This document shows, one piece after another, positions 1 to 49,710 of a DNA stretch of 49,710 bases. The translations under genes were made by a program, and so were the position numbers. How positions within the stretch are numbered: position 1 is the stretch's first letter; each line of letters opens with the position of its first letter. Under the pieces are notes generated by a model that made no database searches, was not told the origin of the DNA, and saw only the letters and a program-made list of their open reading frames with translations. The stretch is taken from the NCBI GenBank assembly GCA_030827135.1, contig JAURFE010000009.1, forward strand, positions 1-49,710, read 5' to 3'. Origin of the DNA: Vicinamibacterales bacterium. GTDB taxonomy: Bacteria > Acidobacteriota > Vicinamibacteria > Vicinamibacterales > SCN-69-37.

Positions 1-38
1 GCTGTTGGTCGCGGGTTCGATCCCCGTCTCCCGCTCCA
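1..38 (+). tRNA. tRNA-Gly, 3' part only (window starts inside it)
   Basis: The T-arm (GCGGG TTCGATC CCCGT) is followed by the 3' acceptor strand CTCCCGC, discriminator T and an encoded CCA. The implied 5' acceptor GCGGGAG is typical of tRNA-Gly, and a tRNA-Gly next to tRNA-Thr upstream of tuf matches the tufB locus of many bacteria. The anticodon lies before the window, so the identity is inferred. Confidence 0.75.
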
Positions 39-44
39 GACTCC

Positions 45-89
45 GCCAGCCTTTGCGACACGCTCGCTTCGCTCGCCGCTACGGCTGGC
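45..89 (+). repeat. Inverted repeat in the tRNA-Gly/tRNA-Thr spacer
   Basis: The arms GCCAGCC (45-51) and GGCTGGC (83-89) enclose a stretch rich in CGCTCGCTTCGCTCGC-like sequence. The 154-nt spacer holds no gene. The second half (about 140-185) has further GCGAGCG/CGAGCGG-type self-complementary sequence. It may be a REP-like element or a processing hairpin between co-transcribed tRNAs. No function is shown. Confidence 0.45.
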
Positions 90-192
90 AGGCCAGCGAC
101 GGGGACGAGCAGGGTAGGGTTCGAGTTCGATGCGGGGCGCGGTTGCCGACGAAGTCGGCCGAAGCTGCGAGCGCAGCGAGCGGTTCGCGAAG

Positions 193-268
193 GCCGATGT
201 AGCTCAGTTGGCAGAGCACGTCCTTGGTAAGGACGAGGTCACCGGTTCGATCCCGGTCATCGGCTCCA
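193..268 (+). tRNA. tRNA-Thr (GGT anticodon)
   Basis: This is a complete 76-nt cloverleaf. The acceptor GCCGATG pairs with CATCGGC, and the discriminator T and CCA are encoded. The D-arm is AGCTCAGTTGGCAGAGC. The anticodon stem CGTCC/GGACG encloses the loop TTGGTAA, giving anticodon GGT. The T-arm is ACCGG TTCGATC CCGGT. It reads ACC and ACU codons. Its position 115 nt upstream of tuf is the common thrT-tuf arrangement. Confidence 0.97.
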
Positions 269-343
269 GAAGGTAAGGCCCCGGACGCGTGTGCGGCCGG
301 GTGGTGGGGCAGACGTAGTAAGCAGGCAACGCAACTTGTAGGC

Positions 344-360
344 GCAGGGTTTGGCCCTGC
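344..360 (+). other. Small hairpin in the tuf leader
   Basis: GCAGGG (344-349) can pair with CCCTGC (355-360) around the loop TTTGG, ending 23 nt before the tuf start codon. It may affect tRNA/mRNA processing or translation. This is inference from pairing only. Confidence 0.35.
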
Positions 361-383
361 CGATAGACGGAGACGAGAGAGCA

Positions 384-1583
384 ATGGCGAAGGAAAAGTT
401 TGATCGTTCAAAGCCGCACGTGAACGTGGGCACCATTGGTCACATCGACCACGGCAAGACCACGCTGACGGCGGCCCTCACAAAGGTCGCCGCGGACAAG
501 GGTTGGGCGAAGTTTGTGCCGTACGACGAAGTGGCCAAGGCGTCGGAATCGCAGGGCCGTCGTGACGACACGAAGATCCTGACCATTGCGACCAGTCACG
601 TCGAATACGGCACGCCGAACCGGCACTATGCCCACGTCGATTGTCCGGGTCACGCGGACTACATCAAGAACATGATCACGGGTGCGGCGCAGATGGACGG
701 CGCGATCCTGGTTGTGAGCGCGGTGGACGGCCCGATGCCCCAGACGCGTGAACACATCCTGCTCGCGAAGCAGGTGAACGTGCCGTACCTCGTGGTGGCG
801 CTGAACAAGTGCGACGCCGTGGACGACGCGGAACTGCTCGACCTGGTCGAGCTCGAAGTGCGCGAACTGCTCACCGGCTACGGCTTCCCCGGCGACACCC
901 TGCCGGTGGTGCGTGTCTCGGCCCTCGGCGCCCTCAACGGCGACCCGGCCGGCGTCGACACGGTGCTGAAGCTCATGGAAGCGCTCGACACCTACATCCC
1001 GATCCCGGTGCGTGAGACGGACAAGCCGTTCCTGATGCCGATCGAAGACGTGTTCTCGATCTCGGGTCGCGGCACGGTCGTCACGGGGCGTATCGAGCGC
1101 GGCAAGGTCAAGGTTGGCGAGGAAATCGAGATCGTCGGTTTCACTCCCACGCAGAAGAAGGTCGTCACGGGCGTCGAGATGTTCCGCAAGCTGCTTGATG
1201 AGGGCGTGGCGGGCGACAACGTCGGCATCCTGCTCCGCGGCGTGGAAAAGTCGGACGTCGAGCGCGGCCAGGTGTTGGCCAAGCCCGGCTCGATTCTCCC
1301 GCACACCAAGTTCAAGGCCGAGGTGTACATCCTCTCCAAGGACGAAGGGGGCCGTCACACGCCGTTCTTCAACGGCTATCGCCCGCAGTTCTACCTGCAG
1401 ACGACCGACGTCACCGGGACGTTGAACCTGCCGGAAGGCATCGAAATGGTGATGCCCGGCGACAAGACAACCATCACGGCTGAGCTGATGGCGCCGGTCG
1501 CCATCGAAAAGGGCAGCCGCTTCGCGATTCGTGAAGGGGGCCGCACTGTCGGCGCCGGCACGATCACGGAGATCACGCAGTAA
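384..1583 (+). CDS. tuf: Elongation factor Tu
   Basis: EF-Tu is the GTPase that delivers aminoacyl-tRNA to the ribosome. The protein is 399 aa, slightly longer than the E. coli form (394). The start at [16 protein letters not shown] is set by homology; an in-frame upstream TTG at 351 would add non-conserved residues. The P-loop is GHIDHGKT (19-26), and DCPGH and NKCD follow as G3 and G4. The barrel domains run to the C-terminus ([11 protein letters not shown]). Switch I is unusual: where most bacteria have RGITI, this protein has KILTI (64-68), keeping the Mg-binding Thr. I recall similar switch I sequences in acidobacterial EF-Tu. The gene sits between tRNA-Thr and rpmG. Confidence 0.98.
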
Positions 1584-1604
1584 GTCGGTAGATCGTGGCA
1601 CGCT

Positions 1605-1636
1605 GGGCGTTCGGCCTCTCGCGGGGTCGAACGCCC
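1605..1636 (+). other. Hairpin between tuf and rpmG
   Basis: GGGCGTTCG (1605-1613) and CGAACGCCC (1628-1636) form a perfect 9-bp stem with a 14-nt loop. No T-run follows, so it looks like an mRNA processing or stabilising hairpin, or a weak attenuator, not a full intrinsic terminator. Confidence 0.5.
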
Positions 1637-1670
1637 GGTCGTGTCTCTCGTTGGCTGAAGGTAGGGGATT

Positions 1671-1820
1671 ATGCGAGAAATCGTTTCGCTGGCGTGCACC
1701 GAGTGCAAACGCCGCAACTACAGCACGACCAAGAACCGCAAGAAGAGTTCTGAGCGTCTGGAGTTCAACAAGTTCTGCCGGTTCTGCCGCAAGCACACCG
1801 GTCATAAGGAATCGAAGTAA
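1671..1820 (+). CDS. rpmG: 50S ribosomal protein L33
   Basis: A 49-aa protein starting [17 protein letters not shown] and ending KHTGHKESK. It has the L33 signature and both zinc-binding pairs, CTEC and CRFC, so it is the zinc-containing (C+) form. It is a component of the large ribosomal subunit near the E site. It lies 87 nt after tuf and is followed by a repeat element and then tRNA-Trp. The rpmG-trpT-secE-nusG order is widespread in bacteria. Confidence 0.96.
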
Positions 1821-1826
1821 GCAGTT

Positions 1827-1983
1827 AATGAGGCAATGGGGCAATGAGGCAGAGGGGCAATGGAATGAGGCGATGACGCAGTCGGTCAATGGAATTCCCG
1901 CAATTGCGGCGATTCCATTCACCCATTGCCCCATTCGCCTCATTCCATTGCCTGATTGCCCCATGGCCTCATTGCCCCATTCG
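1827..1983 (+). repeat. Octamer-based inverted repeat, type A copy 1 (rpmG/tRNA-Trp gap)
   Basis: The whole 171-nt gap between rpmG and tRNA-Trp is built from 8-nt units such as AATGAGGC and AATGGGGC in tandem (from 1827), followed by their inverted complement (GCCCCATT, GCCTCATT) ending near 1983. The two arms align end to end, with one extra octamer in the right arm. The centre is CCGCAATTGCGG, itself palindromic. A 16-mer, TGGAATTCCCGCAATT (1890-1905), occurs again at 48069-48084. An RNA copy would fold into a long imperfect hairpin just before the tRNA. Confidence 0.85.
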
Positions 1984-1991
1984 GAATGTTT

Positions 1992-2067
1992 AGGCCAGTA
2001 GCTCAATTGGTAGAGCATCGGTCTCCAAAACCGAGGGCTGGGGGTTCGAGTCCCTCCTGGCCTGCCA
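1992..2067 (+). tRNA. tRNA-Trp (CCA anticodon)
   Basis: This is a complete 76-nt tRNA. The acceptor AGGCCAG pairs with CTGGCCT, and discriminator G and CCA are encoded. The anticodon stem TCGGT/ACCGA holds the loop CTCCAAA, giving anticodon CCA. The T-arm contains GGTTCGAGTCC. It lies 30 nt upstream of secE, the usual place for trpT, and is likely cut out of the secE-nusG transcript. Confidence 0.97.
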
Positions 2068-2097
2068 GTTCAACGACGCGCGGGGTGTGATCGAGAG

Positions 2098-2340
2098 ATG
2101 ACTGACAACGAAAAGGGCACAGCGGAGCAGTCAGGCGGCTGGATCGGCCGGTTCCGCCGATTCATCCCGGAGGTCAGGAGCGAGTTGGGCCGTGTGACGT
2201 GGCCGGCTCGCCGGGAAGTGTGGGCGACGACGGTGGTGGTGGTGATGGTCTCGACGTTGTTTGGTGTGTATCTGTACGCCGTCGACCTTGGCGCTTCCGC
2301 CATGGTGAGCTGGGTGTTCACCCGGTTTGGTGGAGCATGA
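2098..2340 (+). CDS. secE: Preprotein translocase subunit SecE
   Basis: An 80-aa single-span SecE, which clamps SecY in the Sec translocon. The cytosolic amphipathic helix carries the family signature ([17 protein letters not shown], about 26-42). One membrane segment follows (about 43-65) and the C-terminus is short. This matches the minimal one-TM SecE of most bacteria; the E. coli protein has three TMs. Its stop codon overlaps the nusG start in ATGA, implying translational coupling. Confidence 0.95.
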
Positions 2341-2879
2341 CCGACGTCAAGACGAAGCAGTGGTACATCATCCACACCTACTCGGGCTTTGAAAACAAGG
2401 TCCGGGAGTCGCTTGAGCAGCGTGTCCAGGCGTATGGCCTGCAGGATGAAATTGGTGAGGTGTTGATCCCCACTGAAGACATCGTGGAAAAGCGCGGCGG
2501 CAAGGAAGTGAAGAGTTCGCGGCGGTTCTTCCCGGGGTACATCCTCGTGGAGATGCACATGTCCGACAACGCGTGGCATGTGGTCAAGAACACGCCGAAG
2601 GTGACGGGGTTCGTGGGCGCGGGGTCAAAGCCGCAGCCGCTCTCGCGCGAGGAAGTTGACCAGATCCTGCATCAGGTGACGGTCGCCGCCGAGAAGCCGA
2701 AGCCCAAGTACACGTTCGACAAGGGCGATCAGGTGCGGATCAACGAGGGCCCGTTTGCGAGCTTCAACGGCACCGTGGATGAAGTCAACCACGAGCGCAA
2801 CACGTTGAAGGTGATGGTCACGATCTTCGGACGTGCGACACCGGTCGAGCTGGATTTTTTGCAAGTCGAGAAGTTGTAG
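2337..2879 (+). CDS. nusG: Transcription termination/antitermination protein NusG
   Basis: A 180-aa NusG that binds RNA polymerase and links it to Rho or the ribosome. The N-terminal NGN domain ([18 protein letters not shown], about 7-24) is followed by the C-terminal KOW domain ([19 protein letters not shown], about 124-142). The start is the ATG at 2337, overlapping the secE stop by 4 nt; upstream in-frame codons lie inside secE and are not conserved. rplK follows after 14 nt. Confidence 0.97.
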
Positions 2880-2893
2880 AGCAGAGATAGAAC

Positions 2894-3319
2894 ATGGCGA
2901 AAAAAGTTACCGCACAAGTGAAGCTCCAGATCGCCGCCGGCAAGGCGACGCCGGCGCCCCCCGTGGGCACCGCGCTCGGTCCGCACGGCGTCAACATCAT
3001 GGACTTCTGCAAGAACTTCAATGCGAAGACCGCGGCGCAGGACGGGCTCATCATCCCGGCCGTGGTGACGATCTATTCCGACCGGTCGTACACGTTCATC
3101 ACGAAGACGCCGCCGGCGCCGGTGCTGCTCAAGCGTGCGGCGAACATCGCCAAGGGCTCGGGCGTGCCGAACAAGAACAAGGTCGGCACCGTGACCGCGA
3201 AGCAGGTCGAAGAAATCGCCAAGATCAAGCTCCCGGACCTCAACACCGAGAGCCTCGAGTCGGCCATCCGGTCGGTGGCGGGGACGGCGAGGTCGATGGG
3301 GTTGGACGTGGTCGGATAG
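2894..3319 (+). CDS. rplK: 50S ribosomal protein L11
   Basis: A 141-aa L11, the same length as the E. coli protein. The N-terminal domain has the proline-rich [18 protein letters not shown] segment (about 17-34). The C-terminal 23S-rRNA-binding domain ends [13 protein letters not shown]11 sits at the GTPase-associated centre. rplK is usually joined closely to rplA, but here a 315-nt repeat-filled gap separates them. Confidence 0.98.
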
Positions 3320-3351
3320 GAACGGCGTTGAATCTGTCCAATTTCTCTGCG

Positions 3352-3563
3352 TTATTGAGGATTGAGGATGGAGGATTGAGGATTGGCAATTGTTGGATTG
3401 ATGATTGCCAGATTGATTGAAGGATTGAAGGATTGAAGGATTGAAGGATTGAAGGATTGAGAGATTGAACGATTGAGTAATTGGGCGATTGCGTGAGTGA
3501 GCTCTCAATCCGCAATTCCCCCAATCCAACAATTGCCAATCCTCCATCCTCAATCCTCAATAA
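3352..3563 (+). repeat. Heptamer/octamer foldback repeat, type B copy 1 (rplK/rplA gap)
   Basis: This fills most of the 315-nt gap. The left arm (3352-3400) and right arm (3522-3563) are perfect inverted complements over 42 bp, except for one extra 7-nt unit ATTGAGG (3375-3381) in the left arm. The arms consist of GGATTGA-type heptamers. The loop (3401-3521) holds a tandem array of period 8, GGATTGAA and variants, from 3422 to about 3493. A transcript would form a very stable hairpin between the L11 and L1 coding regions. The remaining sequence up to 3634 holds only the rplA ribosome-binding site. Confidence 0.92.
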
Positions 3564-3634
3564 CGGGCGGCGACAACGTCGCCGTATTGATGTGGGAGAA
3601 CCGAGAGGTTCGTTTGCACCACAGGAGAGTACAG

Positions 3635-4339
3635 ATGCGTAGTCGAGGCAAGAAATACCAGGCAGCCCGCGAAGCGGTGCCTGTCAGGCCGCACTCGGTC
3701 GAAGAGGCCGTTCCGCTGATTCAGAAGGTCAAGTACTCGAAGTTCGACGAGACCGTCGAAATGTCGATCCGCCTCGGTGTCGATCCGAAGCATGCCGACC
3801 AGATGGTGCGTGGCACCGTCGTGTTGCCGCACGGCCTTGGCAAGTCAAAGTCGGTGCTGGTCATCGCCAATGCGGACAAGCAGCGTGAGGCCCGCGAGGC
3901 GGGCGCGGATGAAGTCGGTGGCGAAGAGATCGTCGACAAGATTCTCGGCGGCTGGACGGCGTTTGACGCCGTCGTGGCGACGCCGGACATGATGCGCGCC
4001 GTCGGCAAACTCGGCAAGGTCCTCGGCCCCCGCGGTCTGATGCCGAACCCGAAGACCGGCACCGTCACGCTCGACGTGGCGAAGGCGGTCAACGAAATCA
4101 AGGCCGGCAAGGTCGAGTTCCGTGTGGACAAGGCCGGTGTCGTGCATGCCCCGATCGGCCGGATCTCGTTCGCGAGCGACAACCTCGTGGCGAACGCACA
4201 CGCGCTGCTCGGCAGCATCCTCAAGGCGAAGCCGTCGGCCGCCAAGGGCCGGTATGTCAGGAGCGTCACCATGTCGTCGACGATGGGCCCCGGGGTCGTG
4301 ATCGAGACGTCAAACATGGACGTTCTGGTCAAGCACTAG
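3635..4339 (+). CDS. rplA: 50S ribosomal protein L1
   Basis: A 234-aa L1 with the usual length for the family (E. coli 234). The start [13 protein letters not shown] is chosen by homology and by an AGGAGAG ribosome-binding site 9 nt upstream; the frame is open back to 3497, but only across the repeat. The signature [14 protein letters not shown] is present. L1 forms the L1 stalk at the E site, and in many bacteria it represses its own operon by binding the L11-L1 mRNA leader. No such site was identified here. Confidence 0.98.
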
Positions 4340-4355
4340 GCGGCGGAGAACAATC

Positions 4356-4895
4356 ATGGCAGTTACACGAGCAGAAAAAGCAACCGAGCTGCAGCAGCTC
4401 ACCGCCGCGTTCCAGGGCACGGATACCGCCGTGCTGGTGGATTACCGGGGTGTGACCGTGCCGCAAGTGACCGACCTGCGCCAGAAGATCCGCAAGACGG
4501 GGTCGCAATACATCGTCGTCAAGAACACCCTGGCGAAGCGCGCGTCGAGCGGCACGCCGTTCGAGGCATTAAACAAGCACTTCGTCGGACAGACGGCGGT
4601 CGTGTTTACCGGTTCGGATCCGGTGGCGATGGCCAAGACGCTGACGACGGCGCTGAAGGACCTGCCGCAGGCGAGCATCAAGGCGGCCGTGGTGCAGGGG
4701 CAGCTGGTGCCGGCGTCGGCGATGGCCGACCTGGCCAACATGCCGAGCAAGCCGGAACTCTACGCGAAGTTGCTCTACGTGCTGAACGCGCCGGCGCAGC
4801 AGCTGGTCACGGTCCTGTCGGCCGTGCAGCGCGACTTCGTGACGGTCCTCGCAGAGGTCCAGAAAAAGAAGGAAGCCGGGCCGCAGACGGATTGA
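4356..4895 (+). CDS. rplJ: 50S ribosomal protein L10
   Basis: A 179-aa L10, which anchors L7/L12 dimers at the stalk base. The N-terminus (ATELQQLTAAFQGTDTAVLV, VDYRGVTVPQ) is typical. The C-terminal helix ends QKKKEAGPQTD. The stop TGA (4893-4895) lies inside the first unit, GGATTGA, of the following repeat array, so the repeat supplies the stop codon. The gap from rplA is only 16 nt, too short for the L10-binding leader found upstream of rplJ in E. coli. Confidence 0.97.
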   Translation: MAVTRAEKATELQQLTAAFQGTDTAVLVDYRGVTVPQVTDLRQKIRKTGSQYIVVKNTLAKRASSGTPFEALNKHFVGQTAVVFTGSDPVAMAKTLTTALKDLPQASIKAAVVQGQLVPASAMADLANMPSKPELYAKLLYVLNAPAQQLVTVLSAVQRDFVTVLAEVQKKKEAGPQTD

Positions 4896-4945
4896 GGATT
4901 GAGGATTGGGGATTGAGGATTGGGGATTGAGGATTTGGATTGGGC
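4889..4945 (+). repeat. Heptamer tandem array, type B copy 2 (rplJ/rplL gap)
   Basis: Head-to-tail units GGATTGA, GGATTGA, GGATTGG, GGATTGA, GGATTGG, GGATTGA occupy 4889-4930, then decay into related GATTG-containing sequence to about 5035. No inverted arm is visible here, unlike copy 1 at 3352-3563. The unit sequence is the same as in the rplK/rplA element. The array starts inside the rplJ coding end. Confidence 0.88.
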
Positions 4946-5049
4946 GATTGCCGATGCAGATTCGTGATTGCCAATAATCGATTGCGGGATACGCAGATTT
5001 CAGTTTTTAGATTGTCAGATTGTCGATTCGATTCATAGGAGAGAGAGCA

Positions 5050-5439
5050 ATGGCAGACGTGACGCAGCAGCAGGTGGTGGACTACATCAAGGGAATTTCG
5101 GTGCTTGAGCTCTCGCAGCTCGTGAAGACGCTCGAGACGGAACTCGGCGTGTCCGCCGCGGCGGCGATGCCGATGATGGTGGCGGGCGCGGGTGGCGGCG
5201 GCGCGGCCGCGGCCCCGGCGGAAGAGCAGACCGAATTCACGGTGACCCTGACCGACGTCGGCGGCAACAAGATCAACGTGATCAAGGTTGTCCGCGAAGT
5301 GACCAGCCTGGGCCTGAAGGAAGCGAAGGACCTCGTCGAGGCCGCGCCGAAGGCCATCAAGGAAGGCGTGTCGAAGGACGAAGCGGCCGGCATCAAGAAG
5401 AAGTTCGAAGAAGCCGGCGCGAAGGTCGAAATCAAGTAG
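5050..5439 (+). CDS. rplL: 50S ribosomal protein L7/L12
   Basis: A 129-aa L7/L12, the multicopy stalk protein that recruits translation factors. It has an N-terminal dimerisation domain (about 1-38) and an Ala/Gly/Pro-rich hinge (about 39-60). The conserved C-terminal domain runs from [19 protein letters not shown] to [14 protein letters not shown]. The start is the ATG at 5050 behind ATAGGAGAGAGAG; the in-frame ATG at 5020 precedes this ribosome-binding site and is not conserved. Confidence 0.98.
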
Positions 5440-5553
5440 TTCGGGCCTGCACAACGAGCCAGGGAGGGCTGGGAGAGTTTTCGCACACACCTCTCAGTCC
5501 TCTCGATCCCGTTGTGTGTTCCTGTCTGTTCGACGCGTTGCTCTGATTTGACG

Positions 5554-5614
5554 GCCGGCGTCCGTGTACGCCGGCTGCTACTATTGGCCACGGCGTGTGC
5601 GCGCACACCCGTGG
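5554..5614 (+). other. Two hairpins in the rplL-rpoB gap (possible attenuator/processing site)
   Basis: The 207-nt gap contains GCCGGCGT (5554-5561) pairing with ACGCCGGC (5568-5575), then CCACGG...CCGTGG (5588-5614) around the perfect palindrome GTGTGCGCGCACAC. Neither has a T-run. In E. coli the rplL-rpoB gap holds an attenuator and an RNase III site, so a similar role is plausible but unproven. Confidence 0.5.
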
Positions 5615-5646
5615 CGGGATCGGCACGGCCTCGAGGATGAATCTGA

Positions 5647-9972
<4,326 letters not shown>

Positions 9973-9975
9973 TCG

Positions 9976-12900
9976 ATGAGACCCAATCTGCACGACAAAG
10001 GTCAGCTCACGTCCGACTTCGACTCAATCCGGATCAGTCTCGCCTCTCCGGAGACGATTCTGCGCTGGTCACACGGTGAAGTGACGAAGCCGGAAACCAT
10101 CAACTACCGGACGTTCAAGCCGGAGCGTGATGGTCTGTTCTGCGCGAAGATCTTCGGACCGGTCACCGACTGGGAGTGCTTGTGCGGCAAGTACAAGCGC
10201 ATGAAGCATCGCGGCGTGATTTGCGACAAGTGCGGCGTCGAAGTGACGCAGGCCCGTGTGCGCCGTGAGCGCCTCGGCCACATCGCGCTGGCGACCCCAG
10301 TGAGCCACGTCTGGTTCTTCAAGGGCCTGCCCAGCCGCATCGGCCACCTGCTCGACATCACGCTGCGTGATCTCGAACGCATCCTCTACTTCGAGGCCTA
10401 CGTCGTGGTGGACGCGGGCGACACGGAGCTGAAGGACAAGCAGCTGCTCACCGAAGAGCAGTACCGGCAGGAGCGCGAAACCTGGGGCTTCCGCTTCAAG
10501 GCCCAGATGGGCGCCGAAGCCATCAAGGAGCTGCTGCGCCGCGTGAACGTGGATCGGCTGTCCGAGGAAATGCGCGAGAAGATGCGCTCGGAAACCTCGG
10601 CGCAGAAGAAGCTCAAGTTCGCGAAGCGCCTGAAGGTGGTCGACGCCTTCCGCAAGTCGGACAACAAGCCCGAGTGGATGATCCTGGACGTCGTCCCGGT
10701 CATTCCGCCCGAACTGCGTCCGCTCGTGCCGCTCGATGGCGGCCGCTTTGCGACGTCCGACCTGAACGATCTGTACCGCCGCGTCATCAACCGGAACAAC
10801 CGGTTGAAGAAGCTCATGGAGCTGAAGGCGCCGGATGTGATCATCCGCAACGAAAAGCGCATGCTCCAGGAAGCCGTGGACGCGCTGTTCGACAACGGCC
10901 GCCGTGGCCGCGTGTTGCGTGGGGCGAACAATCGTCCGCTCAAGTCGCTGTCGGACACGCTCAAGGGCAAGCAGGGCCGGTTCCGTCAGAACCTGCTCGG
11001 CAAACGCGTCGACTACTCCGGCCGTTCCGTCATCGTCATCGGACCCGAGCTGAAGCTGCACCAGTGCGGCCTGCCGAAGAAGATGGCGCTCGAACTGTTC
11101 AAGCCGTTCATCTACCACAAGCTTGAAGCGCGGGGCCTGGTCTCCACGATCAAACAGGCGAAGGAGATGGTCGAACAGCAGCGCACGGAAGTGTGGGACA
11201 TCCTTGAAGAAGTCATCAAGGACCACCCCGTGATGCTCAACCGCGCGCCCACGCTCCATCGTCTGGGCATCCAGGCGTTTGAGCCGGTGCTGGTTGAGGG
11301 CAAGGCGATCCGCATCCACCCGCTCGTCTGCACGGCGTTCAACGCCGACTTCGACGGTGACCAGATGGCGGTCCACATCCCGTTGTCGCCCGAGGCGCAG
11401 ATCGAGGCCTCGGTGCTGATGATGGCGAGCAACAACATCCTGTCGCCGGCTTCAGGCCAGCCCATCGCGGTGCCCTCGCAGGACATCGTGCTCGGCTGCT
11501 ACTACCTCACCAAGGCCAAGGTGGGCGCCAAGGGTGAAGGCCGCGTGTTTGCGTCGGTGGACGACGTGCTGCTGGCGCTGGAAGCCGGGGAAGTGGAAAC
11601 ACTGACACCGATTCGCCTGCGCTACACGGGACGCATGATCGACCTGAGCGCCACCCGCGACTCGCAGGACGTGCTCGACGGCACCGAGACCATCATCAAC
11701 CACGCCATCATCACGACCACGGTCGGCCGCGTGATCTTCAACGATGCGCTGCCCCCGGAGATGCCGTTCATCAACGGCCTGCTCAAGAAGAAGGGCCTCC
11801 AGCAGGCGGTGCGGTATTGCCACCTGCACTTCGGCCTCGAACCGACCGTGCGCATGCTCGACAGCCTGAAGAACACGGGCTTCCTGTATGCGATGAAGTC
11901 GGGCATGTCGATTGGCATCGACGACCTGATCATCCCGGCCAAGAAGGGCGAGTTCGTGCAGGATGCACGCGACGAAGTCATCAAGGTCGAAGGCCAGTAT
12001 CAGGACGGCGCGATCACCAACGGCGAGCGCTACAACAAGGTCATCGCGATCTGGTCGGAAGTCACCGAAAAGATCGCCGACGAAATGTTCGGGGAGATGG
12101 AGGCGCTCGACAAGTCGGGGCGCAGCTTCAACCCGGTCTACGTCATGGCCGACTCGGGCGCCCGAGGCTCGAAGCAGCAGATTCGTCAGCTGGCCGGCAT
12201 GCGCGGTCTGATGGCGAAGCCGTCCGGTGAAATCATCGAGTCGCCGATCACGGCCAACTTCCGCGAAGGCCTCACCGTCATGGAGTACTTCATCTCCACG
12301 CACGGCGCCCGCAAGGGTCTGGCCGACACGGCCCTCAAGACGGCCGACTCCGGCTACCTCACGCGTCGTCTCGTCGACGTGGCGCAGGACGTCATCATCA
12401 GCGAAACCGACTGCGGCACGCTGGATGGCCTGGAAGCGCGCGCGATCGTCGACTCGGGTGGTGAAATCGTCGAACGGCTCGGTGACCGCATCGTCGGTCG
12501 CGTGGCCCTCGATGACATCACGGATCCGTCGTCGGGCCAGGTGCTGGTGCCGGCGGCCGGTGAGATCGACGAGAAGCTGGCGGAGGCGATCGAGGACGCG
12601 GGTATCGAACGCGTGAAGATCCGCTCCGTGCTGACGTGTGCGGCGCGCCGCGGCGTCTGTGCGAAGTGTTACGGGCGCGACCTGTCCACCGGCAAGATGG
12701 TGGAAATGGGTCTGGCCGCCGGCGTCATCGCCGCGCAGTCCATCGGCGAACCCGGCACGCAGCTGACGATGCGCACGTTCCACATCGGCGGCACGGCATC
12801 GCGTGTTGCGGATCAGTCAACGATCGAGACCCGCCACAAGGGCACGGTGCGGTTCGACGGGCTCCAGACGGTCGAAGGCCGCGAACGGCACGACGACAAG

Positions 12901-14193
12901 ACGGTCGCCCCGACGCGCGCACTCATCGTCATGAACCGCTCCGGCTCGATCAACATCGTGGACGACAAGGGTGTGGTGCGCGAGCGCTACTCCGTGGTCT
13001 ACGGTGCGCGCCTGAAGGTGAAGGACGGCCAGACGGTCGAGAAGGGGCAGGTCCTGGTCGAATGGGATCCGTACACGTTCTCGATTCTGACCGAGGGCGG
13101 CGGCATGGTCCGCTTCAAGGACATCATCGACAAGGTGACCGTCCACGAGGAAGTGGACGAAATCACAGGCATGTCGCGCCTGATCATTGTCGACTCGCCG
13201 GATGAGAAGAAGCAGCCGTCGATCGAAATCGTGAGTGCCGACGGCAAATTGATCAACCGGTACCACATGCCGTCGAATGCCCACCTCATGGTCACCAACG
13301 GCGAAGAGGTCCAGGCCGGCGACGTGGTGGCGAAGATTCCGCGCGAAACCACGAAGACGAAGGACATCACGGGCGGTCTGCCGCGTGTCGTCGAGTTGTT
13401 CGAAGCGCGCAAGCCGCGTGAGACGGCCGTCATCTCGGAAATTGATGGTGTGGTCCGTCAGGGCGGCATCGTCAAGGGCATGCGCAAGATCCTTGTCGTG
13501 CCGGATGACGGGGGCGATGCGAAGGAGTACTCACTGCCGCGCGGCGTGCATGTGAACGTGCAGGAAGGCGACCGCGTGACCGCGGGTGAGCCGCTCATGG
13601 ACGGTCCGCGCAACCCGCACGACATTCTGGCCGTGCTCGGCGAGAAGGAACTGCAGGCGTACCTGGTCAACGAGATCCAGGAGGTTTATCGTCTGCAGGG
13701 CGTCGGCATCAACGACAAACACATCGAGGTCATCGTGCGACAGATGATGCGATGGGTGAAGGTCGAGGATGTCGGTGACACCGAATTCCTCATCGACGAA
13801 CAAGTGGACAAGTTCCGGTTCAACGAAGAGAACGAGCGGGTGTTGACCAACGGCGGGCAGCCGGCCAAGGGCCGCCCGCTCCTGCTGGGCATCACGAAGG
13901 CGTCGCTCTCGACCGACTCGTTCATCTCGGCGGCGTCGTTCCAGGAGACCACCAGGGTGCTGACCGAGGCGTCCATCTCGGGCAAGATGGACTACCTGCG
14001 CGGCCTCAAGGAAAACGTCACGATGGGCCGCCTCATCCCGGCCGGCACCGGCTTCGACTTCTACCGTGACGTGCGGATCGAAGCCGACGAGCCGCCGCCG
14101 CCACCGCCGCCGTCTCCGGAAGAGCTGGAACTGCAGCGCGAAATGGACGACCTCACCGACGCGGACTACATGTTCCGAGACGACGTCGACTAG
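9976..14193 (+). CDS. rpoC: DNA-directed RNA polymerase subunit beta'
   Basis: A 1405-aa beta' subunit. The N-terminal zinc site is formed by C68, C70, C83 and C86 ([21 protein letters not shown]). The catalytic Mg-binding loop [12 protein letters not shown] is at 456-467. The second zinc site uses [11 protein letters not shown] in the C-terminal part, and the bridge-helix and trigger-loop region lies near [19 protein letters not shown]. The protein ends in a proline run and an acidic tail. It is the last gene of the rpoBC unit and is followed by a terminator. Confidence 0.98.
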
Positions 14194-14240
14194 CGATCAC
14201 TCGTAGGGCGGTTTTCCCAGACCGCCGAATCTCACACACA

Positions 14241-14275
14241 CGGGCGCGGAGGGGACACCTTCCGCGCCCGTTTTT
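14241..14275 (+). terminator. Intrinsic terminator of the rpoBC operon
   Basis: CGGGCGCGGA (14241-14250) pairs with TCCGCGCCCG (14261-14270) and is followed by TTTTT. The stem can be prolonged by flanking CACACACA and GTGTGTG. It lies 47 nt past the rpoC stop. Confidence 0.9.
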
Positions 14276-14419
14276 GTGTGTGCGGCCTGCGCGCATTCGA
14301 TCGACAGGGCTCTCGGAGAGACCTCGCGGACGACGACGTTGCAGGGCAGGAGGCAATCCCTGCGTCGCGAGCGATGTGGTGATGCGTGCGATGCCCGGAT
14401 CCTGTGTGACACTGGTGCC

Positions 14420-15214
14420 GTGGACATTTCCGACCGGTGTGAAGACCTGCGTGATGTGCGCTGGCGTCGCGAAGGGACGCGTCAGGTCGAAACGGCGATC
14501 GACGCCGAGCGGTTTGTCGAACAGGTGGGGTTTGCCGCCTGTCTCACCGATTCCCGGCGTCCCGGGCCGTCCCTGTATGTGGCGGTGTGTGGGCGGCGTG
14601 ATGCGGTGATGCCGCGCCATGTGCAGAAGGACCCGGAAGCCTCGCTGACCTGGCAGATCAAGGATGACGTTGTTCGACGCGGGCAGATCTACTACGGAAA
14701 ATTGCCGCGTGGAAAGACGATGTTCATCGCGCCGCGCATGATTCCGTGGTTCCACGCGATCTGGGGCATGCGTCGCGCTGAAGAGCGCACGCGCCTGAGC
14801 CCTGATGCGCAGGCGATTCTTGCGGTGCTGCGGAGGGAGTGGGAAATGGCCACCTCCGACCTGCGCGAGGAGTCGGGCGTGGTGGATCGCAAGGCGTTCA
14901 CCAAAGCCATCGACGAACTGCAGGCGGCCATGATCGTGGTGCCCAGCGAGGTCGTCTACCTTCCGACATTCACGTACATCTGGACGCTCGCGGTCGGGAG
15001 ATTTCCGGACGCGTTGCGAAAGCGCGTCCGTCGGGAGGCGGCGCTCCGCGAGATTGCCCGCTGTTTTCTTGAGCATGCCGGAATGACCGTGCCCGGCGAA
15101 CTGGCGAGAGTGACAGGTCTGTCCAGGCCCGACGCGGGCCTCGGCAATCGCGCGCTGGTGGCCGAAGGGGTAGCGACGATGCCGGCCAGAGGTGTCTACG
15201 TGGCGATACCATGA
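14420..15214 (+). CDS. AlkZ-related winged-helix protein
   Basis: The conserved part begins near [20 protein letters not shown] and continues through [17 protein letters not shown]. It then reads [26 protein letters not shown], and a C-terminal part with [18 protein letters not shown]. This resembles the AlkZ/YcaQ-related winged-helix family, whose characterised members are DNA glycosylases acting on alkylated or crosslinked DNA. I do not see enough to claim catalysis. The start is uncertain: GTG 14420 fits the conserved region. The frame is open back to 14276, and an AGGAGG at 14348-14353 sits before an in-frame CTG (14360). Its stop is 7 nt before a photolyase start, so a shared DNA-repair operon is plausible. 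Confidence 0.72.
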
Positions 15215-15221
15215 GCACAGG

Positions 15222-16754
15222 ATGATTCGTTCCCTCGTGCTGGTGCTCGGCGATCAACTGGACCTAAACGCGGCGGCGTTTGATGGCTTCGATGCGGCAC
15301 AAGACATCGTCTGGATGGCCGAAGTGGCCGAGGAGTCCACGCACGTCTGGGCATCCAAGCCACGTATCGCGATGTTTCTGGCGGGCATGCGCCACTTCGC
15401 GCGCGCACTTGAAGATGCGGGCCGGCCCCTGCGGTACACGCGGCTGGACGCTCCCGACAATCATGGCTCGCTGGCAGCGCAACTCAGAGCCGACATTGCG
15501 GCGCTGACGCCTGCGCAACTTGTGATGACGATGCCGGGCGACTGGCGTGTGCTGCAGGCACTGCAGGCAGTGGCAGCTGAAACCGGCGTGCCCGTTGAGA
15601 TACGCGAAGACCGGCATTTCTTCACCACCCTGCGCGAGTTCGAGGCCCACGCAAAAGGCCGCAAGCAGCTGCGCATGGAGTTCTTCTATCGGGAGCAGCG
15701 CCGCGCCCACGATGTGTTGATGGACAATGGGGAACCGTGCGGCGGGCAGTGGAACTTCGACGCCGACAACCGCGAGCCCTTTCCAAAGACGGGCCCGGTG
15801 AACGTGCCTCCGCGCAGCCGTTTCGAGTCCGATGCGCTGACAACAGACGTGCTGAGGATGGTGCAGGCGCGGTTTGCCACGCACCCTGGACATCTTGAGA
15901 GTTTTGCCTGGCCGGTCACGCGTCAGCAGGCATTGCAGGCGTTGCAGACGTTTGTCGACGAGCGGCTGCCACACTTCGGCCGGCATCAGGATGCGATGTG
16001 GCCGGGCGAGCCGTGGCTGTATCACGCGCACATCTCCGCGGCGATGAACATGAAGCTGCTCAACCCGCGCGAGGTGGTGGCGGCGGCGGTCGCCGCCTAT
16101 CGCGCGGGCCACGCATCCCTGCCTGGGGTGGAGGGATTTGTGCGCCAGATTCTGGGGTGGCGCGAGTACGTGCGCGGCATCTACTGGACGCAGATGCCCG
16201 ACTACCTGCAGCGGAATGCGCAGGGCGCACACCACCCGCTGCCGGCCTGGTTCTGGACCGGTGAGACCGACATGGCCTGCCTGCGCGATGTCATCACGCA
16301 GACGCTTGAACACGGCTACGCGCACCACATCCAGCGGCTCATGGTGACGGGCCTGTACACGTTGTTGCTCGGCGTCGAGCCGCAGCAGGTGCATGCCTGG
16401 TACCTGGCGGTGTACGTCGATGCGGTGGAGTGGGTCGAGCTGCCCAACACGCTGGGCATGAGCCAGTACGCCGACGGCGGCGTGATGGCCAGCAAACCCT
16501 ATGTCGCCACAGGCAAGTACATCGCGAAGATGAGCCCGTACTGCAGGGGCTGCCGCTACGATCCGGCTGAACGCACCGGCGAGACGGCGTGTCCGTTCAC
16601 CACGCTGTATTGGGATTACCTGATGCGCCACGAGGCCACGCTCTCGCGCAACCCGCGGATGGCCCTGCAGGTGAAAAACCTCGCGCGACTGGACGCGGCT
16701 GAACGGCAGGCTGTGGCCGGGCATGCCGAGCGCATCCGCCTCACACAGGCGTAG
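15222..16754 (+). CDS. phrB: Iron-sulfur bacterial cryptochrome/(6-4) photolyase (FeS-BCP), copy A
   Basis: A 510-aa protein of the FeS-BCP family, whose PhrB member repairs (6-4) photoproducts using FAD, a lumazine chromophore and a 4Fe-4S cluster. The N-terminal Rossmann-like domain begins SLVLVLGDQLDLN. The FAD domain includes GWREYVRGIYW and MVTGLYTLLLGVEP. The four cluster cysteines are C353, C441, C444 and C457 (ETDMACLRD, YCRGC, ACPF). Their spacing is the same as Cys350/438/441/454 recalled for Agrobacterium PhrB. The start ATG 15222 is preceded by CACAGG. It lies 7 nt after the AlkZ-related gene. A paralogue lies at 27118-28749. Confidence 0.92.
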   Translation: MIRSLVLVLGDQLDLNAAAFDGFDAAQDIVWMAEVAEESTHVWASKPRIAMFLAGMRHFARALEDAGRPLRYTRLDAPDNHGSLAAQLRADIAALTPAQLVMTMPGDWRVLQALQAVAAETGVPVEIREDRHFFTTLREFEAHAKGRKQLRMEFFYREQRRAHDVLMDNGEPCGGQWNFDADNREPFPKTGPVNVPPRSRFESDALTTDVLRMVQARFATHPGHLESFAWPVTRQQALQALQTFVDERLPHFGRHQDAMWPGEPWLYHAHISAAMNMKLLNPREVVAAAVAAYRAGHASLPGVEGFVRQILGWREYVRGIYWTQMPDYLQRNAQGAHHPLPAWFWTGETDMACLRDVITQTLEHGYAHHIQRLMVTGLYTLLLGVEPQQVHAWYLAVYVDAVEWVELPNTLGMSQYADGGVMASKPYVATGKYIAKMSPYCRGCRYDPAERTGETACPFTTLYWDYLMRHEATLSRNPRMALQVKNLARLDAAERQAVAGHAERIRLTQA

Positions 16755-16757
16755 AAT
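16752..16757 (+). promoter_or_regulatory. Likely -10 box (TAGAAT) for the truncated hydrolase
   Basis: TAGAAT overlaps the stop codon of the photolyase and is followed by GCGCGGAG. A strong ribosome-binding site AAGGAGG (16772-16778) precedes ATG 16786. The same TAnnnT-GCG pattern recurs before several genes in this window. No clear -35 is visible. Confidence 0.45.
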
Positions 16758-16785
16758 GCGCGGAGTGACCCCAAGGAGGTCCCCC

Positions 16786-17040
16786 ATGCGTCCAGTCCGT
16801 CGTCTGCTGTTTGCGTTCACCCTCGCAATCGCCGCAGGTGCGTCCCTGGCCGCTCAACGCGGGGGGATGCCGGCCGATCAGGTCGCGCAGCGGTTGGCCG
16901 CGGAACGTGAACTGCACGAAATCGCCGTTGTCGATCGCAAGGTGATGATGCCGATGCGCGATGGCGTCCGGCTGGCCACCGACATCTACCGGCCGCGGGC
17001 CACTACTTCAGATACTGCTCCCACCAGCGCAGTTCGTTGA
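16786..17040 (+). pseudogene. Truncated CocE/NonD-type alpha/beta hydrolase (N-terminal fragment)
   Basis: 84 codons begin with a signal peptide (MRPVRRLLFAFTLAIAAG, ending near AAQ). They reach the family motif VMMPMRDGVRLATDIYRPR, the start of the catalytic domain in X-Pro dipeptidyl-peptidase/CocE hydrolases of roughly 550-650 aa. After RPR the frame reads into the antisense of the neighbouring S9 peptidase and stops. The catalytic Ser, Asp and His regions are all missing. The ribosome-binding site (AAGGAGG) and -10 box remain intact, so a short secreted peptide may still be made. The junction falls within a few bases of the S9 stop codon at 17003. Confidence 0.85.
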
Positions 17041-19069
17041 GCATGCGGTGCACCACGTTCCAGTGGCCGCTGATGCCGTGCGCCTGTCCCTCGTAGATCA
17101 GCATTTTGGTCGGCACGCCGATCTTCTTGAGACAGGTATACAGCTGGATTGCGCCTTCGATGGGGACACGGTAATCCACGTCCCCGTGCACGAAGAGCGT
17201 GGCGGCCCTGGTGTTGCCGCAGCGGAAGAACGGGGACTGTTCGATCATCACTTCAAGGGCGGCCCGGTTCCACGGCGGCCCGAAAAACTCCATGTCCTTG
17301 GTGCGTGAGATGTCGGATAACGCGTAGTTGGCGGTCCAGTTCGATTCACCGGCGCCTGGAATCGCAGCCTTAAAGCGTTCGGGGTATTTCGTGATCAGCC
17401 AGTTGGTGAGGATGCCGCCGTACGAGTGCCCCGTGGTGCCCACTCGTTGACGATCAATGGCGAAGCGGCCGGCCAGCGCATCGATGCCGGCAATGACGTC
17501 CTCGCCGTCCTTGTTGCCCCAGCCGCCCCATGTGGCCCACTTGAAGTCATCGCCGTACCCGGTCGACGATCGAAAGTTCGGCAGGAACACGAAGTAGCCG
17601 TGTGCAGCGAACAGTGAGTTCTTGAAATTGAATCCGTAGCCGGACGCGGCATGGGGGCCGCCATGGTTCATGACAATCAGGGGATACGGACCGCGGGCGG
17701 CGTCGTAGCCATGCGGAAACAGCAGAAATCCTTCAATGCGGGTGCCGTCGGTGCTGCGCCATTCGACGGTCTCCGAGGGGCGTGTTGCGAGCGACACGTC
17801 CGCCAGAAACGTCCGGTGCACGTCGGTCAGCCGGCGCTCATTGCGTCCATCGATGTCGGCGACGTAAATGTCCGAGGGGCGATCGAATTCGCCAACCGTG
17901 TACGCGATACGTGTGAAGCTGCGATCGAAATCGAGGTTGTTCAGGCGTCGGCGCCCGCTGGTGATCTGTTCGACGGCACCGCCGGCGGCTGGCACCCGGA
18001 AGAGATGCACCGCACCGCCGGTCTCCGCGGTGAAGTACAGGTGGCGGCTGTCTGGTGACCATCGCGGGGTTCCCGGGTCGCGGTCCCAATCGGCTGTCAG
18101 GTTGCGTGCGGCGCCGAGCCCCGCCGGCTGGACCCACAGATCCTGCGCCCCGCCATGGGCCAGGCGTTCGTCGACGATGCGCTGGGTGCTGAGCGCACGT
18201 TCATACACCAGCCATCGTCCATCCGGAGAAAACGACGGGCTCGTGTAGTTGTGGCCGTCGTTGGTCAGGCGCGAGAGGGTGCCGTCACGAGAGACGCGAT
18301 AGAGGTCGGTCGAGCCGTACGCTTTTTCGTCGCGGGCTCCCTGCTCGTTCAGGGTGAACTGCAGGCCGGTGCTGTCGGGCAGCCACTGGAGAGCGCCGAT
18401 GCCGGTGAGACCGAGCGATGTGAGTTGCCGGGCATCACCACCGGATGCCGGGCGAATCACCACTTCGGTGGCGGGACGCGCGTGTCTGTTCGGCAGCGGA
18501 AAACGTTGTCCATCCTGGCGGAACGGATACCAGTCGAACGCATCGCCCTTGAAGCGTTCCTCGTGGCGCCGCTCAAAATCAGTGAGGGCCGGTGCCGGTG
18601 CGGGCGGCCGGGGCACATCCTGCACACGTGCCAACCACTGCCCGTCGGGACTGGGGAGCCACGCGCCGCCCGCTGCGGCGGCGGCGGCACGTTCCTCCAG
18701 AGGCGTCGCCGGGTTCGCCGGATCGACGGACCACGTCGTGGCCTTGAGCGTCACGCGCAGCCGGTTGTCCTCACCCCACCGCGGGTTGGAGACGTCCTCG
18801 CCGTTGATCTGGATCCGCCGTTCGGACGGTGCGCCGACGGTCATCACGAGCCACGTCTGCGTGGTCGTGGTGTTGGTCACCTCGACTGGCTGCGTCACGG
18901 TGTAGGCGACCCAGCGGCCGTCCGGCGACAGACGCGGCGCTCCGACGGACTTCATCCGGTAGTAATCCTCAGCCTGGAGGGCGCGTGCACGGCCTGCGAC
19001 AGGTTGAGCCGCAGACATCGAGACAGGTGCGAGCAGGACGCACGACAGGAACACGGCAATTCGGCGCAT
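17003..19069 (-). CDS. Secreted S9-family peptidase (prolyl oligopeptidase/acylaminoacyl-peptidase type)
   Basis: A 688-aa protein with a signal peptide (about 1-21). An N-terminal beta-propeller has WD40-like SPDGRW repeats (for example 48-53 and 281-286). The C-terminal alpha/beta hydrolase domain follows. The catalytic triad can be placed at S549 in GHSYGG, D632 in HGDVDYRVP and H664 in GQAHGISG. Such enzymes cleave short peptides in the periplasm or outside the cell. The ATG is preceded by GGGAGAA. The natural C-terminus (WWEQYLK) is complete, but it abuts the truncated hydrolase directly, so any original downstream terminator has been lost. Confidence 0.93.
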   Translation of the reverse strand: MRRIAVFLSCVLLAPVSMSAAQPVAGRARALQAEDYYRMKSVGAPRLSPDGRWVAYTVTQPVEVTNTTTTQTWLVMTVGAPSERRIQINGEDVSNPRWGEDNRLRVTLKATTWSVDPANPATPLEERAAAAAAGGAWLPSPDGQWLARVQDVPRPPAPAPALTDFERRHEERFKGDAFDWYPFRQDGQRFPLPNRHARPATEVVIRPASGGDARQLTSLGLTGIGALQWLPDSTGLQFTLNEQGARDEKAYGSTDLYRVSRDGTLSRLTNDGHNYTSPSFSPDGRWLVYERALSTQRIVDERLAHGGAQDLWVQPAGLGAARNLTADWDRDPGTPRWSPDSRHLYFTAETGGAVHLFRVPAAGGAVEQITSGRRRLNNLDFDRSFTRIAYTVGEFDRPSDIYVADIDGRNERRLTDVHRTFLADVSLATRPSETVEWRSTDGTRIEGFLLFPHGYDAARGPYPLIVMNHGGPHAASGYGFNFKNSLFAAHGYFVFLPNFRSSTGYGDDFKWATWGGWGNKDGEDVIAGIDALAGRFAIDRQRVGTTGHSYGGILTNWLITKYPERFKAAIPGAGESNWTANYALSDISRTKDMEFFGPPWNRAALEVMIEQSPFFRCGNTRAATLFVHGDVDYRVPIEGAIQLYTCLKKIGVPTKMLIYEGQAHGISGHWNVVHRMLNELRWWEQYLK

Positions 19070-19125
19070 GGGGTTCTCCCTGGCGCCGAAGGCTATCAGA
19101 TCACCATCGCCCCGGCGCGTGGGCT

Positions 19126-19557
19126 CTAGCGTTCGAACTTTGTCGACAACACGATCGACGACGTCGTGCGATCCACGCCGTCGAGAGCGCCGATTCGATC
19201 GGTGAGGACGTCCATGTCGCCGACCGCGGGGACCACCGCGATGGCGACCAGGTCGTACGCGCCGCTCACCGAGTGGAGGCTTCGCACCTCTGGCATCGCC
19301 CGCAGCGCGGTGACCACCGAGGCCTGCTGCTTGGGATGCACCGCCATCATGATGTGGGCACGGATGTGGCCCTGTTCGTGTTGGTCGTGCACCCGCACCG
19401 TGTAGCCGCTGATCACCCCTTCGCGTTCCAGGCGTTCAAGCCGGCTCTGCACGGTGGTGCGCGACACCCCGAGCCGCCGCGCGAGTTGGGCGGTCGAGGT
19501 CCGCGCGTTTTCGCGGAGCAGAGACAGCAGCTGTTCGTCCGTCTGGCTGAGCTTCAT
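19126..19557 (-). CDS. Lrp/AsnC-family transcriptional regulator
   Basis: 143 aa with an N-terminal winged HTH (about 4-60; LSQTDEQLLSLLRENAR, then LARRLGVSRTTVQSRLERL) and a C-terminal RAM/Lrp ligand-binding domain (about 65-140). Members bind amino acids and often control a divergent transport or catabolic gene. It is transcribed away from a class III aminotransferase across a short AT-richer gap with an inverted repeat, so the aminotransferase-cupin pair is the likely target. It resembles the Lrp/lysine-aminotransferase pairing of actinobacteria in arrangement only. Confidence 0.92.
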   Translation of the reverse strand: MKLSQTDEQLLSLLRENARTSTAQLARRLGVSRTTVQSRLERLEREGVISGYTVRVHDQHEQGHIRAHIMMAVHPKQQASVVTALRAMPEVRSLHSVSGAYDLVAIAVVPAVGDMDVLTDRIGALDGVDRTTSSIVLSTKFER

Positions 19558-19564
19558 GTCGATT

Positions 19565-19599
19565 TGCCGAAATATAGCGTAAAAATGTCCATTTTGGCA
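19565..19599. promoter_or_regulatory. Candidate Lrp operator (inverted repeat)
   Basis: TGCCGAAAT (19565-19573) and ATTTTGGCA (19591-19599) are inverted with 8 of 9 matches, spaced about 26 nt centre to centre. They lie in the gap between the lrp-like start (19557) and the aminotransferase start (19636). This is the AT-richest stretch nearby. Binding by the adjacent regulator is inferred. Confidence 0.5.
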
Positions 19600-19635
19600 C
19601 TACTAATCGACAGTTCAGGCCGCGATACTGCCGAC

Positions 19636-21120
19636 ATGCCACATTTAGACGCCCTCGCTCCGCTGCGCGCCCACCTCGGCCGCCGACGAACCACTGGCCT
19701 GGACGATGCCACGATTGGTGCGTTTGCGGCGACGCACGCGGACCTGGCGGCGGCTCTGAGCGCCGCGGCGGTTGAGTACGCGCGCATCCGGGATGAGTTC
19801 GCGGACCTGCTCGACCTCGACGAAGACGCGCAGATCCAGGCCATTCAGGGCGGCTTCCTGAATTTCTACTCGGTCGATACGGCCAATCCTTACGTGGCAC
19901 TGGTCGCCCGCGGCCCATGGCTGGTCACGCTCAAGGGCGCAGTGCTGTATGACTCCGGCGGGTACGGCATGCTCGGTTTTGGCCATACCCCGTCGATGGT
20001 GCTCGAGGCGATGGCTCGACCGCAGGCGATGGCCAACATCATGACGCCGAGCCTGTCTCAGTTGCGGTTCGACCGGGCGATGCGTCGTGAGGTGGGGCAC
20101 ACCCGCGGCGCGTGTCCGTACGGCAAGTTCCTGTGTCTCAATTCAGGGTCGGAGTCGGTCTCGCTGGCCAGTCGATTCGCAGACGTCAATGCCAAACTCA
20201 TGACCGACCCCGGAGGTCGTCATGCGGGCCGGACGGTGAAGCGGGTGGTGGTGAAGGGCAGCTTCCACGGACGCACTGAGCGGCCGGCGCTCTACTCGAA
20301 CTCCAGCCGCAAGAACTACGTGCAGCATCTGGCGAGTTTCCGCGGCGAAGACAGCGTGCTCGTCGTCAACCCGTACGACGTGGACGCCCTCCGCAAGGCA
20401 TTTGCCGATGCTGACAGGCACGGCTGGTTCATCGAAGCGATGTTCCTGGAACCGGTCATGGGTGAAGGGGATCCGGGACGCGCCGTACCGCGGGCGTTTT
20501 ACGACGCGGCGCGGGAACTGACGCAGGCGCATGGGGCGCTGCTGCTGGTGGATTCAATTCAGGCGGGACTTCGTGCGCACGGTGTGTTGTCGATCGTCGA
20601 CTATCCCGGCTTTGAGGGCATCACGCCGCCCGACATGGAGACGTTCTCGAAGGCGCTCAACGGCGCGCAGTATCCGTTGTCGGTGCTCGGCGTGACGGCG
20701 CAGACGGCGGCGTTGTATCGCATCGGCATCTACGGCAACACGATGACCGCCAACCCGCGCGCGCTCGACGTGGCCAGCGCGATCCTGGCGCAACTGACAC
20801 CGGAGCTTCGCGCCAACATCCGCACGCGTGGTGCCCAGGCGGTGGCCAGACTCGACGCGCTGCGTGCGGAACATCCCGATCTCATCGTGAAGGTGCAAGG
20901 CACCGGCCTGATCTTCTCCTGCGAGCTGGGGCCGCACTTCAAGGCGTACGGCGCAGGCTCGGTCGAGGAGTCGCTGCGGGTGCACGGTCTCGGGGTGATT
21001 CACGGCGGCGAAAATTCGCTGCGCTTCACGCCCCACTTTGCGATGACCGAAGACGAGCTTGACCTGCTCGTCTCACTGGTGCGGCAGGCCGTGGTCGCAC
21101 CGCACGTCGTGCAGGTATGA
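19636..21120 (+). CDS. Class III (PLP-dependent) aminotransferase
   Basis: 494 aa. The fold-type I motifs are visible: GAVLYDSGGYGMLGFGH, the PLP-phosphate region LNSGSESVSLASR, LLLVDSIQAGLRAHG with the cofactor Asp, and FSKALNGAQYP with the Schiff-base Lys. The C-terminal small domain ends FTPHFAMTEDELDLL. The family includes ornithine, GABA and lysine aminotransferases; the substrate cannot be read from sequence. The start could be ATG 19585 (17 residues longer) or 19636; neither has a clear ribosome-binding site. The candidate operator spans 19585, which favours the inner start. A cupin gene follows after 21 nt. Confidence 0.88.
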   Translation: MPHLDALAPLRAHLGRRRTTGLDDATIGAFAATHADLAAALSAAAVEYARIRDEFADLLDLDEDAQIQAIQGGFLNFYSVDTANPYVALVARGPWLVTLKGAVLYDSGGYGMLGFGHTPSMVLEAMARPQAMANIMTPSLSQLRFDRAMRREVGHTRGACPYGKFLCLNSGSESVSLASRFADVNAKLMTDPGGRHAGRTVKRVVVKGSFHGRTERPALYSNSSRKNYVQHLASFRGEDSVLVVNPYDVDALRKAFADADRHGWFIEAMFLEPVMGEGDPGRAVPRAFYDAARELTQAHGALLLVDSIQAGLRAHGVLSIVDYPGFEGITPPDMETFSKALNGAQYPLSVLGVTAQTAALYRIGIYGNTMTANPRALDVASAILAQLTPELRANIRTRGAQAVARLDALRAEHPDLIVKVQGTGLIFSCELGPHFKAYGAGSVEESLRVHGLGVIHGGENSLRFTPHFAMTEDELDLLVSLVRQAVVAPHVVQV

Positions 21121-21141
21121 TCGGCGGCGGAGGCAGACAAC

Positions 21142-21528
21142 ATGAGCGCAGCGAACGTGCTGATGGCGCCGATGATCGGCGTAGAGAGTCGTGTGGTGGG
21201 CGGCGTCCGGATGGACGTGGTACCGGTCGGCACCGGGCGGGTCAAACGGGTCATCTATGAACCCGGCTTCAAGTGGTCCACCCAGATGAAACCGGTCGTC
21301 GGCACCGACCTGTGCATGCATGCCCACGTCGGGTTTCTTGCGGCCGGCTCGATCGCGATCGCGTATGCCGACGGCTGCACGCGCACGTTCACGGCGCCGC
21401 AGGTGGTTGACGTCGAACCCGGACACGACGGCTGGGTGGTCGGTGACACGCCGGCTGTGTTGATCGAGTTCGACTTCCTCGGTGAGACTGCCGCCCGCTT
21501 CGGCCTGCCGGACGCGCACCGGCACTGA
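21142..21528 (+). CDS. Cupin-domain protein
   Basis: 128 aa with a single beta-barrel. VKRVIYEPGFKWSTQMKPVV and MHAHVGFLAAGSIAIAYADG look like the two conserved cupin strands, with H-x-H as a possible metal ligand. Such small cupins bind metals or small ligands and may be enzymes or sensors. It lies just behind the aminotransferase and probably shares its transcript. Function unknown. Confidence 0.75.
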   Translation: MSAANVLMAPMIGVESRVVGGVRMDVVPVGTGRVKRVIYEPGFKWSTQMKPVVGTDLCMHAHVGFLAAGSIAIAYADGCTRTFTAPQVVDVEPGHDGWVVGDTPAVLIEFDFLGETAARFGLPDAHRH

Positions 21529-21552
21529 CCGGCGCCGCGCCCGGGGATCAGG

Positions 21553-21581
21553 TTTCGGGGGGGGGCGCCGTTTGTTAGGAT
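21553..21581 (+). promoter_or_regulatory. Candidate promoter with a G9 tract in the spacer
   Basis: A -10-like TAGGAT (21576-21581) lies 5 nt before the sulfatase ATG (21587). Seventeen bases upstream of it is a weak -35-like TTTCGG (21553-21558). The spacer contains nine consecutive G (21557-21565). Slippage in such a tract would change the spacing. The transcript would be leaderless or nearly so. Confidence 0.4.
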
Positions 21582-21586
21582 GCGCC

Positions 21587-24112
21587 ATGCGCATTCCTGT
21601 CATCGCGGCCGTGGTCCTTGCGGCCGCCGGCACCGCAGCGGCCCTGTCTGCACAGCCGACTCAGCCGCGCCCGCCAAATATCATCTACATCCTGGCCGAT
21701 GACCTCGGATACGGCGAGCTCGGGTCGTACGGTCAGACAAAGATCCGCACGCCGCATCTGGACCGGATGGCCGTCGAGGGCATGCGCTTTACGCAGCACT
21801 ACTCGAGCAGTCCGGTGTGTGCGCCGGCGCGTGCGTCGTTTCTGACCGGCTTGCACACCGGCCACTCCGTGATTCGGGACAACCTCGAGTTCGGCGGGTA
21901 TCTCGACTCGGAGGAACGGGGACAGATGCCGCTCCCGAAGGGCACCCGCACGCTGCCGTCGTTGCTCAAGACCGGCGGATATCAGACCGCCATCATCGGC
22001 AAGTGGGGACTCGGGGGGCCCAACACGGAGGGGCAGCCCACGCGACATGGGTTTGACCACTTCCTCGGGTATCTCGACCAGAAGCAGGCGCACAATTTTT
22101 ATCCGACGCACCTCTGGCGCGGAGAAGAGTGGTTCCCGTTGCGGAATCCCTATTTTTCGCCGCATCAGAAACACGACGGAGACCCACAGGATCCGGCGTC
22201 GTACGCGAAGTATGCAGGCGTCGACTACAGCCTCGATGTGATGGCCGACGACGCGCTGCGGTACATCCGCGAACAGAAGGACCATCCGTTTTTTCTGTAC
22301 CTGCCGTTCACCGTTCCACACCTTGCGCTCCAGGTACCTGAGGACTCGCTCAGGGAATACGACGGGGTCTTCGACGAAAAACCCTATCTGGGCCAGAACG
22401 GATATCTGCCGCATCCACGACCGTATTCCGCCTATGCCGCCATGATCACCCGCATGGATCGGCACATCGGCCGCATCTTCGCGCTGCTCAAAGACCTCGA
22501 CCTCGACGACGACACGCTGGTCGTGTTCACCAGCGACAACGGCACCACGTACACCGGCGGTGCCGATGCGGCGTTTTTCCGCAGCGTGGGGGATCTGCGC
22601 GGCTTGAAGGGGTCCGTCTACGAAGGGGGCATCCGTGTGCCGTTCATCGCGCGGTGGCCCGGACGCATTGCGGCGGGACAGGTCACGGATCATCTGTCGG
22701 CCATGTGGGACATGTTCCCGACGTTTCTCGAACTCGCGCGCCAGCCCGTACCGTCCGACATCGACGGACTCTCCCTGGTGCCCACGTTGTTCGGGCGGGC
22801 AGGACAGCGCCAGCACGCCTCCATGTACTGGGAGTACCACGGACTCTGGAAGGGGGCCCAGGCGGTGCGGTTGGGCAAATGGAAAGGCGTGCGTCTCGGG
22901 GGACATGACGACGCGGACGCACCGATCGAGGTGTACGACATTGATGCGGACCGCTCAGAGTCACGCGATGTCGCCGCCGCACATCCCGACGTGGTCGCGC
23001 GTGTGCGCGCGGTCATGGAATCGCGCACACCTTCGGCCGTGCCGCACTGGAATTTCCGCCGGCATGGCGCGCTCGAGTCCCAGACGATTGCCACCGCCGG
23101 CGACGGTTCTCCGTTCTACCGCATCCCAGCGCTCACCACCACGGCGAAGGGGACGTTGCTGGCGGCGTATGACGCCAGGCCCACGCTGGCGGATCTGCCG
23201 GGCGCGCTTTCGATCGTGATGCGCCGCAGCACTGACGGCGGACGAACCTGGCGCCCGCAGACAATCGTGCGCCGGGGGCCTGCACCTGAAGGCTACGGTG
23301 ACCCCAGCTTCATCGTCGATCGTGTCACCGGTCGCATCTTTCTCTTTCACGCCGCCAGTGTGCGGCAGGGTTTTTTCGGCGCGCGGCCGGGCAACCGCGA
23401 CGATGACCCCGACGTGCTTCACGCGGACTACGCCTTTTCGGATGACGATGGCGTGACGTGGACGTTTCGGCGCCTGACAAGCGCGATCAAACGTCCCGAA
23501 TGGGGCGGCATGTTCGCGGCGTCCGGCGAGGGCATTCAACTGCGGACCGGCGCACACGCAGGGCGACTGATACAGCCCTACGTGATTCGGATTGATGGCC
23601 GCAACTGGGTCGCCAGCGCTTACAGCGACGATCATGGGGAACGGTGGCAGATGGGCGCGCTTGTCGGGCCTGACGCCGACGAGAGCAAGGCGGTGGAATT
23701 GTCGGACGGCCGGTTGATGTTGACCGTGCGGGCCCGTCCCATGCGCAAGGTTGCGTGGTCCTCCGATGGCGGCGTCACGTGGACCGGACTGCGGGACGAA
23801 CCGGCGCTCCCCGATCCAGCCAACAACGGATCAGTGATGCGGATTTTTCCCGACGCGCCGGCCGGCTCGCCCGAAGCGCGCCACCTGTTGTTGACCCACA
23901 CGTCGCATCCGAGCCGGCGTGAACATCTGGTCGTTCGCGTGTCGGTGGACGACGGACAGAGCTGGTCGGCCCCGAGGGTGGTCGAGTCCGGTGCGGCGTC
24001 GTATTCGACGGTGACGCGACTGGCGGACGGGCGGTTCGGTCTGCTCTATGAACGTGGAACCGTCAGCGAGATCGTGTTTGCGGCGTTTGATTTGGCCTGG
24101 GTGGGTCGCTGA
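21587..24112 (+). CDS. Secreted sulfatase-sialidase fusion protein
   Basis: 841 aa. A signal peptide (1-23) precedes a family S1 arylsulfatase domain (about 30-480). This starts with NIIYILADDLGYGELG and has the formylglycine motif C78-A-P-A-R82, and GKWGLGG. A second domain (about 492-841) is a sialidase/BNR propeller with the PFYRIPAL motif (509-516). It has five Asp boxes: STDGGRTW, SDDDGVTW, SDDHGERW, SSDGGVTW and SVDDGQSW. Together they suggest stepwise attack on sulfated, sialylated or related glycans outside the cytoplasm. The Cys-type motif requires a formylglycine-generating enzyme encoded elsewhere. The promoter and signal-peptide region is nearly identical to that of the next gene. 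Confidence 0.9.
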   Translation: MRIPVIAAVVLAAAGTAAALSAQPTQPRPPNIIYILADDLGYGELGSYGQTKIRTPHLDRMAVEGMRFTQHYSSSPVCAPARASFLTGLHTGHSVIRDNLEFGGYLDSEERGQMPLPKGTRTLPSLLKTGGYQTAIIGKWGLGGPNTEGQPTRHGFDHFLGYLDQKQAHNFYPTHLWRGEEWFPLRNPYFSPHQKHDGDPQDPASYAKYAGVDYSLDVMADDALRYIREQKDHPFFLYLPFTVPHLALQVPEDSLREYDGVFDEKPYLGQNGYLPHPRPYSAYAAMITRMDRHIGRIFALLKDLDLDDDTLVVFTSDNGTTYTGGADAAFFRSVGDLRGLKGSVYEGGIRVPFIARWPGRIAAGQVTDHLSAMWDMFPTFLELARQPVPSDIDGLSLVPTLFGRAGQRQHASMYWEYHGLWKGAQAVRLGKWKGVRLGGHDDADAPIEVYDIDADRSESRDVAAAHPDVVARVRAVMESRTPSAVPHWNFRRHGALESQTIATAGDGSPFYRIPALTTTAKGTLLAAYDARPTLADLPGALSIVMRRSTDGGRTWRPQTIVRRGPAPEGYGDPSFIVDRVTGRIFLFHAASVRQGFFGARPGNRDDDPDVLHADYAFSDDDGVTWTFRRLTSAIKRPEWGGMFAASGEGIQLRTGAHAGRLIQPYVIRIDGRNWVASAYSDDHGERWQMGALVGPDADESKAVELSDGRLMLTVRARPMRKVAWSSDGGVTWTGLRDEPALPDPANNGSVMRIFPDAPAGSPEARHLLLTHTSHPSRREHLVVRVSVDDGQSWSAPRVVESGAASYSTVTRLADGRFGLLYERGTVSEIVFAAFDLAWVGR

Positions 24113-24301
24113 GAGGGCAACAACAGAATCGTTTGTGCTGGCCGGCTTGAACTGGCGGCTCCTTAATCCCGCGTAATGCGTACTGAGGTGTCCCATGGTC
24201 GGTCTGGCGACGTTTGGCTCCCGCTGTCTTCTGGTGTTGCTGTTGTGGACGCTGGCGGGCGATGGACAGACGAAGGACCGGCGCCCGGACCACCGCTTTG
24301 T

Positions 24302-24307
24302 TACGAT
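24302..24307 (+). promoter_or_regulatory. -10 box (TACGAT) 5 nt before the start codon
   Basis: TACGAT-GCGCC-ATG has the same spacing as the sulfatase promoter (TAGGAT-GCGCC-ATG). No ribosome-binding site is present, so a leaderless mRNA is likely. The 200-nt gap before it (24113-24312) holds nothing else I can support. Confidence 0.45.
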
Positions 24308-24312
24308 GCGCC

Positions 24313-26619
24313 ATGCGAATTCCTGTCATCGCCGCCGTGGTGCTCGCTGCCGCCGGCACCGCAGCCGCCCTGTCTGCACAGTCCCTTCAGCCGCGCCAGC
24401 CGATTGGGCCACGCGCCAGCCTCGTGGTCGAGGCCACCAGCGCGGACGCGCGACGTGAGGCCTGGGCGCGTCATCAACAGATGGCGCGTGAGTCTCCGCT
24501 CGCCGATCTGGCATGGCGAGCGGTGGGACCACGACTGCAGGGCGGGCGCATCGAAACGGTCGCCGTCGCTCCGGGACGTACGTCCACCATTTACGCCGGC
24601 GCCGGCATCGGCGGCGTGTGGAAATCCATCAACAACGGCACGACGTGGACACCGATCTTCGACAAGGAAGCCACGACGTCGATCGGCTCGATCGCCGTCG
24701 CACCCTCTGATCCGAACGTCGTGTGGGTCGGCACGGGCGAAGTGTTGATGGCCCGCAGTTCATACGCCGGGTTCGGCGTATACAAGTCCACTGACGCCGG
24801 CGCAACGTGGACACACATGGGACTGACCGACTCCCACCACATCTCACAGGTGCTGATTCACCCGACGGATCCCAACCGTGTCTGGGTCGCTGCCATCGGG
24901 CGCCTCTACTCAGAGAACGAAGAACGTGGCGTGTTTCGCACGAGTGATGGCGGCAAGACGTGGCAGCGCACGCTCTATGTCAACGCCCGCACCGGCGCGA
25001 TCGATCTTGCCCTCGACCCGTCGAGTCCTGATGTGTTGTACGCGTCGATGTGGGACCGGTCGCGCAAGGCGTGGGGCCACGTGCCCAACGGCCCCGGCAG
25101 CGGGGCCTACAAGAGTACGGACGGCGGCGCCACGTGGACGCTTCTTGGCAACGGACTCCCATCTGGCGCCAACGTGGGCCGCATCGGGCTGGCCATTGCG
25201 CGTTCCAATCCCAAGGTCGTGTACGCGCTTGTCGATAACTACACGCCACTCGGCTCGACGTCTGATCGGGTCGGTGGGGAAGTGTATCGGTCCGACGATG
25301 CCGGGGCGAGTTGGCGAAAGGTGAATGCCGAGCCGGTGGCGACAGGCTGGGACTTCTGCCTGATTCAGGTGGCCCCCGACAATGAGAACGTCGTCTACCT
25401 GCCCAACAACCGCTTCATGGCGTCGGAGAACGGTGGGCGCACCTTCCGTCAGATCCAGGGCACGCTCGTGCATCTGCTGCCGCACGGATCGACGGTGCTG
25501 CACCTGGACCAGCATGACCTGTGGATCAACCCCGCGAATGGTGACCACATGCTGTTGGGCAACGACGGCGGTCTGCACCTGAGTTACGACCGTGGCGCCT
25601 CGTGGCTGCATCTGAACAACATTCCGATTGGGGAGTTCTACGCCGTGTCGGTGGACATGGACACGCCCTACAACATCTACGGCGGTACACAGGACAACGC
25701 CGCGTTGTTTGGAACGTCCAGACAGACGCTCGCGGATGATCGCGGCGATCAGTGGACGCACGTCTACCTCGACCAGTGGGGCGGCGGCGACTCGTACTTC
25801 ACCTATCGCGATCCGTCCGACAAGGACGTCTTCTATTACGAACACCAATTCGGCGATCTCAGGCGCAAGCGCATGTCCACTGGACGAACCGAGTCCATTG
25901 CGCCCAGAGCCCCGCGCGGCCAGCCGGCGTATCGCACGAACTGGATGACGCCGTTCTTTTTTTCCGCGCACGAACCGCGCACGATGTATTACGCGACCGA
26001 GCGCCTCTTCACGTCGCCTGACCGTGGCGATACGTGGACGGCCATCAGTCCCGACCTCACCAGTGCTCCGCCGGCGCAGGGCAACGTGCCGTGGGGCACG
26101 TTAACCAGTGTGTCGGAGTCGCCCTTGCGGTCCACGCTCCTCTACACCGGAGCCGACGACGGGCGGTTGCATGTGACGCGCGACGGCGGCACAACGTGGA
26201 CGCGCATTGGCGAGTCGTTACCGGAGCGCTGGATCTCGCGAGTCGTGGCGTCACGGCACGACGAAGCCACCGTGTATGTGACGCTCACGGGCTATCGATA
26301 CAACGAGTTCGCGGCGTACATCTATGTGTCGCGTGACTACGGGCAGACGTGGACGTCGCTCGCGGGCAACCTTCCGCCGGAACCCATCAACGTCGTCGGC
26401 GAGGATCCCACAGACGCGCGCATCCTCTACGTGGGGACCGACTCCGGCGTGTATGCCTCAGTGGATCGTGGTGTGACGTGGATGTCGCTGCGCGGCAGCC
26501 TGCCGACCATTCCCGTGCACGACCTGGTGGTGCATCCTCGCGAGAGTGATCTGGTCATTGCGACACACGGGCGCAGCATTTATGTGGCGGACATCACGGG
26601 CGTCCGGGCGCGTCGCTGA
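24313..26619 (+). CDS. Secreted VPS10/sortilin-like Asp-box protein, copy 1
   Basis: 768 aa. The first 23 residues are identical to the signal peptide of the preceding sulfatase. The rest is a large beta-propeller with many Asp boxes (STDAGATW, TSDGGKTW, STDGGATW, SDDAGASW, TRDGGTTW and others) and GVWKSINNGTTW near the start. The family is often annotated as glycosyl hydrolase or VPS10-domain protein. It is common in Acidobacteria, but its substrate is unknown. It may bind or cleave glycans, or serve as a secreted binding scaffold. A longer relative is at 31564-34593. Confidence 0.85.
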   Translation: MRIPVIAAVVLAAAGTAAALSAQSLQPRQPIGPRASLVVEATSADARREAWARHQQMARESPLADLAWRAVGPRLQGGRIETVAVAPGRTSTIYAGAGIGGVWKSINNGTTWTPIFDKEATTSIGSIAVAPSDPNVVWVGTGEVLMARSSYAGFGVYKSTDAGATWTHMGLTDSHHISQVLIHPTDPNRVWVAAIGRLYSENEERGVFRTSDGGKTWQRTLYVNARTGAIDLALDPSSPDVLYASMWDRSRKAWGHVPNGPGSGAYKSTDGGATWTLLGNGLPSGANVGRIGLAIARSNPKVVYALVDNYTPLGSTSDRVGGEVYRSDDAGASWRKVNAEPVATGWDFCLIQVAPDNENVVYLPNNRFMASENGGRTFRQIQGTLVHLLPHGSTVLHLDQHDLWINPANGDHMLLGNDGGLHLSYDRGASWLHLNNIPIGEFYAVSVDMDTPYNIYGGTQDNAALFGTSRQTLADDRGDQWTHVYLDQWGGGDSYFTYRDPSDKDVFYYEHQFGDLRRKRMSTGRTESIAPRAPRGQPAYRTNWMTPFFFSAHEPRTMYYATERLFTSPDRGDTWTAISPDLTSAPPAQGNVPWGTLTSVSESPLRSTLLYTGADDGRLHVTRDGGTTWTRIGESLPERWISRVVASRHDEATVYVTLTGYRYNEFAAYIYVSRDYGQTWTSLAGNLPPEPINVVGEDPTDARILYVGTDSGVYASVDRGVTWMSLRGSLPTIPVHDLVVHPRESDLVIATHGRSIYVADITGVRARR

Positions 26620-26656
26620 TTGACGGTTCGCATATGCCGGGGTCGCCAGGGGCGGT

Positions 26657-26685
26657 TTGCCGCGTGCGAAGGTCTCGGCTAGACT
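26657..26685 (+). promoter_or_regulatory. Promoter for the DoxX-photolyase operon
   Basis: TTGCCG (26657-26662), a 17-nt spacer and TAGACT (26680-26685) form a recognisable sigma-70-like promoter, about 48 nt before the transcription start would meet the ribosome-binding site GGGAGGAAC. Confidence 0.6.
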
Positions 26686-26740
26686 CGGCCGGGCAGTGAG
26701 GTGGCAAAATCCGCCCCACATGAATCGGGAGGAACTCATC

Positions 26741-27112
26741 ATGGCGTGGTTGTCACCGTCGAGTCTGCTGCAACTGGTGGTTGGACTCGGGCTCCTGAAT
26801 GTGTGGCTGGTGCGCGGACGGTCCGCCACATCGTTTCGCGGCGGTGCCGCGCAGACGCTGAAGGACGAGTTTGCCGCCTACGGCCTCCCCGGCTTCGCCT
26901 TTTACGTCGTGGGCGCGCTGAAAATCGGTGCCGCGATCGTCCTGATTGCCGGCGTCTGGGTCGCGCTGCCAGTCCGGGAGGCCGCGGCGCTCGTCGCCGC
27001 GCTCATGATTGGCGCGCTTGCCATGCACCTCAAGGTCGGTGACCCGCCCCTGAAGTCGCTTCCCGCTGCGCTGATGCTCGCGATGAGTGCGGCGATCGTC
27101 GCGCTGCGCTAG
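26741..27112 (+). CDS. DoxX-like small membrane protein
   Basis: 123 aa with four likely transmembrane segments (about 5-22, 48-68, 72-92, 100-120). The pattern (LQLVVGLGLLNVWLVR, then FAFYVVGALKIGAAIVLIAG) resembles DoxX/DUF4267-type four-helix proteins. The start ATG 26741 follows GGGAGGAAC; an in-frame ATG at 26720 lies before this site. It ends 5 nt before the second FeS photolyase and is probably co-transcribed with it. Function unknown. Confidence 0.75.
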   Translation: MAWLSPSSLLQLVVGLGLLNVWLVRGRSATSFRGGAAQTLKDEFAAYGLPGFAFYVVGALKIGAAIVLIAGVWVALPVREAAALVAALMIGALAMHLKVGDPPLKSLPAALMLAMSAAIVALR

Positions 27113-27117
27113 TCGCA

Positions 27118-28749
27118 ATGCCGCGCACGCCGGCGCGTCTGGTCGTCGTCTTTGGCGATCAGCTCGATCTGGACGCCGCCCTCATTCGGTCGCTGACACC
27201 GGCCGACACCGTCCTGATGATGGAAGTCGCCGCCGAGTCCCGTCATGTGCCCAGCCACCGGCAGCGGACGGCGCTGTTCCTGTCGGCGATGCGGCACTTT
27301 GCCGCGGCGTTGACGCGGCGGCACGTCCACGTTCGGTATGTCGAGCTTGACGACCCCGAAAACACCGGCACGTTCGAGACGGAGATCGCGCGGGCGGTCG
27401 CGGCCCTCGGCCCGACTCAGGTCGTGTGTACACACCCCGGGGAGTGGCGGGTGCTCGCGATGCTCGAACGGGTCGGCCGTTCGACGGGCATCCCTGTCAG
27501 CATCCTGCCAGACGCGCACTTCATCACGACACCGGACGCGTTCGCCACGTGGGCGAAGGACCGCGTGTCGCTGACCATGGAGTTTTTCTACCGCGAGCAG
27601 CGTCGCAGGACCGGCTATCTCATGGACGGGTCGGGCAAGAGCGCAAAACCCGTCGGCGGCGAGTGGAACTTCGACAAAGCAAACCGGCTGCCCTTCGGCA
27701 GACTGGGCCCGGATCCGCAGCCACGACCACCGCTCGGCTTCCCGCCCGATGCGACCACCCGCGCCGTGCTTGCGGCCATGGCCCGCACGCTCCCCGATTT
27801 GCCCGGCACGGCCGACACCTTCGCCTGGCCCGTCACGCGCGAACAGGCGCTCGCCGCGCTCGACGACTTCATCACTCATCGTCTCGCCCTCTTCGGCCCG
27901 TTCGAAGACGCCATGTGGACGAATGAACCCACGCTCTACCACTCGACGCTGTCGAGCGCGCTCAACCTCAAGCTGCTCAATCCACGCGAGTGTTGCGAGC
28001 GGGCCATCGAGGCGTTTCGCGCAGGCCGGGCCCCCCTGCAATCGGTCGAGGCGTTCGTGCGGCAGATCATCGGCTGGCGCGAGTTCATCCGCGGCGTCTA
28101 TCAGCTCGAAGGCCCCGGCTATGCGGATCGCAACGGGCTCGACCAGCACGGCGCGCTGCCACCGCTCTACTGGACCGCTGAGACCGACATGGTGTGCATG
28201 AAGGCCTGCGTGGGTCAGGTGCTTGAGACCGGATTCGGCCACCACATCCAGCGCCTGATGGTCACCGGCAACTTCGCGCTCATCAGCGGCGTGCACCCCA
28301 GGGCCGTGAGCGACTGGTATCTCGGCATGTTTGTGGATGGTGTGGACTGGGTGACGCTTCCGAACGCGCTCGGCATGGTCATGCACGCCGATCGCCGCCA
28401 GGGCGCCCCCAAGGGCGTCACGGGACTGGTCGGCACCAAACCCTACGCGGCCAGCGGCAAGTACATCCAGCGGATGAGCAACTACTGCGCTACGTGCCGC
28501 TACGATCCGGCCGAACGCAGCGGCCCTGCGGCCTGCCCGGTCACGGTCTTCTACTGGGACTTCCTCATCCGCACCCGCCAGACGCTTGCACCGAACCAGC
28601 GGATGGCGATGGTCCTCAAGAACGTTGACCGCCTGACCCCTGACGCCCGTACCCAGATCGCGAGCCGCGCAGACCAGCTCCGCCGCACACTCGGGATCGC
28701 CCGGGATGACCGCCGCGAGCGCTCCACGCGAGGGTGCGAATCCAGTTGA
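27118..28749 (+). CDS. Iron-sulfur bacterial cryptochrome/(6-4) photolyase, copy B
   Basis: 543 aa, same family as copy A at 15222. It starts LVVVFGDQLDLDAALI. The 4Fe-4S ligands are C360, C457, C460 and C473 (ETDMVCMKA, YCATC, ACPV). Compared with copy A there is an extra segment (RQGAPKGVTGLVG) just before the TKPYAASGKY motif, and a longer basic C-terminal tail. Many residues around FAD are shared (GWREFIRGVYQ, MVTGNFALISGV). It probably repairs (6-4) lesions or acts as a light sensor. It sits 5 nt behind a DoxX-like gene and ahead of a Dps-like gene, a stress-related context. Confidence 0.91.
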   Translation: MPRTPARLVVVFGDQLDLDAALIRSLTPADTVLMMEVAAESRHVPSHRQRTALFLSAMRHFAAALTRRHVHVRYVELDDPENTGTFETEIARAVAALGPTQVVCTHPGEWRVLAMLERVGRSTGIPVSILPDAHFITTPDAFATWAKDRVSLTMEFFYREQRRRTGYLMDGSGKSAKPVGGEWNFDKANRLPFGRLGPDPQPRPPLGFPPDATTRAVLAAMARTLPDLPGTADTFAWPVTREQALAALDDFITHRLALFGPFEDAMWTNEPTLYHSTLSSALNLKLLNPRECCERAIEAFRAGRAPLQSVEAFVRQIIGWREFIRGVYQLEGPGYADRNGLDQHGALPPLYWTAETDMVCMKACVGQVLETGFGHHIQRLMVTGNFALISGVHPRAVSDWYLGMFVDGVDWVTLPNALGMVMHADRRQGAPKGVTGLVGTKPYAASGKYIQRMSNYCATCRYDPAERSGPAACPVTVFYWDFLIRTRQTLAPNQRMAMVLKNVDRLTPDARTQIASRADQLRRTLGIARDDRRERSTRGCESS

Positions 28750-28823
28750 ACTTCACCCGAAGTGTGAACACGGTGTCGTTCAGAGGTCCAGCACGCGGTG
28801 CGCGGCGACGCCACGAAAGGCGA

Positions 28824-28829
28824 TAGGAT
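28824..28829 (+). promoter_or_regulatory. Possible -10 box (TAGGAT) for the dps-like gene
   Basis: TAGGAT lies 14 nt before ATG 28844, close to the ribosome-binding site GGGAGG. It matches the TAnnnT pattern of other starts here, but the spacing to the ribosome-binding site is tight. Tentative. Confidence 0.3.
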
Positions 28830-28843
28830 GCCGGGAGGTCAAT

Positions 28844-29314
28844 ATGAAAACACAACGTCCGATCCGTCCCTCAGCGCACACCCGGTTGACTGACAGCCTG
28901 AATCAGGTGCTCGCCGATTCCTACGCCCTCCTGGCGCTCACCCATCTGGCTCACTGGAACGTGGAGGGGCCCGGGTTTTTTGCCCTGCACACCGCCTTTC
29001 AGACGCAGTACGAAGAGCTGTTTATCGCGGTCGATGAGATCGCCGAGCGCATCCGCGCGCTCGACGCCTACGCCATCGGAGGCCTCGGGACACTGGCCAA
29101 GACCGCGAAGATGAAGGAGTTTTCATCGCCGCTGGCGCAGGACGAATACGTACGCGCGCTCATCGCCGCCAGCGGAAAAGTGGTGTCGGACGCGGAACGT
29201 GCGCGCGATCTCGCCGGCGAGGCCGGTGACGCCGAGAGCCAGGACCTGATGATCGGCCGGATCACCCTGCACCAGAAGACCATCTGGATGCTGAAGAGCT
29301 TCCTGAAAGCCTGA
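28844..29314 (+). CDS. dps: Dps/ferritin-like DNA-protection protein
   Basis: 156 aa, a typical Dps length. The intersubunit ferroxidase ligands are present: H37 in AHWNV, H49 in FFALHTAF, and D64/E68 in VDEIAERIRALD. Dps dodecamers oxidise and store iron with peroxide and protect DNA. The ATG follows CCGGGAGGTC. It lies just downstream of a photolyase and ends one base before an SDR gene, so it shares a transcript with the SDR. Confidence 0.9.
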   Translation: MKTQRPIRPSAHTRLTDSLNQVLADSYALLALTHLAHWNVEGPGFFALHTAFQTQYEELFIAVDEIAERIRALDAYAIGGLGTLAKTAKMKEFSSPLAQDEYVRALIAASGKVVSDAERARDLAGEAGDAESQDLMIGRITLHQKTIWMLKSFLKA

Positions 29315-29315
29315 C

Positions 29316-30035
29316 ATGAACCCTCGCAAATGTCTCGTCATCGGTGCTGCAGGAGGTATCGGTCGCAGTCTGGTTGAACTGCTCCATCGTGACGGCTGGT
29401 CGCTGGTGCTCGCGGGCCGGACCCTGGACTCGCTCACGGAGGTGGCTGCCACCTGCGGTGCGAAAACGGCCTGCGTAGACGCGCGGGACTTCGACGCGGT
29501 GGACGCCCTCTTCCTGGCCCACCCCGGCATCACCGGTGCGGTGAATCTCGCCGGGTCGATCCTGCTCAAGCCGGCGCACCTGACCTCGGCGCAGGACTTT
29601 GACGAGACCGTCGCGTTGAACCTCCGCACGGCCTTTGCTCTGATGCGGGCGGCAGGCCGGCACATGAAGAACACCGGAGGAAGCGTCGTGCTGATGTCGT
29701 CGTGCGCGGCGCAGATCGGCCTGTCCAATCACGACGCGATCGCCGCGGCCAAGGCGGGCGTCGAAGGACTGATGCGCGCCTCGGCGGCAACGTACGCCGG
29801 GGTTGGCATTCGCGTCAACGCCGTGGCGCCCGGGCTCGTCGCCACACCGATGGCGCGGAGAATCACCGAAAACGAGGCGGCGCTGAAGGCATCGTCGGCG
29901 ATGCATCCGCTCGGCCGCATCGGGCAGCCCCACGAGGTCGCGCGGGCCATTGCCTTCCTGCTCAGCCCGGACAGCGGCTGGATCACCGGGCAGGTGCTCG
30001 GGGTGGACGGAGGGCTGGCCCACGTCCGGCGGTGA
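29316..30035 (+). CDS. Short-chain dehydrogenase/reductase-like protein lacking the catalytic Tyr
   Basis: 239 aa with the NAD(P)-binding glycine motif GAAGGIG (10-16) and VNLAGSI in place of the usual NNAG. The structural end (GWITGQVLGVDGGL) is typical. Where classical SDRs have Tyr-x-x-x-Lys, this protein has I142-A-A-A-K146 within NHDAIAAAKAG, although Ser128/129 and the Lys remain. It may use another acid, or act as a non-enzymatic nucleotide-binding protein. I recall similar IAAAK variants, so it may be a distinct subfamily. Coupled to dps (1-nt gap). Confidence 0.85.
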   Translation: MNPRKCLVIGAAGGIGRSLVELLHRDGWSLVLAGRTLDSLTEVAATCGAKTACVDARDFDAVDALFLAHPGITGAVNLAGSILLKPAHLTSAQDFDETVALNLRTAFALMRAAGRHMKNTGGSVVLMSSCAAQIGLSNHDAIAAAKAGVEGLMRASAATYAGVGIRVNAVAPGLVATPMARRITENEAALKASSAMHPLGRIGQPHEVARAIAFLLSPDSGWITGQVLGVDGGLAHVRR

Positions 30036-30050
30036 TCGGTCAGACTCGCG

Positions 30051-30056
30051 TATACT
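30051..30056 (+). promoter_or_regulatory. -10 box (TATACT) for the small-membrane-protein operon
   Basis: TATACT is followed by GCGTGGCAAAGGTGGCCG and ATG 30075. AAAGGTGG serves as ribosome-binding site. No convincing -35 is seen. Confidence 0.5.
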
Positions 30057-30074
30057 GCGTGGCAAAGGTGGCCG

Positions 30075-30251
30075 ATGTTCAGACGTAGTGATTACTTCAT
30101 TCTTGCAGCTGCATTCATTTCCTTTCTGTTCTCGGTGAGCCTGTGGTTCGGGGGCTATCGCGATGAGGGAATGTTCGTCGGCATCTGGGTGCCGTCGATC
30201 CTCTCGTTCGGCGGGTTTGTCCGCCAGTCCACGCGTCCGCGGGGGAAATGA
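30075..30251 (+). CDS. Small two-span membrane protein (58 aa)
   Basis: 58 aa starting MFRRSDYFILAAAFISFLFS with a hydrophobic helix (about 7-25) and a second (about 33-51, MFVGIWVPSILSFGGFV), and a basic tail (RPRGK). The start has a good ribosome-binding site and an upstream -10. Its stop is 1 nt before the GTG of the next small gene. I do not recognise a function. The two genes behind it suggest a unit with a Tat-exported phosphoesterase. Confidence 0.7.
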   Translation: MFRRSDYFILAAAFISFLFSVSLWFGGYRDEGMFVGIWVPSILSFGGFVRQSTRPRGK

Positions 30252-30252
30252 C

Positions 30253-30387
30253 GTGTCACCACTTGTGATTTTTTCAGTCGGCCTGTTCGCGACCGCGCTG
30301 TGCGGGTTGTTTCTCTGGTTCTCGGCGAGTGAGTTGCGGAGGCTCGGTCACGAGTCAGACGACCGCAGCGCTGGTCGACCATCGTAG
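30253..30387 (+). CDS. Small single-span membrane protein (44 aa)
   Basis: 44 aa from a GTG start: one transmembrane helix (about 3-24, PLVIFSVGLFATALCGLFLW) then a charged cytosolic tail (SELRRLGHESDDRSAGRPS). It lies 1 nt after the 58-aa gene and 3 nt before the phosphoesterase, so the three are likely translated in series. Function unknown; the frame is also open further upstream, but only antisense-like sequence is gained. Confidence 0.6.
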   Translation: MSPLVIFSVGLFATALCGLFLWFSASELRRLGHESDDRSAGRPS

Positions 30388-30390
30388 AGG

Positions 30391-31536
30391 ATGACGTCCG
30401 GCGCCACCCGCCGTGAGTTTCTCCAGGCGACGGCCCGCGCCGGCGCCGGACTGGCGCTCGGCTGGCCGGCCGATGATCTCGCGTTTTTTGTCATCTCCGA
30501 CACGCACATGCTGGCGGACACCACGTCGCCCGGCACGATCAATGCCGCGCGGTGGGCGCTGAACGAACGCCTTGTCGACGTCCTGAACACGTTGCCGGGC
30601 CAGGCATTGCCGACGGCACTTGGCGGCGGCATCGTCGCCCCGCCCAGAGCCGTGTTGCACCTCGGGGATATCTCAGATTCAGGAGACCGACTTGGCGCGC
30701 TGCATGAACAGATGACAGCGACCGAGTGGGCCGCACACACGCGTCTCTACGGCCTGACCGGCACTGAGGGGAAGCTCCGGTATCCGCTGTACGAAGTGCA
30801 CGGCAATCACGACACGCCGCGTGGAGAGAACGTGGTGATCCAGGGGCTGAAGGCCCGCAACGCCCGCCGCCGTGGGCTCACGGCGATGTCCTCCAATGGC
30901 CTGCACTATTCCTGGGATTGGGATGGCATTCACTTCATCGCCCTCGGGATTGTCGTGGGCGCCAATCAGGAGGACCTGCCGATCAGTCGATACGGTGCGT
31001 ACGACAGCCTCGCGTTTCTCATCGAGGATTTGCGCACACACGTCGCCGACAGTGGCCGGCCGGTGATTCTTCTGCAGCACGTGGACCTGCAGCGGTACAG
31101 CGTGGCGTGTGACGACTCCGTGAAAGGCGGCAGCCGGGTAATGTGCTGCGAAGGCATGGCGCGGATTGCGTGGCACAGCAAGGACTGTCCCAAACATGCC
31201 GACGGCATCAGCATGAGCGAGTGGAGCGCCTGCGACGTGCGCGCCTATCACCGGGCCCTCGAGCCCTATAACGTGGCGGCGATCTTTCACGGACACCTGC
31301 ACGCGCGTAGAACCGATGTGTGGGACGGTCTCTCCGTCACTGCCGCCAGTGGGATTCCTGTATTCGGTGCGAAGAACGCCGGTGCAGGTGGCGCGAATCG
31401 CGCCTTCTTCTACTGCCGGGTTGAGGGCACCGATCTGGTGATCCGCGAGTACCAGTCCATCGGCGAGGAGGGCTGGAGCCGGGAACGCTCCGAACTTCGC
31501 TGGGAACCGCGTCTCTGGCGCGTCCCGCTCAGCTAG
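30391..31536 (+). CDS. Tat-exported calcineurin-like metallophosphoesterase
   Basis: 381 aa. The N-terminus has a twin-arginine signal (TRREFLQATARAGAGLALG). Metallophosphoesterase motifs follow in order: ISDTH, LGDISDSGDR, EVHGNHD, LLQHVD and FHGHLHARR, giving the two-metal site. It is probably periplasmic and acts on phosphomono- or diesters; the substrate is unknown. It directly follows two tiny membrane-protein genes. Several cysteines (VMCCEG, KDCPK, SACD) could form disulfides. Confidence 0.88.
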   Translation: MTSGATRREFLQATARAGAGLALGWPADDLAFFVISDTHMLADTTSPGTINAARWALNERLVDVLNTLPGQALPTALGGGIVAPPRAVLHLGDISDSGDRLGALHEQMTATEWAAHTRLYGLTGTEGKLRYPLYEVHGNHDTPRGENVVIQGLKARNARRRGLTAMSSNGLHYSWDWDGIHFIALGIVVGANQEDLPISRYGAYDSLAFLIEDLRTHVADSGRPVILLQHVDLQRYSVACDDSVKGGSRVMCCEGMARIAWHSKDCPKHADGISMSEWSACDVRAYHRALEPYNVAAIFHGHLHARRTDVWDGLSVTAASGIPVFGAKNAGAGGANRAFFYCRVEGTDLVIREYQSIGEEGWSRERSELRWEPRLWRVPLS

Positions 31537-31563
31537 ACCAGGCCCGGGTTCTCGGGAGGGATT

Positions 31564-34500
31564 ATGCGCCACGTCCGTCTGTCTGTCGTTGCTGCCTGCT
31601 TCGCGGTTCTTCTCGCCCTGGTGTCGCCGTCGTTGCTGACCGCGCGGCAATCGCCCACGCTCACCGCGCAGGATCTCGCGACGCTCACGTTCAGAAACAT
31701 TGGTCCTGCCAATATGAGCGGCCGGTTTGTGGACATGGCGGTGGTCGAGTCCGACCCCTACGTCTTCTACGTCGCCAGTTCCACCGGCGGCATGTACAAG
31801 ACCACCGACAACGGCGTGACCTTCACACCGGTGTTCGAGCGAGAGGGGACGCACTCGCTCGGCGACGTCGAAATTTTTCAGCCGAACCCGTCCATCGTCT
31901 GGGTTGGCACCGGCGAACGCGCCAATCGCCAGAGCACGTCGTGGGGCGACGGCGTCTACAAGTCCACCGACGCGGGTCGCACCTGGACCAACGTGGGATT
32001 ACGAGACTCCCACCACATCGGCCGCATCGTCGCCCACCCCAGCAATTCGGACATCGTCTACGTCGCCGCCATGGGGCACCTCTGGGGACCCAACGCCGAA
32101 CGTGGGCTCTACAAGACCATCGATGGTGGCCGAACCTGGCGACCGGTATTGCAGGTGGACGCGGACACCGGCGTCGTGGACGTGGCGATGGACCCGTCCA
32201 GTCCCGACACCCTGTATGCGGCGACCTATCAGCGACGCCGCACATCGTATGGGTTCCATGGGGGCGGCCCGGGAAGTGCGCTCCACAAGTCGACGGACGG
32301 CGGCACGACCTGGCACAAACTCACGGGCAACGGTTTGCCGGCGGGCGAGTACGGCCGCATCGGTATTGCGGTGTATGCAAAGAACCCGCGCATCGTGTAC
32401 GTCTCGATCGAGCAGGGCGAGAAATACAACGCATCAACGGCGTACATCACCCCGAAGGGCGGCGTCTTCCGATCGGACGATGCGGGCGAGACGTGGACGT
32501 TCCGAAGCACATGGAATCCCCGGCCCATGTATGCCAGCCAGATCACGATCGACCCGAACGATGACCAGCGCATCTACATGGTGAACACGTACAGTGTGTC
32601 CACTGACGGCGGGCGCACGTTCACCGCGCCGTCACAGTCGCTGCATGGCGACGACCGGCTCGTGTGGGTCAACCCGCGCGACTCCCGACACATCATCAAG
32701 CTGGATGACGGCGGCATCGGCATTTCGTACGACCGCGGCCTGAAGTGGCTGTACGTCGCGTCGCTGCCTGTGAGCCAGTACTACCGCGTGGCCGTGGATC
32801 AGGCGACGCCCTTCAACGTGTACGGCGGTCTGCAGGACAACGGGTGCTGGGTGGGCCCGAGTGCGACGTATTTCTCCTCGGGCATTCTCAATGAAGACTG
32901 GCGTCGGTTATGTGGCGGCGACGGGTTTTTCACCGTGCCCGATCCTGAAGACGGGCGCACGGTCTATGCGGCGTCGCAGTATCTGGGGCTTGCACGCGTG
33001 GATCTGCGCACCGGGCAGTCGCAGGACATCCGGCCCGGCGATCCGCGCGGCGCCATCAGCGCACGGCGCAACTTCGACGTCTGGAGCGACGGACTGCCGG
33101 AACCCGAGATGGGCAACGCGATGCATCCGGCCAACTGGGATGCGCCCGTCGTTATCTCGCCCCACAACGCGCGCACGATATACGCCGGCATGAAGCACCT
33201 GTTCCGCAGCCGCGATCGGGGCGTGACGTGGGAAGACCTCGGTCGCCTCACGACGGACATCGATCGGCGTGGGCTGCCAATCATGGGCTTCGAAGTCGCC
33301 GATCATGTGCCGTCGCTCGACGACGGCGTGCCGTACTGGCCGACGATTTCCGCGCTGGCGGAATCGCCACGGATTGAAGGGCTGCTGTACGTCGGCACTG
33401 ACGATGGGCAGGTGTCGGTGTCGCGTGATGCCGGGAAGAGCTGGACGGAGGTCAGCCGTCGGCTGCCCGGTCTGCCCGAGCGGTCCTGGATTGCCGGTCT
33501 CGAGCCCTCGTCCCACCGGGATGGGACGGTCTATCTGACTGTGGACAACCACCGGTCTGACGACTTCGGCAACTACGTGTATCGATCAGACGATTTTGGG
33601 CAGACGTGGACGTCGATATCGGGCGACCTGCCCGCAGGGCGTGTCGCGCGTACGATTCGCGAGGATGCGAAGAATCCACGGCTGTTGTATCTCGGGACTG
33701 AGATGGGCCTGTTCGTGACGGTGGATGGCGGTCAGCGGTGGCTGTCATTCCGGCAGAACATGCCGACGGTGCCGATCAACGATCTGGTCGTGCATCGTCG
33801 TGATCAGGATCTGGTGCTCGGTACGCATGGGCGGGGTGTGTGGATTCTTGATGATGTGACCGCGCTGCAGGAGTGGACACCCGACGTCGGCGCTCGTCCC
33901 GCGCATCTGTTCTCGCCGCAGCCCGGCGTGCAGATTCGGTATACGAATCAGAAGGCGCACATGGGGGATATGGTGTTCCGCGGCCAGAATCCGCCGGCGG
34001 GCGGCATCATCGATTACTGGCTTGGCGCCGAGGGCGGGGAGGTGTCGCTCGGTGTGCACGACGGGGCGGGGACGCGTGTCGCCTCCATCACGCCCACGCG
34101 TCGGAGGGGGCTCAACCGCGTGGTGTGGAATCTGCGGAGCGACGACGTGGTGGTTGGGGTGCCCGGGGCACCGGCGGCACCGGCGGGGCGAGGCGGTCGT
34201 GGCGGCGGTGGCGGCAGTCGACTGCAGGGCACCTGGGTGCCGGCGGGGGACTACACCGTGCGCCTGACGGCGGGTGGTGTGACATCCGAGAGACGGATGA
34301 CCGTGCGCGACGACCCGCGCATCGATGTGTCGCCGGCGGACCGTCAGGCCTGGTCGGAGATGTTGGCGGAGATCGCCGAGGTGTTTCGGCGGGCTGTGCC
34401 GGCGTCTGCCGCGGTGACACGTCGCGAGGGGGCCGCGGCCGAGGAGCGGCGGCTCGCGGGTCTGCTGCCGGGCCGCATCAGCGGGCTCTACGACGAGGTC

Positions 34501-34593
34501 GGCCAGTTTGCCGGACGCCCGACCGGTGATCAGCGATCGCGGTTGTCCTACTACCGCGAGGTCACCGAACGCCTGGAGCGGGCCGCCCGCTGA
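31564..34593 (+). CDS. Secreted VPS10/sortilin-like Asp-box protein, copy 2
   Basis: 1009 aa. A signal peptide (about 1-28) precedes LTFRNIGPANMSGRF, the usual start of this family. A long propeller region follows with Asp boxes (TTDNGVTF, STDAGRTW, TIDGGRTW, STDGGTTW, SDDAGETW, SDDFGQTW). The C-terminal part (about 790-1009) adds a beta-rich domain, a Gly/Ala/Pro linker (near 880-900) and a helical tail. Compared with copy 1 it has this extra C-terminal region. Substrate unknown. Ribosome-binding site GGGAGGGA. Confidence 0.87.
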   Translation: MRHVRLSVVAACFAVLLALVSPSLLTARQSPTLTAQDLATLTFRNIGPANMSGRFVDMAVVESDPYVFYVASSTGGMYKTTDNGVTFTPVFEREGTHSLGDVEIFQPNPSIVWVGTGERANRQSTSWGDGVYKSTDAGRTWTNVGLRDSHHIGRIVAHPSNSDIVYVAAMGHLWGPNAERGLYKTIDGGRTWRPVLQVDADTGVVDVAMDPSSPDTLYAATYQRRRTSYGFHGGGPGSALHKSTDGGTTWHKLTGNGLPAGEYGRIGIAVYAKNPRIVYVSIEQGEKYNASTAYITPKGGVFRSDDAGETWTFRSTWNPRPMYASQITIDPNDDQRIYMVNTYSVSTDGGRTFTAPSQSLHGDDRLVWVNPRDSRHIIKLDDGGIGISYDRGLKWLYVASLPVSQYYRVAVDQATPFNVYGGLQDNGCWVGPSATYFSSGILNEDWRRLCGGDGFFTVPDPEDGRTVYAASQYLGLARVDLRTGQSQDIRPGDPRGAISARRNFDVWSDGLPEPEMGNAMHPANWDAPVVISPHNARTIYAGMKHLFRSRDRGVTWEDLGRLTTDIDRRGLPIMGFEVADHVPSLDDGVPYWPTISALAESPRIEGLLYVGTDDGQVSVSRDAGKSWTEVSRRLPGLPERSWIAGLEPSSHRDGTVYLTVDNHRSDDFGNYVYRSDDFGQTWTSISGDLPAGRVARTIREDAKNPRLLYLGTEMGLFVTVDGGQRWLSFRQNMPTVPINDLVVHRRDQDLVLGTHGRGVWILDDVTALQEWTPDVGARPAHLFSPQPGVQIRYTNQKAHMGDMVFRGQNPPAGGIIDYWLGAEGGEVSLGVHDGAGTRVASITPTRRRGLNRVVWNLRSDDVVVGVPGAPAAPAGRGGRGGGGGSRLQGTWVPAGDYTVRLTAGGVTSERRMTVRDDPRIDVSPADRQAWSEMLAEIAEVFRRAVPASAAVTRREGAAAEERRLAGLLPGRISGLYDEVGQFAGRPTGDQRSRLSYYREVTERLERAAR

Positions 34594-34614
34594 CTGGCGC
34601 CGCAGCGTCCGGAT

Positions 34615-36039
34615 CTACAGCAGCTTCGCGGCCAGTTCCGCGATTCTGGAACGGACGACGTCGGTCATCGTCAGGTGCGCAAAGGTCGGCTCGCCCTTGA
34701 ACCGCTCGACGACCTGGACGATGCCGTTGGACAACGCGTCGACCTCGGTGCGATCAATCTGGTCCGGATCACCCGTCAGGATGATCCGGGTGCCTTCGCC
34801 CGCGCGGGTCAGGACCAGTTTCATGTCGGCCTGCGTCAGGTTCTGCCCGTCGTCCACAATGACCACCGCGTCGTGGATGGAACGACCGCGCAGGTAGTTG
34901 ATGGGGGAGATCTCCAGGACGTTTTTGGCGAGCAGATCGTCCACGCCGACGCTGGGCGCGCCGCCGTGCCCGCCGCCGTCCTGATCGGCTGCGCGATTGG
35001 TGAATCGCGAGGTGCCCGACAACCGCCGCATGATGAAGTCGAGGTTGTCGATAATGGGTTTGGCCCACGGCGCCATCTTGTCCCCGACGGTGCCCGGCAG
35101 GAACCCGAGATCCCGTCCGGCCTCGGCGTTCACGCGATACACCTCGATCTTCGACACCCGCCCCGCGCGATACAACTCGTACGCCGTGAGCAACGCCATC
35201 AACGTCTTGCCCGTGCCGGCGATGCCCACCAGACTGGTGATCAACGTGTCGTCGTCGAGGATGAGATCGCGGGCGCAGGCCTGTTCCGGATTGATGGGTC
35301 CGAAGCGTTCGGTGGGTTTGAAGTGCACACGACGCAGGTAGGACACCCCGTCGTGTTTCTTGAGAATGCCCCAGGCGGTCTTGCCGTTGTGTGTCACCCG
35401 GAGTTCGCAGCATTGATTGGCGAGGAGCTCCGATACATCGACAAACGCCGAGAGCGCTGAAAGCGGGAGGCGCTGCTCGACGTGCAACGTGTTCAACAGA
35501 CTCGACTGCTCCTCGGGCAGCTCGATGCGCACCCGGCCCGAATAGAACTTGTCCGGTGACGCCACGGGGCGATCGGAGTAGTAGTCCTCGGCATGGAGCC
35601 CGCGTGCGCGGGCCTTGCAGCGCATGGCGGCATCCCGCGTGATCAGCACCACCGGCGCATCCGGGTTGGCCTCGTGGTAGACACTGGCCATCAGGATGAT
35701 GGCATCGTCGGCGTAGTCGGGAGAAAAGCCCGGCCACGCCCGTGAGACGTCGAGGGAGCCGCCATGGAAGCGGAGGAGGCCGCCGCGCATCGGAATGCCA
35801 TCGCGGAGCTGGTCGGCGGAGGCGTCGGTCTGGAGTTGGTCCAGCACCCGGATGGTCTGCCTGGCGGTGTACCCCACCCCGTTGGTGCTGGTGCGGCGCC
35901 GGTCGAGTTCCTGCAGGACCGGAAATGGAACGATGACGGTGTTGCCGTCAGTCAGGTGGGAGAGCGCGTCGGGAGCGGACACAAGCACGCTGGTGTCAAC
36001 GACGTAGACCTTGCCGGGAACCTGCTGGGTCTGAATCAT
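34615..36039 (-). CDS. PIN-PhoH family ATPase/ribonuclease (PhoH2-like)
   Basis: 474 aa. An N-terminal PIN nuclease domain (about 9-155) has acidic residues D15 (VVDTSVLV), E44 (LQELD), D111/D112 and D136. A linker leads to a PhoH-type ATPase with Walker A GIAGTGKT (272-279), then VVIVDDGQNLT and ILTGDPDQID. PhoH2 proteins are reported to unwind and cleave RNA. The Walker B reads VDDGQN rather than the common VDEAQN. The start ATG 36039 follows AAGGAGT; the longer reading to 36129 lacks this site. It is convergent with the VPS10-like gene. Confidence 0.92.
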   Translation of the reverse strand: MIQTQQVPGKVYVVDTSVLVSAPDALSHLTDGNTVIVPFPVLQELDRRRTSTNGVGYTARQTIRVLDQLQTDASADQLRDGIPMRGGLLRFHGGSLDVSRAWPGFSPDYADDAIILMASVYHEANPDAPVVLITRDAAMRCKARARGLHAEDYYSDRPVASPDKFYSGRVRIELPEEQSSLLNTLHVEQRLPLSALSAFVDVSELLANQCCELRVTHNGKTAWGILKKHDGVSYLRRVHFKPTERFGPINPEQACARDLILDDDTLITSLVGIAGTGKTLMALLTAYELYRAGRVSKIEVYRVNAEAGRDLGFLPGTVGDKMAPWAKPIIDNLDFIMRRLSGTSRFTNRAADQDGGGHGGAPSVGVDDLLAKNVLEISPINYLRGRSIHDAVVIVDDGQNLTQADMKLVLTRAGEGTRIILTGDPDQIDRTEVDALSNGIVQVVERFKGEPTFAHLTMTDVVRSRIAELAAKLL

Positions 36040-36137
36040 GCGGACTCCTTGCGCCGCATCATACGGATGTTCGCGTCGCAGTACCAGCGGAAAGTCACCC
36101 GTCATGCGGATTTTGCATGGCGGGTACACGATCGGCC

Positions 36138-36257
36138 AATGCAGCCATCGGCAGTGGCGCGGGGCGCGTGTATACGATTACCGTGACTGCGACGGACGCT
36201 GCGGGTCAGACGACCCAGGCGTCCGTGCAGGTGCTGGTGCCGACGAACGGCAGGTAA
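36138..36257 (+). pseudogene. C-terminal remnant of a secreted Ig-like/HYR-domain protein
   Basis: On the plus strand, 39 codons read SGAGRVYTITVTATDAAGQ then TTQASVQVLVPTNGR and a stop. This matches the last strand of bacterial Ig-like domains found at the ends of large secreted proteins. No start codon or upstream domain exists; the PhoH gene begins just before it on the other strand. It overlaps the last codons of the AlkB-like gene. It looks like a leftover from a deleted gene. Confidence 0.65.
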
Positions 36258-37248
36258 CCACGCGCGGATCCATGACCTTCCGCCAGAGCGGCGGCACGAA
36301 CGCCAGCAGGACCATCGTGGCGTATCCGGCCGGCAGTTGGGGGGCCTGCTCCTGTGAGGCCAGGGCCTGATACCGGCGGCTGGCGGTGAGGTGATGGTCC
36401 GCGTGGCGCGCCAGGTTGATCAGCAGCCAGTTGCTGATCCGGTGGCTGCTGTCCCATGAGTGGGCGGGCCCGACGCGCTCGTACCGGCCCGGGGCCAGTT
36501 CACGCCGCTGCAGGCCGTAGTGCTCGACGTAGTTGATGGCTTCCAGCAGCGTGAACGCGAGTACGCCCTGCAGCACGAAGAACACCAGCCCCTCGGCGCC
36601 CCAGTGCCAGAGGACGGCCGCGTAGACGGCCGCCATGGTGCCGATGTAGCGGCTTACCGTTCGTGGCCGGATCGTCCATGCGTGTCGCATGCCGCCCCAG
36701 ACTGTGCGCGGCCAGAAGTGGTAGAACCCCTCACCGAGCTGTGCCGTGGCCGGGTCGGCCGGGGTGGCCACATGCCGATGGTGGCCGTACACGTGCTCAA
36801 CGGCAAAATGTGGATAACTCACCGTCGCGAGGAGCACGTCACCGAGGAGGCGTTCCACGCGCCTCGAGCGGTGGACCAGTTCGTGGGCGTAGGTGATGCC
36901 GATCGCCCCGTGGATCGAACCGACGGCAAAAAGCAGTGCCACCCAGGCGCCCGGCGATTGTGCCGGCATGACTGCTGTATCGACGGCCCAGATGACCAAC
37001 CAGACCTGGACCGGCACCCAGGTCCAGGTCACAAGGCGGAACCAGGGATTTCGTTCGAGCGATGTGATCTGCTCCGCGGTGGGGGCCGTTCGATTGAGCC
37101 CCGCCAGGGCGTCCACCACAGGGATGCCGACGTAGAGGACAACCAGGGGCAACCAGACCCACGCGGAGCCCTGGTGAGCCGACCACCAGACCAGCGGTGG
37201 GAGGAGGAAGCCCAGAGCGTAAGGCAGTGCAGACAGCGCGGCCGGCAT
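36178..37248 (-). CDS. alkB: AlkB-type membrane di-iron monooxygenase (alkane 1-monooxygenase)
   Basis: 356 aa with several transmembrane helices and the histidine clusters of the family: THAHELVHR-like (AHELVHRSRR), EHVYGHHRHVATP, NYVEHYGLQRR and LARHADHHL. These bind the di-iron centre that hydroxylates terminal methyl groups of alkanes or other chains. Redox partners are not encoded nearby. The last about 27 residues (after WRKVMDPRVV) are Pro/Arg/Ser-rich, not family-like, and lie antisense to the Ig-domain remnant, so the original C-terminus was probably replaced. Confidence 0.9.
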   Translation of the reverse strand: MPAALSALPYALGFLLPPLVWWSAHQGSAWVWLPLVVLYVGIPVVDALAGLNRTAPTAEQITSLERNPWFRLVTWTWVPVQVWLVIWAVDTAVMPAQSPGAWVALLFAVGSIHGAIGITYAHELVHRSRRVERLLGDVLLATVSYPHFAVEHVYGHHRHVATPADPATAQLGEGFYHFWPRTVWGGMRHAWTIRPRTVSRYIGTMAAVYAAVLWHWGAEGLVFFVLQGVLAFTLLEAINYVEHYGLQRRELAPGRYERVGPAHSWDSSHRISNWLLINLARHADHHLTASRRYQALASQEQAPQLPAGYATMVLLAFVPPLWRKVMDPRVVTCRSSAPAPARTPGSSDPQRPSQSR

Positions 37249-37291
37249 GAGACGGCGTCACTCTACCGCAGGTGCGGACGGGTGCACCGGA

Positions 37292-38545
37292 CTACACAAC
37301 CGGCGTGTCAGGTGCAGGTATGCCGCAGCCCTGCCTGCCTTGGGTGCGAACGAACCGGTAGAGCAGCCATACGGGTGCGAGCGAGAGAGCGACGCCGGCG
37401 AGGTTGAGCATCGCAAACCCCGCGCTGTCGAGGAACCAGCCGGATCCGATGCTGGCGATCGCACCGCCGGTCCAGATGAGCGCGTCACCGGCGCCCTGCG
37501 CCCGCACACGGTCGGTGGGCGCGACGTTGTCGGTGAGCAACGCGCTGCCGCCGACGAAGCCAAGGTTCCATCCGACGCCAAGCAGGAACAGCGACATCAC
37601 CAGCAGCGGATAGGATCCGGCACTCGCGGCGATCCCCACCACACAGGCGATCACGAGCACGACCACGGCCGCGACCAGCAACACGATCCGGCCAAACCGG
37701 TCCGCGAGCTTGCCGGTGATGGGCGAGAACGCAAACATGCCGAGGGTGTGGGCCGAGATCACCAGCCCAATGGCCCCGAGGTCGTGCCCCTGATGCCGGA
37801 TATGCAATGGCGTCATCGTCATCAACAACACCATTACGAACTGGCCGGACACCATCGACACGAGTGCGAGCGCGACGCCGGGGATGCGCAACAACTCTCG
37901 GATCGGCCTGCGGGAACCGGCGGTCCTCGCAGGCAGATGCCCGTCGAGTGTGCGCGGCGCCGACGACATCGCCACGGCTGAGAACACGCAGGCGACGATG
38001 CACACCATGTAGGGGCCGATGAGTCCGTTGAACTGCATCAGCTCGGCGAGTTCGCGGGAGGGCGCCAGCAGGGCCGGCCCCGCCACGGCGCCGATCGTGG
38101 AGGCCCACACGATCCAGCCAATCATTGTGGCGCGCTGATGGGGAGGATAGAGATCAGCGGCCACGTAGCGCGCCAGGCGATTTGACCCGAAACCGACGCC
38201 GAACAGGAACAAGGCGCCGATAAAGATCGGGAACGCGCGCAGGAAGATGGCGACCGTGGCGAGCGCGATGGCCATGGTGGCCGTGACGTACCCGATCGTC
38301 AGTCCCGTGCGTGGTCCCCAACGGCGTACGACCGCCGCGAGCGCTGCGGCACCTGCCGCCGTCCCCAGCACCGTCGCCGCCGCAGGGACACCGCTCCACG
38401 CAGTGCTGCCGGTCAGGTCTTCTGCCACGAGGCCATTCACCGTGTTGGAGGCGAGGAAGCCCGTTGTGGAGATCGCCACACCCGAGAAGACCGCGCCGAA
38501 GGCGCGACGCCGGTCACGGGAGGAGAGGGAGGAGTCGCCGGGCAC
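37292..38545 (-). CDS. MFS transporter
   Basis: 417 aa with about 12 hydrophobic helices in two halves and the MFS-type loop GKLADRFGR between helices 8 and 9. Substrate unknown. It starts with GTG directly after the mqnD stop (no gap), so it is translated as part of the mqnB-mqnD operon. Export or uptake linked to the pathway is possible but unproven. Confidence 0.88.
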   Translation of the reverse strand: MPGDSSLSSRDRRRAFGAVFSGVAISTTGFLASNTVNGLVAEDLTGSTAWSGVPAAATVLGTAAGAAALAAVVRRWGPRTGLTIGYVTATMAIALATVAIFLRAFPIFIGALFLFGVGFGSNRLARYVAADLYPPHQRATMIGWIVWASTIGAVAGPALLAPSRELAELMQFNGLIGPYMVCIVACVFSAVAMSSAPRTLDGHLPARTAGSRRPIRELLRIPGVALALVSMVSGQFVMVLLMTMTPLHIRHQGHDLGAIGLVISAHTLGMFAFSPITGKLADRFGRIVLLVAAVVVLVIACVVGIAASAGSYPLLVMSLFLLGVGWNLGFVGGSALLTDNVAPTDRVRAQGAGDALIWTGGAIASIGSGWFLDSAGFAMLNLAGVALSLAPVWLLYRFVRTQGRQGCGIPAPDTPVV

Positions 38546-39400
38546 TCAGAGCGGCTCTGCGATCGCGGCGAGAAACAGGGACTGTGTGACCGCCGGCAAC
38601 ACGCCGGCGGCGTGTGCGCGCGCGAACAGGTGCGCGACGGCGTTCCGGCCCGTGGGGCCAAGGTCGACGGAGTAGTCGTTCACGTACAAATCAATGTGCC
38701 TGAACATCACCGCATCGTCCATATCCTGCGCGTGCGCGCGCACGTAGGGCAGTGTCCCGTCGCGATGCGTGAAGGCGTATTCGACGCTGCGCCGCAGCAC
38801 ACGGTCCATGGTGGCCTGCACGTCGGCCGGCAGCGACCGGCGGATCACGATGCCGCCGAGGGGGATGGGGTGGCCGGTGGTGGCTTCCCAGAATTCACCG
38901 AGGTCCATCACCTTGCGAAGACCGCGCGCCTCGTACGTGAATCGATTCTCGTGGATGATCACGCCGGCGTCAAAACGTTCGTCCTGGACTGCCCCTTCGA
39001 TGTCGGAAAACACCATGGCCGTTGTGCGGGTGGCCGACGGAAAGGCGAGCCCCAGAAGCAGGTTTGCCGTGGTGAACCGCCCGGGGATGGCGATGGTGAG
39101 AGTGCCGGTCGCCACGTCTTCGGCGGTGATCGGGCGTTTTGAAATCAACAGCGGGCCGCAGTTGCGGCCCAGCGCGCTGCCGGCATTGAGCATCACGTAA
39201 CGGTCCGCGCAGTACGCAAACGCGTGGTAACTCAGTTTGGTGACGTCCGGGCCGTCCTCGAACGCGTCCCGGTTGAGCGCTTCGACGTCGGCCAGCCGCA
39301 CATCGAAGTCGAGTCCCTCAAGGTCGATGCGCTTCTGCACGATTGCGTCGAACATGAAGCAATCGTTCGGACACGGTGAGAAGGCGAGCGACAGGGTCAT
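38546..39400 (-). CDS. mqnD: 1,4-dihydroxy-6-naphthoate synthase
   Basis: 284 aa. MqnD converts cyclic dehypoxanthine futalosine to 1,4-dihydroxy-6-naphthoate in the futalosine route to menaquinone. The start MTLSLAFSPCPNDCFMFDA is the family N-terminus. Further motifs are DVTKLSYHAFAYC, GPLLIS, FTTANLLLGLAFP, VIIHENRFTYEARGL and LPLGG-like PIPLGGIVI. The ATG overlaps the mqnB stop by 4 nt. It indicates a menaquinone-based respiratory chain. Confidence 0.94.
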   Translation of the reverse strand: MTLSLAFSPCPNDCFMFDAIVQKRIDLEGLDFDVRLADVEALNRDAFEDGPDVTKLSYHAFAYCADRYVMLNAGSALGRNCGPLLISKRPITAEDVATGTLTIAIPGRFTTANLLLGLAFPSATRTTAMVFSDIEGAVQDERFDAGVIIHENRFTYEARGLRKVMDLGEFWEATTGHPIPLGGIVIRRSLPADVQATMDRVLRRSVEYAFTHRDGTLPYVRAHAQDMDDAVMFRHIDLYVNDYSVDLGPTGRNAVAHLFARAHAAGVLPAVTQSLFLAAIAEPL

Positions 39401-40038
39401 AACTGGTGCAGGATCTCCGTGGCGGCGCGTCCCAGCGCGCTCACGGCCTCGGGGATCTTCCACGCTGCGCGATTGCGTCGTTCGACGTAATTGGAGACGG
39501 CGCGCACCTGAATACCCGGCACGCCGGAGACGAGGCACGCATAGAGGAAGGCCGCGCCTTCCATGCTTTCAACGTGCGGCTGACATCGTGCCGCCACCGC
39601 CTCGATCGATCGCGTGTCGCCGTGCACCGTATTCACGGTGATCCCTGACACACGCGGCAGAGCGTCGAGTGCGTCGCACGTCGGATGCGTGGTGTTCGTG
39701 AGACAGCCGTCGACGTACGGAAAATCACCGGACGGCATCAGCCCAGCCGCTGCGGCCGGGACAAACGTCGGGCCGTCTTCAACGCCCAGTTCTGAAAGGT
39801 GATCTCGTACGACGTGTACCACGGTGCCGAGCGAGAGCGTCCGGTCGAATGCGCCGCAGAGTCCGACGTTAATCGCGAGGTCGTACGTGTCCCGGTCGAG
39901 AGCGAGCGCGCGGGCGACGTGGGTCGCCGTGGCGACCATGCCGACGCCGGTGACCAGCGCGGTCACCTGGTGCCGCGGCGCGTCGGCGATCCACGACTCG
40001 ATTTCTCCCGCGGTGGCGGCGACGATCAGCACGCGCAT
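39397..40038 (-). CDS. mqnB: Futalosine hydrolase
   Basis: 213 aa nucleosidase-like protein that removes hypoxanthine from futalosine. The nucleoside-phosphorylase fold is seen in VLIVAATAGEIESW, LVTGVGMVATATHVARAL, LAINVGLCGAFD, and the active-site region VESMEGAAFLYAC with the catalytic Glu. It is the first gene of the mqnB-mqnD-MFS operon, reading away from the histidine-kinase remnant. Confidence 0.94.
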   Translation of the reverse strand: MRVLIVAATAGEIESWIADAPRHQVTALVTGVGMVATATHVARALALDRDTYDLAINVGLCGAFDRTLSLGTVVHVVRDHLSELGVEDGPTFVPAAAAGLMPSGDFPYVDGCLTNTTHPTCDALDALPRVSGITVNTVHGDTRSIEAVAARCQPHVESMEGAAFLYACLVSGVPGIQVRAVSNYVERRNRAAWKIPEAVSALGRAATEILHQL

Positions 40039-40075
40039 ACCGGGCGATCGTATCCCACCGACGGGCGAAGTCTGC

Positions 40076-40081
40076 TAGGCT
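40076..40081 (+). promoter_or_regulatory. -10 box (TAGGCT) before the histidine-kinase remnant
   Basis: TAGGCT ends 7 nt before ATG 40089, with no ribosome-binding site, as at other starts in this window. A leaderless transcript is likely. Confidence 0.35.
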
Positions 40082-40088
40082 CTTCCCT

Positions 40089-41112
40089 ATGGCTGCCGGC
40101 CTCGATGAGCCTTCCGACGACGTCACGCGTCTTCAGCGTGAGGTGAGGCACCTGCGCGAGCTGTTGGACCGTCGCGAACAGGAACTCCGCGAGTCACAAG
40201 CCGTCGCGCAGGTCGGATCCTGGACCACCGACCTGTCGACGTTCGCCGTGTCCTGGTCGCCTGAAACCCACCGCATCTCGCGTGCTTCTCGAGACGTTTC
40301 CCCAGGGAGTCACGGTGCAGGTGGACGCGCCGATCGACCTGCCGCCGGTCAGTGGTGATGTGACCCAGCTGCATCAGGTCATCATGAATCTGGCCGTCAA
40401 TGCGCGGGATGCCGTTGGCGCCACAGGCCGCGTCGACGTTCGCTTGTCCGAAATCGCGATTCCCACGGGGCGGGGCGTGCAGATCGAAGTGGAGGACAAC
40501 GGCTGTGGCATGTCGCCCGCCGTCCTGGATCAGATGTTCGATCCGTTCTTCACCACCAAGGCCGTGGGGCACGGCACCGGGCTGGGCCTCGCCACCGTGC
40601 AGAGTATTGTCGCGGCACACGGAGGCGTCATTTCGGTCTCGAGTGAGGTCGGCCGCGGGAGCCTGTTTCAGGTGGTGTTGCCGGCGTCAGCAGCCGAAGG
40701 CGCGCCCGATCCGGAGTCCTCCGCGGTCGATCTGCCGAACGGCGCCAGGCAGACGGTGCTTGTGGTGGACGACGAAGAGGGCATTCTGCAGCTGGCGCGC
40801 AAGACACTGGAGCGCCACGGGTACCAGGTCAGGGTCGCGCGTCACGGCGGGGAAGCCGTAGACATCTACGCTCAGGATCCGGGGGCGATCAGTGTCGTCA
40901 TTACCGACATCTCGATGCCGGTCATGGACGGCCCCACGGCAATCAGGCTGCTGCGCGCGATCGATCCGGACGTGCGCATCATTGCGTCGAGCGGTCTCGA
41001 AGCAGTCGGCGCCGCCGCCAAGGCGATTGGCAGCGGGTCGGTGCTGTTTATTCCAAAGCCGTACAGCGCAGAGGTCCTGCTGCGCGCCGTTGGCAGGGCG
41101 ATCGCCGAGTAG
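40089..41112 (+). pseudogene. Hybrid sensor histidine kinase with internal deletion
   Basis: The first 63 or so codons encode a coiled-coil start (REVRHLRELLDRREQELRE) and the beginning of a PAS domain (VGSWTTDLSTFAVSWSPETH). The frame then shifts at about 40278. From GTG 40282 a second frame (276 aa) continues from RVLLETFPQG into a complete HATPase domain (MNLAVNARDAV, DNGCGMS, FFTTKAVGHGTGLGL) and a receiver domain (LVVDDEEG, ITDISMPVMDG, FIPKPYS). The rest of PAS and the whole HisKA helix pair with the phospho-accepting His are absent. The downstream part might still be expressed as an ATPase-receiver protein. Confidence 0.85.
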
Positions 41113-41135
41113 TGGCGCACACAACCCCGCGCGCT

Positions 41136-42347
41136 CTACTTCACAAACGCGAGCAGCTGCGCTGACGACTGGTACCCCGACACGGACTTCACCGCGCGAC
41201 CTGTCGCGGGATCCACAATCACCATCGTCGGATACCCCGTGACGTTGAACCGCCTGACGTGGGCCTTCTCGATGTCGCCGTCGAGCTTCACGCCGACGTA
41301 GCCGGCGTTGAGGGCTGCGGCGACTTCTCCGTCAGTCCAAATCCACTCATCCATCGTCTTGCACGGGCCGCACCACGTGGTCTCGAAGTCGATGAAGACA
41401 CGTTTGCCCGTGGTCCTGGCGGTCGCGATGGCGTCGTCAAGCGAGTGGCTCCACGTCACCGCGGCTTTGGTGCGCGCGCGCGGCCGTTCGCTTGCCAGCA
41501 TGTCGTCGGGCAGCCGGTCTTCGGCTTTCGACACCGGATGATCCACCACGGCGAACGTCACCGACGAACCGTCCTTCGCGAATGACCGGAACTCAAGCAC
41601 GAGGTCCTTCGCGCCACCGCCGCGTTCGACGAACATGAACCGTGAAGTGTCGCGTGCCTCCGTGATGGAGAGCACGGCCGTCGGCGCGTTGGGCATCGAC
41701 GCCTGCACCACGCTCCACGAATCCCCTGGGCCGTAGAGGGCATCGTTGTTGCCATCCATCGCCGCCACCAGCGCCGGGACGCCGTGGATGGTGACCGTCC
41801 CCGATCGCCAGGATCCGCGCGAGTACCTGAGGATGTCGGCGACACGCGCCCCATCCTCCCGCACGATCCAGAAGTTGACGATGTACGGTTCCGTGCGCTC
41901 GGGCGCCGCAAACCGAATCCGCAGATCCACCGCGCTGAACGAACTCCACCACGCCTTGGTTTTTTCGTTCTGCGTGGGTGTCGTCACGACGGCGGGCCCG
42001 TCGTCGCTGAAGTCGCCGTTGCGGTTGGCGTCAATGAACAGCTGCGAGAGGTCGGCCGGGTGTGCAGTGCCTGCGGTGGCCAGCACAGGAATCCACGCCG
42101 CGCGATCCGGGCCGACCTGGATCATGCCGCGCATCGCAGGTCGCACGGCGCCCCTCGGGAGCACCTGTCCCGCCGGCAGGGGCGTCAGCGAGACCTGCGT
42201 GCCCTTGGGGCTGAAGTTCGGCCGCGGTCCCTTGCCGTCAGGTGCGTGATAAGTGAGTGGAACCGTGATGACCGTGGCCGGCTGTGTTGCCAGCACCCCG
42301 GTCCACGCTCCAGCCACAATAACAAGTGCCAGTCCCCATCTGCTCAC
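41136..42347 (-). CDS. Secreted thioredoxin-fold protein with a large N-terminal domain
   Basis: 403 aa. A signal peptide (about 1-20) and a beta-rich N-terminal region of unknown type (about 25-285, including DANRNGDFSDDGP, a Ca-binding-like Asp loop) precede a C-terminal thioredoxin domain. That domain has TTWCGPCKTMDEW and the cis-Pro region GYPTMVIVDP. The GTG start lies 1 nt after the upstream gene's stop; the ribosome-binding site AAGGAG is within that gene. Third gene of a redox operon. It probably receives electrons from the DsbD-like protein. Confidence 0.85.
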   Translation of the reverse strand: MSRWGLALVIVAGAWTGVLATQPATVITVPLTYHAPDGKGPRPNFSPKGTQVSLTPLPAGQVLPRGAVRPAMRGMIQVGPDRAAWIPVLATAGTAHPADLSQLFIDANRNGDFSDDGPAVVTTPTQNEKTKAWWSSFSAVDLRIRFAAPERTEPYIVNFWIVREDGARVADILRYSRGSWRSGTVTIHGVPALVAAMDGNNDALYGPGDSWSVVQASMPNAPTAVLSITEARDTSRFMFVERGGGAKDLVLEFRSFAKDGSSVTFAVVDHPVSKAEDRLPDDMLASERPRARTKAAVTWSHSLDDAIATARTTGKRVFIDFETTWCGPCKTMDEWIWTDGEVAAALNAGYVGVKLDGDIEKAHVRRFNVTGYPTMVIVDPATGRAVKSVSGYQSSAQLLAFVK

Positions 42348-42348
42348 G

Positions 42349-43620
42349 TCAGCGCTCCTTCAACAGCTTTTCAATCAGGTCAGCCAGAAATGGTTCATTT
42401 GTGTCGTCGTAGCCGACCATGATGAGGCGAATCTTACCGTGGCGGTCGATCAGATGGATCTGCGGAATGCCGCCGACCCGGTACGCGGCATCGTTGGGAT
42501 TTTCGACGGCCACGTACGAGCCATCGGCCTGACGCACGGGGAGTGAACGCTGGTCCGCCACGGCGATGGGCACACGCAGCCCTTCGTGCTCCCAGTACTC
42601 GCGGTCGCGCTCGAACTCGACCTCGGCCGTGAGGGGGCGCTCCGTGCCGAAGTAGCCATACAACTCCGTGGCCATCACCACGCGGAATCCCTGGGACTCG
42701 TATTTCGCGAGCAGTCGCTTCAGGCCGGGGTAACTCTCCTTGCAGGGCACACACCAATGTGCGGTGAATTCCAGCAGCGTCACCGCATCCGTCATCGGCA
42801 TGGTGGTGTTGGCGGGCGCGTTGAGCCAGCGGGGGGCGACGATCGGGGCACCCACCGTGCCGATGAGGGCGTATCGCGCGATGGCGGAATCGAGCATGCG
42901 GTCCGCGTTCGGCAGACTGCCCCAGTCCTTGCGTGCCGAGGCCAGAAGCGCGCGTGCGCGCTCGGTATGGCCGCGGCCGGCCAGGGCTTCAGCCATGTTG
43001 ATGTGGGCGCCGACCACGCTGATGCCGAATTGGGTGCGCTGGGCCTGGCTGAATGTGCGCGCGCGTTCGATGAGCCACGTCGAGTGTTTGATGATGCCGT
43101 CGTCGATGTCATCGCCCCGGTAGTACCCGTTCATGCGGTTGTGGGTGGTGACCTTGAGGTCGAGCAGGTCGTCGCCATCGGCCCCCACGAGACGGTCGAG
43201 CTCGTCAACAAAACGCTCGAGCCGCGCGTTGCGCTCTGCGGATTTTGTGTCGCGCAGTCCGGTGGTGACGGCCTGAGCCAGCACCTCGGCCCGTGTGCGT
43301 GGTGCCAGCGTGCGGGAGGCCAGCGCGCGATCGAGTGCGGCCTGTGCAAGCGCCGGTTGCGCGGCCTCGGTATACAACGCGATGAGCGCCGGGAGATCGG
43401 TCTCTCGCGCAGTGGACACGGAAAACTGCGCGGCACAGGCCTGCGCGGCCGCGACCTTGTCCGCGTCGATCTTCCGCACGGCTTCGGCCGTCACCCGTGG
43501 CAGTGCGCGTTGTTGAGCCACGACAAAGTCACGAGCGGCCTTGACGCAGCCGTCCGGTGTGGTCGGCTGGACGGGAGTCGCTTGCAGCAGGACGACGACG
43601 ACGGAGGTCAACAGGAACAT
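42349..43620 (-). CDS. TlpA/ResA-like thioredoxin-fold protein
   Basis: 423 aa. A signal peptide is followed by a helical, TPR-like N-terminal half (about 25-265) and a C-terminal TlpA-type domain. The redox motif is HWCVPCKESYPGL, with the cis-Pro segment VGGIPQIHLIDRHGKIR. Such proteins reduce periplasmic disulfides, for example during cytochrome c maturation. Second gene of the operon, 12 nt after dsbD. Confidence 0.87.
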   Translation of the reverse strand: MFLLTSVVVVLLQATPVQPTTPDGCVKAARDFVVAQQRALPRVTAEAVRKIDADKVAAAQACAAQFSVSTARETDLPALIALYTEAAQPALAQAALDRALASRTLAPRTRAEVLAQAVTTGLRDTKSAERNARLERFVDELDRLVGADGDDLLDLKVTTHNRMNGYYRGDDIDDGIIKHSTWLIERARTFSQAQRTQFGISVVGAHINMAEALAGRGHTERARALLASARKDWGSLPNADRMLDSAIARYALIGTVGAPIVAPRWLNAPANTTMPMTDAVTLLEFTAHWCVPCKESYPGLKRLLAKYESQGFRVVMATELYGYFGTERPLTAEVEFERDREYWEHEGLRVPIAVADQRSLPVRQADGSYVAVENPNDAAYRVGGIPQIHLIDRHGKIRLIMVGYDDTNEPFLADLIEKLLKER

Positions 43621-43632
43621 GGCAGTGCCTTT

Positions 43633-45495
43633 CTATCGGAGTCCGCGTTGCAGAAACGACACGAAGTGCTGGGTGTCGCGTGTCAGGCCGCCAAAAGCGA
43701 CCTGCGGTGTTCCGGAGGGCGAGAGTATCGCGTAGTAGGGGAGGGCGACTGTTCCAAATGTGTCGCGTTGAAGATTCTGAAACCTGCGGTAGACCTCGCC
43801 CCGGCCGTCGGTATAGAGCCGTACCCGGACGTACCGCGCCAGTTCCCGCGAGACCTCGGGCTGCGTGAACATGTTGGCCTCCATCCAGCGGCAATTGGTG
43901 CAGGTGTAGCCAGTGAAATCCACGAGGATGGGCTGGTTGCCGTCGGTGGCCTGCGCCAGGGCGCCCTCGTAGTCGTTGACGATCCACGGGAGCTCACCGT
44001 CTTCGCCCCCGCCGAGTTCGCCTGGTGGCAGGAAGGCCTCAAGTTCGCCGAGGCGGTGCCCTGCGAGTCCGGTACCCAACCACACGGTCAACACTCCCGC
44101 GGCGAGCGTCGTGGCCCATCGTGCCGCGCCTGGCCGGGACAATCGTGGGGCGTGGCCCAGTCGCAGCAGGCCGGCGAGATAGGCGACGAGCACCGCACCG
44201 ATCACGATCCACGCGGCGATGACCACATCGCGCGTGAAGACACCCCAGCTCCAGACGAGATCGACGTTGGAGAGGAACTTCAGAGCCGCGGCCAGTTCGA
44301 GCAGCCCCATCGTGGCTTTGACGGAGAGCAACCATGCGCCCGATCGCGGGAGGGCGGCGACCGCCTGCGGCGCCCAGGCCAGCAGGACAAACGGCAGCGC
44401 AAAGACCGATGAGAATACGAGGAGCCCCGCGAGCGGCCACTGCCAGTCACCCTGTGCAGCGACGACCAGCAAGGTACCGAGGAACGGCGCCGTGCAGGTG
44501 AACGACGTGAGCGTGAAGGCCAGACCCATGAGGACGGTGCCGACGTACCGGCTGCGGCCGGCATCCAGTGTTGCGGCGGTCGTGAGCAGGCCGGAAGGCA
44601 GTGCGAGGGTGAAGGCGCCGAACAGGTTGAGGGCAAACGTGATGAACAACACGGCAATGCCGAGGTTCAGCCACGGATTGGCCGCGAACTGATTGAGTCC
44701 GGCTGCGCCGAATCCGATCGCCAGGACCGCCCCGACGGCCGTGAACGTCAGCACGATCCCGCCGCCATACACGAGGGCCTGCGTCACCGCGCGTCTGCGG
44801 TCCTTTTCGGCTCGTGAGGTGAAGTACGAGACGGTGATCGGCACCATCGGAAACACGCACGGCGTCAGCAGTGACAGCGCGCCCATCAGTGCGGCGAGTG
44901 CGAGGTAGGCGCCGAGTGTGGTTGCCGTGGTGGCGGCGGCCATGTCTTCCACGGTTGACCGCGGTCCGTCGGTCGGGTCGCGTGGGCTTGGCACGATGGC
45001 CTGGGCGTCGGCCCCGGTGCCCGGCACCAGTATCGAAAGGCTGATGCGGTCGGTGGTTGGCGGCAGGCAGAAGCGTTCAGTGCACGTCTGGTATGTCGCC
45101 TCGATATCCACCGGCATGCGGCCGGCCGCGTCTGCGGGAATCCGCACCGGCACATAGAAGGTGGCCGCTTCCGAGTGGTACTGCGTGTCGATGTTGAAGT
45201 TCGCGTCGAAGGCAGAGAACGGCAGGGGGGCGATGACGTTGCCGTCCAACACCACTCGTGACCCCTCCGGCACGGCGATGCGCAACGGTTGCGGGCCGGC
45301 GCCCTCCTGCGTGAGGGCGTACATCTTCCATCCGGGATCAATCGACCCGTCGAGCACGATCTCGACTGTGGAGCCGGGAGCCACGACGGCGGCTGCGTCG
45401 ATCGACGCCTTCCATCGGACCACAACCTGGTCCGGCACCTGCCCCTGCAGTGTGCCGGTCGCGATCAACAGGACCGTGACAATCGCCAAGCGCAT
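43633..45495 (-). CDS. dsbD: DsbD-type thiol:disulfide interchange protein
   Basis: 620 aa. A signal peptide is followed by the DsbD-alpha domain (about 25-165; CTERFC, catalytic pair). An eight-helix membrane domain holds the two buried cysteines (LLTPCVFPMVPIT and TSFTCTAPF). The C-terminal thioredoxin-like domain has DFTGYTCTNCRWME. It moves electrons from cytosolic thioredoxin across the membrane to periplasmic proteins, probably the two thioredoxin-fold proteins encoded just downstream. The upstream side is an octamer repeat array that touches the start codon and supplies a GAGGT that could serve as ribosome-binding site. Confidence 0.93.
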   Translation of the reverse strand: MRLAIVTVLLIATGTLQGQVPDQVVVRWKASIDAAAVVAPGSTVEIVLDGSIDPGWKMYALTQEGAGPQPLRIAVPEGSRVVLDGNVIAPLPFSAFDANFNIDTQYHSEAATFYVPVRIPADAAGRMPVDIEATYQTCTERFCLPPTTDRISLSILVPGTGADAQAIVPSPRDPTDGPRSTVEDMAAATTATTLGAYLALAALMGALSLLTPCVFPMVPITVSYFTSRAEKDRRRAVTQALVYGGGIVLTFTAVGAVLAIGFGAAGLNQFAANPWLNLGIAVLFITFALNLFGAFTLALPSGLLTTAATLDAGRSRYVGTVLMGLAFTLTSFTCTAPFLGTLLVVAAQGDWQWPLAGLLVFSSVFALPFVLLAWAPQAVAALPRSGAWLLSVKATMGLLELAAALKFLSNVDLVWSWGVFTRDVVIAAWIVIGAVLVAYLAGLLRLGHAPRLSRPGAARWATTLAAGVLTVWLGTGLAGHRLGELEAFLPPGELGGGEDGELPWIVNDYEGALAQATDGNQPILVDFTGYTCTNCRWMEANMFTQPEVSRELARYVRVRLYTDGRGEVYRRFQNLQRDTFGTVALPYYAILSPSGTPQVAFGGLTRDTQHFVSFLQRGLR

Positions 45496-45566
45496 TCGGA
45501 ACCTCGGAACTACGGACCCTCGGAACTACGGACCTTCGGGACCCCGGAACCCCGGAACTTCGCAGC
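45495..45566. repeat. Octamer tandem array, type C (dsbD / spermidine-synthase-like gap)
   Basis: Eight period-8 units (TTCGGAAC, CTCGGAAC, TACGGACC, CTCGGAAC, TACGGACC, TTCGGGAC, CCCGGAAC, CCCGGAAC) run from 45495 to 45558, with a decayed unit to 45566. The array begins at the dsbD start codon on the minus strand and ends about 30 nt before the -10 of the plus-strand gene. It fills most of the divergent promoter region. Confidence 0.88.
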
Positions 45567-45597
45567 CGCGGTTCAGTAAACGACGGAGTCGCTTTGA

Positions 45598-45603
45598 TAG
45601 TAT
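45598..45603 (+). promoter_or_regulatory. -10 box (TAGTAT) for the spermidine-synthase-like gene
   Basis: TAGTAT-GCGCGGTCT-ATG: the box ends 9 nt before the start codon, without a clear ribosome-binding site. This is the same TAnnnT-GCGC pattern seen before other genes here. Confidence 0.45.
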
Positions 45604-45612
45604 GCGCGGTCT

Positions 45613-48048
45613 ATGAAGGAATCCGGCGTTCCAGCCCGTACTCTTGACCGTGCGTTGCCAGCCATGCTGGCGTTGTTTGTGGGAAGCGGCGCCGCCGCGC
45701 TGATCTACGAAGTGGTCTGGTTTCAGATGCTCCAGCTGTCGCTGGGGTCGTCGGCCGTCTCCATGGGCGTGCTGCTCGGTGTGTTCATGGGCGGCATGGG
45801 ACTTGGCAGCTGGCTGTTCCCCAAGAAGGTGGACAAGAGACATCACCCGCTGAAGGTCTACGCCTATCTGGAACTTGGCATCGGCGCCTGCGGGTTGCTG
45901 GTCCTCCTGATTGTGCCGCTCCTTGGTGGGGTCTACACGGCCATCGCGGGCACGGGGCAGTTCAGCGTGTTTCTGCGCGGCCTGGTCGCGGCGCTGGTGC
46001 TGTTGCCGCCGACGCTGATGATGGGCGCCACGTTGCCGGCCATCGCGCGGTACGTTGAGACCACGCCGAAAGGCGTGTCCTGGATGGGCTTCTTCTACGG
46101 CGGCAACATCGCCGGTGCGGTCATCGGCACCCTGCTGGCCGGGTTCTACCTGCTGCGCGTGCACGACATGATGATTGCGACGTTTGTAGCCGTGCTGTTC
46201 AACATCGCGGTTGGCGGCCTGGCCCTGCTGCTGGCGAAGTCGGCGTCCTACGAGCCGGCCGGCGTCCACGTCAAGGATCCGGTCATCGAACCCGGCGCGC
46301 GCGTGGTGTACATCGCCATCGCGTTGTCCGGTCTGACGGCGCTCGCGTCGCAGGTCATCTGGGCGCGCGTGTTGTCGCTGCTCATCGGCGCCACGGTCTA
46401 CACATTCTCGTTGATTCTGGCGGTCTTCCTTGTGGGCCTGGGCATCGGATCCAGCCTCGGCTCCGCGATGGCGTCCAGTCTGAAACATCCGCGCGTCGCC
46501 CTCGGGTGGGTGCAGATGTTGTTGTGCGTGGCGCTGGCGTATGCCGCCTACATGACGACCGCATCGATGCCGTTCTGGCCGATCAATCCATCCATCTCGA
46601 GTGACATCTTCTTCAACTTCCAGCTCGACATCATGCGCGCGGCCTTTGTCGTGCTGCCCGGTGCCATTCTCTGGGGCATGAGCTTCCCGCTGGCGCTGGC
46701 CTCGGTGGCCGAAAAGGGCCAGGACCCGGCCCGCCTCGTCGGCGGTGTCTACGCCGCCAACACCGCAGGCGCCATCGTCGGCGCGCTCCTTGCCAGCCTG
46801 CTCGCGATTGCGATGATCGGTTCGCAGAACGCGCAGATGGTGCTCATCGGCCTGTCGGCGATTTCGGGACTCATACTGCTCGCCTCGCACGCGGATGAGA
46901 CGGGCAAGGGCAAGTCCCAGCTGGCCACCATGACCCTTCTGGTCCTGGTGACGGCCGGCGCCGGCCTGCTTGCGCGTTCGGTGCCGCCGATGCCCGGGTT
47001 GCTCGTCGCCTACGGCCGCTACGCGGCGACGTGGGTGGGGCAAAACGAAATCATCTACACGGGGGAAGGCATGACCGCGTCGGTCGCCGTGTCCCGCACC
47101 CCGAACGGTGTGCTCAACTACCACAATGCCGGCAAGGTGCAGGCGTCGAGTGAGCCCCAGGACATGCGCCTCCAGCGCATGCTCGGGCACATGACGACGC
47201 TCATCCCCGATAACCCGAAGACCGTGGTGGTCATCGGGTGCGGCGCCGGCGTCACCGCCGGCGCCGTCTCGATTGACCCCGTGCTGACTCAGGTGACGAT
47301 CGCGGAAATTGAGCCGCTGGTACCGCGGGTGGTCTCCACCTACTTCTCAGAGCACAACTTCGACGTCATCCGGAACCCGAAAGTACGTGTGCATCTCGAC
47401 GACGCGCGGCACTTTCTGCTGACGACCAAGGAGAAGTTTGACGCGATCACGTCCGACCCGCTTGATCCCTGGGTCAAGGGCGCGGCGACGCTGTACAGCC
47501 GAGAGTTTTTCGACGTCGTCAAGTCCCGGCTGAACCCCGGTGGCGTGGTCACCCTGTTCGTACAGCTCTACGAGAGCAGTGACGCGGCGGTGAAGAGTGA
47601 AATCGCGACGTTCCTTGAGGCATTCCCGCAGGGCGTGGTGTTTGCCAACACCATCAATGGGCAGGGCTACGACCTGGTGCTGGTTGGTCAGCTCGATCCA
47701 AAGCCGATTGATGTCGATCGCGTCCAGGCGCGGTTGAGTGACCCGGCCAACGCCGCCATCGCCCGGTCGCTCTCGGAGATCGGGATCTACTCGGCTGTCG
47801 ATCTCTTCGGCACCTACGGTGGTCGGAGGGACGACATGGGAGGCTGGCTCGCCGGCGCCCAGATCAACACCGATCGGAATCTCCGCCTCCAGTATCTGGC
47901 CGGTCTCGGCCTCAACAACTACAGGGCGGCAGAGATTTACCGCAACATGTCGGCCGAGAGCCGGTTCCCGGAAGGCCTCTTCACGGGCTCGGAGCAGACG
48001 ATGCAGGAGCTGCGCGACACGATTGCCAGGAATCACGGAAGGCAATAA
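45613..48048 (+). CDS. Membrane-fused spermidine synthase-like protein
   Basis: 811 aa. The N-terminal about 480 residues form a polytopic membrane region of roughly 12-14 helices with MFS-like repeats (GSGAAALIYEVVWFQML and LSGLTALASQVIWARVL are two internal copies). The C-terminal about 310 residues form a SpeE-like Rossmann domain: VVVIGCGAGVTAGAV, IAEIEPLVP, HLDDARHFLLTT and ITSDPLDPWVKGAATLYS. The catalytic Asp of aminopropyltransferases has a counterpart in SDP, but the GGGDGG motif reads GCGAGV, so the substrate may not be putrescine. Secreted genes of unknown function follow. Confidence 0.88.
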   Translation: MKESGVPARTLDRALPAMLALFVGSGAAALIYEVVWFQMLQLSLGSSAVSMGVLLGVFMGGMGLGSWLFPKKVDKRHHPLKVYAYLELGIGACGLLVLLIVPLLGGVYTAIAGTGQFSVFLRGLVAALVLLPPTLMMGATLPAIARYVETTPKGVSWMGFFYGGNIAGAVIGTLLAGFYLLRVHDMMIATFVAVLFNIAVGGLALLLAKSASYEPAGVHVKDPVIEPGARVVYIAIALSGLTALASQVIWARVLSLLIGATVYTFSLILAVFLVGLGIGSSLGSAMASSLKHPRVALGWVQMLLCVALAYAAYMTTASMPFWPINPSISSDIFFNFQLDIMRAAFVVLPGAILWGMSFPLALASVAEKGQDPARLVGGVYAANTAGAIVGALLASLLAIAMIGSQNAQMVLIGLSAISGLILLASHADETGKGKSQLATMTLLVLVTAGAGLLARSVPPMPGLLVAYGRYAATWVGQNEIIYTGEGMTASVAVSRTPNGVLNYHNAGKVQASSEPQDMRLQRMLGHMTTLIPDNPKTVVVIGCGAGVTAGAVSIDPVLTQVTIAEIEPLVPRVVSTYFSEHNFDVIRNPKVRVHLDDARHFLLTTKEKFDAITSDPLDPWVKGAATLYSREFFDVVKSRLNPGGVVTLFVQLYESSDAAVKSEIATFLEAFPQGVVFANTINGQGYDLVLVGQLDPKPIDVDRVQARLSDPANAAIARSLSEIGIYSAVDLFGTYGGRRDDMGGWLAGAQINTDRNLRLQYLAGLGLNNYRAAEIYRNMSAESRFPEGLFTGSEQTMQELRDTIARNHGRQ

Positions 48049-48052
48049 CAAA

Positions 48053-48170
48053 TAGGGCGATGGGGCAGTGGAATTCCCGCAATTGGTGAGTGAGTCAGTG
48101 GAATGACCCATTCCGTCACTGTGGAAATTCCATTCGCCCATTGCCCCATAGCCCCATAGCCTCATTCTCT
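48053..48170 (+). repeat. Octamer-based inverted repeat, type A copy 2
   Basis: The gap after the spermidine-synthase-like gene holds AATAGGGCGATGGGGCAGTGG-type sequence and, downstream, its approximate inverted complement (GCCCATTGCCCCATAG, about 48137-48160). The centre has its own stem (CAGTGGAATG against CATTCCGTCACTG). The 16-mer TGGAATTCCCGCAATT (48069-48084) is identical to 1890-1905, 46 kb away. It ends just before the next promoter. Confidence 0.82.
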
Positions 48171-48181
48171 TCCAGCCGTGT

Positions 48182-48187
48182 TAGCAT
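48182..48187 (+). promoter_or_regulatory. -10 box (TAGCAT) for the first secreted paralogue
   Basis: TAGCAT lies 15 nt before ATG 48203, with no ribosome-binding site between. It follows directly after the type A repeat. Confidence 0.4.
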
Positions 48188-48202
48188 CCGGGCCATTCGC
48201 GC

Positions 48203-49273
48203 ATGCTGACTCGTCGCCTCCTGACGCCCGTCGTCCTGATCGCTCTGATGGTGGGCGCGCAGGCGCAAGCGCCGGCGCCGGCAGGGGCTCTTCCGGAATC
48301 GATGTCGAACGCCGACTTCTGGAAGTTGTCGCGGGAGTTGTCCGAGCCGGACGGCTACTTCCGGTCTGACAACCTCGTCTCGAACGAGGTCTACTTCCAG
48401 ACGATCATTCCTGAACTCATCGAGGCGACCAGGCCGGACCGTGTCTACCTTGGTGTTGGTCCCGAACAGAACTTCACGTACATCGCTGCCCTGAAGCCGA
48501 AGATGGTGTTCATCGTTGATGTGCGCCGGGGCAACCTGCATACGCACCTGATGTACAAGGCGATCTTCGAGTTGTCGAAGAACCGGGCGGACTTTGTCTC
48601 GATGCTGTTCTCGAAGAAGCGGCCGGACGGGCTGACGACGAAGACCCCGGCGCGCGATCTGTTTGAGGCCTTCGTGCCGGTGGAGACGTCCGAGGCGGCC
48701 TACAAGACCAACCTTGCGGCGATTCGGCAGCACCTGACGACCACACGTGAACTGCCGCTCAGTGATGATGACCTGAAGGGGATCGAGTACGTCTATTACC
48801 ACTTCTATTGGTACGGACCCGGCCTCACGTATTCGTCCACGACGGGAGGGGGCGGCCGAGGCAACTTTGTGAATTTCCAGTCGCTGATGGTCGCCGACGA
48901 CGGGTTTGGTGTGGCGCGCAGCTTTCTGGCGAACGAAGAGCACTTTCTCTATCTGAAGCACCTGCACACGAAGAACCTGTTTGTGCCTGTGGTCGGGAAT
49001 TTCGGTGGCCGCAAGGCCCTTCGTGCCGTGGGCACATGGCTCAAGGAGCGCAAGGCCACGGTGTCGGCGTTTTACCTGTCGAACGTGGAACAGTACCTGA
49101 CGCAGGACGGCCTGTGGCCCTCGTTCTGCGGCAACGTCGCGCAACTGCCGCTTGATGACACCAGCATGTTCATTTATTCGCAGGGTGGTGGGCGCGGCGG
49201 AGGGGGCGGCGGCGGACTGCTGTCGTGGTACCGGCCCATCCTGCTGGATGTGAAGGCGAACAAGTGCGAATAG
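48203..49273 (+). CDS. Secreted protein of unknown function (tandem paralogue 1)
   Basis: 356 aa with a signal peptide (about 1-22). The conserved block SEPDGYFRSDNLVSNE is followed by VYLGVGPEQNFTYIAALKPK and MVFIVDVRRGNL. This block has the shape of a Rossmann-fold nucleotide-binding start (beta-strand, glycine turn, acidic strand end), as in methyltransferases and spermidine synthases. The C-terminal part has a long Gly run (GGGRGGGGGGG) near the end. I do not recognise the family. It follows the spermidine-synthase-like gene and is followed by a paralogue, suggesting a shared pathway. Confidence 0.75.
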   Translation: MLTRRLLTPVVLIALMVGAQAQAPAPAGALPESMSNADFWKLSRELSEPDGYFRSDNLVSNEVYFQTIIPELIEATRPDRVYLGVGPEQNFTYIAALKPKMVFIVDVRRGNLHTHLMYKAIFELSKNRADFVSMLFSKKRPDGLTTKTPARDLFEAFVPVETSEAAYKTNLAAIRQHLTTTRELPLSDDDLKGIEYVYYHFYWYGPGLTYSSTTGGGGRGNFVNFQSLMVADDGFGVARSFLANEEHFLYLKHLHTKNLFVPVVGNFGGRKALRAVGTWLKERKATVSAFYLSNVEQYLTQDGLWPSFCGNVAQLPLDDTSMFIYSQGGGRGGGGGGGLLSWYRPILLDVKANKCE

Positions 49274-49278
49274 GCCGG

Positions 49279-49710
49279 ATGGGTGGAGCGTCGCGGCTGC
49301 TCGCCGCCGTGTGTGTCACGCTCCTGCTGTCTGCCACGAGTCCGACCGCCGCTCCATCCACACATTCCGTCCCCACCCGACTCTCGGACGCCGAGTTCTG
49401 GCGCATGGTCACCGAATTCTCGGAAGGGGATGGCTACTTCCAGTCCGACAACCTCGTATCGAACGAGTTGACGTTCCAATGGGTGATCCCACGCCTGCAG
49501 GCCTCGTGGACGCCAGGTCGCGTGTATCTCGGCGTGGGACCCGATCAGAACTTCACGTACCTCGCCTCGCTCAAACCCAGCATCGCATTCATCGTTGACA
49601 TCCGAAGGGACAACCTGCGCCTGCAGTTGCTCTACAAGGCGCTGATTGAAATGTCGCCGACGCGTGCGGCATTCCTCTCGCGCCTGCTGTCACGTGAGGT
49701 GCCGGCGCCG
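49279..49710 (+). CDS. Secreted protein of unknown function (tandem paralogue 2, cut by window end)
   Basis: 144 codons are visible, running off the window. After a signal peptide (MGGASRLLAAVCVTLLLSA) it repeats the blocks of the preceding gene: AEFWRMVTEFSEGDGYF, SDNLVSNEL, VYLGVGPDQNFTYLASLKP, FIVDIRRDNL and LLYKALIEMSPTRA. GTG 49264, overlapping the previous stop, is an alternative start. It arose by tandem duplication with later divergence. Confidence 0.75.
   Translation, partial: MGGASRLLAAVCVTLLLSATSPTAAPSTHSVPTRLSDAEFWRMVTEFSEGDGYFQSDNLVSNELTFQWVIPRLQASWTPGRVYLGVGPDQNFTYLASLKPSIAFIVDIRRDNLRLQLLYKALIEMSPTRAAFLSRLLSREVPAP

Follow-up and report, generated by a model that had tools for sequence, protein, structure and literature searches.

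Overall, the analysis leads us to read the gap between rpmG and the tRNA-Trp gene as one copy of a dispersed, non-coding inverted element, which would have been copied into gene junctions and would often have taken over the stop codon of the neighbouring gene, a reading to which we give a probability of about 0.6. The window analysed here is the whole stretch of 49,710 nucleotides taken from contig JAURFE010000009.1 of a Vicinamibacterales bacterium (assembly GCA_030827135.1), whose genome is called G000 below. The element is shown to be dispersed over this genome, with a recurrent anatomy, a preferred position, a strand rule, an overlap with stop codons, and relatives free of the array at the same places. 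Its family, built of AATGRGGC octamers, is one of several in the genome and belongs to the wider class of intergenic arrays with 7-8-nt units found in Xanthomonas and Nostoc, as described in 2015.

Table 1. Features of the window around the octamer element and further repeats of the two families (positions in the window)
Feature	Position	Strand	Details
Left arm	1827..1858	+	octamers AATGAGGC, AATGGGGC, AATGAGGC, AGAGGGGC; last with two variant bases
Inner box AATGGAAT	1859..1866	+	mirrored at 1942-1949
Core, 75 nt, looser octamers (AATKNNNN-like)	1867..1941	.	mirrored halves 81% alike
Mirrored inner box ATTCCATT	1942..1949	-	
Right arm	1950..1981	-	four octamers of type GCCYCATT; one variant base in each of two
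rpmG (ribosomal protein L33), upstream neighbour	1671..1820	+	Pfam PF00471
tRNA-Trp (CCA), downstream neighbour	1992..2067	+	10 nt past the element
GGATTGR-heptamer family element, rplK-rplA	3351..3564	.	box GGATTGGCAATTG, ends GTTATTG...CAATAAC
GGATTGR array, no clear mirrored arm	4889..4950	+	first unit holds the rplJ TGA stop (ORF ends 4895)
Degenerate second octamer-family copy	48051..48166	.	

The element at 1827-1981 (Table 1) consists of two inward-facing halves of about 78 nt, each made of octamers, the box AATGGAAT and looser octamers, and takes up nearly the whole gap 1821-1991. Its left arm starts 6 nt past the stop codon of rpmG, with the G-rich strand being the coding strand. TRF reports a period of 8 at 1827-1863 and at 1922-1981, and 1827-1873 is complementary to 1935-1981 at 83%. 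These results bear out the sequence-only reading, which had seen octamers of the AATGRGGC type, first direct and then inverted, just before tRNA-Trp (the tRNA begins at 1992), and the lack of a common period, which would have spoken against it, does not apply. The extra octamer that it placed in the right arm, however, disappears when the arms are anchored on their boxes (AATGGAAT / ATTCCATT), which leaves four units on each side of the core. With a shift of one octamer, 1827-1851 matches 1949-1973 at 92%, because the A/G variants get lined up, and this shifted alignment is probably what was taken for an additional unit. We take the genes in window 1-6000 to be tuf, rpmG, tRNA-Trp, secE, nusG, rplK, rplA, rplJ, rplL and the start of rpoB; the Pfam matches there are NusG and L33, and the names besides these two and tRNA-Trp come from the usual gene order and the sequence of the open reading frames. 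As RNA, 1820-1991 is predicted to fold with -102 kcal/mol, compared with -57.6 (sd 4.2) for 200 dinucleotide shuffles, none of which folds as well (z -10.66). On the Rfam side, tRNAs alone pass the curated cut-offs in window 1-6000, by which a known RNA family is ruled out there; the element is matched by microRNA models of eukaryotes at scores under their cut-offs.

Based on a BLAST search of the gap against its own genome (3.24 Mb, 80 contigs), 85 rows are obtained, many of about 155 nt, which correspond to at least about 40 places on both strands, a lower bound with 40 of 46 first-look candidates scored. In the fetched places we count 40 array sites with two or more units, two of which, some 200 nt from each other, are arms of a single element, and several of which are single arms of 2-3 units; 21 of the 40 are full pairs, and solo halves exist as well (e.g. 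L016, L029, L027, L034). The genome-wide scan proposed earlier also finds the array: the pattern (AATGRGGC)3AATG with at most 2 mismatches gives 55 + 52 matches, overlapping ones included, and the backward control gives 0, which excludes chance. The full form has 2-5 AATGRGGC octamers (mostly 4 in an arm), then AATGGAAT, 45-106 nt of core and the mirrored counterpart, where the presence of the box in all 21 full copies follows from their having been chosen by it. With 2 mismatches allowed at most, 217 units were taken in: 106 of them have A at position 5, 110 have G and one has C, no other position is fixed in fewer than 203, and the A/G choice differs between neighbouring units in 93 of 146 cases (p 0.001). 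The full copies are diverse, with a median identity of 73% over 210 pairs and none above 87%. Only five of the 40 sites lie within 300 nt of a tRNA, two of the five being arms of one element, so that adjacency to tRNAs does not define the family, and the putative role in tRNA release suggested from the sequence is unsupported.

The octamer sites are shown to concentrate at gene ends. Sixteen of the 40 lie in convergent gaps, 20 in same-strand gaps and 4 in divergent gaps, and the reference of 512 adjacent gene pairs from 33 sampled stretches has 81, 349 and 82 respectively. Convergent gaps are thus enriched (p 4e-4 against the 512 pairs), and divergent gaps are depleted when compared with gaps of at least 40 nt (71 of 243 divergent; p 0.006), with p 0.22 against all pairs. 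Gene calling relied on a codon-usage script of our own that overlooks small genes; rpmG was put in by hand for the site count, the gene-end distances, the strand-rule count and the deduplicated gene-end list, and is absent from the calls behind the hairpin-gap, C61_42k, orthologous-gap and array-period counts. In all, 42 distinct gene 3' ends (45 listed rows minus 3 doubles) meet the 5' edge of a same-strand octamer array and 29 of them overlap it. For 22 of the 42 the stop codon is the TGA inside a unit, namely that of unit 1 for 12 ends (at -5), of unit 2 for 5 (-13), of unit 3 for 3 (-21) and of unit 4 for 2 (-29); the remaining ends are 7 other overlaps, 12 that stop 1-8 nt short of the array (+1 to +8) and one that stops 17 nt short of it (+17). 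The array then encodes the tail of the protein, as in ..MRQ* and ..NEAMGQ*, and annotators should be warned that last residues such as ..MRQ or ..MGQ can be repeat-coded. By frame the array-supplied stops divide as 14/5/3 (p 0.009), a small preference. All 22 follow AA, compared with 11 of 253 TGA stops overall, which is a weak point since it is nearly built into the definition of the unit. Around 1500-1530 of L053 and L050 (G004 and G001) octamer arrays are also seen by eye to enter the downstream gene, with the AATG of the unit resembling a start codon.

At C61_42k, a 170-nt element in G000 sets the convergent stops 159 nt apart and the right gene ends in an array-coded MRQ*; G003 is without the element and its convergent genes overlap by 50 nt, and the stops are spaced by 56 nt in G004 and 207 nt in G006, each with its own repeat. 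The sequence of the right gene is kept to about EAAVA.AL.ERV and then runs into a species-specific tail. G002 has a palindrome at this place too, yet its right gene continues through the palindrome, and the two genes overlap by 14 nt. At C61_52k the array begins on a native gene end that is already unit-like (GGG CAG TGA in G004).

A strand rule holds for the short-unit arrays of the G000 and G004 samples. In these samples, arrays of 7-10 nt that have a gene 3' end as their nearest end, within 40 nt, are G-rich on the sense strand in 40 cases, C-rich in 4 and neutral in 2 (p 2e-8, each array of an element entering separately); next to 5' ends the balance is 18 C-rich to 8 G-rich (p 0.08). Arrays near 3' ends in 11 relatives of the order number 9 G-rich and 3 C-rich, which is not significant (p 0.15), and heptamers make up 23 of the 27 non-coding arrays there. 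None of these arrays turned up in 50 kb of E. coli. Non-coding arrays in G000 have periods of 8 (48 arrays), 7 (26), 10 (8) and 9 (1), and those in G004 of 7 (20), 8 (11), 10 (3) and 9 (2), with no period of 6 in either, in a count of periods and stop content that took in four G000 stretches chosen for elements. The near absence of periods divisible by three is striking but is not leaned on, because arrays that stay in frame may have been absorbed into genes by the caller, and heptamers are common in bacteria according to PMC4692102. A strict six-letter scan for inverted arrays gave few cases and flagged coding repeats as well.

The octamer array is present in 7 of 60 genomes (the own one plus 59 relatives) and absent from the other 53 (backward control 0). 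The seven comprise six of the seven genomes of the genus, the own included, and one from a different genus within the family. Scanned for exact matches, GTDB contigs gave one named record, an 'Acidobacteria bacterium' MAG (own-genome records possibly left out). The exact (AATGRGGC)3 has no match in viral contigs, and a phage origin is rejected on this exact scan. Ten element sites of the own genome were tried against G004 and 8 were alignable; the family is there at one of the 8 (C51_121k), with a different core. For the gap between rpmG and tRNA-Trp, both anchors were located by BLAST in 8 of 17 nusG loci, to which G005 was added. The gap has a GGTTGGGC-type array in G004, an inverted GGTGGTAGCC array in G014 and a short AATGAGGC array in G002, the last being a short version of the array at 1827-1981; no clear array is visible by eye in G005, G008, G010, G013, G018 and G033. 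The alternative that the gap is a normal leader conserved in related genomes does not hold in the relatives seen. At C11_672k, the inverted repeat differs in each of G000, G004, G003 and G006. In G000 and G004 the gap contains nothing but repeats, and in G003 a gene for a DCC1-like thiol-disulfide oxidoreductase (PF04134; L120:6063-6440) lies between inverted AGGTGGGG arrays, which shows that inverted arrays can enclose a gene.

The family at rplK-rplA, with GGATTGR heptamers, is likewise dispersed and follows the same plan of outer array, inner box, degenerate core and mirrored half, and further families of this style are present in other stretches of the genome. In the window itself, a TCGGAACC octamer array of another family of like style lies in a divergent gap at 45496-45562. 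The two units, AATGRGGC and GGATTGR, are unrelated in sequence, as had been noted at the outset. The proposal made with that remark, of a shared mechanism of formation rather than a shared sequence, stands in part: the common architecture is found, both families being dispersed with an outer array, a recurrent box and a degenerate core in mirrored halves, but inversion of one arm into the other fails for the octamer family. Its arms are 0.912 identical within copies and 0.914 between copies (P 0.63, 21 copies), and mirrored units make the same A/G choice in 43 of 85 comparisons, with a shuffle mean of 42.5 (23 arm pairs enter this count, two sites adding a second, nested pair). The origin of the family by inversion of one arm is thereby ruled out, and pairing is not kept position by position. 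The core halves are 0.684 identical within and 0.648 between copies (P 0.024, 21 copies). Each half follows one shared grammar. For the GGATTGR family, the ends are 0.891 identical within copies versus 0.840 between (P 0.01, 10 copies with intact boxes), and a cruder comparison of whole halves in 12 copies gives no difference (P 0.64); the two families may therefore differ in the likeness of their arms.

We suggest that the octamer element would be copied into the junctions between genes, for the most part convergent or same-strand, with its G-rich strand as the coding strand at the stop codon. The copies would arrive by copying and not by growth in place, possibly through a transposase acting in trans or through template switching of replication at short homologies, and would persist where they are nearly harmless, that is at gene ends. 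Most likely the element is tolerated because it brings stop codons. With A at position 5 the unit contains TGA (AATGA), and since a period of 8 is not divisible by three, a stop should come up in each frame within three units; the mirror layout should provide stops on both strands, hence for both genes of a convergent pair. The elements would also be transcribed as a long hairpin. Three-frame stops as the purpose of the whole class are ruled out: taking all families together, 42 of the 82 array units of G000 and 18 of the 34 of G004 have no stop codon on either strand, so that stop supply cannot explain the entire class. Some observations run against the copying account even for the octamer family. 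The divergence of the 21 full copies speaks against recent copy-and-paste, yet the family is at only one of the 8 alignable G004 sites. No transposase is tied to the family, the Y1 genes being flanked by other repeats, and the unit-like native end of C61_52k in G004 also fits growth in place. Exceptions to the gene-end account are the 4 divergent sites among the 40, the read-through at C61_42k in G002, and the strand rule without significance in the 11 relatives.

A different account, which we regard as rather unlikely, is that the hairpin itself is selected at gene 3' ends, where it would end or protect transcripts as a terminator or mRNA stabiliser. The sequence would then be free to change while the hairpin stays, so that families could replace each other. 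The strong fold of the element favours it, and so does the distribution of hairpin gaps (z < -3) over 25 stretches of G000, the window included, with 33 of 125 same-strand, 8 of 23 convergent and 4 of 59 divergent gaps; the 11 order relatives, however, have 25 of 149, 4 of 27 and 6 of 33 respectively, with no bias by gap type. Hairpins also tend to occur in the same gaps of G000 and G004. There are 101 orthologous gap pairs, of which 52 were dropped for having one gap below 30 nt, and the remaining 49 divide into 11 with hairpins in both, 7 in G000 only, 6 in G004 only and 25 in neither (p 0.004). The set includes the window gap 1584-1991, which contains rpmG and without which p is 0.007, and some of its stretches were picked for a G000 element; the 28 gaps from stretches not so picked give 5 / 3 / 5 / 15 (p 0.08), which weakens the argument. 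By eye, the repeats are clearly unlike in 5 of the 11 shared hairpin gaps (C11:665329, 668880, 672596, 713255 and C61_42k), as replacement under a selected hairpin would have it, of the same kind in 4 (C11:655628, 724571, 844288 and C51_121k) and mixed in 2 (C11:698055 and the window gap, rpmG included). Gaps that tolerate independent insertions predict an equal co-occurrence. The arm comparison likewise disfavours a selected hairpin, with mirrored A/G positions independent, arms not more alike within copies and core halves only slightly so. A T-tract terminator (G+C-rich hairpin followed by a T-tract) was sought in 1500-2400 and none was found. Genes around the 1827-1981 copy and the rplK-rplA copy are usually co-transcribed, and a terminator would be costly between such genes.

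Growth in place appears decidedly improbable to us. By this account, arrays would arise by slippage from a native stop-codon seed such as GGGCARTGA, followed by mirroring through template switching, with no dispersal. It would fit the native end of C61_52k in G004, unit-like with no octamer array there, the diversity of the copies, and the periods of the non-coding arrays in the sampled order genomes, mostly 7 and 8. Many unrelated sites, however, have the box AATGGAAT and similar core motifs in common, and independent growth would not produce the same grammar of about 78 nt over and over; nor are the arms more alike within copies than between. Very improbable in our estimate is that the element is a mobile palindrome of the RAYT/REPIN type, which a host Y1 transposase would move. 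The layout is similar, with facing halves, solo halves and intergenic positions, GTAG REPs also give their neighbours stop codons according to PMC3733652, and two Y1_Tnp genes were found in the genome. Both, however, are flanked by repeats other than the octamer family, one by AAAAAGACGTCGGGTGTCTTTTT palindromes and the other by GTAG-type hairpins, and the ends of the octamer family have no GTAG or CGTC tag, its unit being a tandem octamer. As for the Y1 loci themselves, the RAYT-type gene at L138:311-1062 (G000 C11:1080311-1081062) lies between identical 51-nt palindrome copies, the G004 Y1 gene at L170 is flanked by a different palindrome, and the second Y1 genes at L169:3008-3766 (G000 C51) and L171:4820-5594 (G004 C19) are found amid clusters of GTAG-type hairpins.

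Going further, inverted arrays of 7-8 nt might be a general gene-end device in several phyla, in which the G-rich strand faces the stops and the unit sequence is interchangeable, an extension that we hold only as a doubtful conjecture. If it were true, such a device would offer stops and a hairpin on both strands, with the unit replaced by whichever family is currently amplified in the species. Several of the gaps hold unlike arrays in sister species, and this, together with the link to stop codons, makes both the origin and the function of the arrays testable.

Among known systems, the ERIC repeats are palindromic. They are not known to have octamer arrays, and they are set beside the octamer family by description. 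The ERIC-type repeat of Enterobacteria is reported as intergenic and, with 127 bp (PMC2759123), similar in length to the element. The TAACTGA heptamer arrays of Beggiatoaceae (PMC4679880) share with the octamer family the intergenic position, the short unit and the stop codon within the unit, but they are direct and lie mostly upstream of start codons, with 169 direct sets and one inverted repeat. REPs and REPINs, as described in PMC3116915 and PMC3733652, resemble the family in their facing halves, solo halves, mostly same-strand and convergent gaps and stop-supplying ends, GTAG REPs lending TAG to their neighbours. Unlike these, the octamer family has no GTAG/CGTC tag and no RAYT beside it, and its half is a tandem array where the REP / REPIN unit is a small palindrome.

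For arrays of this sort in Acidobacteria, no description was found in the open-licence literature. The closest likeness is with the heptamers of Xanthomonas and Nostoc, GGGAATC and GGGGA(C/T)T, described by Rehm et al. in 2015 (PMC4692102), who are reported to have found no function for them. In that study the heptamers have the G-rich coding strand within 50 nt of stop codons or overlapping them and, ahead of the following gene, carry the G-rich strand as the non-coding one. Four units are preferred, inverted pairs occur in 70 and 75 cases, and the arrays are scarce between divergent genes and vary between related species. The octamer family shares the placement rule, the overlap with stops, the inverted pairs and the depletion in divergent gaps; its arms are G-rich and tandem, with 2-5 units, mostly 4. 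It differs in the 8-nt unit with one A/G position, the TGA within the unit, the box and core, and the phylum. Quadruplex potential is a feature of the class in the same study, but the canonical motif (four G-tracts of at least 3) is present in only one of the 21 octamer copies, by which a G-quadruplex reading of this family is ruled out, with a looser two-G pattern in all 21. On the same strand and placement rule we place the octamer family with arrays of that kind, and what is new here is to find the rule in an acidobacterial lineage, with unrelated units, and with the TGA of units 1-4 serving as stop codons.
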